The translations under genes were made by a program, and so were the position numbers. A DNA stretch of 64,000 bases from a bacterium. GTDB taxonomy: Bacteria > SZUA-182 > DTGQ01. Shown here piece after piece: positions 1 through 64,000 of this stretch (its first letter is position 1; every line of letters starts with the position of its first letter). The stretch lies in assembly GCA_040755755.1 (NCBI GenBank), contig JBFLZW010000001.1:1-64000 (forward strand), in the 5' to 3' direction. A model generated the notes under the pieces. That model was not told the DNA's origin, searched no databases, and saw nothing but the letters and a program-made list of their open reading frames with translations.

Positions 1-142
1 TGAGTCTCTTTCAACTTGGCTTACGATTACTCGATCACCTCTTGGATTATGAATTACCTATCCCGGTACTATTTTATTATGCATTTGAGGCACGATTATG
101 AAAATGTGTCCGGTAGTGAGATAGTATCCTTAAATAGTATCC

Positions 143-952
143 TTATACGGTATTCATCGCTAAAACGTCCTTCATATCATAGAGCCCGGCAGGCTGCCCG
201 GCTACAAACAGGGCTGCCCTGACTGCGCCATAGGCAAAGGTCTGGCGGCTGTGGGCCCGGTGGGTGATCTCGATCCGCTCGCCGTCTCCGGCAAACAGCA
301 CCGTATGCTCTCCCACGATATCGCCAGCCCGCACCGCATGGATACCGATTTCTCCGCTGGTTCTCTCACCCGGCAGACCCTCCCGGCCATACCGGGCTGC
401 TTTGGCAAGATCGAGGTTTCGCGCCTTGGCCAGAACCTGAGCCATCTTCATCGCTGTGCCGCTGGGGGCATCCTTTTTCAACCGGTGATGGGTTTCCATG
501 ATTTCTATATCGTAACTTTCACCTAAAACCTGAGCAATCTGAGGCAGTACAGTGAATAATAAATTCACCCCTACGCTCATATTCGGAGACTGGACCACCG
601 GAACATGCCCGGCCAGTTTCCTGATTTCGGCCAGCACATCCTCCGGCAGGGCAGTAGTCCCGATGACCATCGGCTTTCGATGCTTCTGGGCTGCCAGGAC
701 CATGTTTCTCGTTGATTCAGGCGAAGTGAAGTCAATAATCACCTCCGCTGGGCCGATAATTTCTTCCAGCCGGTCGCTGATTGTGACCTGGAGAGGGCCA
801 ACTCCGGCCACTGCTCCGGCATCCTGTCCCACTGATTTATGCCCAGGCTGCTCCAGGGCCCCAGCCAGCCCGATCCCTTCCGTATCATGAATTGCCCGGA
901 TAATCAAACCTCCCATCCGGCCCGCTGCACCGCAAACCAGAGCTTTAACCAT
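143..952 (-). CDS. dapB: 4-hydroxy-tetrahydrodipicolinate reductase
   Basis: Cytoplasmic NAD(P)H-dependent reductase that converts the DapA product to tetrahydrodipicolinate in the diaminopimelate/lysine pathway. At 269 residues it has the usual family length. The N-terminal Rossmann loop GAAGRMG is at residues 8-14, a GTT turn at 98-100, and the DapB signature with catalytic His155/His156, Lys160 and DAPSGTA lies at 153-167. It is the last recognised gene of the minus-strand lysine cluster (lysA-dapF-dapA-dapB), separated from dapA only by a small nucleotidyltransferase gene. All diagnostic residues are present and there is no sign of decay. The 142 bases beyond its stop hold only a short direct repeat and no gene. 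Confidence 0.97.
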   Translation of the reverse strand: MVKALVCGAAGRMGGLIIRAIHDTEGIGLAGALEQPGHKSVGQDAGAVAGVGPLQVTISDRLEEIIGPAEVIIDFTSPESTRNMVLAAQKHRKPMVIGTTALPEDVLAEIRKLAGHVPVVQSPNMSVGVNLLFTVLPQIAQVLGESYDIEIMETHHRLKKDAPSGTAMKMAQVLAKARNLDLAKAARYGREGLPGERTSGEIGIHAVRAGDIVGEHTVLFAGDGERIEITHRAHSRQTFAYGAVRAALFVAGQPAGLYDMKDVLAMNTV

Positions 953-979
953 GCTCCTTTCTCCTTGTTGAGTAGATCT

Positions 980-1306
980 TTAATGGTTTTGTCCCTTTTC
1001 ATAAAGGACTTTTCCGAATTTATGCGCCGGGTAAATAACAGTACCGATAATGTCTTTGTATACCTCAAATTCATGAGGGGTTTTCACGATTACATCCACC
1101 GGAATTAATGAATCAGCAAGTAATTTCCTCACCATGTGGTTTTGCAGACGGGCGGGCAAGTCGCTGTCTTTGATTATCAGAAGATCCAAATCACTTTCCT
1201 CTGTAGGTGTTCCATAGGCGTAGGAGCCAAAGAGAATTATTTTTTGCGGGTGGAAATTTTCCACAATCTTATTGGTGATTTCATCTATTTGCTCCTGCGT
1301 TATCAT
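980..1306 (-). CDS. Small nucleotidyltransferase (MNT family), no HEPN partner
   Basis: A 108-residue minimal nucleotidyltransferase fold. The motif GSYAYGTPTEESDLDLL carries the family Gly-Ser and the two metal-binding Asp residues of the DxD. I chose the ATG at 1306 (MITQEQ), because the upstream extension in the same frame is proline-rich and unlike the family. MNT proteins often act as antitoxins that nucleotidylate HEPN RNases, but no HEPN gene is adjacent. The gene lies between dapA and dapB on the same strand, 27 bp before dapB, so it is probably co-transcribed with the lysine genes. An orphan antitoxin or a stand-alone nucleotidyltransferase are both possible. Confidence 0.8.
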   Translation of the reverse strand: MITQEQIDEITNKIVENFHPQKIILFGSYAYGTPTEESDLDLLIIKDSDLPARLQNHMVRKLLADSLIPVDVIVKTPHEFEVYKDIIGTVIYPAHKFGKVLYEKGQNH

Positions 1307-1386
1307 GATACACCCGGCAAGCAACTGTGCAGGGCGGGGCTTTCGCCCCACCAAATATCATACTGTCTTTCCTCCAGATAATACTT

Positions 1387-2274
1387 TTATTCCTGTCCTC
1401 CCGGCAGCAATTGATATTTAATCAGCACCTCTTTCAGTTTACTCAGGTTCCATTCGGACATGGAGCAGAGCGGCAGCCGGAATTCTTCCCGGATCATCCC
1501 CATCAGCCAGAGAGCTGTCTTGACCGGGATCGGGTTGGTCTCATAAAAGAGGGCCTGAAAGAGCGGATAGAGAGAGAGGTTCAAATCCCGTGCCCGTGCA
1601 CAGTCTCCCTTGAGGAAGGAATTTACCAGATCGGCCATTCGATCCGGAATAATATTGGCCGCCACGGAGATTACCCCTTTGCCGCCCACGGCTAAAATGG
1701 GCAGGGTCAGGGCATCGTCACCGGACAGGACGACCATTTTATCTCCGCATCGCTGGATGATTTCCGTGACCTGGGCCAGAGAGCCGCTGGCTTCCTTGAT
1801 ACCGACAATATTTTTTATCTGGGACAGCCTCTCCACGGTTTTCGGCTCAAGGTTCACACTGGTCCGGCCAGGTACATTGTACAGAATAAGCGGCAGGTCG
1901 ACAGCTTCAGCCACCGCCTTGTAGTGCCGGTACAATCCTTCCTGGGTGGGCTTGTTATAATAGGGCGTAATCAGCAGGGCTGCATCCGCCCCGGCTGCCT
2001 TGGCCTTGCGGGTCAACTGAATGGCCTCTTCCGTGCTGTTGGAGCCGGTACCGGCAATAACCGGGACTCTTCTATGAGCCGCCTCGATAGTCAGCGCCAC
2101 CACCTGGCTGTGTTCCTCATGACTCAGGGTGGCTGATTCTCCTGTCGTACCACAGGGGATAATGGCTGAGGTTCCCTTTTCAATCTGAAAGGCTACCAGT
2201 TCCTGCAATCCTTTCTCATCCACAGCCCCTTTCAGAAAGGGAGTCACGATAGCCACCATTGATCCACTTAACAT
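1387..2274 (-). CDS. dapA: 4-hydroxy-tetrahydrodipicolinate synthase
   Basis: Class I aldolase that condenses pyruvate with aspartate semialdehyde, the first committed step of lysine and diaminopimelate synthesis; cytoplasmic TIM barrel. The 295-residue length is typical. GTTGES is at 42-47, the catalytic Tyr at 132 (LILYNVPGRTS) and the Schiff-base Lys at 160 (VGIKEASG). The ATG is preceded by a GGAGGAAAAAAG ribosome-binding site. It follows the HicB-like gene and dapF in the minus-strand operon. Nothing in the sequence indicates dedicated regulation. Confidence 0.97.
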   Translation of the reverse strand: MLSGSMVAIVTPFLKGAVDEKGLQELVAFQIEKGTSAIIPCGTTGESATLSHEEHSQVVALTIEAAHRRVPVIAGTGSNSTEEAIQLTRKAKAAGADAALLITPYYNKPTQEGLYRHYKAVAEAVDLPLILYNVPGRTSVNLEPKTVERLSQIKNIVGIKEASGSLAQVTEIIQRCGDKMVVLSGDDALTLPILAVGGKGVISVAANIIPDRMADLVNSFLKGDCARARDLNLSLYPLFQALFYETNPIPVKTALWLMGMIREEFRLPLCSMSEWNLSKLKEVLIKYQLLPGGQE

Positions 2275-2306
2275 CTTTTTTCCTCCTGATCGTCTTTGTT
2301 TATATC

Positions 2307-2537
2307 CTACTTGTTTTTTCTCTTAAAACCTTTGCCTGAACCTTTGCCTAACGGTATTTTCTTCGCCTGTTGCTGGTAAGCTAAAATCATCTCGTTGAGA
2401 GTATCCTGTACCAGTACCCGACAATCTTCGATGTCTTTCCCTTCAGTAACGATTTCTGGCCACTCAACCAGTTGCCCCATATAACCGGAGTCAATTTTTG
2501 TATATTGAGCAGTGTAATTTCGCAGCTTATTGCTCAA
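2307..2537 (-). CDS. HicB-like antitoxin domain protein, no HicA partner
   Basis: A 76-residue protein with the short beta-alpha-beta HicB fold: a YTAQY strand, the GYMGQLVEWPEIVTEG segment and a helix of the type usually found in HicB antitoxins. It lacks the C-terminal ribbon-helix-helix or HTH of long HicB proteins and ends instead in a basic Gly/Lys tail (KGSGKGFKRKNK). Its start overlaps the end of dapF by 11 bp, so it is translationally coupled to the lysine operon. No HicA-like toxin is adjacent on either strand. It could be an orphan antitoxin or a regulator adopted by the operon; the assignment is by fold pattern only. Confidence 0.72.
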   Translation of the reverse strand: MSNKLRNYTAQYTKIDSGYMGQLVEWPEIVTEGKDIEDCRVLVQDTLNEMILAYQQQAKKIPLGKGSGKGFKRKNK

Positions 2538-3363
2538 TGCTCAATTCCTCAAGCCAGAGGTTCCCTTCAGCAATAACGCGGGCTTCGCCCTGCAAGTAGA
2601 TATTGCCAAATTCACCGGCTGTCTGCTTATAATATACCTTCAATACGCAGCCGCTTCTGGTCACGACGGATACGGGCGAAGCCACCTTGCCAAGGGAGGC
2701 ACAGATAATGCTTGAGGCAATGGAGCCGGTGCCGCAGGCCAGGGTTTCATCCTCCACACCCCGCTCGTAGGTCCGGATGGCAATTTCCCGGGGGCCAATC
2801 ACCTGGATAAAGTTTGCATTGGTTCCCTGGGGCTGAAAATGGGCATGATACCGGGTTGCCCGTCCCACGCCGATCACGTCTTCCTGCTCCAGGTCCTCCA
2901 CCAGGTAAACGGCATGAGGGACTCCGGCTTTCAGGAAGAATACCTGACGATCCTCTCCATTCACCCTGAGCGGGAATGGCGGTGCAGGGTTTAAAACATA
3001 ATCCATCTTCAGCTTTACCTGGGGGCCATCCACTTCAGCCTCGATCATGCCTGCCTGGGTTTCAAAGGTCATCCGGGCAGGGCATACGCCATTCAGATAG
3101 GCAAAACGGGCCAGACAGCGGGCACCGTTGCCGCACATTTCAACCTCCCGGCCATCAGCATTGAAAAACCCCATGCCAAAATCTGCTGCCTGAGACGGGC
3201 GCAGAAAAATCACTCCATCCGCACCCAGAGCAATCCGTCTGCGGCAGACTTTCTGCACAAACTCCGAAGCCCCGGCATTATCCAGCAGGTTTTGCCGGTT
3301 GTCAATCAGGATAAAATCGTTCCCGCAGGCACTCATTTTAAAAAACCGCAGCGTTTTCGTCAT
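2527..3363 (-). CDS. dapF: Diaminopimelate epimerase
   Basis: Cofactor-independent epimerase that converts LL- to meso-diaminopimelate, the direct precursor of peptidoglycan and lysine. It has 278 residues, the normal length. The two catalytic cysteines are visible: Cys77 in CGNGARC and Cys210 in ACGTGS. The gene lies 37 bp after lysA and overlaps the next small gene by 11 bp, consistent with one transcript. No anomalies are seen. Confidence 0.97.
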   Translation of the reverse strand: MTKTLRFFKMSACGNDFILIDNRQNLLDNAGASEFVQKVCRRRIALGADGVIFLRPSQAADFGMGFFNADGREVEMCGNGARCLARFAYLNGVCPARMTFETQAGMIEAEVDGPQVKLKMDYVLNPAPPFPLRVNGEDRQVFFLKAGVPHAVYLVEDLEQEDVIGVGRATRYHAHFQPQGTNANFIQVIGPREIAIRTYERGVEDETLACGTGSIASSIICASLGKVASPVSVVTRSGCVLKVYYKQTAGEFGNIYLQGEARVIAEGNLWLEELSIEQ

Positions 3364-3400
3364 AGCCTTTGTTCCTTCATCAGCCTTTGTTCCTTCTCCG

Positions 3401-4651
3401 CTACCAGGCGGGAACCACTTCTTTGCGGGTCAGATCATCATAGGTTTCCCGCTCCCGGATGATATACGATTGATCCCCTTTGACCAGCACTTCCGGCACC
3501 CGGGGCCGGGAATTATAGTTGCTGGACATGGCAAAGCCATAAGCCCCGGCACTCATGACCGACATCAGCTCACCGGCGAAAAGTTCGGGCAGCTCGCGAT
3601 CCCGGGCCAGAAAGTCCCCGGATTCACAGATCGGCCCGACCACATCAGCCACCATTTTCGGCCGATCTTCCCTGCGGACCGGCAGTATCTCGTGATAAGC
3701 CTTGTAGAGACTGGGGCGGATCAGGTCGTTCATCCCTGCATCCACGATCAGGAAATTCTTGTCATCTTTCCTCTTCACGTACAGCACCTGGGTGACCAGG
3801 ATACCGGCATTACCGACAATCACCCGGCCCGGCTCCGATATGATCTTGACCCCAAGCCCGTCAATAACCGGAGAGATGGCCTGCAAAAATTCCTGCGGTG
3901 ATGGGGGAACCTCGTCCCGGTAGGTGATTCCCAGTCCTCCGCCGATATCGATGCAGCGGATACCGATCCCCTCAGCATCGAGCTTTCCGATCAGATCAAT
4001 GACCTTGACCAGGCTGTCCACAAAGGGAGTAACCTGAGTAATCTGAGAGCCGATATGTACATGGATACCGGCAAGATCGATGTTTTTCAGCGACCTGGCC
4101 CGTTTATATTCTTCAAGAGCCTGATGAATGTCAAGGCCGAATTTTTCGCGCCGAAGGCCCGTGGAGATATAGGGATGAGTATCGGCGGCAATGTCCGGAT
4201 TGACCCGCCAGGCTACGGGAGCTTTCACCCCAAGCTCTCCTGCCACCTGATCCAGAAATTCCAGCTCCGGCCAGGACTCCACATTGAACATCAGAATATT
4301 GGATCGAAGGGCGGATTCCATTTCCTGTCGCATCTTGCCAACACCGGCATAGACAATTTTCTCCGGCGCAATACCCGCTTTAAGGGCACGGTGCAATTCT
4401 CCTCCGGAAACAATGTCCGCACCGGCACCCAGTTTGCCGAGAAGGTTCAGGATCGCCAGATTGGAATTGGCCTTGACCGCAAAACAGATCAGGTGATCGA
4501 TATCACCAAAGGCAGAATCGTAGGCCTTGAAATGCCGCTCCAGGGTCTGGTAACTATAGATGTAAACAGGAGTGCCTACCCGATCGATAATCTCCCGGAC
4601 CGGCAGCCCTTCAGCATAGAGTTCATTGTTAATATACTGAAAGTAATTCAC
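3401..4651 (-). CDS. lysA: Diaminopimelate decarboxylase
   Basis: PLP-dependent fold-type III decarboxylase that makes lysine from meso-diaminopimelate. Its 416 residues include the PLP Lys60 in FAVKANSN, HIGSQ at 199-203, the phosphate-binding GGGLG at 237-241, EPGR at 273-276 and the interface CESGD at 342-346. It starts with GTG, and this start overlaps the stop of the upstream lipoprotein gene by four bases (GTGA), which implies translational coupling. The genomic pairing of lysA with an LptM-like lipoprotein gene is common in proteobacteria. Confidence 0.97.
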   Translation of the reverse strand: MNYFQYINNELYAEGLPVREIIDRVGTPVYIYSYQTLERHFKAYDSAFGDIDHLICFAVKANSNLAILNLLGKLGAGADIVSGGELHRALKAGIAPEKIVYAGVGKMRQEMESALRSNILMFNVESWPELEFLDQVAGELGVKAPVAWRVNPDIAADTHPYISTGLRREKFGLDIHQALEEYKRARSLKNIDLAGIHVHIGSQITQVTPFVDSLVKVIDLIGKLDAEGIGIRCIDIGGGLGITYRDEVPPSPQEFLQAISPVIDGLGVKIISEPGRVIVGNAGILVTQVLYVKRKDDKNFLIVDAGMNDLIRPSLYKAYHEILPVRREDRPKMVADVVGPICESGDFLARDRELPELFAGELMSVMSAGAYGFAMSSNYNSRPRVPEVLVKGDQSYIIRERETYDDLTRKEVVPAW

Positions 4652-4824
4652 GATAACCTCACTTTATATTTTATTGCTCTGAAAGCCGCAATGGCTGCTG
4701 ACTGACTTTCGTTGGCTTCAGGATACCGGGGCTTGAGCGGCCCCTTTTTCCCACAGGAAGCGCACGAGAGCACCAGAAGCACGATGAACAATCCACCCAG
4801 GCAATCCTTACGAAAGCTTCTCAT
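4648..4824 (-). CDS. LptM-like (YifL-like) small outer-membrane lipoprotein
   Basis: A 58-residue ORF shorter than usual prediction cut-offs. It has a basic N-terminus (MRSFRKD), a hydrophobic signal segment (about residues 11-20), then the lipobox region LSCASCGKKGPL. The C-G-x-K-G-P-L motif starting at Cys24 is the hallmark of the YifL/LptM family, which in E. coli assists maturation of the LPS translocon subunit LptD. Cys24 is the likelier lipidated residue; Cys21 is the alternative. Its start overlaps argH by 17 bp and its stop overlaps the lysA GTG in GTGA, so it is tightly embedded in the operon. The ORF, its context and its motif are seen directly; the function is inferred from the family. 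Confidence 0.85.
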   Translation of the reverse strand: MRSFRKDCLGGLFIVLLVLSCASCGKKGPLKPRYPEANESQSAAIAAFRAIKYKVRLS

Positions 4825-6232
4825 CCTGCAATACCCTCTCTGCCTGCTCCAGTGCTTCCCTGACCCGGCTTGCGGCAGTGCCGCCCAGGGACTTTTTAGC
4901 CTCGACCGAGGCTTGCAGACTCAAAGCCTCAGCCACATCTTCGGTAAAGAAAGAGGAAAATTGCTGCCATTCAGCCAGAGACAATTCTGAAAATTTCCGC
5001 TGCTGCTTCAGACAATACGCCACTGCCTGTCCGATGATATGATGTGCCTCGCGGAAAGGAACACCCCGACGCACCAGATAATCAGCCAGATCCGTGGACA
5101 GCATCAATTCATCGCCGGCTGCCCGCAGCATGCTTTCCGGCCGGACCGACAGGTTCTCCCATAAGGGAGTGATAACCGAAAAGATCGCTTTTACCGTGTC
5201 CACGGTATCGAAGACAGCCTCTTTATCCTCCTGAAGGTCCCGGTTATAGGTCAGGGGCAGGGATTTGAGCAGGGTCAAAAGCCCCATCAGATGGCCATAA
5301 ATGCGGCCGGTCTTTCCCCGGACCAGCTCCGGCACATCCGGATTCTTTTTCTGGGGCATCAGGCTGCTCCCCGTGCAAAAGGCATCCGGCAGGTCCACAA
5401 AGGAAAATTCCGCCGTGGACCAGAGGATCAGCTCTTCACTCATACGGCTGAAGTGCATGGCCAGGAGGGATGCACAGGAGAGAAATTCTATGCAAAAATC
5501 CCGGTCACTTACCGTATCAAGGCTGTTTCTGGTGATAGCCGGAAAATCGAGGGCCTGGGCCACAAACTGCCGGTCAATCGGCAGTGTGCTGCCCGCCAGG
5601 GCACCTGCCCCCAGGGGGCAGACATTCACCCGCTTCCGGCAATCCCGCAGCCGTGCTTTGTCGCGCTCCAGCATCTCGAAATAGGCAAGCAGATGATGGG
5701 AGAATAAAACCGGCTGCGCCCGCTGCAAATGAGTATAGCCCGGCAGAATGACCCCAAGCCACTCGCGGGCCCTGGATACCAGGACCGCCTGGAGGCCTGA
5801 TGCTGCCTCGATCAACTGCCTGATCTCTTCGCGCAGGTAAAGGCGAAGATCGAGCAGCACCTGATCGTTGCGGCTCCTGGCCGTATGCAGCTTTCCGCCA
5901 ACCGGCCCGATTTTTTCCAGGAGGCGGCTTTCAATGTTCATGTGAATGTCTTCCAGTTCCGGACGAAAGGAGAATTTCCCCTCTTCGATCTCGGCCCTGA
6001 TTTCCTGAAGGCCGCTTTGGATTTTCTGTGACTCTTCCGGCCTAATCAGGCCTACGTGCTCCAGCATCCGGCAATGGGCTATGCTTCCCTGGATGTCGTA
6101 ACTGTAAAGGCGCTGATCGTAGGTCACGGACACGGTAAAGGCTTCCACCGCCCGGTGCGTGGACTCCTGAAACCGCCCGGACCAGGGCTTGCCTGATGAT
6201 GAGGATTTTGGTTCCTGAGGTGGATGTGACAT
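4808..6232 (-). CDS. argH: Argininosuccinate lyase
   Basis: Cytoplasmic lyase that splits argininosuccinate to arginine and fumarate, the last step of arginine synthesis. It has 474 residues. TARSRND is at 117-123 and the fumarase/aspartase signature GSSLMPQKKNP at 288-298, with the catalytic Ser in the mobile loop. The N-terminal about 14 residues (Ser/Pro/Lys-rich) are an extension ahead of the conserved KPWSGRF start. In many related genomes it directly follows argG, but here about 3.4 kb of unrelated genes separates the two, so argH probably needs its own promoter in 6233-6300. Confidence 0.97.
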   Translation of the reverse strand: MSHPPQEPKSSSSGKPWSGRFQESTHRAVEAFTVSVTYDQRLYSYDIQGSIAHCRMLEHVGLIRPEESQKIQSGLQEIRAEIEEGKFSFRPELEDIHMNIESRLLEKIGPVGGKLHTARSRNDQVLLDLRLYLREEIRQLIEAASGLQAVLVSRAREWLGVILPGYTHLQRAQPVLFSHHLLAYFEMLERDKARLRDCRKRVNVCPLGAGALAGSTLPIDRQFVAQALDFPAITRNSLDTVSDRDFCIEFLSCASLLAMHFSRMSEELILWSTAEFSFVDLPDAFCTGSSLMPQKKNPDVPELVRGKTGRIYGHLMGLLTLLKSLPLTYNRDLQEDKEAVFDTVDTVKAIFSVITPLWENLSVRPESMLRAAGDELMLSTDLADYLVRRGVPFREAHHIIGQAVAYCLKQQRKFSELSLAEWQQFSSFFTEDVAEALSLQASVEAKKSLGGTAASRVREALEQAERVLQDEKLS

Positions 6233-6578
6233 TGGAGATATGGCCCTTTATATTTGCTCTTTATTATGGGTAATTCCCTGTTAAGTGCACCTCCATTTTA
6301 ATAAAATACCTGAGTGAGTACAAGGCAAAAATGATGGAAATGTAGAGTCGTCAATTAATGGATTGATTTTCGTTTATTCTCATCATTACTACCCTGCCAT
6401 CAACCCCTCTTGCAATCGTTTCCTGAATGCGTTATCTTTCATGGTAGAGGCCGCGAGGAATAAATGCCCTACGGAGAGTGACGAAAATGTATGGAGAGTA
6501 GAGCGTATGCAGAGTGATGAGAGCAATGATCTTGTTCGGGAAGGAACTACTCCGGAAGGAGGAGAGGGAGTTTCTACT
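6233..6578. other. Non-coding gap upstream of argH
   Basis: About 345 bp between argH and the truncated Rpn frame. It must hold the promoter that now serves argH on the minus strand, but I cannot name its boxes with confidence. Short runs of a GAGAGT-like sequence occur at about 6474-6520. No N-terminal Rpn coding sequence is recognisable in any frame. Confidence 0.4.
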
Positions 6579-6601
6579 GACTTCTGTTTGATTTTCCCCT
6601 G

Positions 6602-7207
6602 GTGAAATTGGTGGATTACCGGGCAAGGATTAAAGAACTTGAGGCCAGCACTAACCCTTTTGGTATCATTGTCCTGGCTCATCTTCGCAGCCTTGAGACT
6701 AAAAAGGATATGATGAGCGGACTATCCTGGAAATTGAGGCTGGTCAAGATGCTCTATGAGAAAGGATACAGCAGGCAGGATATCTTAAATCTATATCGAT
6801 TTATTGATTGGCTGATGGTACTGCCGGAAGGACTCGCCCTCCGGTTTCACGAACAAATCGAAGCTTATGAGGAGGAAAAGAAGATGGCTTATGTGACTAC
6901 CGCCGAGAGAATAGGCAGACAACGGGGAATTCAGGAAGGGATTCAACAAGGAATTCAGGAAGGGATTCAGCAGGGCATGCAGAAGGGCATGCAGAAGGGA
7001 TTAAGGCAGGGGCTGCTCGAGGCTGTTGCCCTGGGGCTGGAATTAAAGTTTGGCGAGGATGGTTTGCGGCTCTCCGGGCGGATTGATCAGATAGACTCGA
7101 TCGAGCAGTTGGAGAAGATTAAAGAAGGCATCAAAACAGCCGCGAGCTTCCATGAAATCGAATCCCTGATCATGCAAAGCTCAGGAGGCGAGAGCCGGAA
7201 AGGGTAA
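6602..7207 (+). pseudogene. Rpn-family recombination-promoting nuclease/putative transposase, N-terminus missing
   Basis: The 201 residues match the C-terminal two thirds of Rpn/PD-(D/E)XK family proteins: the VKLVDYRARIKELEAS..NPF segment, WKLRLVKMLYEKGY, and FIDWLMVLPEGLALRFHEQI. A characteristic hexamer-like repeat tract (GIQEGIQQGIQ.. to GLRQGL) follows at about 110-136, ahead of a C-terminal helical domain. The same reading frame is open only from 6581 (just after a TGA at 6578-6580) and reads LLFDFPLVKLV, so coding similarity continues upstream of the GTG used here. The catalytic nuclease N-terminus (about 100-130 residues in the family) is absent. It is therefore a remnant, although the C-terminal part could still be translated. 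Confidence 0.75.
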
Positions 7208-7248
7208 AAAGGATACTGATACCCCTGTTTTTATAGGAGGTGAAAATA

Positions 7249-7728
7249 ATGCAGTGGAAAAAGTGGCTCGAAAACTGGGATATGACATCCCTCAAACTGA
7301 CAGCACCATTTTTGGAAATGGAATGGCAGCCAAAGGACGAGGATAAAAATGCGGCATGGGAGCTGTATATCGAGTTGCTGACACGAATTGCCACCCAGAG
7401 ACTTCCGGAAGAGCATGGTAATGAATTGACGGCCCTGAATAGCATTTATTCTCTGTTTGGATTAACGAGAGAAACAATCAAGAGAAATGGGAGACATTGC
7501 ATTGAATTTGCAAAAATAGCAATTGTTGTCTTGAATCAAAAGATTAGACCATTTACAGCGAAATGGCACCGGCTTGCTGTTCAGGGTGCATTCAATGAAA
7601 AAGAGAAGTGCAAAGAATTCAGACGGGATTTGGCAGAGCTTCAGACTGTATTGAGGAATTACACAAAAATGCTGGCTGATATGGCAGGAGTTGAAGATTT
7701 AACGTCGTTAGAAGGAAATAACGTCTAA
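7249..7728 (+). CDS. Conserved hypothetical protein
   Basis: A 159-residue soluble, mostly helical protein that I do not recognise as a named family. I chose the ATG at 7249 because AGGAGG (7235-7240) sits eight bases before it; the GTG at 7240 overlaps that ribosome-binding site. The body has Trp-rich N-terminal motifs (WKKWLENW, MEWQP) and a compact central motif IVVLNQKIRPFTAKWHRL at about 98-115 that looks highly constrained. It starts 41 bp after the Rpn remnant on the same strand, in an accessory patch with TA-like genes. No signal peptide or membrane segment is seen. A defence-effector or accessory role is only a guess. Confidence 0.7.
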   Translation: MQWKKWLENWDMTSLKLTAPFLEMEWQPKDEDKNAAWELYIELLTRIATQRLPEEHGNELTALNSIYSLFGLTRETIKRNGRHCIEFAKIAIVVLNQKIRPFTAKWHRLAVQGAFNEKEKCKEFRRDLAELQTVLRNYTKMLADMAGVEDLTSLEGNNV

Positions 7729-7866
7729 TCAGGTACTCCGCCAGTAGGGGCCACAGATGTGGTGGAGGACTTCACCACCCCGATGCGTGCTCCTGAGCCC
7801 AGCCCGGACGACCCAGGGTTTTCACGCCGGGTGGGATTTTGGTTCCTGATATGAGCGAATAAAATT

Positions 7867-8145
7867 TTGACAAAATTTTCCAAGAGAACCGATAGATTTA
7901 TATACAACCTGCCGACCCTATTACAAATCGGCCCGTACAGATTTTTCTGTTATGCTGGTGACCGTGATGAGCCATGCCACGTGCACGTTGAGCGTGATAG
8001 TAATACGGCCAAATTCTGGCTTAATCCTATCAGACTTCAGCATAGTAGGGGCTTCAGCAGAAACGAAATCAACGGGATACAAAAGCTCACTGAGGAAAAC
8101 AGAGAGCTTTTATTGAGGAGATGGAATGAATATTTTAACGGCTGA
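7867..8145 (+). CDS. DUF4160 protein (toxin-like half of DUF4160/DUF2442 pair)
   Basis: About 92 residues with the DUF4160 core IGPYRFFCYAGDRDEPCHVHVERD, in which the HxH motif is prominent, followed by the family's N-G-I..I and E..LL.RWNEYF C-terminal helix. It must start at TTG 7867 or at a nearby non-ATG codon, as no ATG precedes the conserved core in frame. The gene overlaps the next gene by 20 bp. DUF4160 genes are very often paired with DUF2442 genes, and the pair has been proposed as toxin-antitoxin-like. The biochemical activity is not known to me. Confidence 0.78.
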   Translation: MTKFSKRTDRFIYNLPTLLQIGPYRFFCYAGDRDEPCHVHVERDSNTAKFWLNPIRLQHSRGFSRNEINGIQKLTEENRELLLRRWNEYFNG

Positions 8146-8446
8146 AATACAGGCTGCGAGAGCACAGTATATTAGTGTTACCCAAGACACTATAACTATT
8201 GACCTTACTGATGGACGCACCATCTCAGTACCCCTTGCCTGGTATCCCCGTCTTTTTCATGGTCAGCCAGAGGAGCGGAATAACTGGCATCTTATAGGGG
8301 AGGGAGAGGGTATCCACTGGCCTGATCTTGATGAAGACATTAGCGTTGAGGATGTATTGTTAGGAAAGCCTTCCGGCGAAAGCCAGCTTTCGTTTACCCG
8401 ATGGCTGGAAGCGCGTTCAAAATGCAATAAGAGCGATCCAATATAA
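8126..8446 (+). CDS. DUF2442 protein (partner of DUF4160)
   Basis: A 106-residue protein with the DUF2442 signature: LTDGRTISVPLAWYPRL, a central acidic GEGEGIHWPDLDEDISVEDVL segment, and a short C-terminal tail. It starts inside the end of the DUF4160 gene (20 bp overlap), which indicates coupled translation. DUF2442 proteins resemble small DNA- or partner-binding antitoxins. Its function here is inferred from this pairing only. Confidence 0.82.
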   Translation: MNILTAEIQAARAQYISVTQDTITIDLTDGRTISVPLAWYPRLFHGQPEERNNWHLIGEGEGIHWPDLDEDISVEDVLLGKPSGESQLSFTRWLEARSKCNKSDPI

Positions 8447-8521
8447 CAGAGCAGCACCGCCTGAGTAATCTGCCCCCTCCTTCAAGACATGCGGCCTGCA
8501 CTTCGCCCAAATGCCCCTTGC

Positions 8522-9595
8522 TTACACCTGCTCGAAGTATTCCCTGACTCCCAGCTCCATGCTTCGGCCTTGCAGTCCGTAGAGGCCATCCACCGGGTCG
8601 TAGTAAAGGATATTATCATGGACCAATTGTCCCAGGACCTCGGCTGGGGCATCCATAAGCTCGCTTGCCCGTACTGCGGGCTTCTCCCTGAACATCCTGA
8701 GCAGCGGCTCTCGCCGTTCACGGTCCCGCCGGATAATGTCCACAATCGTAGCCACCCGCTCACGCCTGAGCCTGGCTACTACCTCGGTCAGAGATTTTTG
8801 AAAGAGCTGGCCAAGAATAGATTGGATCTCCCAAGGGCTGCCTCCCACCGTGTCCCAGATAATCTCAATCTCATCCTGACTGAGCGTATAGTCTCTGATA
8901 GCGCTGTAGCGCTCAAGGTTATTGAGCCACTCATTTACCTGCTCACGATCAAAGTAGTCGAGTTTCAGGAATTCACTGGTTTTACGGAGCGTGCTGTCCA
9001 CATAGACTTCCTCAATGAAGAAGGCATCAGAGGAGGCAATGATCACCTGGCAGAGGTGATTTTCCTTGGTCATGGCCACAAAGAAATTCATCAACTCATC
9101 AATCAGCCTGCGCTGACCATTGGCCATGTATACTTCCCTCAATTTATGGAATTCGTCGATGATGATTACCGGCTGCTTACCCTTTTTAACCAGGGAGGAG
9201 AGTTCCTTTTTCATTACCAGGAAGGGGTCTTCTTCCTTTTTTTTCAGCACCTTCTCGGTAAAAGCATCGAGATGGAAAAGGCCAACCAGGCTGTATTTTC
9301 GTCTGGTGCCAACCGTAAGACCACTCACCTCTTCTCCTGCCTTGAAGAAAACCTTCAGGAAGTCGTCGTAGTTTTCCAGGAAAATTTCCCGCAGGTTAAG
9401 GAACTTGATCTCGTAGCGGCTCTCTTTCTCCATCTCAGCACACAGCCGGTAGAGAAGGGTAGTCTTGCCGGAGGACTTGGAGCCATAGAGGAAAAGAATG
9501 GCTTCGGGCCGGGTTTCCAGATAATTCTTCAGCTCTCCCATCTCTCTTTCGCGATCAACGAAGGCTGGTTCTTTCTTGAATTCTAACTCTTTCAT
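8522..9595 (-). CDS. ATPase_2-type (archaeal-like) STAND/AAA ATPase
   Basis: A 357-residue P-loop ATPase: an N-terminal FVDREREMGEL motif, Walker A GSKSSGKTTL at about 39-48, Walker B PVIIIDEFHKLR at about 140-151, then helical and winged-helix C-terminal regions. This order is typical of the ATPase_2 family that is abundant in archaea and patchy in bacteria, where the role is usually unknown (restriction-like or regulatory). It is the last member of the accessory patch and runs divergently from the DUF4160/DUF2442 genes. Its ATG lies 22 bp after the argG stop, on the same strand as the arg operon. Horizontal acquisition is likely from context. Confidence 0.82.
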   Translation of the reverse strand: MKELEFKKEPAFVDREREMGELKNYLETRPEAILFLYGSKSSGKTTLLYRLCAEMEKESRYEIKFLNLREIFLENYDDFLKVFFKAGEEVSGLTVGTRRKYSLVGLFHLDAFTEKVLKKKEEDPFLVMKKELSSLVKKGKQPVIIIDEFHKLREVYMANGQRRLIDELMNFFVAMTKENHLCQVIIASSDAFFIEEVYVDSTLRKTSEFLKLDYFDREQVNEWLNNLERYSAIRDYTLSQDEIEIIWDTVGGSPWEIQSILGQLFQKSLTEVVARLRRERVATIVDIIRRDRERREPLLRMFREKPAVRASELMDAPAEVLGQLVHDNILYYDPVDGLYGLQGRSMELGVREYFEQV

Positions 9596-9617
9596 CTGAA
9601 GTTATTCCACCCCTTTA

Positions 9618-10829
9618 TCAATCACCTTCAGCCTTGACCTGAGCAGCCAGCTTCAGGGGTAATCCCCAGAGTTTGCAGAAATATTCACCGCCCCGGTGAT
9701 CGAAGATATCTTTCTGGGTGTAGGTGGCAAGGTCTTCACTATAGAGGGAAAAGGGGGATTTTCTTCCCACGCAGGTGCACTGTCCGGGGAGCAGCCTCAT
9801 CCGGACCTGGCCGCTGACCAGCTCCTGCAGGACCTTTGAAAAAGCATCCAGGGCCCGCCGGAGCTCGGAATGCCACAGGCCATAGTAGACAATTTCCGCA
9901 TACCGGGTGGCTATTCCCTCCTTGAAGTGCATGGTTTCCCGGTCAAGGACCAAAGACTCCAGTTCTTTATGGGCAGCAAGAAGAATGGTAGCTGCCGGGG
10001 CCTCATAGATCTCGCGGGATTTGATGCCTACCAGGCGGTTTTCCACCATGTCGTATCTGCCGATGCCGTATTCTCCTCCGATCCTGTTGAGCTGCTTCAC
10101 CAGTTCCACCGGACTGAAGGTCTGGCCGTCAATGGCTATTGGCGTTCCGTGGTCGAAGGTCAATTCCAGATACCGTGGAGCAGACGGGGCCTTTGACAGG
10201 GATTGGGTGATGAGATAGGCATCTTCGGGAGGCTCGACCCAGGGGTCTTCCAATACCCCGCATTCGATGCTGACGCCCCACAGATTCATGTCAATGCTGT
10301 AGGGTTTCTCTTTAGTGGCCGGTACCGGGATGCCATGCTCCTTGGCGTACTGAATTTCCTCTTCACGCGATTTGAACTCCCATCCCCGCACCGGAGCGAT
10401 GATTTCAAGACGGCTGTCAAGGGCCATAATCGAAACATCGAACCGCACCTGATCATTTCCCTTGCCGGTTGAGCCATGCACCACGGCCCTGGCTCCCTCC
10501 CGCCTGGCAACCTCGACGAGTTTTTCGGCAATCAGGGGACGGCCCAAAGCGGTAGCCAGAGGGTACTTCCCCTCATAGACTGCATTGGCCCACAGGGCCG
10601 GGAAACAGTAGCGGGTGAGAAATTCCTCACGCAAATCCTCCACATAAACTTTTGAAGCTCCGATCTGGATGCCCTTGTCACGAATTTTGCCAACATCCTC
10701 TTCCTGCCCAAGATCTGCAACCAGGGCAATGACTTCTGTCTGGTATTTATCGATCAGCCACCTGATGATGACCGAAGTATCCAATCCGCCTGAATAGGCC
10801 AAAACAACCTTATCGATTTTGCTGCTCAT
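9618..10829 (-). CDS. argG: Argininosuccinate synthase
   Basis: ATP-dependent ligase that joins citrulline and aspartate. It has 403 residues from the ATG at 10829 (MSSKIDK); an in-frame TTG twelve bases upstream is less likely because it abuts the GAGG motif. The N-type PP-loop AYSGGLDTS lies at residues 11-19, and the conserved GSTGKGNDQVRF block binds ATP and citrulline. It sits 21 bp after argF in the xerC-hslVU-argDFG operon. Downstream, the accessory ATPase gene replaces the expected argH neighbour. Confidence 0.97.
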   Translation of the reverse strand: MSSKIDKVVLAYSGGLDTSVIIRWLIDKYQTEVIALVADLGQEEDVGKIRDKGIQIGASKVYVEDLREEFLTRYCFPALWANAVYEGKYPLATALGRPLIAEKLVEVARREGARAVVHGSTGKGNDQVRFDVSIMALDSRLEIIAPVRGWEFKSREEEIQYAKEHGIPVPATKEKPYSIDMNLWGVSIECGVLEDPWVEPPEDAYLITQSLSKAPSAPRYLELTFDHGTPIAIDGQTFSPVELVKQLNRIGGEYGIGRYDMVENRLVGIKSREIYEAPAATILLAAHKELESLVLDRETMHFKEGIATRYAEIVYYGLWHSELRRALDAFSKVLQELVSGQVRMRLLPGQCTCVGRKSPFSLYSEDLATYTQKDIFDHRGGEYFCKLWGLPLKLAAQVKAEGD

Positions 10830-10850
10830 AGGGTTTATCAATCCTCACAC

Positions 10851-11825
10851 TCATAAATGGTTTTTTCGGTTTTTTTCTGGTGTGCTTCCCAGGGATGCAC
10901 CCGCCAGGAGCTTGAGCAGGACAGCCTGCTGCAGGTAAAGGCGATTCTCTGCCTGGTCAAAAACGATTGAATTTCTGCCCTCCAGCACATCTTCCGTGAT
11001 TTCCTCTCCGCGGTGGGCTGGCAGGCAGTGCATGACCAGGACATCTTTCCGGGCTTTCTTCACCAGGGCCCGGTTGATTTGATAGCCATCAAAAGCCCGC
11101 CTTCGCTCTTCCTTTTCCGCTTCCTGCCCCATACTGACCCAGACATCCGTGTACAGGACATCTGCCTGATGGGCCGCTTCCTGCGGATCATGGGTAATCA
11201 CGATCCGCTTTTTGGCTATGCCCTGCGAGACATCGGCTTCCCTGATCACTTCGGGGTCAGGCTCATATCCGGCCGGGCAGGCAATCCAGAGGTGAAGATT
11301 CAGCAGTGCTGCCGCCTGGATCCAGGAATTGGCGACATTATTGCCATCTCCGATGTAGGCAATCTTGAGATCGCTGAAGCTTCCGATTTTTTCCTTTATG
11401 GTAAATAGATCGCTCAGAATCTGGCAGGGATGGAATTTGTCGGTCAGCCCATTAATAACCGGAATAGTCGCATAGCGGGCAAGCTCTTCGATTTCCTGCT
11501 GCTGAAAGGTCCGGACCAGGACAGCATCGACATAGCCGGAAAGAATGCGCGCCGTATCCATGACCGGCTCTCCCCTGCCTATTTGCAGGTCATTGGCATT
11601 CAGGTAGAGAGCATATCCTCCCAGGTGAATCATGCCCACCTCAAACGAGATGCGCGTCCGGGTGGAGGATTTTTGAAAAATCATGGCCAGGGTTTTCCCC
11701 TTCAGCGGTGCAAAGTTGATGTCCTGCTGCTTCTTCCGCTTGAGCTTCAAGTCAAAGCTTAAGGCAAGGAGACTCTCAAAATCCTCACGGTTGAGATCTT
11801 TCATACTCAATAGGTCTTTGTTCAT
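10851..11825 (-). CDS. argF: Ornithine carbamoyltransferase
   Basis: Transfers the carbamoyl group from carbamoyl phosphate to ornithine to give citrulline. It has 324 residues, with the carbamoyl-phosphate motif STRTR at 54-58, HPCQ at 132-135, the ornithine-binding SMGQ at 230-233 and catalytic HCLP at 265-268. It lies 18 bp after argD and 21 bp before argG, so it is operonic. No ARG box was identified. Confidence 0.97.
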   Translation of the reverse strand: MNKDLLSMKDLNREDFESLLALSFDLKLKRKKQQDINFAPLKGKTLAMIFQKSSTRTRISFEVGMIHLGGYALYLNANDLQIGRGEPVMDTARILSGYVDAVLVRTFQQQEIEELARYATIPVINGLTDKFHPCQILSDLFTIKEKIGSFSDLKIAYIGDGNNVANSWIQAAALLNLHLWIACPAGYEPDPEVIREADVSQGIAKKRIVITHDPQEAAHQADVLYTDVWVSMGQEAEKEERRRAFDGYQINRALVKKARKDVLVMHCLPAHRGEEITEDVLEGRNSIVFDQAENRLYLQQAVLLKLLAGASLGSTPEKNRKNHL

Positions 11826-11843
11826 GAGTCGATTCCCAAGCTG

Positions 11844-13058
11844 TTATTGACTGACATTATCTGCCTGAGAGAGTACCGCATCCAGGACAGCAAGCCCTTC
11901 ATCAATCTCTTCCCGGCTGATAACGAGAGGAGGCAGAAAGCGAAGGACATTACCCATGGTGCAATTAATGATCAGGCCCTTTTCAAGGCAAGTGCGGACA
12001 ATCCGGCTTCCATCTCTATCCAGCTCCATTCCCCACAGGAGCCCTTTTCCCCGCACTTCTTTGATGAAGGGATACTTTCGCTGAAGGCCCTTGATACCCT
12101 CACTCAGGTGGTTCCCCGCTTTTTGGCAATTCTCCAGGATCCCGTCCTCCACAATGGCTGAAACCGTGGCTATGCCTGCTGCACAGGAGAGTGGATTACC
12201 GCCAAACGTGGTGGCATGACTTCCGGGAACAAAAGCCCGGGCTACCTCATCCCTGGCCAGGATTGCCCCGATCGGCACTCCAGAGCCCAGGGCTTTGGCC
12301 ATGCTCACAATGTCCGGCTCAAGGTCTGCATGCTGATGGCAGAAAAACCGTCCGGTCCGGCCAATGCCGGTCTGGACCTCATCGAGAATCAGCAAAATCC
12401 CCTGCCGGGTGCAAAAATCCCGAAGACCGGCGAGATATTCGATTGTGCCGACATGGACACCGCCCTCTCCCTGGATCGGCTCGATCATCACGGCAATGGT
12501 CGCATCATTCGCCGCCTCCCTGACCGCTGCCAGATCATTGAAGGGGACATGCCTGAAACCGGAAAGAAGCGGCTCGAAGCCCTTTTGAACCTTCTCCTGG
12601 CCGGTGGCGGTAAGAGTGGCCATAGTCCGTCCGTGAAAGGAGCGATAAGCGGTAATGATCTCACCCTGCTCTATACCCCGCTCTTTCCTGGCATAGATCC
12701 GGGCCAGCTTGATGGCCGCCTCGTTTGCTTCGGCTCCGCTGTTGCAGAAAAACATTTTGCCGCTGAATGCCTGCCGGACAATCATCTGCGCCAGTCTGGC
12801 CTGCTGGGAAATGGTGAACAGGTTGGATACATGAAGCAGCTTTTCCGCCTGCTCCTGAATAGCCTTGACCACCGACGGATAGCCATATCCCAGGCTGTTT
12901 ACCCCCAGGCCGCTCACAAAATCCAGGTATTTTCTGCCTTCAGTATCCCACAGCCGGCATCCCTGCCCCCGCTCAAAGACAACCGCCTGCCGATTATAAG
13001 TAGGAATGAGGTATTTTTGCGTTAAATTGATAATTTCCTCTGTATCAGGCACGCTCAA
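11844..13058 (-). CDS. argD: Acetylornithine/succinyldiaminopimelate aminotransferase
   Basis: Class III PLP aminotransferase of arginine synthesis. It may also serve the succinylase branch of the diaminopimelate pathway, whose other genes are in the same operon. It has 404 residues; SGAEANEAA is at 107-115, LDEVQTGIGRTG at 225-236, and the PLP-lysine is Lys255 in SMAKALGSG. It is followed by argF after 18 bp and preceded by hslU. Confidence 0.96.
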   Translation of the reverse strand: MSVPDTEEIINLTQKYLIPTYNRQAVVFERGQGCRLWDTEGRKYLDFVSGLGVNSLGYGYPSVVKAIQEQAEKLLHVSNLFTISQQARLAQMIVRQAFSGKMFFCNSGAEANEAAIKLARIYARKERGIEQGEIITAYRSFHGRTMATLTATGQEKVQKGFEPLLSGFRHVPFNDLAAVREAANDATIAVMIEPIQGEGGVHVGTIEYLAGLRDFCTRQGILLILDEVQTGIGRTGRFFCHQHADLEPDIVSMAKALGSGVPIGAILARDEVARAFVPGSHATTFGGNPLSCAAGIATVSAIVEDGILENCQKAGNHLSEGIKGLQRKYPFIKEVRGKGLLWGMELDRDGSRIVRTCLEKGLIINCTMGNVLRFLPPLVISREEIDEGLAVLDAVLSQADNVSQ

Positions 13059-13088
13059 TTTCCTTTCACGTTCGGGAATGGTAGATCT

Positions 13089-14516
13089 TTACAGGATGTA
13101 TCTGCTGAGGTCCTCATCCTTGATAATATCCACCAGCTTATCATTGACATATTTGGCATCGATAACTATTTTCTGCTCTTCCATTTCCGGAGCATGGAAT
13201 GATATATCTTCCAATACCTTGTCCATTATGGTATGCAATCTCCTGGCCCCGATGTTTTCGCCCTTGTCATTAACCTGGGTGGCCAGAGAGGCGATCGCCT
13301 GAATGGCTGATTCCTCGAACACCAGATCGATCCCTTCGGTTTGCAGCAGGGCTTTGTATTGCTTGATCAAAGCATTTTCCGGCTCGGTCAGGATCCGGAT
13401 AAAATCCTCTTTTCCCAGAGGAGCAAGCTCAACCCGGATCGGAAACCGCCCCTGGAGCTCCGGAATTAAGTCGGAGGGTTTCGAAACGTGAAAAGCCCCG
13501 GCGGCAATGAACAGAATATGGTCTGTCTTAACCATGCCGTACTTGGTGGTTACGGTGGTGCCCTCCACGATCGGCAGCAGGTCCCGCTGCACACCCTCAC
13601 GGGAGACATCCGGCCCGCTCGTGCTCTTTTGACCGGCGATTTTATCGATCTCATCCAGAAAGATGATTCCGGACTGCTCTACCTGGTTGATCGCCTCGGC
13701 AATGACCTCATCCATGTCAATCAGCCTCTGGGTTTCATCCTGGAGGATCAGTTTGCGGGCATCCTTGAGCTTCATTTTTCTTTTCTTGACCTTACTGGGG
13801 AAGATGCCGGAGAACATCTCCTTGAAATTGATATCCATTTCCTCAAGGCCGACATTGGAAAAGACCTCAATCATGGGCATATTCCGTTCTTTCGACTCAA
13901 GCTCAATGACTTTTTCCTCGAATTTTCCAGCCCGCAGCTTCTCCCGTATTTTTTCCCGTGTGCCGGTCATCGAGAATGGAGCACCAGGCACTGAAAAACC
14001 CGGACCGGAGGCAGGTAACTCTTCTCCACTCTCAGGAGGAAACTGGCTTTCAGCACCAAATCCCTGGGGCTGAGGCTGCTGGGAAGGGGGGAGAAGAATG
14101 TCCAGAAGCCTTTCCTCGACCAGGGCTTCCGCCTTGTCCTTGACCTTGTCCCTGGCTTCAGATTTAACCATATTTACCGCCAGGTGAGTGAGGTCGCGGA
14201 TCATGGATTCGACATCCCGGCCAACATAGCCGACCTCCGTATATTTGGAAGCCTCAACCTTCAGAAAAGGGGCATTGGCGAGCCGTGACAGTCTTCTGGC
14301 AATCTCGGTTTTGCCTACTCCGGTGGGACCAATCATGATAATATTTTTCGGAGCGATTTCATCGCGAAGATCCGGGGCGAGCTGCTGCCTCCGCCATCGG
14401 TTGCGCAGGGCAATGGCCACGGCCTTCTTGGCTGATTCCTGCCCGACAATATACTTACCCAGTTCGCTCACGATTTTTCTTGGAGTTAATGCATCTACGC
14501 TGAGCTCAATATCCAT
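13089..14516 (-). CDS. hslU: ATP-dependent protease ATPase subunit HslU
   Basis: AAA+ unfoldase of the HslVU (ClpYQ) protease. It has 475 residues, with Walker A GPTGVGKT at 63-70, Walker B IIFLDEID in the second half, and the C-terminal sensor segment with the conserved last residues (LSRYIL) that dock into HslV. The variable intermediate domain (about 110-230) contains a Pro/Gln/Gly-rich stretch near 140-175. It follows hslV after 32 bp in one transcription unit. Confidence 0.97.
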
Positions 14517-14548
14517 ATTTTTACTTATTCTTCCTTGTTGCGTTTTTC

Positions 14549-15100
14549 TTAGATTTCCTCAATGGTTAAGAAGCTGTTCGTGTAAATACAAATAGAGCTG
14601 GTAATCTTCATGGCCTCCTCGACGATTTGTCTGGCTTCCATATCCGTGTGAAGCAGCAATGCTCTGGCTGCGGCCAAAGCATAAGCTCCCCCTGATCCGA
14701 TGGCCATAATCCCCTCGGACGGCTCAATCACATCTCCTGACCCGGAAATAATAAAGAAGTGCTCTTTACTGGCCACGGACAGCATTGCCTCCAGCCTTCT
14801 CAACACCTTATCCATCCGCCACTCTTTGGCCAGCTCTACCGATGCCTTGGAAAGGTTGCCGCGGTATTCTTCCAGTTTGGCTTCCAGCTTTCCCAGCAGG
14901 GCAAAAGCATCCGCCGAGGTTCCGGCAAAACCGGCAACGATGGAATCCTTGTACATCTTGCGCACTTTTTTGGCGTTGGCTTTCATAATGGTCTGGCCGA
15001 AAGTCACCTGGCCATCACCAGCCATAACGACTTTTTCATTTCTCCGCACGCACAATATTGTGGTAGATCGTATTATCGGCTCATGCCGTTGCTCTGTCAT
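14549..15100 (-). CDS. hslV: ATP-dependent protease peptidase subunit HslV
   Basis: N-terminal-nucleophile threonine peptidase of HslVU. The 183-residue product has the family block [25 protein letters not shown]. The nucleophilic Thr is residue 13 when translation starts at the only in-frame ATG, so a 12-residue leader ([12 protein letters not shown]) would have to be removed; many HslV proteins need only Met or a few residues removed. It is preceded by AGGAAA and lies 29 bp after xerC. Catalytic core and length are otherwise normal. Confidence 0.95.
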
Positions 15101-15129
15101 GATCTTAAATTTCCTGTTTTTATGCTCTT

Positions 15130-16053
15130 CTATGCTTTAGGATGAGATTTATCATAAACCTGCATGAGGTGATCCAGGCTCAGGTGAGTATATTTCTGGG
15201 TGGTCGCAAGGCTGGCATGCCCCAGCATTTCCTGAATGCTCCGCAGGTCGACACCGGCATCGAGCAGATGCGTGGCAAAGGTGTGCCGAAACGAATGCGG
15301 ACTGGCAGTATCGGATATTCCGTTTTCCCGAAAGTACTTCTTGCAGATTCTGGCCACACTGCGGCTCGATAATCGGGTTCCATATTTGTTAATAAACAGG
15401 GGAGTTAAATTTTTTTGTCCCATTTTCTGCTGAAATTCCCGTTTGCACGGGATGTATTCCCGCAGCGAAGATGCAGCCCTGGTTCCCAGCGGGACCACCC
15501 GCTCTTTCTTTCCTTTCCCCAGAACCCGGATCATCCGGCTGGCGAAATCAATGTGTTCTTCATTTAAAGCAGTAAGCTCAGACACTCTCAGTCCACAGGC
15601 ATACAAAACCTCGAAGATGGTTTTATCTCTCAGTTCCCAAAAGCCGGGGGTAAGAGAGTCGAGAAGCCTGAATATTTCATCGATGGTCAGAAAAGAAGGT
15701 ATCTTCACCCCCACCTTGGGCGATGAGAGAAGCACTACCCTGCTTTCTACCGGCATTCCTTCCCTGATGAGGTATTTATAGAAAGACTTGATAGCCGAGA
15801 TTTTCCTTACAATGGTGGTTCTGGCAAGCTTTCGGTTGAAAAGCTGGTTCAGATATTCTCTCACCTGCGATAAATCGACTTTCTGAAGCTCTTGGTACAG
15901 ATTATTGGTATCTTCTCCGTCCTGAATACCCAGAGCATGAAAAAACTGAAGCAGGTCGTTCCGGTAAGCCCGCAGAGTATGATTTGAATAGTTAAGCTCC
16001 ACTTGGAGATAATTAAGAAATTCTTTCACTTTTCCATTCCAGACCTGGATCAA
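15130..16053 (-). CDS. xerC: Tyrosine recombinase XerC
   Basis: Site-specific recombinase that resolves chromosome dimers at dif together with XerD. The 307 residues form an N-terminal SAM-like core-binding domain and a C-terminal catalytic domain with Arg156, Lys180, His253, Arg256, His279 and the nucleophile Tyr288. The start is TTG at 16053; AAGGAG lies about 13 bases upstream. A TATAAT hexamer on the minus strand (16075-16080) is a plausible -10 box for the whole xerC-hslVU-arg operon, but I see no good -35. The xerC-hslVU linkage is common in bacteria. Confidence 0.94.
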
Positions 16054-16184
16054 AAAGAGTTAACAGCTCCTTAGATTATAATCAAAAATTAAAAGTTAGC
16101 ACTTTTTTTTTAAATTGTCAAGATCAGCAGTGGACTTCAGCGATTCAGAGAGTGGGTCGTCAGAACGAATATTCAGCGACCTGA

Positions 16185-16358
16185 ATATCTATTGGGAAGG
16201 AAGTGCCAGACCGTTTCGAGAAGGTTCTGGCGATGGGGCCTGGAGGAGTCTACACCGGGAAAACCTATGGAGACTATCTGGCAGTATCACAGCAGTTTGC
16301 CAGGGCCATCTTTGAGGTATATCTGGAAGGCGACGGATCCATCAGGGTAAAGGCGTAA
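16185..16358 (+). pseudogene. Orphan C-terminal coding fragment
   Basis: A short frame opened by a TGA at 16182 and closed by a TAA at 16356-16358. It reads like real protein (VPDRFEKVLAMGPGGVYTGK, then a YGDYLAVSQQFARAIFEV stretch and ending GSIRVKA). The composition is protein-like and lacks a plausible start, so it may be the tail of a gene lost by deletion. I do not recognise the parent family. Chance coding cannot be excluded for 57 codons. Confidence 0.35.
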
Positions 16359-16470
16359 TCAATTCCGTATTTCCTCGTCAGTTTATTGATAACCTGTCTT
16401 TTAATACTACGAAGAGTTGAATGTTCAACATGTTCGGGGTTAGAGCTCAGAAATGAGGGGAGAACCGAAA

Positions 16471-16503
16471 GCCTTTATTCTGGCTCCTGACTCCTGGATT
16501 CTC
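16471..16503. repeat. Half copy of the GGAGTCAG/CTGACTCC dispersed repeat
   Basis: This stretch of the 16359-16701 gap nearly matches the reverse complement of the left arm at 46634-46661 (shared core GCCTTTATTCTGGCTCCT). Only one arm is present. The rest of the gap holds the promoter region of the large secreted-protein gene and nothing else that I can name. Confidence 0.6.
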
Positions 16504-16701
16504 AAAAAAATTTTGAATTTTAAGCCACTTACAGTATATTATTTCAAAAGGGGGTGATGTCGAGAGAGGTAATATATGGCCTGGGAACCTTCTTGATGAA
16601 TATCCCCGGCTCCTTCCTGACTACCGAATTAATAACCGCTGACCATCGGTCGATGTAACTTTAACTTGATTGATTAACCAGGAAATGGTGGAGGAGAAGC
16701 T

Positions 16702-19700
16702 ATGAGAGACCTTAGCATGAAAAAGCTTTTCTCGATTTTGCTGGCAGCGTTCTGCATTCTTGTTTCGGCAGCAGGACTTGCCTCAGGGGCAGGACTGGCT
16801 GGCAGTGCCTGGCCTTGCAGAGGGCATGACGCCCGGCACACGGGGTGCAGTTCATATCGTGGATCACAAAGCGGCAGCGTAAAATGGAGTTATGAGGTCG
16901 GCAAGTGGATAGATTCTTCACCCTCTCTTGGTGCTGACGGTACGGTCTATGCGGGAAGTAATGATGGCAGAATCTATGCTCTCGATCCCAATGGCAAACT
17001 CAAGTGGGGCTTCCAGACCGTATCGAGTGTCAGCTCTTCACCCGCCGCAGCCGATGATGGCACGGTCTATGCCGGAAGTAATGACGGCAAAATTTATGCC
17101 CTCGATCCCAACGGCAGCCAGAAATGGGTCTATCGGACCGGAGGAGGAGTCCACTCCTCACCGGCTGTGGGCACTGACGGCACGATCTATGCCGGGAGCC
17201 TTGATTATAAGCTCTACGCCTTGAAACCGGATGGCACCCTGAAATGGAGCTATCCGACCGAAGGGGGAATCCATTCCTCACCGGCTGTCGGTCCTGATGG
17301 CACCATCTATGTCGGGAGTTATGACTATAGGCTGTATGCTGTTAATCCTGATGGTACCCTGAAATGGCGCTTTCCGACATCGTTTTATGTCTGCTCTTCA
17401 CCCGCTGTCGGTGCTGATGGCACGATTTACGTCGGAGGCGGATGGTGGGGAGATGGAAAGGCGGACGGCAAAATCTATGCCATAAGGCCTGATGGCACTT
17501 CAAAATGGAGCTACCCGACTGGGGCTGATGTTTATTCCTCACCGGCCATCGGTCCTGACGGCACCATCTATGTCGGGAGCAATGATGGTCAGGTCTATGC
17601 CTTACGGCCTGACGGCACACTCAAGTGGGCCTGCAAAACCGGCGGTCCGGTCCATTCTTCACCGGCCGTTGGTGCAGACGGCACGGTTTATGTCGGCAGC
17701 GACGATGACAAAGTTTATGCCTTGAATCCTGAAGATGGCAGCGTCAAATGGAGCCACCAGACCGGCGGCGATATCTATTCCTCGCCAGCTATCGGTGCTG
17801 AGGGTGTGGTTTACATCGGCAGCCGGGATGGCAGGTTGTACGCCTTCGGCGACACTGTCTGCATGAGCAGCGCTCAGTGCGCCAGCGGGGAGTATTGCCG
17901 GAAAGAGGAAGGAATGTGTAATCAGTTGGGAATTTGCGCTCCCAGACCGCAAGAGTGCATCACGCTCTCCGATCCGGTCTGCGGGTGTGATGGTCATCCC
18001 TATTCCAGTTCCTGCGAGGCGGCTCAGCAGGGGGTGAGTGTGAATTATCGGGGAGCATGCTCATCGGGTGCTCCTTTCGACGCAACGCAAAGCCCCTGGC
18101 CGGTCAAGGGATACGATATCCGGCGCAGCGGCCAGAGCCCCTACCTCGGAGCCCAGACAAATAATCTCAAATGGAGCTCCCAGGCAGTCTACTCGATCGA
18201 TTCTTCCCCGGCCATAGGAGCTGACGGCACGATCTATGCCGGAAGTTATGACGGGAAGGTTTATGCTTTTGACCCCAATAACGGCAGCCAGAAATGGGGC
18301 CTTCAGACCGGGGGCAGGATCATTTCTTCACCGGCCATAGCTGCCGATGGCACGATCTATGTCGGAACCGAGCATGGCCGGGTTTATGCCGTAAATCCCA
18401 ACGGCAGCCAGAAGTGGGTATATTCCCTGCTTCCTCCCTATATCTCCCAACCGGGGCCTGCCATTTACTCCTCACCAGTTATCGGCGCTGACGGCACGGT
18501 CTATGTCGGGACCGGAGATGGCAAGGTTCTGGCCCTGAATCCGGACAGCAGTCTGAAGTGGTCGTTCAAGGCCGGTGACAAGGTCGATTCTTCCCCGGCC
18601 ATAGGAGCTGACGACACGATCTATGTCGGCAGCTATGACCGCAGGCTCTATGCTCTGAAACCTGAGGACGGAACCCCGAAGTGGAGCTTTCTGGCCGGGG
18701 ACCGGATCAGTTCCTCGCCAGCCGTCGGGACTGATGGAACAATCTATATCGGCAGCCTGGATGGCAGGTTTTACGCTGTCAGCCCGCAAAATGGCAGCCA
18801 GAAATGGGTTGTTCAGACCGGCGGAGGGATCTATTCCTCGCCAGCCATTGCTTCTGACGGGACAATTTACTTTGGAAGCAGCGACAGCAAGGTTTATGCT
18901 CTCCGGCCAAATGGCAGTCTGAAATGGAGTCATGCTGTCGGAGGCGCTGTCGATTCCTCCCCGGCCCTTGGATCTGACGGCACGGTGTATATCGGCTGCC
19001 GGGACGGCAATATCTTTGCACTCAACCCGCAGGATGGCAGCCAGAAATGGAGCTATCAGACCGGCGATACGGTCTTTTCCTCCCCGGCCATTGATGCCGA
19101 TGGCACGGTCTATATCGGCAGCCGGGATGGCAGGCTCTATGCCTTCGGCAATCCATCCTGCACGGACAATACGCAGTGCTCATTTGGGGAGTATTGCCAG
19201 GTGAAAAGCGGCACCTGCCAGGGGAAGGGAACCTGTACCCGTCTGCCCTCTGCATGCCCTGAGTATTACGCTCCGGTCTGCGGATGCGACGGTGTGACCT
19301 ATTCCAATTCATGCGAGGCGGCTGCCAGGGGAGTGAGCGTGGCCTCCGAGGGAGAGTGTTCGGCCTCCTCCTCCGGCGGGCTGGCCAAAAGCGCCTGGCC
19401 CGCCAAGGGGTATGATACCCGGCGCACCGGTCAGAGCCCCTATTCCGCTGCCCAGACCAACACCCTCAAATGGAGTCGCCCGACCGGCTACCAGGTTGAT
19501 TCCTCACCAGCCATAGGGATTGACGGCACCATCTATGTGGGAAGCTCCGATGGAAAGATTTATGCTCTCGATCCCAACGGCAGCCAAAAGTGGGGCTATC
19601 AGACCGGGGGCAGGGTCATCTCCTCACCAGCCATAGCTGCTGACGGCACGGTCTATGTCGGCAGTGAAAACGGCCGGCTTTATGCCATGAATCCCAACGG

Positions 19701-21630
19701 CACCCAAAAGTGGGTTTACACCGTCCCCCCGACATCCGCCTACCAGCCGAACCCGCCGATTTACTCCTCCCCGGCCATTGGTGCTGACGGCACGGTCTAT
19801 ATCGGATGCACGGACGGCAGGATGCTGGCTGTCAATCCGGATGGCAAACAGAAGTGGACCTACAAGGCCGCAGACAGAATCGATTCTCCGCCAGCTATCG
19901 GCAGTGACGGCACGGTCTATGCCGGAAGCCATGACTGCAAACTCTATGCCTTCAGGCCTGAAGATGGCGGCCTGAAGTGGAGCTCTCCAACCGGGGACCG
20001 GATCACGTCCTCTCCAGCCATAGGGAGTGATGGAACGATCTATATCGGAAATTACGACGCCAGGGTCTATGCTTTTAATCCGGATGGCACCCTCAAGTGG
20101 ACAAGCCGGACAGGATCATGGATATACTCCTCACCGGCCATCAGTGCTGACGGAACTATTTATATCGGCAGCACTGACGGCGCACTCTATGCGCTTTCCC
20201 CCCAGAACGGCGCCATCAAATGGATATATCAGACCGAAGGGCCGATTGCCTCGACTGCGGCCATTGGAGCTGACGGCACCATTTATTTCGGCAGCCATGA
20301 TGACACTGTCTACGCGCTTAAGCCCGATGGCAGCCTGAAGTGGAAATACAAGACCGGGGATGATATCTATTCTTCGCCAGCCATAGGCTCTGACGGCACG
20401 GTTTATATCGGCAGCCGGGACACCAGAATCTATGCCTTCTCCGGCACCAGGGGATGCATCAATAATAGCCATTGCTCAGCCGGGGAGTTTTGTCTGAAAG
20501 AGGCGGGACAATGTGACCAGTCGGGAGTCTGCACTGCCCGGCCCCAGAATTGTATCATGCTGTATGATCCGGTCTGCGGATGCGACGGCCAGACGTATGG
20601 AAATTCCTGTGTAGCCCAGAGTCAGGGTATCAGCATAGATTACCGGGGAGCTTGCGCAGTCACTCAGACCGAAGAGTGTGATGGTCTTGACAATGACAAG
20701 GACGGACGGATTGACGAGGACCTCACGAGGCCATGCTCCACGGCTTGCGGCACAGGGACGGAAATTTGTCAGGCAGGCCAGTGGATTGGCTGTACCGCTC
20801 CGCAGCTTCAAACCTTTTATGCTGATGCTGACGGAGATGGCTACGGCAATGCATCCCGGAGCGTGCAGAACTGTGCTGCCGCTAACGGCTATGTTCTCGA
20901 CAGGACTGATTGTGACGACAACGACAGAACCGTTCATCCCAATGCACAGGAAATCTCCTGTAACGGCAGGGATGATGACTGCCTGGGCGGGGACAACTGC
21001 GGCTACCAGCAATGCACGGAGCAGAATTCAGGAATGCTGGACATTGAAGGGACCAGGGGAACCATGGGGCAGGATGTCAGGATCCCGGTGAGGATCCAAT
21101 CCGCACCTTCCGAGGTTTACTCCTTTGGTTTTGATGTGGTTTTTGAAGCGAGCGTTCTGGAATATACAAGCTTCGAAAAAGGCACCCTGACTGCTCAGGC
21201 CACCTATCTGGATGCCCCCCTGGCAGGCACCGGCAGGATACGGGTAGGTGGATTATTTACCGGCCAGGCCATTCCGAAAGGAGCGAGCGGCCCGGTAATC
21301 TGGTTGAAATTCCGGGTAAAAGGCGGCCAGCAAAACGAGTGTTACCCGGTCAGACTGGATACCGTAAAAGACGGTTTTGCTCAATTTTCCAGAACCGATG
21401 GATGTTTCTGCATTGCCAAAAAATGCACCGGCGACCTTACCGGAGATGGAGAGATTACCCCGGCGGATGCTCTACTGGCTTTTCGATGCTACCTTGGAAC
21501 TGCTGGATCCGGTTCCTGTTCTGAATGCACCGACGTGAATGAAGATGGCGACACTACTCCAGCCGATGCTCTCTGTTTATTCCAGAAATACCTGGGAAAA
21601 CCCACACCTACCTGCCCTGGCCTTAATTGA
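16702..21630 (+). CDS. Giant secreted beta-propeller/Kazal/MopE-like/cohesin/dockerin protein
   Basis: A 1642-residue exported protein with a Sec signal at 1-30 (basic start, hydrophobic core, AGLASG). Three blocks of PQQ-like propeller repeats follow at about 34-385, 460-816 and 893-1246. Each repeat reads SSPAIGADGTIYVGS..DGKVYAL.PDGSLKW with variation. After each block comes a Cys-rich Kazal-like module (about 386-453, 818-886, 1251-1319; motif PVCGCDG.TY.NSCEA). Then come a MopE-like metal-binding region rich in Asp (about 1321-1433, FYADADGDGYG), a cohesin-like beta domain (1443-1546) and a dockerin-like pair of EF-hand loops (1573-1636, LTGDGEITPADAL and VNEDGDTTPADAL). The start is supported by GGAGGAG six bases upstream. 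It is likely a surface or extracellular scaffold; its binding partners are unknown. Confidence 0.9.
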   Translation: MRDLSMKKLFSILLAAFCILVSAAGLASGAGLAGSAWPCRGHDARHTGCSSYRGSQSGSVKWSYEVGKWIDSSPSLGADGTVYAGSNDGRIYALDPNGKLKWGFQTVSSVSSSPAAADDGTVYAGSNDGKIYALDPNGSQKWVYRTGGGVHSSPAVGTDGTIYAGSLDYKLYALKPDGTLKWSYPTEGGIHSSPAVGPDGTIYVGSYDYRLYAVNPDGTLKWRFPTSFYVCSSPAVGADGTIYVGGGWWGDGKADGKIYAIRPDGTSKWSYPTGADVYSSPAIGPDGTIYVGSNDGQVYALRPDGTLKWACKTGGPVHSSPAVGADGTVYVGSDDDKVYALNPEDGSVKWSHQTGGDIYSSPAIGAEGVVYIGSRDGRLYAFGDTVCMSSAQCASGEYCRKEEGMCNQLGICAPRPQECITLSDPVCGCDGHPYSSSCEAAQQGVSVNYRGACSSGAPFDATQSPWPVKGYDIRRSGQSPYLGAQTNNLKWSSQAVYSIDSSPAIGADGTIYAGSYDGKVYAFDPNNGSQKWGLQTGGRIISSPAIAADGTIYVGTEHGRVYAVNPNGSQKWVYSLLPPYISQPGPAIYSSPVIGADGTVYVGTGDGKVLALNPDSSLKWSFKAGDKVDSSPAIGADDTIYVGSYDRRLYALKPEDGTPKWSFLAGDRISSSPAVGTDGTIYIGSLDGRFYAVSPQNGSQKWVVQTGGGIYSSPAIASDGTIYFGSSDSKVYALRPNGSLKWSHAVGGAVDSSPALGSDGTVYIGCRDGNIFALNPQDGSQKWSYQTGDTVFSSPAIDADGTVYIGSRDGRLYAFGNPSCTDNTQCSFGEYCQVKSGTCQGKGTCTRLPSACPEYYAPVCGCDGVTYSNSCEAAARGVSVASEGECSASSSGGLAKSAWPAKGYDTRRTGQSPYSAAQTNTLKWSRPTGYQVDSSPAIGIDGTIYVGSSDGKIYALDPNGSQKWGYQTGGRVISSPAIAADGTVYVGSENGRLYAMNPNGTQKWVYTVPPTSAYQPNPPIYSSPAIGADGTVYIGCTDGRMLAVNPDGKQKWTYKAADRIDSPPAIGSDGTVYAGSHDCKLYAFRPEDGGLKWSSPTGDRITSSPAIGSDGTIYIGNYDARVYAFNPDGTLKWTSRTGSWIYSSPAISADGTIYIGSTDGALYALSPQNGAIKWIYQTEGPIASTAAIGADGTIYFGSHDDTVYALKPDGSLKWKYKTGDDIYSSPAIGSDGTVYIGSRDTRIYAFSGTRGCINNSHCSAGEFCLKEAGQCDQSGVCTARPQNCIMLYDPVCGCDGQTYGNSCVAQSQGISIDYRGACAVTQTEECDGLDNDKDGRIDEDLTRPCSTACGTGTEICQAGQWIGCTAPQLQTFYADADGDGYGNASRSVQNCAAANGYVLDRTDCDDNDRTVHPNAQEISCNGRDDDCLGGDNCGYQQCTEQNSGMLDIEGTRGTMGQDVRIPVRIQSAPSEVYSFGFDVVFEASVLEYTSFEKGTLTAQATYLDAPLAGTGRIRVGGLFTGQAIPKGASGPVIWLKFRVKGGQQNECYPVRLDTVKDGFAQFSRTDGCFCIAKKCTGDLTGDGEITPADALLAFRCYLGTAGSGSCSECTDVNEDGDTTPADALCLFQKYLGKPTPTCPGLN

Positions 21631-21641
21631 TGGTAATAACT

Positions 21642-21681
21642 CACTCCACCCTCTTCCCCTTTTGGGGAAGAGGGTGGAGTG
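21642..21681. terminator. Perfect 18-bp inverted repeat after the giant gene
   Basis: An 18-bp perfect stem (CACTCCACCCTCTTCCCC and its complement) with a TTTT loop, 12 bp after the stop codon. Neither strand has a clear T-run after the stem, so it may be a 3'-end stabiliser or a REP-like element rather than a classical intrinsic terminator. Confidence 0.65.
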
Positions 21682-21757
21682 AAAAGAGGGAATATTTTTG
21701 ACTTCTTGCCGAAATATAGGATATACTATAATAGTAGCCAGCAAGGAGAAGAACGCC

Positions 21758-22069
21758 ATGCCAGAAGAAAAACCGGAACACGAATACTTCGATAAATACC
21801 TCGACGCCCGGTTCACTCATATTGATGCTACCATCCAAGCAGTTAATACTACTATGAGTGACCTGAAAACTCAATTCCTTACCCTTGAGAACAAATTCGA
21901 TGATTTCAAGAAGGAAATTAAAGAAGAGAACCGGGCCACCCGCTGGTGGGTAGTAGGTACCGGCATGAGCGTAATTTTTGGCATCGCCGCCATATTCTTC
22001 TATTTCGCCCAAGTGCAGACATCCTGGATGCAGCAGGTTATGTCCTTCGCCATACAGGCAATAAAATAG
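21758..22069 (+). CDS. Small coiled-coil, single-pass membrane protein
   Basis: A 103-residue protein starting at the ATG at 21758, which is preceded by AAGGAG; the longer frame upstream has no ribosome-binding site. Residues about 1-60 are charged, with heptad-like spacing (YFDKYLDARFTHIDATIQAV..LKTQFLTLENKFDDFKKEI), suggesting a coiled coil. A transmembrane helix (WWVVGTGMSVIFGIAAIFFYFA) follows at about 66-87. Such proteins are common in bacteria, often of unknown function. It stands alone between two inverted repeats and the MNT/HEPN pair. Confidence 0.72.
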   Translation: MPEEKPEHEYFDKYLDARFTHIDATIQAVNTTMSDLKTQFLTLENKFDDFKKEIKEENRATRWWVVGTGMSVIFGIAAIFFYFAQVQTSWMQQVMSFAIQAIK

Positions 22070-22234
22070 GCTCAAAGGGCAAGCTCGGATCACTGTCTGA
22101 GTTTATTATCACCTCGACTCGCTCCACGCCTGGCGTACAAGAGGTATGTCCCTCCCTTTTCTCATATTCATGGTACTTGACTTTATAAGACGTTACCACT
22201 ATCCTGTTTGTATAATCTTAATAAAGGCTTGGAT

Positions 22235-22600
22235 ATGCCAATAGTTAACAGCGAAAACAGCCTTAAGGATATTAATCTTCGTGAAGAAGAAGAAAGCATA
22301 TTGCGAGAATTAAAGAAAGAACTTCATGGATTAGCAGGTAATTCTTTGGAAGGATTATTTCTTTATGGATCAAAAGCACGAGGGGATTTTAGTGACCAGT
22401 CTGATATTGATATAATGATTATTGTCCGAGGTCTGACAAGAGAATTAAAAGATAAAATACTTACCAGGATTGCTGACCTTGAATTTGAGTATCTTACCCC
22501 TCTATCAGCCATTGTGATCTTAAAAGAGGACTTTGACAACCTTAAAAAAAAGGAAAGAAGATTAGCGCTTGATATTGAAAAAGAGGGGATTGCCCTCTGA
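22235..22600 (+). CDS. MNT-type nucleotidyltransferase (antitoxin-like)
   Basis: A 121-residue nucleotidyltransferase with motif LFLYGSKARGDFSDQSDIDIMII. The GS and DxD residues are intact. I took the ATG at 22235; an in-frame TTG lies 27 bp upstream. It is followed after 12 bp by a HEPN gene, the usual MNT-HEPN toxin-antitoxin arrangement in which the nucleotidyltransferase modifies and silences the HEPN RNase. AT-rich codon use differs visibly from the GC-richer neighbouring core genes, which fits horizontal transfer. Confidence 0.85.
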   Translation: MPIVNSENSLKDINLREEEESILRELKKELHGLAGNSLEGLFLYGSKARGDFSDQSDIDIMIIVRGLTRELKDKILTRIADLEFEYLTPLSAIVILKEDFDNLKKKERRLALDIEKEGIAL

Positions 22601-22612
22601 GGGTTTCTCAAT

Positions 22613-23017
22613 ATGACGGAAGAAAATCAAAAGATAAATATTCGAGAAGAGGTTGAAAGAGCGGATCAGACAATAAAGGCTGCCCGCCTTTTATATGAAA
22701 ACGGTTTTTTTAATGATGCAATTTCGAGGTTATATTATTTTCTCCTCTATTACATAAGGGCATTACTTTTAACAAAGGGATTAGAGCCCAAAAGTCACGA
22801 AGGAGCATTGAGGCTTTTTAGTCTTCATTTTGTAAGAACAGGCTTTTTCAAGACCGAGTCTTCTCATATATTTTCAAAGATGATGAAATATCGAGAGGAA
22901 GCGGATTACAACCCTTCTTATCTATTCACAAAGGAAGACTTCATTACCTTTTCAAAAGAATCTGAAGAATTAACTGCCAGGATCAGAGATTACCTGAAAA
23001 AAGAAGGATACCTTTGA
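22613..23017 (+). CDS. HEPN-domain protein (toxin-like, UPF0332 type)
   Basis: A 134-residue four-helix HEPN protein of the UPF0332 type: SRLYYFLLYYIRALLLTKGL, KSHEGALRLF and the diagnostic KYREEADY helix. The classical RNase motif Rx4-6H is not obvious here, as is often so in this subfamily, so catalytic activity is uncertain. It lies 12 bp after the MNT gene, with the same low-GC composition, and was probably acquired with it. It converges with the lipid cluster, whose last gene ends 32 bp further on. Confidence 0.82.
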   Translation: MTEENQKINIREEVERADQTIKAARLLYENGFFNDAISRLYYFLLYYIRALLLTKGLEPKSHEGALRLFSLHFVRTGFFKTESSHIFSKMMKYREEADYNPSYLFTKEDFITFSKESEELTARIRDYLKKEGYL

Positions 23018-23049
23018 TTACCCAGGCTTTGCAAGGGATGGAACATGGA

Positions 23050-24189
23050 TCACTGCCTGAATCTCCTCCCCACTTGATTGGCCAGAAGATCAAACTCCCG
23101 CATGACCGTATCCATGCCGATGGATCTCATCATGTCAGCGGGTCCCTCCCGCATGCCCAGCACTTCCCTCATCCCTGCATTCAGCTCTTTCTCGGAAGAG
23201 ACGTTCCGCGATACACTGTGCAAAAAGCCATTGAACAGCGCATAAAGAAGCCTTTTCTGGATCATTGATTCAGAAGCGTCCTGTTCTGAGGCCTGGAACG
23301 AATGTTTTTGATACGGGTTCAGGTAAAATTCGCGGGAATCATCTTCCATTTTCTCTCCATGATAGACAAAGAGTCCTCTTCCGCAGTCTCTTCCCATCCG
23401 CTCCTGCAGGATGAGTTTATAGAGCAGATCGGGTATGGGCATGCCACTTTTACGCACCTTGACCGTTATCTCGGCGGTTTCAATGATCAGCTTGCTTCCA
23501 ATGATATCCGTCGATTCGCAGGGTCCGACCCGGAAGAAATTCAGGGCTGCCTTATCAATTTGCGAAGGAGCAGCCAGCCCCTGTTCGAGCATGTAGTATC
23601 CTTCGAAAAAATGGTAGGATAAAATATCATTGATGCCGGAAGCGGGAGCATCATTAATAATGATCGGCATCTTGCCAAGCTCACGAGCGAATGATGTAAG
23701 GAAATTTACTGTCTCGCCGGATACCCCGTCCCATTTAATGACCTCGATGAGATTTACCAGCGGAATAGGGTAAAAAAAATGGAACCCGCAAAAGCGCTCG
23801 CCATGATCAAGCTCTCTGGCCAGTTGGTTGATGGACAGAGAAGATGTGTTGGTAAGCAGCAGGGCCGATGGAGAAAGGATTGACTCCAGCCGTTTGAGCA
23901 TACTCACTTTCTCATGAAAATCTTCAGCGATGGATTCAACGACCAGATCGCATCCTCTCAGGCTCTCGAGACGATCGGTAAAGGTGAGTGTGGATAATTT
24001 TTCCTGAAACTGGTCCTGATCGATTATTTCATTCTTCAAAGCTCTCCTGAGCTTTCGCTCGATCTGGATTTTAGATTCCCGGACAATCTCGCTCTTTCGC
24101 ATCCAGACAATGATTTCATGGTCAAGCGAAGAGAAGAGATTGAAAATGCCCTTTCCCATTTTGCCGTAGCCTACAAGCCCTATTTTCAT
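23050..24189 (-). CDS. 3-hydroxyacyl-CoA dehydrogenase family oxidoreductase
   Basis: NAD-dependent dehydrogenase of the HAD/FadB family, 379 residues. It has the dinucleotide loop GYGKMGKG at 7-14, the active-site Ser in TNTSSLS (about 116), the catalytic His137 in CGFHFFYP with Glu149, and Asn187 in the C-terminal domain. It therefore looks catalytically competent to reduce a 3-ketoacyl or oxidise a 3-hydroxyacyl chain. The stop of the acyltransferase gene abuts its start. It is the last gene of the 13-gene minus-strand cluster, where it may supply the ketoreduction step, since no FabG-like protein is present. Confidence 0.88.
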   Translation of the reverse strand: MKIGLVGYGKMGKGIFNLFSSLDHEIIVWMRKSEIVRESKIQIERKLRRALKNEIIDQDQFQEKLSTLTFTDRLESLRGCDLVVESIAEDFHEKVSMLKRLESILSPSALLLTNTSSLSINQLARELDHGERFCGFHFFYPIPLVNLIEVIKWDGVSGETVNFLTSFARELGKMPIIINDAPASGINDILSYHFFEGYYMLEQGLAAPSQIDKAALNFFRVGPCESTDIIGSKLIIETAEITVKVRKSGMPIPDLLYKLILQERMGRDCGRGLFVYHGEKMEDDSREFYLNPYQKHSFQASEQDASESMIQKRLLYALFNGFLHSVSRNVSSEKELNAGMREVLGMREGPADMMRSIGMDTVMREFDLLANQVGRRFRQ

Positions 24190-25092
24190 TTACGGTTTTC
24201 CCTCGTGAAAAGTATAAACTTTGAAGTTTTGATTGATATACCTGGACATCTTGGCCAGGGACTCTCCCGGCCCTGCCTCATAACCTTCTCCAATGTCATA
24301 GTGATTGACCAGCTCATTTATCAGGCTTCCCCACCGTACCGGAGAATAGAGATTTCTGACTATCTCATGGGTAATGGCATTCCTGCCGATCAGGCTCATG
24401 TCAAGAGGAGACAGTATCCTGCAGTGCGGCTCGAAGATCTCGCAGCTATCGAGGAAGGTGGAGAGCTTGCCGATGTTTCCCTGTAAAAAGGAGGTATGAT
24501 ACCCGAATTTCGTGTTAATCTGGATGGTCTTTAAGGCACCGAGCTTTCCCGCCAGGTCCAGACCCTTTCCTATGGCCTGATGCTCACCAACGATAACAAA
24601 GCTTCGCTCACCGTTCAGACAGGCAATTTCAAGAAAATGGTCGATCTTGTTGAAAATAAGGTCGATTATCTCCTGCTGGGTAAGCCCGATAACCACTCCC
24701 ATCCCAAACTTCCGTTTCCTTGACGTATAAACCTGTTTTACCACCTTGAAAGCCTCTCTGAGGATCAGGAGCCCTGTTTCAAAGCTGTACGCTCCGGCAG
24801 CATAGAGAGCGCTGTAAATACCCAGGCTGTAGCCTGAGACCATTGCCGGGACGATATGCCGGTTTTGATAAAGGTCACAAATCGAGCAGCAGATTGTGTA
24901 GATAACCATCTGATTATGCAATTCACTGCCGGCTCCGGCACCAGCCTCGGCAAGGTTAAGCCGGTACCCCAGTTTATATACTTTAGCAAGGTTCTCTCTG
25001 AAGGTATCCTCCCGGCCTATTTTCTGCAGGGTTTCCCGGTAATCAATATCATTTCCCGGAAAGAGAAAAGCTGCCTTGGTATCTGGTTCCAT
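24190..25092 (-). CDS. FabD-like malonyl/acyl transferase
   Basis: A 300-residue acyltransferase starting at the ATG at 25092, with AAGGGG six to seven bases upstream; an in-frame GTG at 25119 has no such site and lies inside the inserted element. The nucleophile Ser89 is in GYSLGIYSALYAAG, a variant of the FabD motif GHSLGEYSAL in which His and Glu are replaced. The second catalytic residue is likely His199 in FGYHTSF. The C-terminal AGPGESLAKM motif is typical. The motif changes suggest an altered or specialised acyl substrate. It probably loads the cluster's own ACP. Confidence 0.87.
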   Translation of the reverse strand: MEPDTKAAFLFPGNDIDYRETLQKIGREDTFRENLAKVYKLGYRLNLAEAGAGAGSELHNQMVIYTICCSICDLYQNRHIVPAMVSGYSLGIYSALYAAGAYSFETGLLILREAFKVVKQVYTSRKRKFGMGVVIGLTQQEIIDLIFNKIDHFLEIACLNGERSFVIVGEHQAIGKGLDLAGKLGALKTIQINTKFGYHTSFLQGNIGKLSTFLDSCEIFEPHCRILSPLDMSLIGRNAITHEIVRNLYSPVRWGSLINELVNHYDIGEGYEAGPGESLAKMSRYINQNFKVYTFHEGKP

Positions 25093-25110
25093 ACTATTCC
25101 CCTTTAGAAT

Positions 25111-25384
25111 GAATGGCACTTACATAAGAATTAGTAATTCTCCCGCAGAGACGCTGAGACGCAGAGGATATCATTGAAAAGTAAAAGTAAAATAAGTTCC
25201 TCCTTGTGCCTTTTTACTTTTTGCTTGCTTCCAGGCCGTTGACACATCGATATATCCCGACTTTCATCAGGACCTTGCCGGATTGGTTGTTCTCTGCGTC
25301 TCTGCGTCTCTGCGGGAGATCTTTTTTCCCTGTGTGCTTTGTGTTCTCTCTATATTATAAGCTTGGCTTATGTAAGTGCCATTC
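25111..25384. mobile_element. 274-bp MITE-like insertion with 18-bp TIRs and 10-bp target duplication
   Basis: The ends are perfect 18-bp inverted repeats: GAATGGCACTTACATAAG at 25111-25128 and its exact complement at 25367-25384. They are flanked by a perfect direct repeat CCTTTAGAAT (25101-25110 and 25385-25394). No transposase is encoded. Removing the element and one target copy restores an operon junction: the outer-membrane gene stop TAA, then 11 bases containing AGGGG, then the ATG of the acyltransferase. An inner inverted repeat (25140-25169 and 25292-25320) is also found at 36201-36275. The 10-bp duplication would fit IS4-like transposases, which is inference. Confidence 0.88.
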
Positions 25385-25387
25385 CCT

Positions 25388-26758
25388 TTAGAATACATAC
25401 CGAATACTGATCCATGTCCGATCGTTTTTTTCAAACTGCCTGAAAACCGATTCATCATTTCCCCAAATGAAATCAAGTCCCAGCTTGAATTCCAGCACAT
25501 CATAGGGGCTGTATTGATATTCCAGTCGCAGGATATCATTCGATGTCTTTTCGAATGACCACAGATTGCCGATCTCAAAACTTGAAGAGCTGGTCAAAGT
25601 AGAGCTTAGCCGTGAGAAGAGCGAATTTTCAAAAATACGGACAAAGTCGAGAATGAGCAGATCTTCATTGACCGGTTTGTCAATCTCGGCACAATTCATA
25701 TACTCACTGCTCACTTTAACGTCTTTACAAAACCACCCATCGAAGGTATAGTTCAAGCCCAGCAGATATTGAACGAACCGGCCATAAACTTCCTTCCGAT
25801 CCATATCATGATACGTCGCTCCTCCGTGGAGCTCCACCCGGTCGGCCACAGTCGTTGACCATTCGATTGCCATGAGGTTCATCTTCCGGTATTTCTCCAC
25901 CAGACCGGCAGAGCCAGAGCCAAAGAATCCGGCAGGAGCAAGTCGCGGAGCAGGAGCGATCATCATGCCGGGAGCGACAAAGAGATCGGATGAGTTTATG
26001 TGCAGCGGTCGAGGATTGAGCAGCAGCGTTGGCAAATCTTCCGCTCTTCTCATATAGATCATATCTATGTCCAGATTTTTCAGATAAAGGGAGTATCTGG
26101 AGGCATAGCTCTCGATTTCGGGTATCTCTTCTTCAATCTGCATATCCCGGTCAAACGCTGCCCACCGGGAGCCGGAAAGATAAATCCTGCTCCGGGTAAA
26201 GGATGGTATATAGCAGGCTTCCAGTTGTGAATTCCTGGTGAAGGAGAGCTTGAATCCGCCTAAAAAAACACCCATTTTTTCATTATCAAGAAAGTCTGTG
26301 TAATCCTTCGGATTTATTCTGTCAGCAGGATTAAAATGGTCACTCTTCCCCCAGGCAAGTATTCTCCTGCCGCAATAAAAATCAAACCATCCCAGCCGAT
26401 ACTCGATGAATCCCTCATGAAGGTCGAACATCCTTCTATGTTGCCCGTTATCTTCAAGGCCATCGATGGCATCCTCTGATCTCTTATCAGTATCCGCTTG
26501 AAAACGGCTGGATAATCTGAAAGATAACCGTCTGAACAGGGTCTGGCTGTACGCCAGGTCAATTCTGGTCTCCGCACTGGTATTCTTCTCTTCCCTGCCG
26601 ACCCTGGGGTTAGCTGCAAAGTAGGCATAAGCCCTTCCCAGCGTATTGACATCGAACGATCCCAAAGCCCCCTCCAGGCACCGGGCATCTTGAGGGTGAC
26701 TGAGGAAGAGAAAAATCGCACTCCACACAATGATGATGGTTTTTGTTTTGCTGTTCAT
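25388..26758 (-). CDS. Predicted outer-membrane beta-barrel (DUF1302-like)
   Basis: 456 residues with a Sec signal at 1-28 (KTKTIIIVWSAIFLFLSHPQDARC). The remainder consists of alternating polar/hydrophobic strands (for example LSFRLSSRFQAD, WFDFYCGRRILAWGK) and a C-terminal Phe in WISIRYVF, the usual beta-barrel assembly signal. In this family such proteins often sit beside LolA-like proteins and RND or ABC exporters. Here it follows the LolA-like gene and belongs to the lipid cluster, so it may be the outer-membrane step of export. Its stop codon lies inside the target duplication of the MITE-like element. Confidence 0.78.
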   Translation of the reverse strand: MNSKTKTIIIVWSAIFLFLSHPQDARCLEGALGSFDVNTLGRAYAYFAANPRVGREEKNTSAETRIDLAYSQTLFRRLSFRLSSRFQADTDKRSEDAIDGLEDNGQHRRMFDLHEGFIEYRLGWFDFYCGRRILAWGKSDHFNPADRINPKDYTDFLDNEKMGVFLGGFKLSFTRNSQLEACYIPSFTRSRIYLSGSRWAAFDRDMQIEEEIPEIESYASRYSLYLKNLDIDMIYMRRAEDLPTLLLNPRPLHINSSDLFVAPGMMIAPAPRLAPAGFFGSGSAGLVEKYRKMNLMAIEWSTTVADRVELHGGATYHDMDRKEVYGRFVQYLLGLNYTFDGWFCKDVKVSSEYMNCAEIDKPVNEDLLILDFVRIFENSLFSRLSSTLTSSSSFEIGNLWSFEKTSNDILRLEYQYSPYDVLEFKLGLDFIWGNDESVFRQFEKNDRTWISIRYVF

Positions 26759-26767
26759 TCTTTGGTA

Positions 26768-26863
26768 AGGAGTCAGAATTCAGGAGTCAGGAGTCAGAAT
26801 AAATGTCTTTTGCTTTCATTCTGAATTCTGAATTCTGACTCCTGACTCCTGTCTCCTGTCTCC
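26768..26863. repeat. GGAGTCAG/CTGACTCC inverted repeat cluster
   Basis: Left arm of repeated GGAGTCAG units (26768-26800), an AT-rich spacer AATAAATGTCTTTTGCTTTC, and a right arm of repeated CTGACTCC units (26818-26863). It forms a strong potential cruciform or hairpin between the outer-membrane and LolA-like genes. A sibling copy lies at 46634-46722 and half copies at 16471-16503 and 63528-63561. Confidence 0.8.
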
Positions 26864-27724
26864 TTAATATTCTTTCGTCAACTCACGCTGGGTGAAAATC
26901 GAATCCTCCAGGGTATCACTGGTTACCCGCTTTTTGACCACGAGAATGGTACACTGATTTTCCCTGACCTTAACCATTTCCTCCCTGTTTGCCCGCCAGC
27001 AGTTACCCTTGACATTGGCTAAATCAGAGGCCACCCATTTTTTGAAGAACTTCCCATCCCGGTCGTAATGGTGAATCTCCACCGGAGTATAGACATCCTT
27101 CCTGATAAAGATGACCCGCTCTTTATAGCCGCTGCTTTTTGCCCTTCTCTCCAAAGGCATCGCTCTGACGACAAAACAGTCGTGGTTATCGATTTTCTTC
27201 TCACCCTGAAACTCGTACTTGAAATCGTCGATATTTTCGGCGCTCAAATCCTCAAAGGTATAATCGGTTCCCACAAACTCGCTGGTCTTGGCGGCGGCTG
27301 CTATCCGCTTGCTTTTGCGCAGGATAGGCAGGTACAGCCACTGGTCGTCTTCCTCGCCGGACTCACGCTCCAGGGAGAGCAGGCTGGTATTTCTCACCAT
27401 CTGAGGGCTGGTAAAGCGCATCAGATTCCTGCGCTTTCCGCTTCTGCCATATTCATTCCAGACCTCGAGGGTTCTCTCCCTTTCCTTGCCTGCCGGGTCA
27501 CGGATAATCATATTCATCTGGATATGCTCAGCCACTGACTTGGCCCTTCTTTCCACTTCCTCCATAATCGAGCGTCCCTTTTTGAAAGCATCCTGCTGGT
27601 CAGCATTTCCCTTCGGCTGTCCCCATACTATCGGAGCGGGGTCTACTGTCAGGCAGAGGAGCAGGGAAATGACAATCAAAACAATCGAAAAAGAACTGAC
27701 CATGCCTGCCGCTGTCTTATTCAT
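26864..27724 (-). CDS. LolA-like outer-membrane lipoprotein-sorting family protein
   Basis: 286 residues with an N-terminal signal or anchor (about 10-36). The fold matches the LolA_like family (PF17131 type): AEHIQMNMIIRD, RNLMRFTSPQMVRNTSLL, DDQWLYLPILRKSKRI, GTDYTFEDLSAENIDDF and the final TQRELTKEY. Members bind lipid or lipoprotein acyl chains in the periplasm and are usually encoded with a transporter and an outer-membrane protein. The start overlaps the nitroreductase gene by 8 bp. In this cluster it is a good candidate for carrying the lipid product across the periplasm. Confidence 0.88.
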   Translation of the reverse strand: MNKTAAGMVSSFSIVLIVISLLLCLTVDPAPIVWGQPKGNADQQDAFKKGRSIMEEVERRAKSVAEHIQMNMIIRDPAGKERERTLEVWNEYGRSGKRRNLMRFTSPQMVRNTSLLSLERESGEEDDQWLYLPILRKSKRIAAAAKTSEFVGTDYTFEDLSAENIDDFKYEFQGEKKIDNHDCFVVRAMPLERRAKSSGYKERVIFIRKDVYTPVEIHHYDRDGKFFKKWVASDLANVKGNCWRANREEMVKVRENQCTILVVKKRVTSDTLEDSIFTQRELTKEY

Positions 27725-28364
27725 TGGCCATGATCCTCTCTTTTGCCGAATAAAAGCTGCAAATATCCGACAGGTTTTTTCTCTTCTTTTTCAGTGCGGT
27801 ATTGTTACCATCGAGCGGATAGCCGATGGGCAGGTAGGCTATAAGTTCTCCCCTCAGGCCAAACTTTTCCGCGCACTTTTCGGAACCACTCAGACTGGCC
27901 ATGAGCCAGACCATCCCCAGGCCCAGAGAGTGAGCCATAAGCCACATATTCTGCACAGCGCAGCCGATGGATACCAGTTCCGCCCGTTCATAGTTGCGGC
28001 TGAAATTCTCTCCTATCAATCCCTCGATTTTTTTTAGCCGGCTTGAAAAATGCTTCATATTCCAGGCAGTAATGATATGAGGGGCCTGGGCGGTGATCTG
28101 GGCGGATTGGAAAATAATGTCCCTGTACCCTGGCACGATCAGGCTTTGTGCTTCCTCGGAGAGAAGCTCGGATATCAGTTTTGTGTCCTGTCCGGTAAAT
28201 ATGGAGAAGTACCACGGCTGGCTGTTGGTCGGCGAGGGAGACATCCGGCCGGCATCGATCACCTGGTACAGAAGCTCTTCAGGAACCGGTTTATCCGAAA
28301 ATTTCCTGATGCTGCTGCGGCTGTAGATAATCTCTTTCAGGCTTATTGCATCTTCGGTTTTCAT
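27717..28364 (-). CDS. Nitroreductase-family FMN oxidoreductase
   Basis: A 215-residue flavoprotein of the nitroreductase fold. The FMN-binding RSSIRKFSDKPV is near residue 20, followed by AGRMSPSPTNSQPW and a C-terminal AYLPIGYPLDGN. The start ATG overlaps the KS stop codon in ATGA, so a start at 28364 is favoured over the upstream in-frame codon. Nitroreductase-like enzymes in biosynthetic clusters can act as enoyl or dehydrogenase partners. Here it may reduce or oxidise the acyl chain, which is inference. Confidence 0.88.
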   Translation of the reverse strand: MKTEDAISLKEIIYSRSSIRKFSDKPVPEELLYQVIDAGRMSPSPTNSQPWYFSIFTGQDTKLISELLSEEAQSLIVPGYRDIIFQSAQITAQAPHIITAWNMKHFSSRLKKIEGLIGENFSRNYERAELVSIGCAVQNMWLMAHSLGLGMVWLMASLSGSEKCAEKFGLRGELIAYLPIGYPLDGNNTALKKKRKNLSDICSFYSAKERIMANE

Positions 28365-29605
28365 GGGTATCGCTCCAGCACCAGTGAACAATTATGTCCG
28401 CCGAATCCAAATGAATTGCTCATGGCCGCCTCCAGATTTTTAACCTCTCTGGCTTCGTTCGGTACATAATCCAGATCGCATTCAGGATCCGGCTCCTCAT
28501 GGTTGATCGTTGGCGGGATAATTCCCTGAGAGAGAGAAAGGGCAGTAGCCGCGCATTCAAGAACTCCGGCAGCTCCGATGGTATGACCGATCATGGATTT
28601 TTGGGAACTGACAGCCAGCCGGAAGGCATCTTCCCCAAAAACCATTTTTATGGCTATGGTTTCACACAGGTCATTATGGTGGGTGGACGTGCCATGAGCA
28701 TTGATATAGCCGATCCTGGCCTTGTGAACTTTCGAATCCTGCAGGGCCAGAGACATGGTTTTGGCCATTTCCCTGCCGCTTGGCTCAGGAGACATGATGT
28801 TGAAGGCCTCCGAGGTCACTCCATGGCCGGAGATCACGGCGTAAATCCTGGCTCCTCTCCGGCAGGCCTTTTCCAGCCCCTCCAGGATGAGGGAACATCC
28901 GCCGTTGGCCAGAACGAATCCTCCCCTTTTCCGGTCAAACGGACGGCTTGCCTTTTCGGGGAATTCATTTTCCTCGGACAGGGCGTGCAACTGGTTGAAG
29001 CCATTGATACTTTTTGGGGTCAGCATGGTATCGACACCGACAGCTACCGCCATATCTCCCTTGCCTGAGCGCAGATAATCACAGGCGGCCGCTATGGCGT
29101 GACCGCCGGAAGCACAGGCAGTCGAGACATTGTATGAAGGTCCCTTGAAGCCGTATTTGATCGATATCCAGGCGGAGATGGCATTAACCATCGTCTGTAA
29201 GACCATGAATCTGTTATCTGCGTCCGCATCCTGCGGCTCTTTTCCATCCTCAAAGCTTGCTCCACCCGATCCGGTAATGACTGCACAGCGGTAAGGATCG
29301 AGTTTTTCCATTTCCAGCCCGCTATCCGCTATGGCTTCCTTCGCGCTGAGTAATCCTATCCGCGTAGCCGCGGTCGTTTGCTTGCGAAGCCTCTTGGGAA
29401 ATTCCTTCTCTTCCAGCTCATAGTATTCCAGGGGAAGCTCGCCGCCTATTTTGGTTATGCAGCCGGAGGTATCAAACGAGGTAATCCGCTTGATACCCGG
29501 CTTGCCTGCAACCAAGTTTTTCCAGCATTGTGATGTAGTTATCCCCACCGGGCAGATCATTCCAATGCCGGTAATAGCTACTGCCTTGTCGCTTATCCCG
29601 CTCAT
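28361..29605 (-). CDS. FabF-like beta-ketoacyl-ACP synthase
   Basis: A 414-residue thiolase-fold condensing enzyme with a complete Cys-His-His triad: Cys164 in STACASGGHA, His304 in NAHGTSTHHND and His341 in SMIGHTIGAAG. It should catalyse decarboxylative chain elongation on the cluster ACP, whose gene overlaps it by four bases (ATGA). It resembles primary FabF in length but is located in a dedicated cluster. A single KS implies either iterative use or one elongation. Confidence 0.93.
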   Translation of the reverse strand: MSGISDKAVAITGIGMICPVGITTSQCWKNLVAGKPGIKRITSFDTSGCITKIGGELPLEYYELEEKEFPKRLRKQTTAATRIGLLSAKEAIADSGLEMEKLDPYRCAVITGSGGASFEDGKEPQDADADNRFMVLQTMVNAISAWISIKYGFKGPSYNVSTACASGGHAIAAACDYLRSGKGDMAVAVGVDTMLTPKSINGFNQLHALSEENEFPEKASRPFDRKRGGFVLANGGCSLILEGLEKACRRGARIYAVISGHGVTSEAFNIMSPEPSGREMAKTMSLALQDSKVHKARIGYINAHGTSTHHNDLCETIAIKMVFGEDAFRLAVSSQKSMIGHTIGAAGVLECAATALSLSQGIIPPTINHEEPDPECDLDYVPNEAREVKNLEAAMSNSFGFGGHNCSLVLERYP

Positions 29606-29958
29606 GCCAATTCGACTCCTCCGGCCAGTTCTTCCCCTTCAGTCTCCTCTTCTTTCCTGGCGATCAGATCTTCTCCCCGCTCGATAATGTCATAAACGGC
29701 ATTAGCTACCTCTCTTACGGTATATACCGGATGGGCGAGTATGTATTGACCGATGACTCTGACTTCGAGGCTGAATTTGTATTTCTTCTTGAACTCCTCG
29801 ATCATCTCCAGATAAATGAGCGAGTCCCCTCCCAGATCATCAATGATTCTCGTTTCCGGGTTGATCTTGTCCAAAGCCACTCCCAGCTCCTCAGACAGAA
29901 TTTCTCTCACCTCTTCATAAATAGTCTTTTTCTCCTCATCGCTCAGTATTTTCTGCAT
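29602..29958 (-). CDS. Acyl carrier protein
   Basis: A 118-residue carrier protein, longer than the usual 75-80 because of a charged C-terminal tail (about 95-118, ERGEDLIARKEEETEGEE). The phosphopantetheine attachment site is Ser46 in DDLGGDSLIYLEMIEEF. It overlaps the KS gene in ATGA and follows the radical SAM gene after 57 bp. It is the dedicated chain carrier of this cluster. No phosphopantetheinyl transferase is encoded in the window, so a housekeeping one is likely used. Confidence 0.93.
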   Translation of the reverse strand: MQKILSDEEKKTIYEEVREILSEELGVALDKINPETRIIDDLGGDSLIYLEMIEEFKKKYKFSLEVRVIGQYILAHPVYTVREVANAVYDIIERGEDLIARKEEETEGEELAGGVELA

Positions 29959-30015
29959 CTCTTCCTCTCCTCACCTGGGCACGATAACCCAAAAGCTCTA
30001 TATAAAATTTTCTCA

Positions 30016-31395
30016 TTAATCGTTTTTGGTAAACCTTCTCTTGAGTAATTCCCCCACTTTAATGAAAGATTCCCGGAGAAACAACTTGGCCATAAGCTGC
30101 TGAGCAAGCGAATGAGAATGAAAGTGCCGGTACAGGTCACCAATCCTCTGGTAAAATTTATCTTCAGGCATGGCCGTCGGGAGAACCGCGTTGGTCAGGG
30201 TATAGTAGTCCAGGTCCCTGATGATGATCCGGTCTTTCATCCGCTCGTACAACGCGGTCCCCGGCATGGGGGTCAGTACCGAGAATCCCGGGCTTTCGAT
30301 TTTGTTTTCTTCCACGTACTTCCTGAGATTGTCAAAGTTTTTTTCCTGGTAATCAGGGGAAATAATAAAATCCCCAATAACAATGATGCCATTATCGTGG
30401 AGTATCCTGATGGCCTCGGTGTTGATCTTCAGGGATGTCCTTTTGTTAAAATCCGTAAGGTGCTCATCGCTGATTTCCTCAAGACCGACGACCACCAGCT
30501 TCAATCCGGCTTTCCGCCACAGGCTGATGAGCTGCGGGAAGTTTACGATCGTATCCGCCCGCGCATCGGCAATAAACACCTTGTTGATACCCTGCTGCAT
30601 GATCAGCGAGGCAATCCGCTCGGCCCTTTTTTTATCCCCAAAGGTATTGGCATCAACCAGCCGGATAAAGAAATCGTCATTCGACAGCTCGATGTCCCTG
30701 ACCACCGCCTCCGGACTTCTGGCCAGATACTGCCCCTGGGTGCTTTTCCACAGGCAGCAGAAATTACATTTATTCGTACATCCATAGGCTGTATCCACTG
30801 CCCCGATGGTTATCTTTGCATTGTCCAGGCGGTAGTAGGGCCGGTATTTCCTGACCAGCTCTTTATTGGGGGGAACATCGTCCACGAGGTCATCGGCGAG
30901 GAATTTGCGGTGGGAGATCTGGAATTTCCCGTCGGGGAAGCTTCCCACCCCCGGTATCTTTCTGACATCTTTCTTCTCCCGAATTCCCCTGACCAGGTCC
31001 GAGAAGGTCTTTTTCCCTAATCCCACAACAACATAGTCTACCGAAGGGTGATTGAAAAACTCCGGATCATTGCTCGCATGTACGCCGCCGACCACGGTAG
31101 TAATTCCGGAATCATACTCTTTGGTCTGTTTCATAAGCTGCAGGGCGGTCTGGGCCTCACAGGTCATGCAGGTTATCCCGACGAGGTCCGGTTGAAATTC
31201 CGACAGTTTCCTCTCATAGGAGGTGCTGTCTGCCTTCATATCGAAAATCTCAACCGTCTCCGATCCGACCACACCGGCAAGAAGCTCAAGCGACAGGGGC
31301 TCCTGCTTGAATACCTGGCGAATGATATCTACGCCATACTTTTCGATAATGATATTCTTTCCGCTATTCGGCGGGTTGACGAGTAATATCCTCAA
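30016..31395 (-). CDS. B12-binding radical SAM protein
   Basis: 459 residues from a TTG at 31395 that has AAGGAG six bases upstream; the ATG-like start at 31431 would lie deeper in the previous gene. The N-terminal B12-binding Rossmann half carries GITCMTCEAQ and VVGGVHAS. The radical SAM motif is CTNKCNFC (Cys206, Cys210, Cys213), followed by the usual core and a C-terminal extension. Members include methyltransferases and ring-forming enzymes such as BchE and hopanoid HpnJ. It may alkylate or cyclise the acyl chain. The start overlaps the crotonase stop by 32 bp. Confidence 0.9.
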   Translation of the reverse strand: MRILLVNPPNSGKNIIIEKYGVDIIRQVFKQEPLSLELLAGVVGSETVEIFDMKADSTSYERKLSEFQPDLVGITCMTCEAQTALQLMKQTKEYDSGITTVVGGVHASNDPEFFNHPSVDYVVVGLGKKTFSDLVRGIREKKDVRKIPGVGSFPDGKFQISHRKFLADDLVDDVPPNKELVRKYRPYYRLDNAKITIGAVDTAYGCTNKCNFCCLWKSTQGQYLARSPEAVVRDIELSNDDFFIRLVDANTFGDKKRAERIASLIMQQGINKVFIADARADTIVNFPQLISLWRKAGLKLVVVGLEEISDEHLTDFNKRTSLKINTEAIRILHDNGIIVIGDFIISPDYQEKNFDNLRKYVEENKIESPGFSVLTPMPGTALYERMKDRIIIRDLDYYTLTNAVLPTAMPEDKFYQRIGDLYRHFHSHSLAQQLMAKLFLRESFIKVGELLKRRFTKND

Positions 31396-32131
31396 GGCCG
31401 CTCCTTTTGGCTGCAAAACAGATATTGACAAAGCTATCGATTACTGCACTGATATTTTCCTGTTCACTTTTATTCCCGGAATTCCTGATAAGCCGGATGA
31501 CATCCCGCAGGCGGTTTCGATCCGCCATGAGCAATGTCCTGGCCAGGCCAAGGACATGGCGCATAAAGTCCTCTCTGGGCAGGACCCTGTTGACGAGGTT
31601 GATCCGCAGGGCTTCGGAAGCTGAAATGACATCCCCCAGGGCAATCATCTCAAAGGCCTTGGCCTGTCCGACAGCTTTTGTCAGGCGGTGGACTCCCCCC
31701 AGTCCGGGGATAATACCCACCGATAATTCCGGAAGTCCCAGACGGGCCTTTTCCGAGCACAATCTCAGGTGACACACCAGGGCCAGTTCCAGCCCCCCTC
31801 CAAGGCAGTGACCATTGATGGCCGCAATCACAGGCTTTTCCAGACTCTCGATAAAGGCATAAACCTTATTGGTAAAAGCCAGATGCTCCCTCAGCACCTG
31901 AGGATCGCTGCAAGCCCGGATGAGACCAAGGTCAAACCCCTTGGAGAACCAGTTCCCCCGGCCGGTAAAGATGATAAGATCAACGTCCGGTGACAAGAAC
32001 AGGTATCGGCAGGTATTAAGCTCCAGAAAAAGCTCGTTGTTCAGCTTGTTCTCCGGCGGATTGCTGAGGGTAACGATGAGAATCCGATCTTCCTGGGCCA
32101 ATTCCAAAAACTTCTTCTGTTGGACGGGCAT
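31364..32131 (-). CDS. Enoyl-CoA hydratase/isomerase (crotonase) family enzyme
   Basis: 255 residues from the ATG at 32131, preceded by AGGAG. It has the crotonase oxyanion-hole segment AAINGHCLGGGLELALVCH and the second block LGLPELSVGIIPGLGGVHRL, with Glu in both blocks. Likely roles in the cluster are hydration or dehydration, isomerisation or decarboxylation of an enoyl or ketoacyl chain, as for ECH-like enzymes of polyketide beta-branching. The neighbouring KASIII-like gene and ACP make such a role plausible but unproven. Confidence 0.9.
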   Translation of the reverse strand: MPVQQKKFLELAQEDRILIVTLSNPPENKLNNELFLELNTCRYLFLSPDVDLIIFTGRGNWFSKGFDLGLIRACSDPQVLREHLAFTNKVYAFIESLEKPVIAAINGHCLGGGLELALVCHLRLCSEKARLGLPELSVGIIPGLGGVHRLTKAVGQAKAFEMIALGDVISASEALRINLVNRVLPREDFMRHVLGLARTLLMADRNRLRDVIRLIRNSGNKSEQENISAVIDSFVNICFAAKRSGLEDITRQPAE

Positions 32132-32315
32132 TTTCACTCCTGATAGTCCCAAAAGTAATAAATTGCTTTATCCGGTGTAACTACTTAGGTTCAAAGGCTG
32201 AGCAGTTATGATTTTATACATAATTAACCAACGGATTATTATTCGGCATTATCAAGGAAACTCAGCTCATTTGACACAAGTTCAACAGAGCAAAAGCTCC
32301 ATCAGGAATTGCATC

Positions 32316-32960
32316 CTACTGCTTCACTCCCCCGATATGGCATACCGGCCCGTTCTCCGAGATCGAGATAAACCCGATGTCTGCCTGGCGAACAATGCGG
32401 GCAAGCTCATGCCGATCAAGGAAATCCCTGCTCCCGATCCAGTACACAAGGACGGTCCAGATGGAAGATCCATCGACCAGGGAAACTTCCTCTCTTATAT
32501 CCCTAAATGACACCCGCCCATTACCGTCATAGATAGCCAGGGTGCCGCCGGGTTTCAGGACGCGGCATGATTCGTGGAGCCCTCGTAACGGGTCCCGCCA
32601 ATGGTGCAGAGAACCAAAGCTTATGACCATATCAAAGCTGTTGTCGGCATAGCTCAGCTTATGTACATCCTGAACCTGCGGGTCGATTTTTCCGCTCAGA
32701 CCATGCTGCTCGGCCTTACGCCGGGCGCGGGCCACCAGGTCCTGCGAGATGTCTGCGGTCACGATCCTGGTAAGGTGTGGATACCGCCTGGCCAGGGCGA
32801 TAGCCAGCCTGCCGTCTGCTCCTCCAATGTCAAGGAGTGTACTGGCATGCTGCGGAACGGCTATTTTGCGGGCAGCCTGCGCATAGGCAGGCTCCATCAA
32901 CCGTGCAAAAAACCTGCTGTAGACTGCGCTCATCGGCCAGTGAAATTCGCGGGGTTCCAT
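32316..32960 (-). CDS. Class I SAM-dependent methyltransferase
   Basis: 214 residues from the ATG at 32960, which has AGGAGGGG just upstream. Motif I LLDIGGADGRL (43-53), an acidic loop VTADIS, and the DNSFDMVISFGSLHHWRDPLRGL motif show a Methyltransf_11-type enzyme. It follows the FtsX-like permease gene by 54 bp. A 180-bp gap separates it from the crotonase gene, so an internal promoter is possible. Its substrate is presumably the cluster lipid or an intermediate. Confidence 0.92.
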   Translation of the reverse strand: MEPREFHWPMSAVYSRFFARLMEPAYAQAARKIAVPQHASTLLDIGGADGRLAIALARRYPHLTRIVTADISQDLVARARRKAEQHGLSGKIDPQVQDVHKLSYADNSFDMVISFGSLHHWRDPLRGLHESCRVLKPGGTLAIYDGNGRVSFRDIREEVSLVDGSSIWTVLVYWIGSRDFLDRHELARIVRQADIGFISISENGPVCHIGGVKQ

Positions 32961-33014
32961 CAATCCCCTCCTCTCTTTATCCATCCTTCATGGGTCCACT
33001 CATTCATCAACCAC

Positions 33015-35426
33015 TCATTCATTGATCCTGTTTCTCATCGTCCCGGTTATATCGATGCTGCTGGCGTACCTGATGCAATACCAGGCCACGCCTGCCATCA
33101 GAACGATCATCGGAATAAATATCTTCAGGTAATCCACCAGCCTGATCTGAAGATGAAGGACGATTGAGGCTTGGGCGATTTTGCAGCAGAAAAATTTTAT
33201 TATCAGGATACTGATGGGAATCGCTGCCGTAATCACGATGATCACAATAGCCAGGACTTCCCAGAAGATCATCAGGCCGATTTCCCTCTGTCCGAATCCG
33301 TTGGCCAGGAGAACAGCATACTCACTCTTTCGGTAAATGGTATTGAGGTAAAGATTGACAAAAATAATGCATATTGACAGCACAAGGCTCAACAGGCTAT
33401 AGGTGTGGATAAAGGTCGAAATTTTCTTCATGTTGATATGAAAGGTCTTTCGGGCATCGTCCTTGCGGACGATGTAGCCGACAAAATCCAGCTTCTGCAG
33501 ACTGCTCCTGATCTTTTCAAAGGGTAAATCAAGGGCAAGGAAAACCCCTGCGAACCGGTCCCTGTTTTCACTGATGTCCTGGGCAAATCCAGCCGGTACA
33601 AAAGCCTGTCCCAAGGTAAAGTTATTCATGATTCCAACGAGCTTACAATTCGCTTTCCTCCGGTTTCCCGCCCATACTTCCACCTGATCACCCACTTTCA
33701 AGCCATACTTGTCCCTCATCTCCATATTCAGGATAATTTCCCTGGCATCGTTGGATGAAAAAAATCCTCCCTCGATGATATCCGGCCTGATGAGAGAATG
33801 CTCTCCGGCGATACCGACTAGCTGGTAAGGCTCTCTTTTCCGGCCAATGTGCAGGGTAACCAGTTCCTTCCGGAACGGGCTGACCCGCGATATTCCCTGA
33901 ATCTGTTTGATCCTGTCTATTCTTTGTCCTTCCACCAGGCCGGTAAAGGGGATGAACAGGTCCCATTTTTCCAGTCTGAAAAAATCGTCAATGGTCCGGT
34001 AAATCGAGACATTAGCGGTCAACAGCGACTCGGCAAGGGCAATACCGAGAACGATACTGAAAGCGGACAGGAGAAAAAATAGTTTTCTCCTCCACAGGTT
34101 GCGCATTCCCATTTTGAGAATGGAGCCCCGCTCAAGCACCGGATTCCCCTGACAGGTCACCGGAACGGGGCCGGTTGTGTCGGCCTTTGTCTTTCTCCTG
34201 AAGGACCATGGTTTTTCCATGGTTCTTCCCAGCATCTCGGCGATGCTCAACCTGCGGATCTGCATCAGGGAAAAACCGGCAGCTATCATGGGCGCTCCAA
34301 GGCTGAAGAGAAAGGCGATCAGGAAAGATTTCCCGTTATAATAGCGGAATACGAGCGGAAGGCCGGTTCCGGATGCATAACTGGTAACATTGATATCAGC
34401 CATAAAGTTTGATCCTGCGCAGCCGATAAGATACCCGATGAGCCCCAGCAGGGCCGCTGCACCCAGGTAAGCACTGACGAGCTGAAAAGAATTGAACCCA
34501 CAGGCCAGTAAAGTTCCCAATTGAGTCATTTCCTGCTGAATCATCCGGCTGAGCGAGAAAAAGAGAATCAGGAAAGAAACCAGAATGAATATCCCGACAA
34601 TGGCAGGCAGGACCATGAAAAATGACCGCATGTCACGTTCGATTACCTTGACACTGAAAAGATCGCTCTGCAAAAGCACACTGTCCAGCGCAAGGCCATG
34701 CCTGGTGAGCAGTTGACTGAACGCTCTCCTGATATCCCGAATATCGGCTCCCCGGGAGCAGGTCAGCGAGAAATTGTTGTATATCCGGTAGCCGAAAAGC
34801 TCCTTGATCATGCCCATCGGTATATAGGCGATACCCAGGGAATTCTTGACCGGCATATAGTAGTCCGGATTGGCGGCAGTCAGCAGATGTTCCGCGTTGA
34901 CCACAAGCCCGCTGACGGTAAGCTCGGAAAAAAAACCCTGCACTCCCAGGGTGATCTTATCGCCGACCTTATACCCGCGCTCTCTGGCAAAGGTATAATC
35001 GAGGAGAACACAGTGGCAGTCTTTGCCCTGGAAATACGAGCCCTTCATGATTTTCAGGCTGTTGACCTGCGGCTCTTTCTCTTCATCGAGGACCACGAGC
35101 AGGGTAGCAATCAGCTCATCGTTTTTGGCCTCGATGCTTCCGGGGAGAATGAGCCGCTTTTCCAGGCGTTCGATGCCTGCAATCCGCTCGTGCGGTCTGC
35201 ATGGCAATTCATCTTCGGTGGCAGGAATAAAATTGAACTGGAGGTCGGAAAGATGCATCTCCCGGTACAGCCTGGCACAGGTTTCATTGATGCTCTGCAG
35301 CGAGGTATGGGTTCCCGTGTGAATGGCTACACTGATGGCAATAGTCAGGATGATGGCCATGGTCCGGTATTTTATCCGCCAGAAATCTTTCACTATCTTG
35401 CCGAAGATTCTTTTGGGAAACATCAT
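33015..35426 (-). CDS. FtsX-like ABC transporter permease
   Basis: An 803-residue permease with an N-terminal helix (about 20-37), a large extracytoplasmic (MacB-like) domain, three helices (about 265-385), a second extracytoplasmic domain and three final helices (about 670-795). This is the duplicated FtsX/LolCE-like topology. Such permeases extract or push lipids and lipoproteins with LolD-type ATPases. The gene overlaps the ATPase gene by four bases. Together they form the inner-membrane export step of the cluster, with the LolA-like protein and barrel as partners. Confidence 0.93.
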   Translation of the reverse strand: MMFPKRIFGKIVKDFWRIKYRTMAIILTIAISVAIHTGTHTSLQSINETCARLYREMHLSDLQFNFIPATEDELPCRPHERIAGIERLEKRLILPGSIEAKNDELIATLLVVLDEEKEPQVNSLKIMKGSYFQGKDCHCVLLDYTFARERGYKVGDKITLGVQGFFSELTVSGLVVNAEHLLTAANPDYYMPVKNSLGIAYIPMGMIKELFGYRIYNNFSLTCSRGADIRDIRRAFSQLLTRHGLALDSVLLQSDLFSVKVIERDMRSFFMVLPAIVGIFILVSFLILFFSLSRMIQQEMTQLGTLLACGFNSFQLVSAYLGAAALLGLIGYLIGCAGSNFMADINVTSYASGTGLPLVFRYYNGKSFLIAFLFSLGAPMIAAGFSLMQIRRLSIAEMLGRTMEKPWSFRRKTKADTTGPVPVTCQGNPVLERGSILKMGMRNLWRRKLFFLLSAFSIVLGIALAESLLTANVSIYRTIDDFFRLEKWDLFIPFTGLVEGQRIDRIKQIQGISRVSPFRKELVTLHIGRKREPYQLVGIAGEHSLIRPDIIEGGFFSSNDAREIILNMEMRDKYGLKVGDQVEVWAGNRRKANCKLVGIMNNFTLGQAFVPAGFAQDISENRDRFAGVFLALDLPFEKIRSSLQKLDFVGYIVRKDDARKTFHINMKKISTFIHTYSLLSLVLSICIIFVNLYLNTIYRKSEYAVLLANGFGQREIGLMIFWEVLAIVIIVITAAIPISILIIKFFCCKIAQASIVLHLQIRLVDYLKIFIPMIVLMAGVAWYCIRYASSIDITGTMRNRINE

Positions 35427-36121
35427 GCCAGACCTTCACCATGAAATCCGTCCAGGCTGTTTTCAACGATCCTCCCGTTTCGGATAACGATAACCTGGTC
35501 AGCCAGGCTGACTGCCTTCTCGTTATGGGTAGCCAGGATAAAGGAAGTCCCGTTTTTCGAGGCCATTCCCCGGATCAGGTCCATGATTACCTCATGATTA
35601 GCCTCATCCAGGTTTCCGGTAGGCTCGTCGGCGAGGACCATAACCGGATTTTTAACCAGGGCCCTGGCTATAGCCACCCTCTGCTGCTCTCCTCCTGAAA
35701 GCTGATAGGGAAACCGGCAGGCTTTATCCGCCATGTTCACGGTTTTCAGGTAATGCATGCAGCGCTCCCGCTTTTCCTTCTTACTGCCGGAACTCAGATC
35801 CAGAATAATCTCCAGGTTTTCCAGGGCAGTCAAGGTTGGCAGCAGATTATAAAACTGGAATATGAATCCGATCTTTTCCCTGCGGTAGAAGGTGAGCTGC
35901 CGGGGATCGTGAAAGGGTATTTCCTTCCCTTCAAAGAAGATCCTGCCTTTGCTGGGAAAGTCCAGCCCTCCGATGAGATTGAGCAGGGTGGTTTTGCCGC
36001 ATCCCGAAGAGCCCAGAACAACTGCCAGACCTCCCCGGATGGAAAGAGTTAAGTCATGCAGCACCTTTACTTCTACCTCTCCTCCCTGGTATGACTTGGA
36101 CACGTTCTCGAGATTTACCAT
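35423..36121 (-). CDS. LolD/MacB-type ABC transporter ATPase
   Basis: 232 residues with Walker [11 protein letters not shown] at 37-46, Q-loop, signature LSGGEQQR near 140, Walker [14 protein letters not shown] near 160, and an H-loop in ATHNEKAV. It matches the MacB/LolD subfamily that energises FtsX-like permeases. It overlaps the permease gene in ATGA. It is preceded by a 167-bp gap that contains a dispersed inverted repeat and then the KASIII-like gene. Confidence 0.95.
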
Positions 36122-36200
36122 GCACTCCTCTTTCAGTACGGGTGAACCGGCTTTAATCCGGTCGCTCTTATGGGAAAGACGACACGGCAGTGTTGTATTT

Positions 36201-36275
36201 CTCCCGCAGAGACGCTGAGACGCAGAGGATATTATTTTCAGTCATTCTCTGCGCCTCTGCGCCTCTGCGGGAGAT
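36201..36275. repeat. Dispersed CGCAGAG-type inverted repeat
   Basis: Left arm 36201-36230 and right arm 36246-36275 form a long imperfect hairpin built from CGCAGAG/CTCTGCG units. The 30-bp left arm is identical to 25140-25169 inside the MITE-like element, but the outer terminal repeats and target duplication of that element are missing here. A looser relative (ACACAGAGGCACAGAG) lies at 62744-62761. Confidence 0.8.
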
Positions 36276-36288
36276 CATTCTTCTATCC

Positions 36289-37416
36289 TTAATCAGTGTA
36301 CTCCAGGATGAATCCTGCCTGCATCCATTTGCTCGATTCAGTCACCAGGCTCATCAGAAGATCACCCCGCTCCAGTTTCTGCTCCTGGCTATGCTCCTGG
36401 AAAAACTCATCAAGGGCGATTAAAATAGCAGGCGCTCCCTGATACCCCCTGTCCCCCAGCTTGGTATAGAAATTCACCTGCGGTACCTTATAGGTTTTTT
36501 TCAGACCGGCGATGATGAGATCCATAAAGTGCCTGGTTGGGATATTGGCCAGGAAGTATTTCACCCTGTTCATATCCAGGCCGGTTCTGGCCAGCATATT
36601 ATCCATCCCCTTCTTGCACAGGGATGGGGCTACCTTGGCCACATTGGTGATGTTCTGGGTCAAATGGTGCCAGCCATGTTCATAGGCCTCCAGCGGCTGA
36701 GCCCGGTGGCCGCCAAAAAGGGCGTACATGTCAGGGCCTAAACCGGCCCCCACCGATTCCAGATAGGTATCCACAACCCTGAGATTAATCCCCCCCGGAT
36801 TCTTTTTGTTGCTCAACACCACTGCACCGGCCCCATCGCAGAGAAACCAGCGCAGGATAACCTGATCCCTCTCAAGGATTTTCTGGTTGTAGTGCCTGGC
36901 GGACAAAAATGGAGAAGATAACTGAGAGCTCATGAGCAAGGCACTCTGATAGCGGCCATTGGCGATTAAATCCGTCCCGACCTGCAGGGCCTTATAGATT
37001 GAGGTGCAATTGGAATGAATGGACATCTCGGCACAATAGGGGATATTGAGCTTGTCCTGAATCAGGGTGCTGGTAGGCGGAGCAACCTGCTCCATCATGG
37101 CACCGCCGTAAATGAGAAGGTTAATGTCCGAGGCTTTCATCCCGGCCATGTCCAGAGCTTTTCTGGCAGACTTGACACACATGGAAACATTATCTTCAGT
37201 CGGCTTTTTCGTTACCGGATCAATGGCATAGTGGAAGTACTCCATACCCAGCATTTCCTTCATGGTAGGCTGTACCTTTTTGATCCACTTCATGAGTTTC
37301 GGGGGGGCATCGGTGATTTCACCCAGAACACCATCAATACGGTCAAACGGGATCTTGTCCCCTGGCGAAAACGAGCCTATGCCGGTAATGTAAACATCGG
37401 TTCCTCTCTGATTCAT
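36289..37416 (-). CDS. KASIII-like condensing or acyltransfer enzyme
   Basis: 375 residues from the ATG at 37416, preceded by GGAGG at eleven bases. Thiolase fold: Cys137 in HSNCTSIYKAL and His296 in IPTRHFMD. The Asn that completes the canonical FabH triad (GNTSAA) is replaced by Asp322 in KLGDRGYQG. A Cys-His-Asp arrangement is known in KASIII-like acyltransferases such as CerJ, which form esters rather than carbon-carbon bonds. It is the first gene of the cluster as transcribed. It may start chain synthesis or transfer the finished acyl chain; the sequence alone does not decide. Confidence 0.85.
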   Translation of the reverse strand: MNQRGTDVYITGIGSFSPGDKIPFDRIDGVLGEITDAPPKLMKWIKKVQPTMKEMLGMEYFHYAIDPVTKKPTEDNVSMCVKSARKALDMAGMKASDINLLIYGGAMMEQVAPPTSTLIQDKLNIPYCAEMSIHSNCTSIYKALQVGTDLIANGRYQSALLMSSQLSSPFLSARHYNQKILERDQVILRWFLCDGAGAVVLSNKKNPGGINLRVVDTYLESVGAGLGPDMYALFGGHRAQPLEAYEHGWHHLTQNITNVAKVAPSLCKKGMDNMLARTGLDMNRVKYFLANIPTRHFMDLIIAGLKKTYKVPQVNFYTKLGDRGYQGAPAILIALDEFFQEHSQEQKLERGDLLMSLVTESSKWMQAGFILEYTD

Positions 37417-37970
37417 GACAATATATGCCTCCACTAATTTTCTATCGCACTATCGCAATAATGATAAATCTCCTGAGAAAGAGAGTACCAGTATTCTCGT
37501 AACTTACCTGGTTCAACTGGCTCAGTAGTGATTTAACTGTACCCGCAACTTAACTGCTTGAGTAACTAAAAACGGCGCGTCTTAGGCAGCATGTTTTTCT
37601 GCCTGATGTTAAACGTCTGCTGCCTGATGCCTGGTTCATATGAGAGTCTAACTCTTGATTTACAAAAAATTGCCTATATTTTTAATAAAAACTTATCGTC
37701 TGAAACATTAAAAATGTATTAGCAGTTTACTGATAAGGGGTAAAAATATTGGAAGGTTTATGCCCTCTGACTCCTGCCCCTGCAATCCGGCATTCCAATT
37801 GCATTTCCTCTCCGCGGAGATGTAGTTTCAGGTTTTCAGGTTGGCTCAGGAAAGGCAGAGGTTGCGGGAGAGATCTTCGAAAGAAATCCTGTAAAGAGAG
37901 ATGAACAAGAAGGCTGCACGGCCGCTTGAATGCTCTAAGTATCCCATTGTTTCAAGGAGAGAATTTCATC
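37417..37970. other. Divergent intergenic region between lipid cluster and subtilase
   Basis: About 550 bp with no convincing gene. It should contain the promoter of the minus-strand lipid cluster and that of the subtilase. An AT-rich patch occurs at about 37660-37760. A short CTGCCTGATG motif is repeated at 37598-37630. I cannot place promoter boxes confidently. Confidence 0.4.
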
Positions 37971-39902
37971 ATGAGAGAAGAGAACTCCGCCTTCCTGATG
38001 TCTCCGTCTGTCCGGATGACCATTTCATTCACCCTCCTTTTTCTTGCTGTTCTGCTCCCGGCCACGCGGCAGAGTCAGGCAGCGATCATCTACCCGTATG
38101 GCATTCGAATATTGCAGCCCCGCTATACAATCAATGGGGTCAGGCCGATAACCGCACCTCAGGAAGTGCTGATAAAATTTAGACCAGGGGTGATAAATAA
38201 TCAGATCCTGGCTGTCCTCATCCGCTATCAGCTCACGGAGATTTCCTTCAGCCCCTATTCGGGGATCAGAAGATGCCTTCTCCCTGCTCAGATTCCGATC
38301 AACCAGGCCGTCTCTTCCCTGCGGGCAGAACCCTCGATCCTGTATGCGGAGCCGAATTGGCTGGGATATGCTCACCTTATTCCCAATGATCCTTTTCTGC
38401 CCTACCAGTGGCACCTGCCCATGATGAACATCAATGCCGCCTGGGACATCAGCATCGGCGGAGGGGTTGTGGTGGCGGAGCTGGATACCGGGGTGTCTTT
38501 TGAAAACTTCGATATTTACGGACTGGCTCCTGACCTGGCCGGGACCAGTTTTGTGCCGGGTTATGATTTCGTGAACGACGACCCCAACCCGGATGATGAC
38601 GAGGGACATGGAACCCACATCGCCGGAACCATAGCCCAGACAACCGGCAACGGCCTGGGGTGCGCGGGAGGAGCGTTCGGAGCCACCATCATGCCGGTAA
38701 AGGTCATGGACAGCACCGGAAGCGGGACCCTGACCGACATCGTGGACGGGATCTACTATGCAGCCAATAATGGAGCGAAAATTATCAACATGAGCCTTGG
38801 GTTTGGTGACAATCCCACCCTGGCGCTGGAAGATGCGGTGAATTATGCTTACGATAGCGGCTGTCTGCTGATTTGCTCCGCCGGGAACGCCGGGACCAAT
38901 ACGCCAAACTACCCGGCATCCTATCCGGCTTGCATATCAGTCAGTGGAGTCCGGTATGACCTTACCCTGGGCAGTTATTCCAATTACGGTCTGGATATCG
39001 ATCTGTGTGCTCCGGGAGGGGATTTGACCCTGGATCAAAACCTGGACGGCTACCCGGACGGCATCCTGCAGCAGTCCCACGACGGCACCAATTTCACGAA
39101 CTTCGGGTTTTACATGGGCAGGGGAACCTCATGGGCTGCGGCTAATGTCACTGCCGTGGCTGCCCTGGTTATTTCGGCAAGCGGGGGAATCCTTGCTCCG
39201 GCTGATGTAAGGTCGATCCTGGAAACCACGGCCCGTGATCTGGGGACTGCCGGATGGGATGAGTACTTCGGCTGGGGGCTGGTGGATGCATATGCTGCTG
39301 TCAATGCGGCTGTGGCTGCCGCAGCTTCAGCTCAGGTGCTGGGAGCCCGTATTCCGTTTACCCTGAGAGCTCCGGCAACTTCACTTTTGACTGCCGCTGC
39401 CCCCTGGATATCAGCGAACAGCCTGGCGAACCGGCAATGGCAGCTTCAGCAGGCTCTCCAGCAAGGGATCCAGCAGGCAGGCCAATGGCCCTGGCAGGTG
39501 AATCAGCAGCAAGGGGGCTGGGGGATATCTTCGGGGACTTCTTCCGCGGCAGCCCGGTTCGAGGCTTCGTCCTCCCTGGCCGCGGCCCAGATCCTTGGAC
39601 TTTCGGACTGGCTCTTTCCGCTGAGCATGACCGGAGTAGGAGGCCTTACGAATGCCGGTGCAGGTTCACTTTTCCTGAATTCAGCAGGCAGTCAATCGCA
39701 GAATCAATCCCGGTCCTCTTCGGCCAGCCAGCTCTGGGGGAGTCAGGGGATATTTTCCCCCTTGTCCTGGTCCCCCTTATCCTGGCCGCTCGGTTATTCC
39801 GCTGCTCAAAGTTATCAGGCAATCGATTCGATTTTCTGGCCTCTTGCGCCTGGTCAGGGCCTGGCCCTCATTCCGGCTCAAGGGTATGCAAGGCTCTTTT
39901 AG
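37971..39902 (+). CDS. Secreted S8 subtilisin-like serine protease
   Basis: 643 residues from the ATG at 37971, preceded by AAGGAG; an in-frame TTG 45 bp upstream is less likely. Signal peptide at about 15-38 ending QSQAA. An inhibitor-like propeptide (about 60-125) is followed by the catalytic domain with Asp172 (ELDTGV), His213 (GHGTHIAGT), the oxyanion-hole Asn region (CSAGNAGTN) and Ser387 (GRGTSWAAAN). The 170-residue C-terminus is rich in Gln, Trp, Ser and Ala and matches no domain known to me. It is probably an extracellular or surface protease. Confidence 0.92.
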   Translation: MREENSAFLMSPSVRMTISFTLLFLAVLLPATRQSQAAIIYPYGIRILQPRYTINGVRPITAPQEVLIKFRPGVINNQILAVLIRYQLTEISFSPYSGIRRCLLPAQIPINQAVSSLRAEPSILYAEPNWLGYAHLIPNDPFLPYQWHLPMMNINAAWDISIGGGVVVAELDTGVSFENFDIYGLAPDLAGTSFVPGYDFVNDDPNPDDDEGHGTHIAGTIAQTTGNGLGCAGGAFGATIMPVKVMDSTGSGTLTDIVDGIYYAANNGAKIINMSLGFGDNPTLALEDAVNYAYDSGCLLICSAGNAGTNTPNYPASYPACISVSGVRYDLTLGSYSNYGLDIDLCAPGGDLTLDQNLDGYPDGILQQSHDGTNFTNFGFYMGRGTSWAAANVTAVAALVISASGGILAPADVRSILETTARDLGTAGWDEYFGWGLVDAYAAVNAAVAAAASAQVLGARIPFTLRAPATSLLTAAAPWISANSLANRQWQLQQALQQGIQQAGQWPWQVNQQQGGWGISSGTSSAAARFEASSSLAAAQILGLSDWLFPLSMTGVGGLTNAGAGSLFLNSAGSQSQNQSRSSSASQLWGSQGIFSPLSWSPLSWPLGYSAAQSYQAIDSIFWPLAPGQGLALIPAQGYARLF

Positions 39903-39954
39903 GGGAGAAACCTTCCCCGTTGCCTGTTATCAGCAAAAATGCTATCATAAGAGC

Positions 39955-41025
39955 ATGAAAATCGATATTAAAAACCTTACGTTTCCGGAACTTGAGCAGC
40001 TTTTGGCAGACATTGGAGAAAAGCCCTATCATGCCCGGCAGATCGCCCTGTGGATTTACCAGCGGGGTGCGGTGGATTTTGCGGCCATGACGGACCTTTC
40101 CAAGTCCTGCCGCCATAAACTGGAGGAAGGGTATTATATTTCCGAGCTTCCCCTGGTTGAGGTCAGAACAGGGGAAGATGGCTGCTCCAAGTACGTTTTT
40201 CGCCTGCCGGAAGGCCTGGATATCGAGAGCGTGCTCATTCCGGATCAGGAGCGCCTGACCCTGTGCATTTCCACCCAACTGGGATGCAGGCAGGGCTGCC
40301 GCTTTTGTCTTACCAGCCGGATGGGATTTATCCGCAATCTCCTGCCTCATGAAATCTGTGACCAGGTGCTTCAGGTAAAAAAGCGCCTTCCCGACGACCG
40401 GAGAACCCTGAACATCGTCCTGATGGGCATGGGAGAGCCGCTGGACAATTATCAGAATACCGTTGCAGCCATACGTCTTTTGACTTCTCCTTTCGGGCTG
40501 AACATATCCCCGCGCCACATAACGCTGTCTACGGCTGGCCTGGTGAGGGAGTTGTATCAGCTGCACAGGGAGAAGCTGGGCATCAATCTGGCTGTCTCGA
40601 TCAATGCTCCCTCTGACGAAATCCGCAGCAGGTTGATGCCGATCAACCGGCACTATAACCTTGAAGCTCTCGTGCAGGCGCTCAGGGATTTTCCCCTCCC
40701 GGCCCGCAGGAGGTTTACCATCGAGTATATCCTTATCGGCGGGGTGAACGACTCAGCCGAAGCAGCGCGGCAACTGTGCCGGATGCTGCGGGGAATCCCC
40801 TGCAAAGTCAATCTGATCCCCTACAACCCCAACCCCTTTCTCACCTTCCGGGAATGCCCGGAAGCCAGTCTGGAACAGTTCCAGCAGATTCTGGTTCAGC
40901 ATCACCTGACGGTTACGGTCCGAAGAAGCAGAGGCCGGGATATCGGGGCAGCCTGCGGTCAGTTGGGCTATGTCCGCTATCGTGCCCATTGCGCTGAATC
41001 AGAGAAAAAAACCTGCATCTCGTAA
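39955..41025 (+). CDS. rlmN: 23S rRNA (adenine2503-C2)/tRNA methyltransferase RlmN
   Basis: Radical SAM methyltransferase acting on A2503 of 23S rRNA (and A37 of some tRNAs). 356 residues from the ATG at 39955; a longer frame upstream overlaps the subtilase and is not family-like. The CxxxCxxC cluster is CRQGCRFC (Cys111, 115, 118) and the GMGEPLDNY motif is present. The C-terminal Cys that forms the protein-RNA adduct is in AACGQL. It is a housekeeping gene separated from its neighbours by short gaps. Confidence 0.96.
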   Translation: MKIDIKNLTFPELEQLLADIGEKPYHARQIALWIYQRGAVDFAAMTDLSKSCRHKLEEGYYISELPLVEVRTGEDGCSKYVFRLPEGLDIESVLIPDQERLTLCISTQLGCRQGCRFCLTSRMGFIRNLLPHEICDQVLQVKKRLPDDRRTLNIVLMGMGEPLDNYQNTVAAIRLLTSPFGLNISPRHITLSTAGLVRELYQLHREKLGINLAVSINAPSDEIRSRLMPINRHYNLEALVQALRDFPLPARRRFTIEYILIGGVNDSAEAARQLCRMLRGIPCKVNLIPYNPNPFLTFRECPEASLEQFQQILVQHHLTVTVRRSRGRDIGAACGQLGYVRYRAHCAESEKKTCIS

Positions 41026-41189
41026 CCGGGCAGAGAAACTCAGCCGAAATTTGGAATTCCGGATCTTAAAATCTGGAATTATGGCCTGGATTGTATGGCC
41101 TGGAGAGTGAAGGAAATGACTTGCTGTATCCCAAGAGGTTTGGATCTGAGCGAGGGAAAAGAAAATGGCAGCGAACGGGAAAATTAAAA

Positions 41190-41233
41190 AAGGCCCGCTT
41201 CATCAGAATATTCACCTGAATGAAGCGGGCCTT
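41190..41233. terminator. Bidirectional intrinsic terminator
   Basis: A 14-bp perfect stem AAGGCCCGCTTCAT with a 16-base loop. On the minus strand it is followed by TTTTTAATTT, and on the plus strand by CCGGTTTTATT. It lies between the convergent rlmN and Gly/Tyr-rich genes and probably ends both transcripts. Confidence 0.85.
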
Positions 41234-41263
41234 CCGGTTTTATTGTGCAGGGTTAGATCAGGA

Positions 41264-42115
41264 TTAGATCACAGTTCCCCCGATTAACGAGCCGTTGGTG
41301 GAAGCGGTACTGGTGTCGGTTGTACTGCTGCTGCCAGTCCCCGGAATAAAGAGCGAGGGGAAAAACTGACTATAGAGAGAGCCGATCCCTAAACTCGATG
41401 CGATCTGGAGGAACGGTACCTGGTACTGGATGCCGCCAGGTGTGGTAATAGTATAGTACAGGTTCTGAATGCCGAAGGGGCTGCCGAGAGAACCCAGCCC
41501 TCCAAGACCGTAGGAACCCAAAGATGAACCAAGCCCTCCGTACAACCCTCCCAGGCTGGCCAGACTGCTCAATCCTCCAAGTCCCCCCAGGCTCCCAAGG
41601 GTGCTCACCCCCCCAAGGCTTCCCAGGGCTCCAAGGCTTCCGAGACCACCGTATAACCCCGCGGCCGCCAGGCTATAGGCAGCGTACGGCAGCAGTCCAT
41701 AGCCGATGCCGAGGCCATAAACCGACCCGCCATATCCCCCATAAAGCCCGCCATATGTCCCGTAACCAGCATAGTAGAGCGGAGAATAGCCTCCGTAGTA
41801 GGAACTGGCACCTCCGTAATAGCTGCTGCCGTAAAGGCTGCTATAGCTGGAGCTGGATGGATAGCCGTAGCTTCCATAGGTGCTGCCATAGGAAGAGTAG
41901 GCTGTTGAAGGATAGGTGCTGTAGGAGGAATAGGCCAAGGGAGTATAACTCGAAGTCGGATAGGAATAAGCGCTGCCATAGGCACTGGTGCCTGTATAAG
42001 GTGATGTATAGTATGAATAAGCCGGTGACAGTCCACATAACCACATTGTCAGCAGAAAAACGAGTACCATCCCGCCAGCCACTGAGGTGAGCTTCAAAAA
42101 CCAGTTTTTTTTCAT
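41264..42115 (-). CDS. Secreted Gly/Ser/Tyr-rich low-complexity protein
   Basis: 283 residues: a Sec signal (about 1-33, ending SPAYS), a Tyr/Ser-rich stretch (about 34-110), a Gly/Leu/Tyr repeat region (GGLYGG, LGSLGGLGGL), then a compact module at about 220-262 with IQNLYYTI, YQVPFLQIASSLG and FFPSLF. The same module and order recur in the gene at 58984-59769, so the two are paralogues. The low-complexity part suggests a surface fibre, matrix or adhesive protein. No function is assigned and I do not recognise a Pfam family. Confidence 0.8.
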   Translation of the reverse strand: MKKNWFLKLTSVAGGMVLVFLLTMWLCGLSPAYSYYTSPYTGTSAYGSAYSYPTSSYTPLAYSSYSTYPSTAYSSYGSTYGSYGYPSSSSYSSLYGSSYYGGASSYYGGYSPLYYAGYGTYGGLYGGYGGSVYGLGIGYGLLPYAAYSLAAAGLYGGLGSLGALGSLGGVSTLGSLGGLGGLSSLASLGGLYGGLGSSLGSYGLGGLGSLGSPFGIQNLYYTITTPGGIQYQVPFLQIASSLGIGSLYSQFFPSLFIPGTGSSSTTDTSTASTNGSLIGGTVI

Positions 42116-42738
42116 GTTCTTAGCCTTCTATAGAGTGTTAAAGAGAACACAATATACACAAGAGACACAATAGACAGATTGAGCCGCATCAATCAGGGAA
42201 CGTATGTAAACGCACACAGAGGAATACGCCTCAGCAGGCTTGCATACTTCAGCCTGTCAGCCTGATATGCCAGGTGCTGAAAATCAGCACACAGAAACCT
42301 GAATACCGTAAGAATAAGAATGAGACCGAGAAAGAGAGACAAGCCCATCCGGGGCCCGCTGGTGCCTGGATAGAGTACTTTGGTATGACATGGTTGATCA
42401 ATCACCCCCCCGAAATAATAAGGCCATGAGAAAATGGCTCCGGGAAAGAATCAGTGCCGGATATTCTCAATGGCAAATTGAATTTCCTTGCTTATGATAG
42501 CTGCAAACCCTGTGCCATGCCTGGCCGGGGGCATCCGGCAGGCATGGCGGGAATTATCAGGGCGGATATGGATAACCGTAAATGCAGGACAAGGTGCTCA
42601 TGAATGCAGGGCGGGGAAGAGTGGTCATTAATCTCCATTACTGGAGAGGGTGACTATGACATATTTAGCACAAAGAGGCTCTACTATGAATAAATATTCA
42701 TAGTATGCAATAAGTTTCAACATGCAGGCGACGCCTAA
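42116..42738. other. Gene-poor region upstream of the Gly/Tyr-rich gene
   Basis: About 620 bp that probably carries the promoter of the minus-strand Gly/Tyr-rich gene. I see no supported gene, tRNA or strong hairpin. A minus-strand 70-codon frame at 42193-42405 has a hydrophobic centre but no ribosome-binding site and is not called. Confidence 0.4.
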
Positions 42739-43038
42739 CGCACCGCAACCTACGGCATCACAAATATATGGCCAGAGTGGAAAATTTTATTACCTGAAAA
42801 AGGTGTATATAATGTCCGCATATTCGGTTCTGTAGCGCGGGGTGAGGCAGGGCCGGGAAGTGATGGGGATGTCCTTGTGGAATTGGAATCCGGACGCAGT
42901 CTCTTCGATCTTGGTGGTTTCTTAATGGATATGCAAGACCTTCTGGGCTGCAAAGTAGACGTGGTGACCGAGAAGGGTCTGCACTGGTACATACATGACC
43001 GGGTAATCAAAGAAGCAGTACAGCATCCATATCTATGA
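42739..43038 (+). pseudogene. Decayed MntA-type nucleotidyltransferase
   Basis: An open frame from a TAA at 42736 to the TGA at 43036-43038 reads as an MNT protein: [20 protein letters not shown], then [20 protein letters not shown], and [11 protein letters not shown] near the end. There is no in-frame ATG, GTG or TTG ahead of the conserved core. The usual SDID/SDLD motif is SDGD. It is followed directly by a HepT remnant with an in-frame stop. I conclude that an MntA/HepT (type VII) toxin-antitoxin module has decayed here. Confidence 0.82.
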
Positions 43039-43333
43039 GTGTATCACCCGCATTGAGGGGTATATCATGGGGGGTAAAGATGAGTTTATGGCTTCCACAC
43101 TCCTTCAAGATGCCGTAATACGTAATCTTCAAATCATGGCCGAGTCCACCCAGTGAATTTCGGACTCCCTGAAGTCCTCACATCCTGATGTGCCGTGGCG
43201 AGATATCTCTGGTTTTCGGAACATGTTAGTACATGATTACCTGGGTCTGGACCCCGAATATATCTGGCAGATTGTTGAAAAACATCTGCCTCTACTCAAG
43301 CAGCGAATTATGATGACGATAGTTAAAAAATGA
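43037..43333 (+). pseudogene. Decayed HepT/DUF86 HEPN RNase with in-frame stop
   Basis: The frame reads GGKDEFMASTLLQDAVIRNL, then QIMAESTQ, a TGA stop at 43154-43156, and continues in the same frame as ISDSLKSSHPDVPWRDISGF and RNMLVHDYLGLD to the TGA at 43331-43333. The RNase motif Rx4HxY (RNMLVHDY) lies after the premature stop. About ten N-terminal residues of intact HepT proteins are also missing at the junction with MntA. It is unlikely to make a functional toxin unless the TGA is read through. Confidence 0.85.
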
Positions 43334-43350
43334 TAAAGTATATCTGCCCC

Positions 43351-45846
43351 CTACTGCTCCAGCCCCCCCTGCTGCATCTGCCGGGCTCTTTCCAGCAACT
43401 GGGCAGCCATGACAAAATCCGGTTGCAGGCGCAGGGTTTCCTGATACTCCTTGATGGCCTGATCAATCATGCCCTTGGTGTCATAGGCTGTCGCCAGGTT
43501 GAAATGGGCCTGGGCATAGCCGGGAGCAATTTTGACCGCCTTCTGATACACGGCAATGGCCTGGTCCAGGGCCTGCTGGTGAAAGTAGATGGTGCCGATA
43601 TTCATATAGGCATCGGCATAGTCCGGCCTGGCTTTCAGTGCCTTCTGGTAGGCATCGAGGGCTTTGTCCGTCTGGCCTTTCTGGCCGTAGGCCACACCCA
43701 GGTGGAAGAAGGCTTCAGGGTTGTTTGGATCGAGGGTCAGGGCTTTTTCGATTTCCATGATGGCCTGATCCTCCTGATTGAGGCTGTAGTAGGCAATCCC
43801 CAGATGGATTCTGGGCTTGACCTGATCAGGCTGCAACTGGACTGCCTTTTGAAGCTCGGTGACTGCCTGGGCAGGTTTTCCGGTCATCAGATAGATATCT
43901 CCCAGCTCACTGGAAATGGTCTGATAGGCGGGCTTGATCCGAAGAGCGGTCTGAAACTCTGCGATTGCCAGGTCAAATGCCCTCGTTCTGGAGAAAAGGA
44001 GCCCTAAATTATAATGGGCATCGGCAAAGTTGGGGTCAAGGGCCAGGGCTTTTTGGATTTCTGTCCTGGCCTCATCGAACTGCTGCCTGAAGAGGTAAAC
44101 GCCGCCCAGCAGATTAAGTACCTCCTTGTGATCCGGATTGAGGCGAAGCGCTTCCTGAAATTCGGCCAGGGCGCGGTCCAACTCTCCCTGTGCGGCAAAA
44201 AGCGTTCCCAGTTGCCGGTGGGCATCGAGGTAGGCGGGATCAAGGCGTATAGCCTCCTGGTATTCCTGCAGGGCAAGGTCGGTCTTCTGCTGCTTCTCAT
44301 AGACCAGGCCGAGCATGAAGTGGGTGGAGATGTCTTTGGGGTTCGCCTTCAGGACCTGCTGAAAGGCCTTGACCGCCTCGATGAATTGTCCCTTCGAGTA
44401 ACAGGAAAATCCTGCATCGGCCTGATCCGCCACCAGGATAAAATCTTTGGGGTCGGGAAGGCTTTCCCCTTCGGGGGCGGGATTTTCGCTCCAGACGTAG
44501 CCAAGGCTTTGCAGCCTCTGCCTCTGCTCGCTGCTGAGTGCCGTCTGGGCATCTGATCCTGCCTGAAGAGCAGCGATGGATTTTCGCATCTCAAGGAGCC
44601 TGGCCTCGAGTTTTGTTGCCTGGTCAGGCTGATTGGCCAGAAGGTTGTTGATTTCCCCTGCATCCTGCCGGAGCTGATAGAGCTCCGGTTTTGGTGCCTG
44701 AATGTATTTCCAGTCCTGGGTGCGCAGGCCAAAGAGGGGACTGAGATGATGATTTAGCCTGGGATACAAAGACTCGCAATACAGATCCATATCCCGATTC
44801 AGAGGCTTGCGGTCCCTGTCTGCCGCCATTGCCGGATACAGGCTCACTCCCTGCATCTTGAGCCCTGCCGGGCTGCTGCTGCTGGTATTCCCTGCCGATA
44901 CCTTCAGGACATCGAGAATGGTCGGTACAAGATCGATGGTCCGGACCAGGGATGTGACCTTGAGGCCGCGGGAAAGTCTGGCCGGATAGCGGAAAATCAA
45001 AGGAACCCGCAAGGTGGAATCGTAGATGAAAAAGGCATGGGTCCGCTCCTTATGCTCTCCGAGGCCCTCGCCATGATCGGCGGTGAAAACGACCAGGGTG
45101 TTATCGAGCAGATCGAGCTGCTCCAGTTTGTCCAACACCCTGCCCAGGCACTGGTCCGTGTAGGCGATCTCGCCGTCGTAGGGGTTTTTCTGATACCGGC
45201 TCCGAAATGGCTCAGGGGGAGAGTAATCCGCATGCGGATCGAAGTAGTGGAGCCACAGGAAAAATCTTTCCTGATGATGTTCGTCCAGCCACTGGAGCGC
45301 CCTCTGGCTGGTGTTTTCCCCGATGCGCTCATTATGAAGGATAGAGGGGCCGCCGCTCTGGTTCTGCGAGCAGTCATCGTCGTAAAACTCGAATCCCTGA
45401 TTCAGCCCGAAGCATGAGTCCAGGGTATAGGAGCTGACTATGGCTGCGGTCCGGTACCCCTGCTGCTGCAAAACTTCAGCCAGGGTAGTTGCGGACTGGT
45501 CCAGGGTAAAGGTTCCGTTATTGCGCACGCCGTGTGAAGGTGGATACAGGCCGGTAAAAATCGACACATGCGATGGGAGGGTAATGGGGACCGGCGTAAA
45601 TGCCCGGGTAAAGAGCACGCCATCTTTGGCCAGCCGATCTATCCGGGGAGTTTCGACCTGCGAATAGCCATAACACCCCAGGCGATCGGCCCGCAGGGTG
45701 TCAATGGTAATCACCAGAAGATTTGTCCGCTTCTCAGGCTGCGGCTGATGCCGGGAGCAGGAGAGAAGGAAAACCAGGGCCGCCATACCAGCCAGAGTAA
45801 TCAAAGAATTAAAAGTGTCAAAAGCTTTCCGCCATCTCCTGGCCAT
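43351..45846 (-). CDS. Sulfatase-domain lipoprotein fused to TPR array
   Basis: An 831-residue protein with a lipobox at FLLSC (Cys30). An alkaline-phosphatase-fold sulfatase domain (about 40-420) has the metal site TIDTLRADRLG, the position of the activated residue as Ser92 in LPSHVSIFTGL, and ADHGEGLGEH. The Ser in place of Cys is common in this sulfatase-like branch. A linker is followed by about ten TPR units (about 470-815). The TPR region suggests protein-protein or multi-enzyme assembly at the membrane. The substrate is unknown; phosphoester or sulfoester hydrolysis or a transferase role are all possible. Confidence 0.9.
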   Translation of the reverse strand: MARRWRKAFDTFNSLITLAGMAALVFLLSCSRHQPQPEKRTNLLVITIDTLRADRLGCYGYSQVETPRIDRLAKDGVLFTRAFTPVPITLPSHVSIFTGLYPPSHGVRNNGTFTLDQSATTLAEVLQQQGYRTAAIVSSYTLDSCFGLNQGFEFYDDDCSQNQSGGPSILHNERIGENTSQRALQWLDEHHQERFFLWLHYFDPHADYSPPEPFRSRYQKNPYDGEIAYTDQCLGRVLDKLEQLDLLDNTLVVFTADHGEGLGEHKERTHAFFIYDSTLRVPLIFRYPARLSRGLKVTSLVRTIDLVPTILDVLKVSAGNTSSSSPAGLKMQGVSLYPAMAADRDRKPLNRDMDLYCESLYPRLNHHLSPLFGLRTQDWKYIQAPKPELYQLRQDAGEINNLLANQPDQATKLEARLLEMRKSIAALQAGSDAQTALSSEQRQRLQSLGYVWSENPAPEGESLPDPKDFILVADQADAGFSCYSKGQFIEAVKAFQQVLKANPKDISTHFMLGLVYEKQQKTDLALQEYQEAIRLDPAYLDAHRQLGTLFAAQGELDRALAEFQEALRLNPDHKEVLNLLGGVYLFRQQFDEARTEIQKALALDPNFADAHYNLGLLFSRTRAFDLAIAEFQTALRIKPAYQTISSELGDIYLMTGKPAQAVTELQKAVQLQPDQVKPRIHLGIAYYSLNQEDQAIMEIEKALTLDPNNPEAFFHLGVAYGQKGQTDKALDAYQKALKARPDYADAYMNIGTIYFHQQALDQAIAVYQKAVKIAPGYAQAHFNLATAYDTKGMIDQAIKEYQETLRLQPDFVMAAQLLERARQMQQGGLEQ

Positions 45847-45876
45847 AGTTTTTTCCTCCTCGTTCCACTCTTAACC

Positions 45877-46617
45877 TTACAGTCGGCATGGGTCATCCAG
45901 TTTCAGGGGCCGGTCAACCCAGAGCGCCTCGCCATATTTGACGTTAATCAATGAGCCAAAGTAGCGGCACCTCGACTCCACATGAAATGCATAATCGGAA
46001 ACCCCTATGGTCCGATAGGGGAGCTGGCTGTCTTCTCTGGAAGGGAATATCTGGGACCGGTAGGACGAGAGGGCTTCCACCTTCCGGGGAAATTCACTGG
46101 TGATATCCACCACAAAGGTGGGAATCAGGGGCTGGTGGCAGGGGTAGTAGTAAATCCGCCGGGGGTAATGGGGCGGATAACCAAGGTCGAGTTTGGCCAG
46201 CCTGGTTTGAAAAAAAGCCTGCTTGACGATCATGCCTGCGGCTGCATGATCCGGATGCCAGTCCTCCCAATAGGGGGCAAGGAGAATCGAGGGCCGCAGC
46301 TTCCGGATGATGCGGGCTGCGGCCAGGATATTTTCGTGGCTTGCAGTAAGCCGGGTATCGCCAAGGTCCAGATTTTCACGCACATCCACGGCAAGCAGGC
46401 GGGTGGCCTCGGCCATCTCCCGGGCACGGATTTGGGCCGTTCCCCTGGATCCCATCTCGCCGCGGGTCAGATCCGCAATGCCTGTCCGGTAGTCCTGGTT
46501 TTTCATCTTGATGAGTAATCCTCCGACGCACATCTCCACATCGTCCGGATGAGCGCCAAAGGCAAGAAGGTCAACTGCAAAGGTACCAGCCTCCTGGGGC
46601 TGGAGGTCTGTAGTCAT
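45877..46617 (-). CDS. bshB1: PIG-L family deacetylase, bacillithiol BshB1-like
   Basis: 246 residues from the ATG at 46617, which has AAGGAG eight bases upstream. The longer frame to 47058 runs antisense into bshC and through a repeat, so it is rejected. The metal-binding AHPDD motif is at 22-26, LTRGEMGSRGT follows, and DWHPDHAAAG supplies the remaining zinc ligands. Bacillithiol synthesis removes the acetyl group of GlcNAc-malate with BshB, then BshC adds cysteine. The next gene upstream is bshC, which supports the assignment. No bshA is in this window. Confidence 0.88.
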   Translation of the reverse strand: MTTDLQPQEAGTFAVDLLAFGAHPDDVEMCVGGLLIKMKNQDYRTGIADLTRGEMGSRGTAQIRAREMAEATRLLAVDVRENLDLGDTRLTASHENILAAARIIRKLRPSILLAPYWEDWHPDHAAAGMIVKQAFFQTRLAKLDLGYPPHYPRRIYYYPCHQPLIPTFVVDITSEFPRKVEALSSYRSQIFPSREDSQLPYRTIGVSDYAFHVESRCRYFGSLINVKYGEALWVDRPLKLDDPCRL

Positions 46618-46633
46618 GATATCTCCTTTTGAG

Positions 46634-46722
<89 letters not shown>

Positions 46723-46732
46723 TATATTATGT

Positions 46733-48064
46733 TCACGGCTCTGCTGAAATTTCAAGCTGATAATGGGAAAAATAATCTTCAGTCTCAAGTGTCTGGACAG
46801 CGGGTAAAAAGTCCGGGCCGTAGTGACTGAGAGGATAAAAGATATTGAGTTTTCGTTCCTGGGGATAGGTATCCTGAAGGATACCGGACCGGGCATCATG
46901 CAAAGTTGCGCTGAGGCGGGGCAGGATAATGGGCATTTTGAGCTCGAAATAATCATAGACGCCTTTAATCTGAGCAAAGTATCCAGCTTCGCCGGGGCCG
47001 GCAAAATAGCAGAGGGTGGGGAACAGGAATTCTGAAAAAACAGGCCGAAGGTAAACATTCGGGCTGAACCGCTCCGGCTGAAGCTGAATCAGCTCCAGCA
47101 TCTGCTGCCGGGAATAGTCATGGTTTTTCGTGTGAAAGAGCCGTCCATCCCAGGTCACTCCCTCCCGGCCCTGATTCTCATAGAGGAAGAATGGGCACTG
47201 GTGCGGGTGAAAAGGCAATTGCCGCCGGAAGCCGCATTGCTCAAGCTCCCGGCCTGCCTGATCGACCACTTCGGGCAAATCCAGGGGATCAGCCAGTACC
47301 TTTTCCCACAGGGGGGCGGCCAGCCGCTTGATTCCGGCATGGTTGGGTTCAACCAGGATCAGGCCGCAGCGCCCGAAAAAGGTCAGCATCAGGCGGGCAA
47401 ACCACTCACCCAGCGTGCCGGACCGGTTCAGGGTACTGTGAATGATGTGCGCAGCCTCTTGAGAATACCTGGCTGGTGAAAGCGCTTTTTCCAATTCCAG
47501 CATAAATGAAGATAATTTCTTTCCTTTCAGCGGAAGGAGCCCGGCCGGCTGCTTGAAATGGCCCCGCCTGGGGCGGATGGATAACACCCGGTACCCTCCG
47601 CCTTCAGTCTCAGGCCAGGAGACTGAAGCTGACTCCTCCAGGTTATGATCTTCCGAAGCGATCCAGAATACCGGAATACAGACCAGGCCGAAAGTCTGCC
47701 GGATCCGCTGCATCTGCCGCAGGCAGGAGACAGTTTTATAGATCGTGTACAGAGGGCCGGTTAGAAGGCCCGGTTGCTGACCGGTCATGATGACCAGGGT
47801 CCGGGGATCGTTCAGGCTGGCAATATGAGCCAGGGTTTCAGGCGGTGCATCAAGATTCCGGTGGTAGTCATGGAGATATTCGACCACAGCTTTCCGATGG
47901 GGGAACGACTGACTCTGGAAAGAGGCGATCTTCTCGCCTTCCTGACCTGGATGAAAGTGCAGAAATGATGAGAAGCCGGTTGGATCCCTGGCGTAGTCAC
48001 TGAGGAATGTACCTTTGGGGAGGATTTGGGAAAAATCGATCTTTGCTTCTATCCGCAACTGCAT
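46733..48064 (-). CDS. bshC: Bacillithiol synthase (putative cysteine ligase) BshC, short form
   Basis: 443 residues. The N-terminal IDFSQILPKGTFLSDYARD, MTGQQPGLLTGPLYTIYKT, WIASEDHNLEE and the Rossmann core are typical of BshC, as is the C-terminal ERKLNIFYPLSHYGPDF. Compared with the family's usual length of roughly 540 residues, about 95 are missing between the segment ending RSGILQ and the C-terminal motif, the place of the coiled-coil insertion in Bacillus BshC. The frame is continuous, so this is an internal loss rather than a frameshift. Adjacent bshB1 supports function in bacillithiol synthesis. Confidence 0.88.
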   Translation of the reverse strand: MQLRIEAKIDFSQILPKGTFLSDYARDPTGFSSFLHFHPGQEGEKIASFQSQSFPHRKAVVEYLHDYHRNLDAPPETLAHIASLNDPRTLVIMTGQQPGLLTGPLYTIYKTVSCLRQMQRIRQTFGLVCIPVFWIASEDHNLEESASVSWPETEGGGYRVLSIRPRRGHFKQPAGLLPLKGKKLSSFMLELEKALSPARYSQEAAHIIHSTLNRSGTLGEWFARLMLTFFGRCGLILVEPNHAGIKRLAAPLWEKVLADPLDLPEVVDQAGRELEQCGFRRQLPFHPHQCPFFLYENQGREGVTWDGRLFHTKNHDYSRQQMLELIQLQPERFSPNVYLRPVFSEFLFPTLCYFAGPGEAGYFAQIKGVYDYFELKMPIILPRLSATLHDARSGILQDTYPQERKLNIFYPLSHYGPDFLPAVQTLETEDYFSHYQLEISAEP

Positions 48065-48148
48065 ATGAGCCTTATAAAGAAGGTATCAGTTTCAGCTATC
48101 AGTTTTCAACTTTTTGCCTGGCGCACACTGGCCACTGACCACTAATAC

Positions 48149-48445
48149 CTAAACCTTTCCCCCTTTGCGGGCATCATTGGCCAGTTCGATAATTTTGCGG
48201 TAAACCGCATCGAGAAAAGCCGGAACGTCCTTAACTTCAAATTTCAATGACTTTACGATATCCAGTGCCTGATTCAAGCACCATTCCCTGTTCATCCGCC
48301 AATCTTCAACCTCCGGGACTGCACAGGAAGGCTCCGGATGTCCGGCTTGTGAGGGGCCTTGAGATGGCTCAAGAGCCACTCCCTGAGATGGCTGCTGGCT
48401 GCCTTGTTGTGTAATACCCGGCTGTGTGCTTTTTTCCTCGTTCAT
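48149..48445 (-). CDS. Small hypothetical protein with disordered N-terminus
   Basis: 98 residues from the ATG at 48445 (GAGAGGGG upstream). Residues about 1-45 are Gln/Ser/Pro-rich and look disordered. The C-terminal half (WRMNREWCLNQALDIVKSL, DVPAFLDAVYRKIIELAND) forms two or three amphipathic helices. It lies 84 bp upstream of bshC, with only a diverged repeat of the GGCCAGTGG type between. I do not recognise the family. Confidence 0.6.
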   Translation of the reverse strand: MNEEKSTQPGITQQGSQQPSQGVALEPSQGPSQAGHPEPSCAVPEVEDWRMNREWCLNQALDIVKSLKFEVKDVPAFLDAVYRKIIELANDARKGGKV

Positions 48446-48579
48446 GGTTTTTCCCCTCTCGTTATAAGCTTGTAAAGCTTCATCTTCTCCCTTGTCCACC
48501 TGAGGGTTCAGTAGCGGACAGTTTTAATTTATCCGGAGGCAGCCCCTTACTTTTTATGCCATGATGGGGCGCATGCGCC

Positions 48580-48625
48580 TACTAATCCCTCCCCCTATTG
48601 AGGGGGGATGTTAGGTGGGGGTGAA
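48580..48625. repeat. CCCTCCCCC..GAGGGGGGATG intergenic repeat
   Basis: A short hairpin of C-rich and G-rich arms with the tail GGTGGGGGTG. A near-identical unit is at 57238-57277. It is non-coding. It lies in the gap between the small hypothetical gene and the candidate RNA. Confidence 0.65.
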
Positions 48626-48699
48626 CAAATTTGTGCCTGAGTAGTTACGGTAACTATTATATAACCATATTCCCCTGACTGACAAGAGGTATAAATACC

Positions 48700-48911
48700 C
48701 GGCTGGAGTTCCCTTTCTCTTTGGAACGGCTGCCGGGCGCAGGGATCGCACGGGACTCTACTATTTTTCACGATCCTGAATGGATATTTGACGATAAAAT
48801 AAGGGAAGGGTAGCCTTTCGAGCAGGAATCTCTAGGGGAGTTACTGTGGAGGGCGACGGCTATCCTTCGTGCCGCTCACATCCCCACCCGGGAGGAGCGG
48901 CTTTTTGTTTC
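48700..48911 (+). ncRNA. Candidate structured RNA or leader ending in an intrinsic terminator
   Basis: A 210-base non-coding stretch with a series of plausible helices: GTTCC/GGAAC (about 48709-48733), a helix AGGGATCG/CGATCCT enclosing a T-rich loop (about 48744-48775), and a long-range helix GGGTAGCC/GGCTATCC (48807-48814 and 48858-48865) closing an inner hairpin. It ends in a GC-rich terminator. A TATAAA hexamer (48690-48695) could be its -10 box. I cannot match it to a known riboswitch, 6S RNA, SRP RNA or RNase P RNA. It may be a stand-alone sRNA or an attenuator. Confidence 0.45.
48871..48910 (+). terminator. Intrinsic terminator of the candidate RNA
   Basis: Stem GCCGCTC (48871-48877) with GAGCGGC (48895-48901), followed at once by TTTTTGTTT. 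A typical Rho-independent terminator, about 170 bp before the aminotransferase start. Confidence 0.82.
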
Positions 48912-49074
48912 TTGAGTATAGGGGGATTAAGTTCGCACACCAGGCGGATGTTCTTCAGCCTGTTTTGGCTCACTCAACGATCCTGCCCCGGTCGTTTTCA
49001 TTTTTCTTGATCACAACCTTCTCTTTGTGATATCTTAAGTGACAGTGTTTTATCAGAAGGGAGAGTATTCGAAG

Positions 49075-50376
49075 ATGCGTACTAACATTGTTCATATCGG
49101 TGCCGGAGAGCTCAGTTACGAGATCCGGGGGATCGTAACCATAGCTCAGAAGCTCCAGAGACTGGGAATTAAAATCATCTGGGAAAATATCGGTGATCCT
49201 GTGGCCAAGGGAGAAACCATTCCTGACTGGATAAAATCCATTGTCCATGACATCGTCCAGCAGGATTGCTCTTACGCCTACTGTCCCACCAAAGGTCTTG
49301 ACCATACCAGAGAGTACATAGCTGCGTTAAACAACAGCCGGGGCGGAGCCCAGATCACAGCGGACAATATCCTGTTTTTCAATGGTACAGGCGATGCCAT
49401 CACCAAGGTTTACAATCTTCTGAGACGGGAGGCACGGGTCATCGGCCCTTCGCCTGCCTACTCAACCCACTCTTCGGCTGAGGCTTCCCATGCAGGGATG
49501 CCGCCAATTACCTATAAGCTTGACCCTGAGAATAACTGGTACCCGGACATCGATGACCTGCGGAACAAGATCAAGTATAACAGTGCCATCTCCGGCATAT
49601 TGATTATCAATCCGGATAATCCCACTGGCGCGGTTTACCCCAGGGAAATCCTTGAGGAAATGATCGGGCTGGCTAAAAAATATGACCTTTTTGTCATCTG
49701 CGATGAAATTTACCAGAATATTGTTTACAATAATAAAGTAAATGTTCCTCTCTCCCTGGTGATCGATGATGTCTGTGGCATATCCCTGAAAGGGATATCC
49801 AAGGAAATCCCCTGGCCCGGCTCCCGGTGCGGCTGGATGGAAGTTTACAATGCTGGCAAGGATCCGTGCTTTGATCGCTATATCGAAAGTATTCTCAATG
49901 CCAAAATGGTGGAAGTATGCTCCACAACCTTGCCTCAGAAAGCTATCCCCAAGATCATGCAGCATCCCAACTACCGAAGCTATCTGACAGAAAAAAATGC
50001 ATTTTACGAGCAGGCTTCCAATCTTGCCTACGAAATTCTCTCTCCCCTGCGAGATATAATTATCGTCAATAGAACCAACGGGGCTTTTTACATGAGTATC
50101 GTTTTCCGGGAGGGTGTATTAAAACCCGGCCAGCGACTTCCGATCCCCAACTCGATGGTTGAGGAGTTTGTGGAAGGACTGGTAGTCAATGTCCCTCTTG
50201 ATAAGCGATTTGCCTACTTTATGCTGGCTTCAACAGGAATCTGCATTGTTCCGCTTTCCTCCTTTTGCACCGATCTGTTCGGTTTTCGGGTTACCCTTCT
50301 TGAGAAGGACCCTGCTGTCTTTCGCTCTACTTTTGAAACCCTGAAAGAGAACATCGATCGTTATGTTCACTCATAA
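49075..50376 (+). CDS. Class I/II PLP-dependent aminotransferase
   Basis: 433 residues from the ATG at 49075, with GAAGGGAGAG upstream; an in-frame GTG 36 bp earlier lacks support. Fold-type I features: INPDNPTGAVYP, ICDEIYQNI, and the PLP-lysine in GISKEIPWPGSRCGW. The substrate cannot be given; the closest-looking families are aspartate/alanine-type aminotransferases. It may be affected by the candidate RNA upstream if the terminator acts as an attenuator. It is followed after 42 bp by a small hypothetical gene. Confidence 0.9.
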   Translation: MRTNIVHIGAGELSYEIRGIVTIAQKLQRLGIKIIWENIGDPVAKGETIPDWIKSIVHDIVQQDCSYAYCPTKGLDHTREYIAALNNSRGGAQITADNILFFNGTGDAITKVYNLLRREARVIGPSPAYSTHSSAEASHAGMPPITYKLDPENNWYPDIDDLRNKIKYNSAISGILIINPDNPTGAVYPREILEEMIGLAKKYDLFVICDEIYQNIVYNNKVNVPLSLVIDDVCGISLKGISKEIPWPGSRCGWMEVYNAGKDPCFDRYIESILNAKMVEVCSTTLPQKAIPKIMQHPNYRSYLTEKNAFYEQASNLAYEILSPLRDIIIVNRTNGAFYMSIVFREGVLKPGQRLPIPNSMVEEFVEGLVVNVPLDKRFAYFMLASTGICIVPLSSFCTDLFGFRVTLLEKDPAVFRSTFETLKENIDRYVHS

Positions 50377-50418
50377 TGCCTTTATCTTCAGGCTTTGTAA
50401 TGCCGAGGAGGAATCCCC

Positions 50419-50697
50419 ATGACCGCTGACGAACTGACCATAAATTATGAAGAAGATGGAACGGTGAAGGTGAAAGAGCTCGATAAGGTCTTTCTGTCGA
50501 AAGGGGCCTGGACCACCATTATGTTCCTCTATCAGGAGCTCGACACCCGGACTGGTCAGATGAGTGAGCCGAAAATTTCGATTCGACGATATAAAAAGTC
50601 CGGTGATGTCTACCGGCAGCAGAGTAAATTCAACATCACGAATCAAAAGCAGGCTTTCCAGATCGTTGACTGTATTAAAAAATGGTTTGGGACGTGA
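50419..50697 (+). CDS. Conserved small hypothetical protein
   Basis: A 92-residue soluble protein with a strong GAGGAGG ribosome-binding site. Its central part (VFLSKGAWTTIMFLYQELD, then PKISIRRYKKSGDVYRQQSKFNI) looks like a conserved single domain with a C-terminal helix (QAFQIVDCIKKWF). It has no signal peptide. It is probably co-transcribed with the aminotransferase. I do not recognise a named family. Confidence 0.8.
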   Translation: MTADELTINYEEDGTVKVKELDKVFLSKGAWTTIMFLYQELDTRTGQMSEPKISIRRYKKSGDVYRQQSKFNITNQKQAFQIVDCIKKWFGT

Positions 50698-50870
50698 AAG
50701 CCAAAGGGTAACTGTTTCCCTGAAAAAACCTGCACAGGCAGTGAATTCTGATTTTGAGTGATAAGTTCTTAAGTAAGGATTTTTCAGAATTATGCCGATA
50801 TTATTCTTGCAGTAACAATTACCATCAATGGGAATATTCCCGGGTTATGTTAGAATAAGCAGGAGGAATT

Positions 50871-51056
50871 ATGCGTTACCTGTTGGGAAACTTTATCGAA
50901 AAAATAAGCTTAAAAAGCAGCCGATTAAAAATTATTGATCATTCCACGTTTCACCTTCTCCATTTAGAAAGAATTCCCCAGGAAAAGAAAATCCTTAAGA
51001 CCATCGCGAATAAAGACCGTTATAACCTGGAAACCTATTCACTGCAAAACAGATAA
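50871..51056 (+). CDS. Small basic hypothetical protein
   Basis: 61 residues (MRYLLGNFIEKI start, ending YSLQNR) with AGCAGGAGGAATT directly before the ATG, a very good ribosome-binding site. It is Lys/Arg/Ile-rich and has no membrane segment. Nothing in its sequence indicates a function. Start-site quality is the main evidence that it is real. Confidence 0.55.
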   Translation: MRYLLGNFIEKISLKSSRLKIIDHSTFHLLHLERIPQEKKILKTIANKDRYNLETYSLQNR

Positions 51057-51457
51057 AAACATGGGGAATTGAGCACAACTACTCAGGCTGAGAGAAAATT
51101 AAAGTCCAGCAGGGGATATCTCCTCATTTGCTATGAGGGAGGGGCTTATTCGCAAGCCTCTCCTGCTGTTTGAAAATAAGACAGGATGTCAGATTAAAAT
51201 TTATACAGAATTTTAAAATCTATACAGAATTCCCAGACTATCCCGTGCTTTTTACCCTGAAAAACCATCCATAATTTCTCCTCACTCCGCCCTGTATCAG
51301 GGTCTGCACCACTTATCTCTGCATTTTGGAAGACCTGGAATATTTCTTGAAATACTCAAATCCAGCTCTTGAAATTACTGCTACGGTCATACGAGCTACA
51401 GCCCTAAAACAGCAAAACGCGGGGTAGTCAGAAAAGGGCATTGAGGGAGAAAAATCA
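51057..51457 (+). other. Intergenic region with a three-way RNA-like fold
   Basis: About 400 bp without a gene. At 51107-51168 there is an outer stem CAGCAGG/CCTGCTG enclosing two arms, TCCTCAT/ATGAGGGA and AGGGGCTT/AAGCCTCT (loop ATTCGC). Both arms are of terminator quality, but only a weak T tract follows. It may end the 50871-51056 transcript or be a regulatory fold. The rest holds nothing that I can name. Confidence 0.45.
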
Positions 51458-51565
51458 ATGCTGAGTAATACCACTCTCGGTGTACTTGCTGCTTTGTTTT
51501 CCATAGGGATTTATGCTGGCGTGCTCCTGGCCGGTTATTTTGCCGGTACCCTTTTGAAAAATTAG
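51458..51565 (+). CDS. 35-residue hydrophobic membrane peptide
   Basis: A short ORF (start MLSNTTLGVLAALFSIG, end TLLKN) preceded by GAGGGAG. It is one predicted transmembrane helix with short polar ends. It lies 176 bp from the end of the nickel operon but on the opposite strand. Small single-helix proteins often belong to membrane complexes; no partner is evident here. Confidence rests on the start site and hydrophobicity only. Confidence 0.5.
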   Translation: MLSNTTLGVLAALFSIGIYAGVLLAGYFAGTLLKN

Positions 51566-51741
51566 GAGGTAATCTACGGGGTCGCAACGTGATCAAACGG
51601 TTTTCCACTGGTAACTTTTATGACTGTCTGAATAATTCTTATGAATTATGAATAAGGTTCCAAGGCTCTTTTCTGACTACCCCTGAATACCAGTAAGCTG
51701 GAAAAAGAGCATGGTCTTTACCGGGATGGAGACCACGCCGA

Positions 51742-52533
51742 TCAAGGCTGCTCCGTCTGAAACCGTTCAGGATGGATGGCGCGGCAGCACTTGCATTTAA
51801 ACCGGAAATCCAGGCCGTGCTCAAGAATCAGATTCCGGTCAAAGAAGAAATCCTTCATCGAGCAATCCCGGATAATCTGGCCGCTGACCATGATCACTAC
51901 CCGCTGACAGATCTGAAAGAGGATAGGCAGATCATGGCTGATAATGATCTTGGTGCAGGGCAGGGAATTAATCAGGTCAAGGAGCACTTTTTCGTTCTGC
52001 GGGTCCAGATTGGCTGTCGGCTCGTCCATGATCGCTACTTTGGGATGCATGGCCAGAGTGGCGGCAATAGCTACCCGCTTCCTCTCACCACCGCTCAGAT
52101 GATGAGCGGGTTTCTGAAGAAGGTGATAAACATTCATGGTCCGGGCTGATTCGGCTACCCGGGCCTGAATTTCCCGGTCTGACAGTTTCATGTTAATTAA
52201 CCCGAATTCGATCTCCTCCCTGACAGTCGGACAAAAGAGCTGATCTGCGGGATCCTGAAATACCAGGCCGACCAGGTCACGGATGCGGTTCAGGGTGCGG
52301 GTGGAAACTTCGATGCCGTCAACGGCGACTGAACCGGACTGAGGGAGGTGAATGCCGATGAGGTGTTTGACCAGGGTCGATTTTCCTGCCCCATTCGGGC
52401 CGATAATGGCCACGGATTCTCCCTCGCGGATCTCGAGGTTAACACCATCCAGGGCCTTTTTCTGATTTCGGCTATAGGCAAAGGAAAGATCGTGGACGTG
52501 AATCAGCGCTTTTTGAGTCCTGTGAGCATCCAT
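51742..52533 (-). CDS. Nickel/cobalt ECF transporter ATPase (second copy)
   Basis: 263 residues of the CbiO/NikO type: Walker A GPNGAGKST, Q-loop VFQDPADQLF, signature HLSGGERKRVAIA, Walker B VAIMDEPTANLD and H-loop ISHDL. The C-terminal tail (about 240-255) contains KCKCCRAIHPE with Cys247, 249 and 250. It lies 6 bp after another ATPase gene with a similar tail. ECF transporters use two ATPase copies; here both are encoded, which may give a heterodimer. It is the last gene of the nik operon. Confidence 0.93.
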   Translation of the reverse strand: MDAHRTQKALIHVHDLSFAYSRNQKKALDGVNLEIREGESVAIIGPNGAGKSTLVKHLIGIHLPQSGSVAVDGIEVSTRTLNRIRDLVGLVFQDPADQLFCPTVREEIEFGLINMKLSDREIQARVAESARTMNVYHLLQKPAHHLSGGERKRVAIAATLAMHPKVAIMDEPTANLDPQNEKVLLDLINSLPCTKIIISHDLPILFQICQRVVIMVSGQIIRDCSMKDFFFDRNLILEHGLDFRFKCKCCRAIHPERFQTEQP

Positions 52534-52539
52534 AGGTTA

Positions 52540-53358
52540 TCATACACAGCTTGTTGAAGGTTCGGAAGTTTTTTCCATCGGGTACTCCCCGGTAAGGTAG
52601 TGATGATGGTCACGGTCCTGACAGCAATCGCACCGGAAGGTAAAATCCAGCCCATTGTTTCTGAGCAGATCGACATCGGAAATAAAGTCTTTCATGGAGA
52701 TAATCTGATCTACCTTTCCCCCCTTCATGATGACCACCTTTTGACAGGTTTGATAAAGAATGGGCAGATCATGACTGATCAGTATCATGGTAGCGGGGAG
52801 GCTGCGAAGGATATCGGTCATGATGGCTTCGTTTTTCGGATCGAGGTTACTGGTCGGCTCATCGAAAATCATGATTTTCGGCCGCATGGAGAGAACCGTG
52901 GCCATAGCTGCCCGCTTTCGCTGGCCAAAGCTGAGATCATGGGGTGGACGGTCCATCAGCTCCAGAAGTCCCATTTTATCCAGCGCCTCCCGAACCCTCT
53001 GCCTGACGAGTCCATCTTCCATGTCCATGTTGATTGGCCCGAAGGCCACGTCATCGTAAAGCGTAGAGCAAAAGAGCTGACTGTCCGGGTCCTGGAAGAC
53101 CATGCCCACCCGTGCCCGGATTTCCTTGAGGTTTTCCCTGGTAACCGCAAGGCCATCGACCATGATCTCTCCTTCCTCAGGCCGATAAATGCCATTGATA
53201 TGCTTGATCAGGGTAGACTTGCCCGATCCGTTCTTTCCTACCAGGGCAATGGTCTCACCCGCAAAGACTGTAAGGTCCACTCCTCGTAAAGCCACAGTTC
53301 CGTCAGGATAGGTGTAGTGAAGGTTTTTTATGGTAATTATCGGCGTTTTCTTTTCCAA
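52540..53358 (-). CDS. Nickel/cobalt ECF transporter ATPase (first copy)
   Basis: 272 residues with Walker A GKNGSGKST at 41-49, VFQDPDSQLF, Walker B IMIFDEPTSNLD and H-loop ISHDLPILYQTCQ. The signature is variant, LSFGQRKRAAMA, instead of LSGGQ. The C-terminal tail reads FRCDCCQDRDHHHYL (Cys243, 245, 246; His251-253), a likely metal-binding or sensing element. It follows nikQ after 2 bp. Its association with NikM, NikK and NikL points to nickel over cobalt. Confidence 0.93.
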   Translation of the reverse strand: MEKKTPIITIKNLHYTYPDGTVALRGVDLTVFAGETIALVGKNGSGKSTLIKHINGIYRPEEGEIMVDGLAVTRENLKEIRARVGMVFQDPDSQLFCSTLYDDVAFGPINMDMEDGLVRQRVREALDKMGLLELMDRPPHDLSFGQRKRAAMATVLSMRPKIMIFDEPTSNLDPKNEAIMTDILRSLPATMILISHDLPILYQTCQKVVIMKGGKVDQIISMKDFISDVDLLRNNGLDFTFRCDCCQDRDHHHYLTGEYPMEKTSEPSTSCV

Positions 53359-53360
53359 GA

Positions 53361-54146
53361 TCAGAACCCTCTGAAAAACCGGTCAAAGTAAATAATACCG
53401 AAAACCGTTATAAAAATCAAACTGCTCTTTATCAAGTCCCGGGGACGCGTCCGATAGTCAAAGCGGGTTTTCAGAGTACCCGTATACCCCCTGGCCAGCA
53501 TGGCCTGGTAAACATCCTCAGCCCGCTCGAAACTTCGCACCAGCAGCGTACCGACAAAATTCCCATAGGTCTTCAGGGTATGAAAATTGGTGGAGGGAGT
53601 GAATTTGCGAACCCTCATGGCCAGGGACATACGCTTTAACTCAGCCAGAAAAACAAAAACGTACCGGTAAGAAAAAAGGATCATCTGAATAATGCTGTTT
53701 GGAACCTTCAGATGCTCAAGGGCCTTGATCGATGTATCGAAGCGGCTGGTGCCAAACATGGGGACCACCAGGAGAACTATGGATACCGCCTTGAGATATA
53801 CCCTGCTGGCCAGAACCAGCCCGCGGGCATTGATTTCAAGAAAACCCAGGTGCGAGAAAAAGTACAGGGTATCACCCGGCTGTGCCTTGATGGTCAAGGG
53901 CATGACGAGGAAGAAAGGACCGATGAAGGTAGTCACTGCAGCCAGGCGCTTCAGGGAAAAGGAGAGGGGAATTCTGGTCAGCCGCAGCACAATGCATGAT
54001 ATCAGAAGGCAGCCCAAAATCGTCGGCAGACGCTGGGCTGAAGAAATGGTAAAGGCAAGAACGAGCAACGACAGGATTTTCAGGCGGGGATCCCAGGAAT
54101 GGATCGGGGATTTCAATTCCCAGTAACGATCGATATCCGGCCTCAT
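53361..54146 (-). CDS. ECF transporter transmembrane subunit (NikQ/CbiQ)
   Basis: 261 residues, CbiQ-type, with several hydrophobic helices (about 25-120 and the C-terminal FIFVTVFGIIYFD-like stretch). The cytoplasmic coupling helix region ARGYTGTLKTR contains the conserved A-R-G motif that docks on the ATPases. It is 2 bp from the first ATPase gene and 75 bp after the small membrane gene. Together with NikM and the ATPases it forms the translocating complex. Confidence 0.92.
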   Translation of the reverse strand: MRPDIDRYWELKSPIHSWDPRLKILSLLVLAFTISSAQRLPTILGCLLISCIVLRLTRIPLSFSLKRLAAVTTFIGPFFLVMPLTIKAQPGDTLYFFSHLGFLEINARGLVLASRVYLKAVSIVLLVVPMFGTSRFDTSIKALEHLKVPNSIIQMILFSYRYVFVFLAELKRMSLAMRVRKFTPSTNFHTLKTYGNFVGTLLVRSFERAEDVYQAMLARGYTGTLKTRFDYRTRPRDLIKSSLIFITVFGIIYFDRFFRGF

Positions 54147-54221
54147 GACTCTATTCCCTTGTGCATGACTCAGTCTCCTTCGTGGTGAGTTTATTCCGGG
54201 TAATAGCGCTCCTGCCGAGGC

Positions 54222-54428
54222 TCAGTGATCGTTGTCCTCGTGGTGAAAAATTTCAATAATCCCCCAGGTGATCAGGGCAATTCCGAGAAGAACGAAAATG
54301 AGATAATAAGTTGGCAACTCGATACGGGTCACTCCCAAAACCTGGCTGCTCTTTTCAAGAGCATAAACCACCTGTGCCCCTCCGGGAAAATCAAGAATCG
54401 AGAGAAACAGAAGAATTAAGGCAATCAT
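54222..54428 (-). CDS. Small His/Asp-tailed membrane protein of the nik operon
   Basis: 68 residues: a hydrophobic N-terminus (MIALILLFLSIL), a periplasmic loop, a second helix (about 41-62, YYLIFVLLGIALITWGIIEI) and a tail HHEDNDH. It overlaps nikM by 38 bp. Its size and place resemble the N component (NikN/CbiN), but I see no sequence proof. The acidic/His tail could bind metal. It may be a degenerate or alternative N subunit. Confidence 0.6.
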   Translation of the reverse strand: MIALILLFLSILDFPGGAQVVYALEKSSQVLGVTRIELPTYYLIFVLLGIALITWGIIEIFHHEDNDH

Positions 54429-55038
54429 TTTTCAATCTGACTCCAATAAGGTCTGGTTTTACTTTCAAGAGAAAAGCCACGGCGACTCCGGTCACCGCAG
54501 CCTCGATGATTATTACTGGTACATGGGCGGCCAGGGCAACCTTGGCCACGCCCAGGAAATTTTCCCCTGCTGTGACAAGAAGTAAAGCAAGTATTATGCC
54601 AGCCAAAAGCGTTCCCAGTGCTCCGCACAGGGCACCGGCAGCGATGATCAGCTTGCGGTTGTTCGAGCGCCTGACCTGATGGAATATCAAGCCGGCAGTC
54701 AAAGCCGGGATCCCCATCATCAGGGTATTGGCTCCGATCGTGGTCAGCCCTCCGTGCTGAAACAAAAGGGCCTGGAGGATGAGGCCGAGCATGATTGACG
54801 GAAAGGCCATGGCTCCCAGGGTAACTCCCACAAGACCCGGCAGGATCAGGTGCACACTGGTAGGTCCAAGGGGCACACTGATGATCGAAGCTACAAAAAA
54901 AACCGAAGTCATGACCGCAATCTTGGGAAGGTCCTCAGATTCCATCGTTTTCCTGATACAGATGGCTGCTGCCCCGATGGCGACCAGGTAACCTCCGATG
55001 CAGACCGGATTGGATAATACTCCATCAGAAATGTGCAT
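54391..55038 (-). CDS. nikM: Substrate-specific ECF subunit NikM/CbiM
   Basis: 215 residues starting MHISDGVLS; the N-terminal Met-His-x-x-Asp-Gly is the metal-binding end of CbiM/NikM proteins. Further motifs: GPTSVHLILPGLVG and LQALLFQHGGLTTIGANTL. About six transmembrane helices. Nickel specificity is inferred from the linked NikK/NikL components. The start is confirmed by the conserved N-terminus. Confidence 0.93.
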   Translation of the reverse strand: MHISDGVLSNPVCIGGYLVAIGAAAICIRKTMESEDLPKIAVMTSVFFVASIISVPLGPTSVHLILPGLVGVTLGAMAFPSIMLGLILQALLFQHGGLTTIGANTLMMGIPALTAGLIFHQVRRSNNRKLIIAAGALCGALGTLLAGIILALLLVTAGENFLGVAKVALAAHVPVIIIEAAVTGVAVAFLLKVKPDLIGVRLKNDCLNSSVSLDS

Positions 55039-55060
55039 AACCGCTCCTTATCAAATTAGT

Positions 55061-55187
55061 GGCCAGTGGCCAGTGGCCAGTGGTCAGTAAGAAACTGAAA
55101 ACTGGTAATTTCTCCGCTCATGTGTGTTATGCAGCACACAGGTAAAAACCTTCAATCCCGTCATTCCCGCGAAGGCGCGGGAATGAC
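55061..55187. repeat. GGCCAGTGG tandem and GTCATTCCCGCG palindrome
   Basis: In the gap between nikL and nikM. At 55061-55088 the unit GGCCAGTGG/GGTCAGT repeats four times; related words occur at 48122-48141. At 55160-55187 a perfect 12-bp inverted repeat GTCATTCCCGCG has a 4-base loop, a type of intergenic palindrome seen in many bacterial genomes. It may form a stem in the nik transcript. Confidence 0.6.
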
Positions 55188-55238
55188 AAAGAATGAATGC
55201 AGTGGCTATCCCGGATGAGCGAGCTTCTTTTTCAAGGC

Positions 55239-55916
55239 TTAGGCCTTCTTCTTGGTAAAGAACAGTATCAGGCCAACGAGGCCGAAAATATAACCGATCC
55301 CGCCAAAAATCTGAGTAGGAGATACTTTTTCCTGCTGGGCCCTGGCCAGCTCCCGAATGATCGGAGCCAGCTTCTGGTCCAGGGACTGATCGATAATTTT
55401 TTTGATTTCCTGGACATCCACCTGCCCGGAGGCCGGGCCGGTACTGACTTCGGCGCTGGCAGGCTGGCCGCTCTCCTGCGGGGCTGCAACTTCGGATGTC
55501 CCCTGGCCGCCCTGAACAGTGCCTGACCCGCCTGCCGCTCCTTCAGTGGATGCAGCGGTGCCGGTAATACCCGACAGTTCTTCGGCTGAGAGGAGGTAGC
55601 TGTTCTTATGGCCCATGGTGGCAATCAGGACGATCTTTAAATTATCCTTCTTGGGAGGGACAAAATTGAATTTTCCTTCCCTGTCGGTGGTGCCGGTGAG
55701 AAGCTTGTTCTCCTGACTGTCGTAAATCTCTATGGTTCCTCCCTCAACTTTGCGGCCATCGGGAAAGTAGCTCTCCGTATAAACCTGATTTCCTTCCACA
55801 TAAGCAAAGATGTTCACTTTATGGGCAAAGGAGGTTGAGCTTATGATCAGCAGGATGAAGGTGAAGGCTGCAAATCCGAGGAACTTTGTGCCTTGAGCAG
55901 CGAGGAATTTGTTCAT
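55239..55916 (-). CDS. nikL: NikL-like periplasmic/membrane component of nickel importer
   Basis: 225 residues: Sec signal at 1-31 (ends SFAH), a small beta-sandwich domain (about 33-120; IFAYVEGNQVYTESYFPDG), a Gly/Ser/Ala-rich linker (120-165), a helical segment (VDVQEIKKIIDQSLDQKLAPII) and a C-terminal transmembrane helix (about 205-222) with a KKKA end. This domain order fits the NikL partner of NikKLMQO systems, where NikK and NikL replace NikN. The ATG has GAAGGAG upstream. The linker and anchor would hold the periplasmic domain close to NikM. Confidence 0.8.
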   Translation of the reverse strand: MNKFLAAQGTKFLGFAAFTFILLIISSTSFAHKVNIFAYVEGNQVYTESYFPDGRKVEGGTIEIYDSQENKLLTGTTDREGKFNFVPPKKDNLKIVLIATMGHKNSYLLSAEELSGITGTAASTEGAAGGSGTVQGGQGTSEVAAPQESGQPASAEVSTGPASGQVDVQEIKKIIDQSLDQKLAPIIRELARAQQEKVSPTQIFGGIGYIFGLVGLILFFTKKKA

Positions 55917-56045
55917 AGATTATCTCCTTCAAAAATGCAGTCCTGGTGGGGCATATGCTGCCCCACCATTCTGTAAGGCATTGCATCATTCATGAAAGAT
56001 AATTGCATCATTCATGAAAGATAAATGTAAGACAGGTCATGTCCT

Positions 56046-56855
56046 TTATTTCATGGCTGCGGCTTTTACCCAGTATACGGCACCGATTTCGACGGATTTT
56101 GATTTGCCGTCCGGCCCCTTGATTTTCTCAGAACCCTCGTTGAGGGCGGCAAATCCCCACCATCCAGCTTTGGGCATGGCGTAGGTGAACACACCATTTT
56201 TGTCCGTCTTGACGACCTGGGTTACATAGGGATCGGAAGGAGTTGGAAGAACTCCACCTTCGGCAGCTTCATTGAGATATTCGACCTCCACATCACAATT
56301 CGGGACCGGCTTGCCATCAACCAGTACTAAGCCGGTAAAGACATTTCCTGCCCAGAATCCGTAGGGTCTGGTCAGAGGAACGATTTCCGTTTTTAAGCCT
56401 ACCGGCTTATCCCATCCCTCTTCCAGTCCCAGCGCATCGACACAAACCTTGGTGTAGTGGATGATAAAACAGTCCTCAGCCGGTTCCCAATAGGGGGCAG
56501 GTTCAACATAAAAGGTATAGTCACCGGGTCTCTTAATTGTATAATCGGCTTTCCAGAAGGTAAACTCCTGTTTCTGGTCTGTCCATTTTCCCCTGGCAGA
56601 ATTCAGACTGCCCAGAAGATCGCTTTTCTGGCCGCCAACCATAACCCCGAACTGCTTGGGTTTGGCCATTTCCATGTAGTGTCCTTCGTGGGGATGAATG
56701 AACTTTACTTCGAGCTGGATGGTCTTTTTATCCTCCTGGGTGATGATATCATCCGAAGGTTTTACTACTCCGAAATGGGCAGAAGCCAAATTGGCTGCCA
56801 ACAAGGCGAATACCAAAACACTGATACTGAAACCTGCTTTTTTCCCTTGGTTCAT
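56046..56855 (-). CDS. nikK: NikK-like DUF4198 nickel-uptake component
   Basis: 269 residues from the ATG at 56855, with GGGGAG six bases upstream; the longer frame upstream overlaps non-coding sequence. A signal peptide (about 8-28) ends [10 protein letters not shown]. The DUF4198 body has [10 protein letters not shown], a His-rich metal-binding segment, then [15 protein letters not shown] and [10 protein letters not shown] near the C-terminus. DUF4198 proteins next to ECF metal transporters bind metal in the periplasm. First gene of the nik operon. Confidence 0.85.
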
Positions 56856-56994
56856 GATGAACTCCCCCAATAGGTTTTTCATAGTCAATATTCCCGTTTT
56901 CCGGAATTGTCTGGATAGAAACGCCACCATACCGAGAATTAAACCCTGCCTGATAGATTATCTTGCTCAGACCACCTCCTTTTTCGAAAAAAAA

Positions 56995-57037
56995 ACCACG
57001 AAAGTCCTTACTGCATTTTTATCAGGACCTTCGTGGT
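56995..57037 (-). terminator. Hairpin with T9 tract upstream of nikK
   Basis: Stem ACCACGAAAGTCCT with its near-complement AGGACCTTCGTGGT and a 15-base loop. On the minus strand it is followed by nine T residues, so it is an intrinsic terminator for minus transcripts. It lies about 140 nt before the nikK start, and the slp gene ends 239 bp further upstream. It could end the slp transcript or act as an attenuator in the nik leader. Confidence 0.75.
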
Positions 57038-57275
57038 TCCTATTTTTTATCGATACTAAAAGCGTGTACTGACCTGCCCTAATGGAAAAAACTCTTGTTT
57101 GTCACGCTGGCTTCCTGCCAGCATTTCCTTCCACTGTACATACAGGCTGAATTAATTATTACCTCGACTCAGGAATTCTGTCAAGGGAATTCTTCAATCT
57201 TCAGATGTTCCCCATCTTGTATGAAAGCCTCCGTAACTCCCCTCCCCCCTGAGGGGGGATGCCTGGGTGGGGGTG

Positions 57276-57749
57276 TTAGTAATAATAATACTGGCTTATT
57301 TCATCCGGCTTCCAAAGGTGTATTTCCCGGGCATTCAAGTACGGATAACGATATTCGATTTTGCCAAGTGGCATTACTTTCTCTCCCTCGATAATTCCGG
57401 CAACCGTAATTATTTCCCCTTTTCCGTAAACAGCCGGATCCAGAAACCCCTGATAAATTACCAGGAACCGCCCTTCGGGCTTGCTGTCTCGAAGTGGCTG
57501 CTCAGAGCGGTCAAGAGGTTTTTGCAAAACTGTTACCAGGGTACCTTCCGGCAGATTCTGAGTCTCGATAATCTGCCCTCCCCAGATCACCATGATTCCC
57601 CGGTATCGTTCAGGATTTTGAGCGATCCACTGAAACGGGATATTTTTAGCAGCCAGTCTGCGGGATTCATGCGAGATCACATGGGCACACCCGGCGATAA
57701 GGAGAGCCACGAGGGTAAAGAACAGGAGAAACCTGTTATGTTTTTTCAT
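57276..57749 (-). CDS. Slp-family outer-membrane lipoprotein
   Basis: 157 residues with a lipobox LIAGC (Cys21) and the Slp fold: VIWGGQIIETQNLPEGTLVTVLQKPLD and RFLVIYQGFLDPAVYGKGEIITVAG. Slp proteins are starvation- or stationary-phase-inducible outer-membrane lipoproteins in E. coli. It is flanked by the divergent lexA-like gene and the nik operon. The C-terminus is a run of Tyr (SQYYYY), likely just past the domain. A short repeat follows its stop. Confidence 0.9.
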   Translation of the reverse strand: MKKHNRFLLFFTLVALLIAGCAHVISHESRRLAAKNIPFQWIAQNPERYRGIMVIWGGQIIETQNLPEGTLVTVLQKPLDRSEQPLRDSKPEGRFLVIYQGFLDPAVYGKGEIITVAGIIEGEKVMPLGKIEYRYPYLNAREIHLWKPDEISQYYYY

Positions 57750-57840
57750 CGTAACTTCACCTCCCTAGTTCGATTATAGCACCTTTTGATGGTTTCAAGG
57801 TAGAGACAAGAGAAAATTTCACCAGTGGCTCTTTTTCCTC

Positions 57841-57870
57841 TTGACATACCACTCGTACGAGTGGTATTTT
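57841..57870 (+). promoter_or_regulatory. lexA-like promoter with perfect 22-bp operator palindrome
   Basis: TTGACA (57841-57846), an 18-bp spacer and TATTTT (57865-57870) form a consensus-like sigma70 promoter. The palindrome 57846-57867, with half-site ATACCACTCGT, fills the spacer and touches both boxes, so a bound repressor would block RNA polymerase. The -10 box ends 6 bases before the ATG, so transcription probably starts at or next to the A of the ATG. Confidence 0.85.
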
Positions 57871-57876
57871 TGACGA

Positions 57877-58476
57877 ATGAAAGATCTGACTCCTATCCAG
57901 AAGTATCTCTTAGGGATTATTCAGCAATATAATGACGAAGGAAAGCCTGCTCCGACCTACCGGGAGTTGTGCCGTCAATTCGGCTGGACATCCACGGCCA
58001 CAGTCAGAGATCATCTGAAGGCTCTGGAAAGAAAAGGCTATCTTCACTTATCAGGGGGGCGCGCCCGTTCTCTCGAAATCGTCCGCTCACCCGGCAAGCT
58101 TCTGCTTGAATTCTCTCTCTCTTCTCCGATATCTGCTCATCCTCCTGATGATGCAGGAGGGTTTCACATTGTAAAAAACAACCGGAAATGCTATGCGGTC
58201 CGGGTATCTGACAGTTATGTGGAGGAGTTTGGCATCGGACAGGGAGACCTGGCCGTCATTAATACGGAAAGGGATTTCAGGGAAGGGGATATTATCCTGA
58301 TTGAGTTCGACACCGACCAGGTTTTTCGGCGGATTCAGATGCAGATGGGGCGAGCCGCGCTCTATGATTTTCTTACCCGGAAAACAGAGAGCTTTTTAGC
58401 CAGTCAGGAGCATGTTATCGGTGTTGTAGTCGGGTTTATCAGGTATCTGAATATAGATTTTTTCAACAATAAGTAA
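57877..58476 (+). CDS. LexA-like transcriptional repressor
   Basis: 199 residues: an N-terminal winged-helix LexA DNA-binding domain (LTPIQKYLLGIIQQYNDEG, TYRELCRQFGWTSTATVRDHL) and a C-terminal S24-like domain. The Ser of the dyad is kept (Ser113 in RVSDSYVEEFGIGQGD), but the Lys expected in the TVKRF-like motif is Phe150 (QVFRRI). A DAGG stretch at 92-95 could be a cleavage site. Without the Lys, autoproteolysis is doubtful. It most likely binds the palindrome in its own promoter. Confidence 0.85.
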   Translation: MKDLTPIQKYLLGIIQQYNDEGKPAPTYRELCRQFGWTSTATVRDHLKALERKGYLHLSGGRARSLEIVRSPGKLLLEFSLSSPISAHPPDDAGGFHIVKNNRKCYAVRVSDSYVEEFGIGQGDLAVINTERDFREGDIILIEFDTDQVFRRIQMQMGRAALYDFLTRKTESFLASQEHVIGVVVGFIRYLNIDFFNNK

Positions 58477-58524
58477 GGTAAAGCGCACAAGCTGTAACAT
58501 AATATAACTTTAATGGAGGGTAAA

Positions 58525-58821
58525 ATGCCGGTATACGAGTATAGATGCAAAGACTGTGGTTGTACTTTTGAGGCTGAGCAGCGAATTATTGATCCGCCTC
58601 TGAATGCCTGCCGGATGTGCGGCGGATCTGTCGAGCGGCTTATTTCCCGCTCCTCTTTCGTCCTGAAGGGAGACGGGTGGTATGTATCCGAACATCCTTC
58701 AACCGCCAGGAAGAAAGCCCTGGAAAAGGAAAAGAAGCCGAATGGCACATCGGACAGCACGGGTGGAGACAAGATCAAAGAAGCATCATCATGCCCGGCT
58801 CCGACCGCAACTCCAGCTTGA
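58525..58821 (+). CDS. FmdB-family zinc-ribbon protein
   Basis: 98 residues from the ATG at 58525, with GGAGGG upstream. The FmdB core MPVYEYRCKDCGCTFE carries one CxxC and CRMCGG the second, forming a zinc ribbon (residues 1-45). The C-terminal half is Lys/Ser/Thr-rich and probably disordered. FmdB-type proteins are small putative regulators of unknown detail. A strong terminator follows. Confidence 0.9.
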   Translation: MPVYEYRCKDCGCTFEAEQRIIDPPLNACRMCGGSVERLISRSSFVLKGDGWYVSEHPSTARKKALEKEKKPNGTSDSTGGDKIKEASSCPAPTATPA

Positions 58822-58901
58822 ATCAGGGACCAGTAAAAGCAAGTGGTCAGTGAAGAGGAGTTAAAAGGCAGAAAGACCGATAGTCCTTATCGAGAATCGA
58901 A

Positions 58902-58942
58902 GATCGGGGGCTGGCGCATTCTCTGTGCGCCAGCCCCCGATC
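58902..58942. terminator. 17-bp perfect GC-rich hairpin
   Basis: Stem GATCGGGGGCTGGCGCA with a 7-base loop, between the FmdB-like gene (+) and the Gly/Tyr-rich gene (-), both of which end here. No long T-run is present on the plus strand (CCCTTTAC), so it may act through stem strength or in both directions. Confidence 0.75.
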
Positions 58943-58983
58943 CCTTTACTGCACGGTGTCTGTTTTTCAGCTCTTAAGCGAAA

Positions 58984-59769
58984 TCATACAACAGGTGCAC
59001 CCAAGGTAGCATTAAAGCTTCCGGTATCGATAACCGAGGAGCTATTCGTCATGGTATAGGTACCGGTCATGGTCGTGGTTGAGGTCAGTGTGCCGACTAT
59101 ATCAAGACCAATGGTCTGGCTGCCGATACCAATACCTGCTCCATCGAGGAAAATCTGGGCGTTCAATTGAGTACCAGTAACATCAACCAGGGCTCCAAGA
59201 TAGGGGTTACCCAGCAACTGGACGTAGCCGCTCAGAGTTCCAAAAAGCGGGTCCGCGACCAGGTTAAGAGTTATGGGGCCGTTGACCAGGCCTGATGTCC
59301 AGGTTCCTGACCAGGTACCGGTCTGCTCAGTACCTGCCGGAACGCCAGCATTAAATAAATTGGGGAACAGAGAATTGTACAGCCCGGCCACGCCAAGCAT
59401 CGGAGCGATTTGCAGGAAAGGCACCTGATAGGATAATCCTGTTCCTGTCGGGATCGAATAATACATATTCTGTAACCCAAAGGGATTGTACAGGCCGCCA
59501 TACAATCCGCCATAGAGGCCGCCGCCGTACAGTCCATAGAGGCCGCCGTACAGGCCATAGAGGCCGCCATAAAGGCCGCTCATGCCATAAAGGCCGCCCA
59601 TCAGGCCATAGAGGCCGCCGCCGTACAGGCCATAGAGGCCGCCATATATTCCGCCATACAATCCACCCAGGCCATAATAGGCATGGGCTGTTCTCTGTAA
59701 TCCAGCAAATACCAAAACGACTAAGAATAAGGGAACCATCAGGGAAATTTTAACCTTAGACAGACTCAT
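58984..59769 (-). CDS. Secreted Gly/Leu/Tyr-repeat protein (paralogue of 41264-42115)
   Basis: 261 residues from the ATG at 59769. AGGAGG lies about a dozen bases upstream and is shared with a 7-codon out-of-frame mini-ORF (MSCYESV). A signal peptide (about 3-31, ending TAHA) precedes a dense GGLYGGLYGLYGG repeat (about 33-90), then the module GLQNMYYSI, YQVPFLQIAPMLG and LFPNLF that is also in the 41264 gene. The C-terminal 130 residues (TWTSGLVNGPITLNLV, and repeated DVTG/TMTGTYTM patterns) look like a beta-rich domain. Probably a surface or matrix protein; no named family recognised. Confidence 0.82.
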   Translation of the reverse strand: MSLSKVKISLMVPLFLVVLVFAGLQRTAHAYYGLGGLYGGIYGGLYGLYGGGLYGLMGGLYGMSGLYGGLYGLYGGLYGLYGGGLYGGLYGGLYNPFGLQNMYYSIPTGTGLSYQVPFLQIAPMLGVAGLYNSLFPNLFNAGVPAGTEQTGTWSGTWTSGLVNGPITLNLVADPLFGTLSGYVQLLGNPYLGALVDVTGTQLNAQIFLDGAGIGIGSQTIGLDIVGTLTSTTTMTGTYTMTNSSSVIDTGSFNATLGAPVV

Positions 59770-60292
59770 AGCAGGACATTCCTCCTTCTCTCCCAACCCG
59801 CAGTTGTAAGAACATGAATATGCAAATACTTGTTATACTGGAGAAACATAAGAACATAGAGTATAGATACAATTGTATTGCGCGGATACTCACCTCCTTA
59901 ACCTGATCTGAATTAAATACTGGCTCCTGTCTGAAATCACAAGCAGCCAATAATCGAGCTATAATGGACCTCCAGCAAATTAACTCTCCGGAACCATTTT
60001 TGGCATTGATTCATAACAGGGATAAGCAACTTCCATGCCTGAAAGAAGATAGGCACAAACAAAAAGGATGATGAAAGGATCATACGCGGAAAAGCCTTGC
60101 AGCCCATAAAAGTCTTAACCGCTCGAAAGAGACACTACCAGAATAAAGCAAGCAGGACCAAGGGAAAGGGATCATGAAAGAAAAGGTCAGGATAGGACCT
60201 GACAGGGGGCAGGGTGGAACTTGGTTCAGGATATCAAAGGGTTGCAGCAGCATAAAAAGTATGTGGCGAGTGTATAAGCTTTACATATTCTT
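59770..60292. other. Intergenic region upstream of the Gly/Tyr-rich gene
   Basis: About 520 bp that should carry the promoter and leader of the minus-strand Gly/Tyr-rich gene. It is AT-rich and I see no gene, hairpin or repeat that I can support. Confidence 0.4.
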
Positions 60293-61354
60293 TTATCGAG
60301 TCTGGAAAAACTGATTGAACCAGGGGAGCAACTGGTCGCCGTAGAACCGATGGCCGCCCTCTCTGATGACCAGTTTTACCTTGTCTGCATTTCCCGACCG
60401 GGTGTAGGCATTGTTAACCTGCTCGAAAGCTGTCCTGGCCATTTCAGTCGGAAATTCCCGATCGGGGGTTCCGTGCTCGATGAGTAATGGCCGGGGAGCA
60501 ATCAGGGCTGCCACGTCGGCCAGTTCGCCAAAGGTTTTGATGCCGGGGATATAGTTGTCGGTACTCTGGCGCACGGCCATGATCGTTCCCTCGTAAGTGC
60601 CAAAATAGCAACTGATATAGGAAAGCTTGATTCTCTCGTCGATGGCGGAAAGGTAAAGAGCGAGTCCTCCGCCCATGGACCATCCAACTACGCCGATCCG
60701 GTCAGGATCGGCCTGATCGTGATTTCGCAGGAAGGTGATGCATCGCAGCATGTCACTCAGCCTCTCTCCGGTCAGAGATTTCCCGATCAGCAGAAGATTC
60801 AGCCCTGCCGGATCTTCAAGCCGCCATATATCCTGTGAGTACCGGACATCGGGAATAAGCGCCATATAGCCATTATTGACCAGGGTATATCCATAATTAA
60901 TATTGAACGGAGATGGAGTTATGCCGGCAACATTTTCCTTGGTGGAATGGTGGCCGTGAATGCACAGGGCGGCTGGCAGTTTCCGGGAAGTTGAGGATTT
61001 GGGGATAAGCAGATAGGCAGCCAGAGGTTCACTGTTTCCCTCGCCGGTAAACTCCAGGAGTTGCTCCGTGTAGGTCGCATGATCGGTTGTTTTCTGGATC
61101 TGAATGCGGGACCAGGCTGTAGCTCCCGATGGATTCAGGATCGCTTTCAGCTTCTTTCGCTGCATGGTTTGCTGGGAGACAAATCCGTTGAGAGCGGCCT
61201 GGTAGAGGCTGTATTTGCCCTCAATCAAAACTCCCAGGCCAAAGGCGATTATTGCCAGGAGAAGAGACAGACCGGTCAGGCCGGTCCTGGGTTTTGGGGT
61301 TGCCGAAGTTTTCTGGTGGTCTTCTTTTTTCAATTTTTTCCCATTCCTTTTCAA
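60293..61354 (-). CDS. Membrane-anchored alpha/beta hydrolase
   Basis: 353 residues: an N-terminal basic segment and transmembrane anchor (about 28-46), then an alpha/beta hydrolase domain. The nucleophile is Ser226 in GWSMGGG. The acid is likely the Asp in HGTPDREFP and the base His in GGHRFYGD near the C-terminus. HGHHSTKEN forms the oxyanion-hole loop. It resembles the dienelactone-hydrolase/acetyl-esterase type, exposed outside the inner membrane. The substrate is unknown. Confidence 0.88.
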   Translation of the reverse strand: MKRNGKKLKKEDHQKTSATPKPRTGLTGLSLLLAIIAFGLGVLIEGKYSLYQAALNGFVSQQTMQRKKLKAILNPSGATAWSRIQIQKTTDHATYTEQLLEFTGEGNSEPLAAYLLIPKSSTSRKLPAALCIHGHHSTKENVAGITPSPFNINYGYTLVNNGYMALIPDVRYSQDIWRLEDPAGLNLLLIGKSLTGERLSDMLRCITFLRNHDQADPDRIGVVGWSMGGGLALYLSAIDERIKLSYISCYFGTYEGTIMAVRQSTDNYIPGIKTFGELADVAALIAPRPLLIEHGTPDREFPTEMARTAFEQVNNAYTRSGNADKVKLVIREGGHRFYGDQLLPWFNQFFQTR

Positions 61355-61635
61355 GATTAACCACGATCAATAACTATATCAGAAAACGATGAGCAAGACA
61401 AATTGATTTTTTTCTCTTCTGTCCTGCTATTTCTTTAACATAAAATCAGTGCTGAATTCGGCAAAGAATTGCATACCCTTCTCCAGTGTTTTGATTATTG
61501 CTTTTTTCCCCGATTGCTGATAGAATAGCAAAAGCGCAGCAAATTATATAAGGAAAACAATCAACTATAGACTCTCACCGGGACCTCAGCGGGGTTTTTC
61601 ACTTTTTTCGGCTCATTTGGGTTGTGGTGTACTAT

Positions 61636-62688
61636 ATGCAGAATTGGGAAACTTTACGGCGATCAAGGATTGAGAACATTCTGATAATCCGGTTGTGGTC
61701 GGCGGCTGAGATTCTGGCTGCTACTCCGCTGGCCAGAGTTCTTCGGGATTGCTTCCCTGAAGCCCGCATCAGTTTTTTGCTGGAAGAAAGGTTCTCGGAG
61801 CTTTTAGCAGGCTGTCCCTTTATCGATCAAATCATCTCCTGGCGGGTACGGGGAGAGCAGCAGACGATAAAAGAATTTTTTGATCTCTACCGGAAAGTAA
61901 AAAAGCAGCACTATGATATAATTATCGACTTGCAGGGAGAAAAGCGAAGCCGTCTGCTCACCTTTTTAAGTCGCGCTGGGTTCCGGATAGGATACGAATC
62001 GCCGGACCGGGGCGGCAAAGCCTATAACATCAGGCGGGAGGTTTCCCCAATCAAGAAGCACCTGGTTTTATCCTATCTTGATCTGGTCAGGGAATTGATA
62101 GGATGCAGCGGCAACCCTTTGGATTTAAGCCTGTTTGTGGCCCAGGACAGGGAGAACCAGACAGTGCCGGCAGCTCAGGATATCCCTGAGGGGGGAAAAA
62201 GAGTCCTGATCCATCCTGCGGGGGAAAGACCAGCCGAGGTCTGGCCAGGCGAGAAATTTGCCCAGTTGGCAGACCGCCTCATTCAGGAATATGGAGTCAA
62301 TATCATCATTGCAGGTTCGGATGAGGATGGAGACCGCGAAAGGGTCAAACAGATCAGCCAGTTGATGTCACTGGCGGGCCATATAACTTATCATTCTACC
62401 TGGCGGCAGTTAATCTCTCTGCTGAATACCGTGGATATTTTCGTCGGTCACGACAGCGGCCCGATGCATATAGCCGCTGCCTTGGGGAAGCGGGTAGTGG
62501 CCCTGTTCGGGCCTTCTGATCCCAGGGTGCGGCATCCCTGGGGAAGCGGGCATGAAGTGGTCTGGCATCAGTTCCCCTGTTCTCCCTGTGACCGGAATGA
62601 CTGCTTCAAGGGAGCGGGAGGTTGTATGGCCAGCATCGAAGTAGCCGAGGTGCTGGAGGCAGTGGCTGGATTTTTGAGCAATGCATAA
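61636..62688 (+). CDS. Glycosyltransferase family 9 (heptosyltransferase-like)
   Basis: 350 residues from the ATG at 61636 (a GTG lies 12 bp upstream; neither has a strong ribosome-binding site). GT-B fold: N-terminal RRSRIENILIIRLWSAAEILAATPLA, middle YDIIIDLQGEKRSRLL and the nucleotide-sugar block FVGHDSGPMHIAAALGKRVVALFGPSDP. GT9 enzymes add heptose or related sugars to the LPS core, which fits the other outer-membrane genes. The 270-bp gap before it contains no gene. Confidence 0.9.
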   Translation: MQNWETLRRSRIENILIIRLWSAAEILAATPLARVLRDCFPEARISFLLEERFSELLAGCPFIDQIISWRVRGEQQTIKEFFDLYRKVKKQHYDIIIDLQGEKRSRLLTFLSRAGFRIGYESPDRGGKAYNIRREVSPIKKHLVLSYLDLVRELIGCSGNPLDLSLFVAQDRENQTVPAAQDIPEGGKRVLIHPAGERPAEVWPGEKFAQLADRLIQEYGVNIIIAGSDEDGDRERVKQISQLMSLAGHITYHSTWRQLISLLNTVDIFVGHDSGPMHIAAALGKRVVALFGPSDPRVRHPWGSGHEVVWHQFPCSPCDRNDCFKGAGGCMASIEVAEVLEAVAGFLSNA

Positions 62689-62816
62689 GCAGTCAAAATT
62701 TTAAAGATAAAAGACAGAAGACAAAAGACAAAGATATCACCAAAGACACAGAGGCACAGAGAAAAGGAGAGAGTTACAAATTCCTGTGTCTTTGACATAA
62801 ATGCGGGGAGAAAGAG

Positions 62817-63521
62817 ATGGGGCAAAAGATTATTCTCGTATTGGATTCAAATCCGACCATTCAAAAGATTATCGGATTGGCCTTTGCTGACACTGAATAC
62901 CAGGCCATATCCCTGAATGTGAATCTGGCTTCAGCCGAGGATGCTCTGGAAAAAATTCATAACATTTCGCCCCACATGATTCTCCTGGATATGGATCTGC
63001 CTGGCATTGGAGGGAAGAACCTCTGCAGGAAAATTAAAGAGGATCCCTCTTTGACCCATTTGCCGGTGATTTTACTGGTTCGGGAGCTTGACAGATACCC
63101 GCTCGAAAATTTTCAGGAGTATGGCCCGGCAAGGGTCCTGGGAAAGCCCTTTGAATCCGCTGATCTGATCCGGGTGGTGGATGAGTGCTTCCATCCGGAT
63201 AAGCGGGGAGATACTGCCGACCGGCTGCCGCCGGCCGTAAGCCTCGATGTTGAGAAGTGGCTTCGTCAGGTTATCGAAGACAAGGTGGAAGAATTCCTCC
63301 AGGCTCATCTGGAAGAAATCATTGCTGACCGGGTGGACAGGTTTCTGCAAGGTGATTCCTGTTCCCGCCAGCTTCAGGCAATTTTCACCGAGGAAGGCGT
63401 TACCCGGCGCATCATGGAGAATTCTAAAAATATCATTGAAAATATTGCCGGAAAGGTTGTCCCTGAGCAGGCCAGGGTGATGATTCAACGGGAAATTGAT
63501 CGGATTAAAAATGGCGGATAA
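62817..63521 (+). CDS. CheY-like receiver domain with helical tail
   Basis: 234 residues: a receiver domain at 1-125 with phospho-acceptor Asp58 (ILLDMDLPG) and Lys110 (LGKPF). The N-terminal acidic pair is reduced to one Asp (VLDSN), so phosphorylation may be weak. The C-terminal 100 residues are predicted helices ([38 protein letters not shown]). No output domain is recognised. It lies 83 bp upstream of valS. The kinase is unknown. Confidence 0.85.
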
Positions 63522-63527
63522 CCTTAA

Positions 63528-63561
63528 TCAGGAGCCAGAAGCCAGGAGCCAGAAGAAAAGC
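63528..63561. repeat. Half copy of the GGAGTCAG-type repeat
   Basis: AGGAGCCAGAA units repeated between the receiver gene and valS match the left arm of the 46634 and 26768 elements (GAGCCAGAA). No right arm follows in the same arrangement. Confidence 0.55.
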
Positions 63562-63603
63562 ATGAATTCTGAATTTCGAACCAGAGGAGGACAATTACTT
63601 TTT

Positions 63604-64000
63604 ATGGAGAACGAATCCTTATCGAAAGCATATAACCCCCAGGATATCGAAGGGAAATGGTTTACCTTCTGGATGGAGAATGGCTTCTTCAAACCCGACA
63701 TGGAAGACCCGGGCAGGGAAACCTATTCGATCGTCATTCCTCCTCCGAATATTACCGGATCACTGCATATCGGACATGCCTTGAATAACACCCTGCAGGA
63801 TATTCTCATCCGGTGGAACCGTCTTTCGGGGAAGAATACCCTGTGGCAACTGGGCATCGATCATGCCGGCATAGCCACCCAGAACGTGGTCGAGCGGCAG
63901 TTGGCCGCTGAAGGGCTGCGCAAGGAAGACCTTGGCCGGGAGGCCTTTGTTCAGAGGGTCTGGAAATGGAAAGGCGAGTCGGGCGGCACGATTGTCGAGC
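63604..64000 (+). CDS. valS: Valyl-tRNA synthetase (N-terminal part; truncated by window end)
   Basis: The 132 residues in the window match the class I valine synthetase start: the [10 protein letters not shown] region, [15 protein letters not shown] with HIGH at 55-58, and [17 protein letters not shown]. The gene runs off the edge, so its length and C-terminus cannot be judged. GAGGAGG lies about 13 bases before the ATG. Confidence 0.96.

Follow-up and report, generated by a model that had tools for sequence, protein, structure and literature searches.

The window analysed here is a stretch of 64,000 nucleotides (positions 1 to 64,000 of contig JBFLZW010000001.1) from a bacterial draft assembly. 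A minus-strand gene series at positions 23050-29958 includes an ACP, a ketoacyl synthase, a nitroreductase, a LolA-like protein, an outer-membrane-type (OM) protein, an acyltransferase and a 3-hydroxyacyl-CoA dehydrogenase, and has the appearance of a cluster of fatty-acid or polyketide type with outer-membrane export. Between the OM gene and the acyltransferase-like gene lies a 274-bp element, here called MITE-A, with the features listed in Table 1. The first-pass annotation had proposed perfect 18-bp terminal inverted repeats and a perfect 10-bp target duplication around a body without a transposase, and this was confirmed to the base; the inner inverted repeat (28 bp, 96%), which is built of octamer units, had been overlooked. 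The end 18-mer, allowing up to three mismatches, occurs twice in the whole window, against 0.03 occurrences expected. The 274-bp strand folds more strongly than its shuffles (z = -9.9), and the longest listed plus-strand ORF within the element (61 aa) had no match in a Pfam search.

Table 1. Coordinates of the MITE-A insertion and of its neighbouring genes in the window.
Feature	Position	Strand	Remarks
3-Hydroxyacyl-CoA dehydrogenase gene	23050-24189	-	next after the acyltransferase-like gene
Acyltransferase-like gene	24190-25092	-	weak PF00698; downstream; intact; ATG 25092-25090 after AGGGG
Left target duplication, CCTTTAGAAT	25101-25110	.	centre TTAG = YTAR
Entire non-autonomous element, MITE-A	25111-25384	.	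274 bp
Left terminal inverted repeat, GAATGGCACTTACATAAG	25111-25128	+
Inner inverted repeat, left arm, (RCGCAGAG)n	25139-25166	+	palindrome common to MITE-B
Spacer between inner arms, 125 bp	25167-25291	.	missing from a 120-bp deletion derivative on contig 24
Inner inverted repeat, right arm, (CTCTGCGY)n	25292-25319	+	copies vary in unit number
Right terminal inverted repeat, CTTATGTAAGTGCCATTC	25367-25384	-	perfect reverse complement of the left repeat
Right target duplication, CCTTTAGAAT	25385-25394	.	holds the OM-gene stop TAA, 25390-25388
Outer-membrane-type protein gene, 456 aa	25388-26758	-	upstream neighbour in gene order, undamaged; without Pfam match

The flanks were joined after removal of the element and one duplication. 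On the minus strand, the junction (...GTATTCTAAAGGGGAATAGTATGG...) contains the OM-gene stop TAA, AGGGG and the ATG of the acyltransferase-like gene, and reads GTATTC TAA AGGGGAATAGT ATG. The first-pass annotation had placed these signals within about 15 bases of each other at the restored site; there are 11 bases from stop to ATG, with the ribosome-binding site between, and the gap with the insertion is 295 bases. Its claim that both genes were left intact also holds: the stop codon lies in the right duplication, most of the Shine-Dalgarno sequence lies in the left one, and therefore both neighbouring genes are undamaged. No natural empty site and no syntenic relative were found. A close ortholog is lacking from the same-genus genome, and in the same-family genome G003 the two genes, OM and acyltransferase, are on separate contigs with other neighbours. 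Because the gene order is not kept in these relatives, the empty site could be demonstrated only by joining the flanks.

The element was then used to search its own assembly (5.26 Mb, 88 contigs, 97.6% complete). The search gave 40 long matches, and 27 of the 30 loci fetched contain full-length copies, so that the genome carries at least 27 of these together with many fragments. Copies are 263-275 bp long, and the variation comes mainly from the loss of a single octamer unit. Perfect 10-bp duplications flank 22 of the 27 copies; in all 22 the bases at positions 5-6 are TA, and in 19 of them positions 4-7 read YTAR. The other five full-length copies have no perfect duplication. At L011, L013, L014 and L022 the element is full-length and the 10-bp flanks are mismatched, nearly all of them with TA at positions 5-6, which is probably the result of recombination between copies. 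The terminal repeats, the duplication of constant length and the short, multicopy body without a transposase gene are the properties by which a MITE is recognized. ORFs of at least 150 codons are interrupted by 4 of 25 testable copies, compared with 49% of YTAR sites (P ~7e-4); selection or target preference keeps the copies intergenic. The window copy is one substitution away from four copies at other sites and 13 from the most distant copy, which fits the recent insertion proposed earlier. Within the youngest copy group, the members are 0-2 substitutions apart and have mostly kept perfect duplications.

End-like sites number 134 across the genome, compared with six for a reversed control pattern, and the ends are also found on other element types. 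L095 (2262-2405), L096 (1542-1686), L049, L050 and L086 are elements of older appearance, with related ends, GAATGGCACTTACAGAAG/C, and with cores unrelated to MITE-A; L095 retains a 9/10 duplication. At L054 (1224-1525, contig 87), a full MITE is directly followed by its 10-bp duplication and then by another end repeat; it appears to have landed at a target duplication belonging to an older, truncated element.

The element was not found in the other genomes searched, including those of the same genus and family; almost all the matches there involved the octamer repeat, and none spanned the ends. The exact end was also absent from the same-genus genome G001 and the same-family genomes G002 and G003. 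This distribution suggests that the MITE-A family is young or newly arrived in the lineage, and it is an abundant and apparently lineage-specific repeat in a bacterial class that has been poorly sampled. Of 386 genomes, a handful matched the pattern GAATGGCACTTACNNAAG, one of them being G065, and a search of viral contigs for the ends gave only two. Across GTDB genome contigs, the exact 18-mer was found in 74 stretches, mostly from Gamma- and Betaproteobacteria.

Full-length IS with such ends occur in other bacteria. In G065, two inverted end copies 1509 bp apart frame a 487-aa transposase, with GGGTCAGATCC on both sides as an 11-bp duplication. A complete 1532-bp IS from a Betaproteobacteria MAG (L209) has one identical end and the duplication ACGTTAAGCC. 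The plasmid matches were found with the G065 transposase as query; among them, an Acidovorax plasmid (L217) carries a complete 1532-bp IS annotated as IS4 family, with the duplication GTATTAAGGC. The targets of L209 and L217 are of the YTAR type, like those of MITE-A. The L114 and L217 transposases match the NCBIfam model NF033592 (IS4) with E ~1e-65. Transposases of the IS4 family are defined by D(60~110)D(100~150)E and Y(2)R(3)E(6)K (PMC2266710); the D-D-E spacing is 78/107 in L114 and 78/105 in L217, and both contain YREK. The subgroup IS4 has the end consensus -AATR--------WTW---- and a duplication of 10-13 bp (PMC2266710 Table 1). The end GAATGGCACTTACATAAG fits this consensus at every fixed position, and the duplications here have 10 bp, those of the full-length IS with such ends 10 or 11. 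The ends of ISPen1 (IS4) were printed as TGGCACTTACTTAAG (PMC7378034). ISPen1 and its relatives share with MITE-A the terminal core TGGCACTTAC(T/A)TAAG, and L209 and L217 also share the 10-bp duplications with YTAR centres; these IS, about 1.5 kb long, encode a transposase of about 460-490 aa, whereas the window element lacks one and is 274 bp long. The likeness to ISPen1-type IS is confined to the terminal repeats. The searches proposed by the first-pass annotation support its reading: the genome holds at least 27 full-length copies, and identical or nearly identical ends were found on full-length IS in other bacteria; the same 274 bp at this site in distant genomes, or the lack of both another copy and an IS with these ends, would have spoken against it, and neither was encountered.

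Taken as a whole, the locus is very probably best explained as a genuine and probably recent insertion of a MITE of the IS4 subgroup (ISPen1-like). The points that weigh against it are the failure to find an IS4-subgroup transposase in the assembly, a likeness to IS confined to the terminal repeats, the lack of a natural empty site and the five of 27 copies with no perfect duplication. We infer a transposition event in which an IS4-type transposase would have bound the 18-bp ends and excised the element. The element might then have been joined to a target nicked 10 bp apart on the two strands around a YTAR centre (CCT-TTAG-AAT), and repair of the gaps would have produced the CCTTTAGAAT duplication. 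The landing place would have been the 11-bp gap between the OM gene and the acyltransferase gene.

A MITE usually, though not strictly, shares its ends with an autonomous element of its own genome, since such a partner may be lost or unassembled. Autonomous elements with ends of this type are present in other bacteria, as described above, and the search of this incomplete assembly found none. When two IS4-subgroup transposases of other hosts were used as queries against it, neither was matched. Its PF01609 matches are five partial ones only, with at best insignificant similarity to IS4-subgroup enzymes. Transposase fragments beside end repeats on contigs 33 and 41 were considered as the partner and rejected; they look like remnants with variant elements in or beside them. 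Some contigs stop about 110-127 bases into an end repeat; these were likewise rejected as broken full-length IS, because those that were read carry MITE sequence and therefore reflect unresolved MITE copies. The lack of a matching transposase indicates that the element is orphaned or that its partner was left unassembled. There is precedent for orphan MITEs: MITEs that match their IS at the borders alone have been described, and lost partners have been discussed (PMC3852290).

These observations could also mean that the family spread earlier, that the autonomous IS is gone and that the copies are now immobile, a possibility that deserves to be taken seriously but that we do not favour. The missing transposase speaks for such a relic, as do some copies that are degraded or have mismatched duplications; however, the near-identity and the mostly perfect duplications of the youngest group argue against it. 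Moreover, many of the 88 contigs end inside MITE copies, so that at this level of completeness the partner IS could be missing from the assembly; as the assembly breaks at repeats, the absence of the transposase is weak evidence of loss. The relic reading is compatible with the IS4-subgroup MITE insertion, and the two differ only in present activity.

It is unlikely that the MITE now also serves as a regulatory RNA, transcribed as part of the operon, with a long hairpin that is cut in the style of RNase III or slows transcription and thus uncouples the downstream fatty-acid-type genes from the OM gene. The strong fold and the position within a same-strand gene series are consistent with such a role, and bacterial MITE hairpins (NEMIS) were proposed to affect neighbouring mRNAs (PMC2229807). 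However, promoter signals are not above expectation (1 against 0.7 expected), the two terminator-like sites (0.3 expected) lie on the plus strand and not on that of the genes, and no Rfam family reached its gathering score. The copies also lie at many different sites, and a probably recent insertion would have left little time for selection. A snoRNA match in the Rfam search (E = 0.19) was below its gathering score and was taken as chance. A chimera or recombination artefact joining repeat copies is highly improbable, since, although the draft assembly is broken at repeats, the perfect duplication has its own sequence here, both flanking genes are complete and joining the flanks gives a compact junction.

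The insertion of an IS4-subgroup MITE therefore remains the preferred reading, and elements of this kind are already known. MITEs without a transposase and with the same end family were found in the Polaromonas MAG D1-2020 (L160 and L171, 199 bp) and in Thiohalobacter thiocyanaticus (L198 and L204, 133-134 bp). They also have perfect 10- or 11-bp duplications and palindromic cores; however, their cores are unrelated in sequence to that of MITE-A, and the duplications of the Thiohalobacter copies are 11 bp long, for instance GGGTCAGTACC, and not of the YTAR type. An IS4-derived MITE of Haloquadratum walsbyi, ISHwa2, has 237 bp, 34 copies and 17-bp ends (PMC3852290 Table 4). Compared by description, it is an IS4-family MITE similar to MITE-A in size and copy number; whereas it is archaeal, has a 5-bp duplication and probably belongs to another IS4-type group. 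The MITE in hupL of Thiomargarita has 10-bp direct repeats, a 19-bp inverted repeat and a high copy number, and no parental IS was identified in ISfinder (PMC4853749). It is likened to MITE-A by description and not by sequence, and differs in that it interrupts a gene. The MITE-A family and its core seem to be undescribed in the papers searched, where none of the five sequences tested turned up except in the ISPen1 table.

The palindromic core of MITE-A is not restricted to this family. Several standalone octamer palindromes in the genome are the cores of a second family, MITE-B, with the ends TCGCTCTTATGGGA / TCCCATATGAGCGA, a length of 172-183 bp and exact 6-bp duplications in all six copies with both ends (L223, L224, L226, L227, L230 and L231). 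In some copies the MITE-B core starts with CTCCCGCAGAGACGCTGAGACGCAGAGGATATCATT, and the corresponding part of MITE-A, which has an added spacer, reads exactly the same. One palindrome thus lies inside two unrelated sets of ends. The window itself contains a partial MITE-B at about 36162-36292, with the left end TCGCTCTTATGGGA at 36162-36175, an octamer hairpin at about 36203-36275 and the right end lost. The octamer palindrome (CTCTGCGY)n is abundant: for CTCTGCGNCTCTGCG, the own genome gave 154 matches, the same-class genome G005 about 20 and the same-genus genome G001 none. The palindrome was also noted in G003, G007 and G008.

In other bacteria, IS4-ended MITEs often have different palindromic cores, such as CCGTCATTCCCGCGAAGGCG (L205) and TTTGGTGGGGCAGGGCCCCACCCT (L180), in a small and non-random sample; the cores of L095 and L096 in the own genome and of L206 are not clearly palindromic. 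Tentatively, and with some doubt, given a small, non-random and IS4-ended sample, IS4-ended MITEs might recurrently form around dispersed palindromic intergenic repeats and so spread them. If true, this could give widespread extragenic palindromes of unknown mobility one means of moving, and the shared core, if general, would link MITEs to the origin of dispersed palindromic repeats. For this organism, MITE-A ties an abundant repeat to a named IS family and explains part of the fragmentation of the assembly, and the insertion in the window is a clean case in which the neighbouring genes kept their stop codon and ribosome-binding site through the target duplication.
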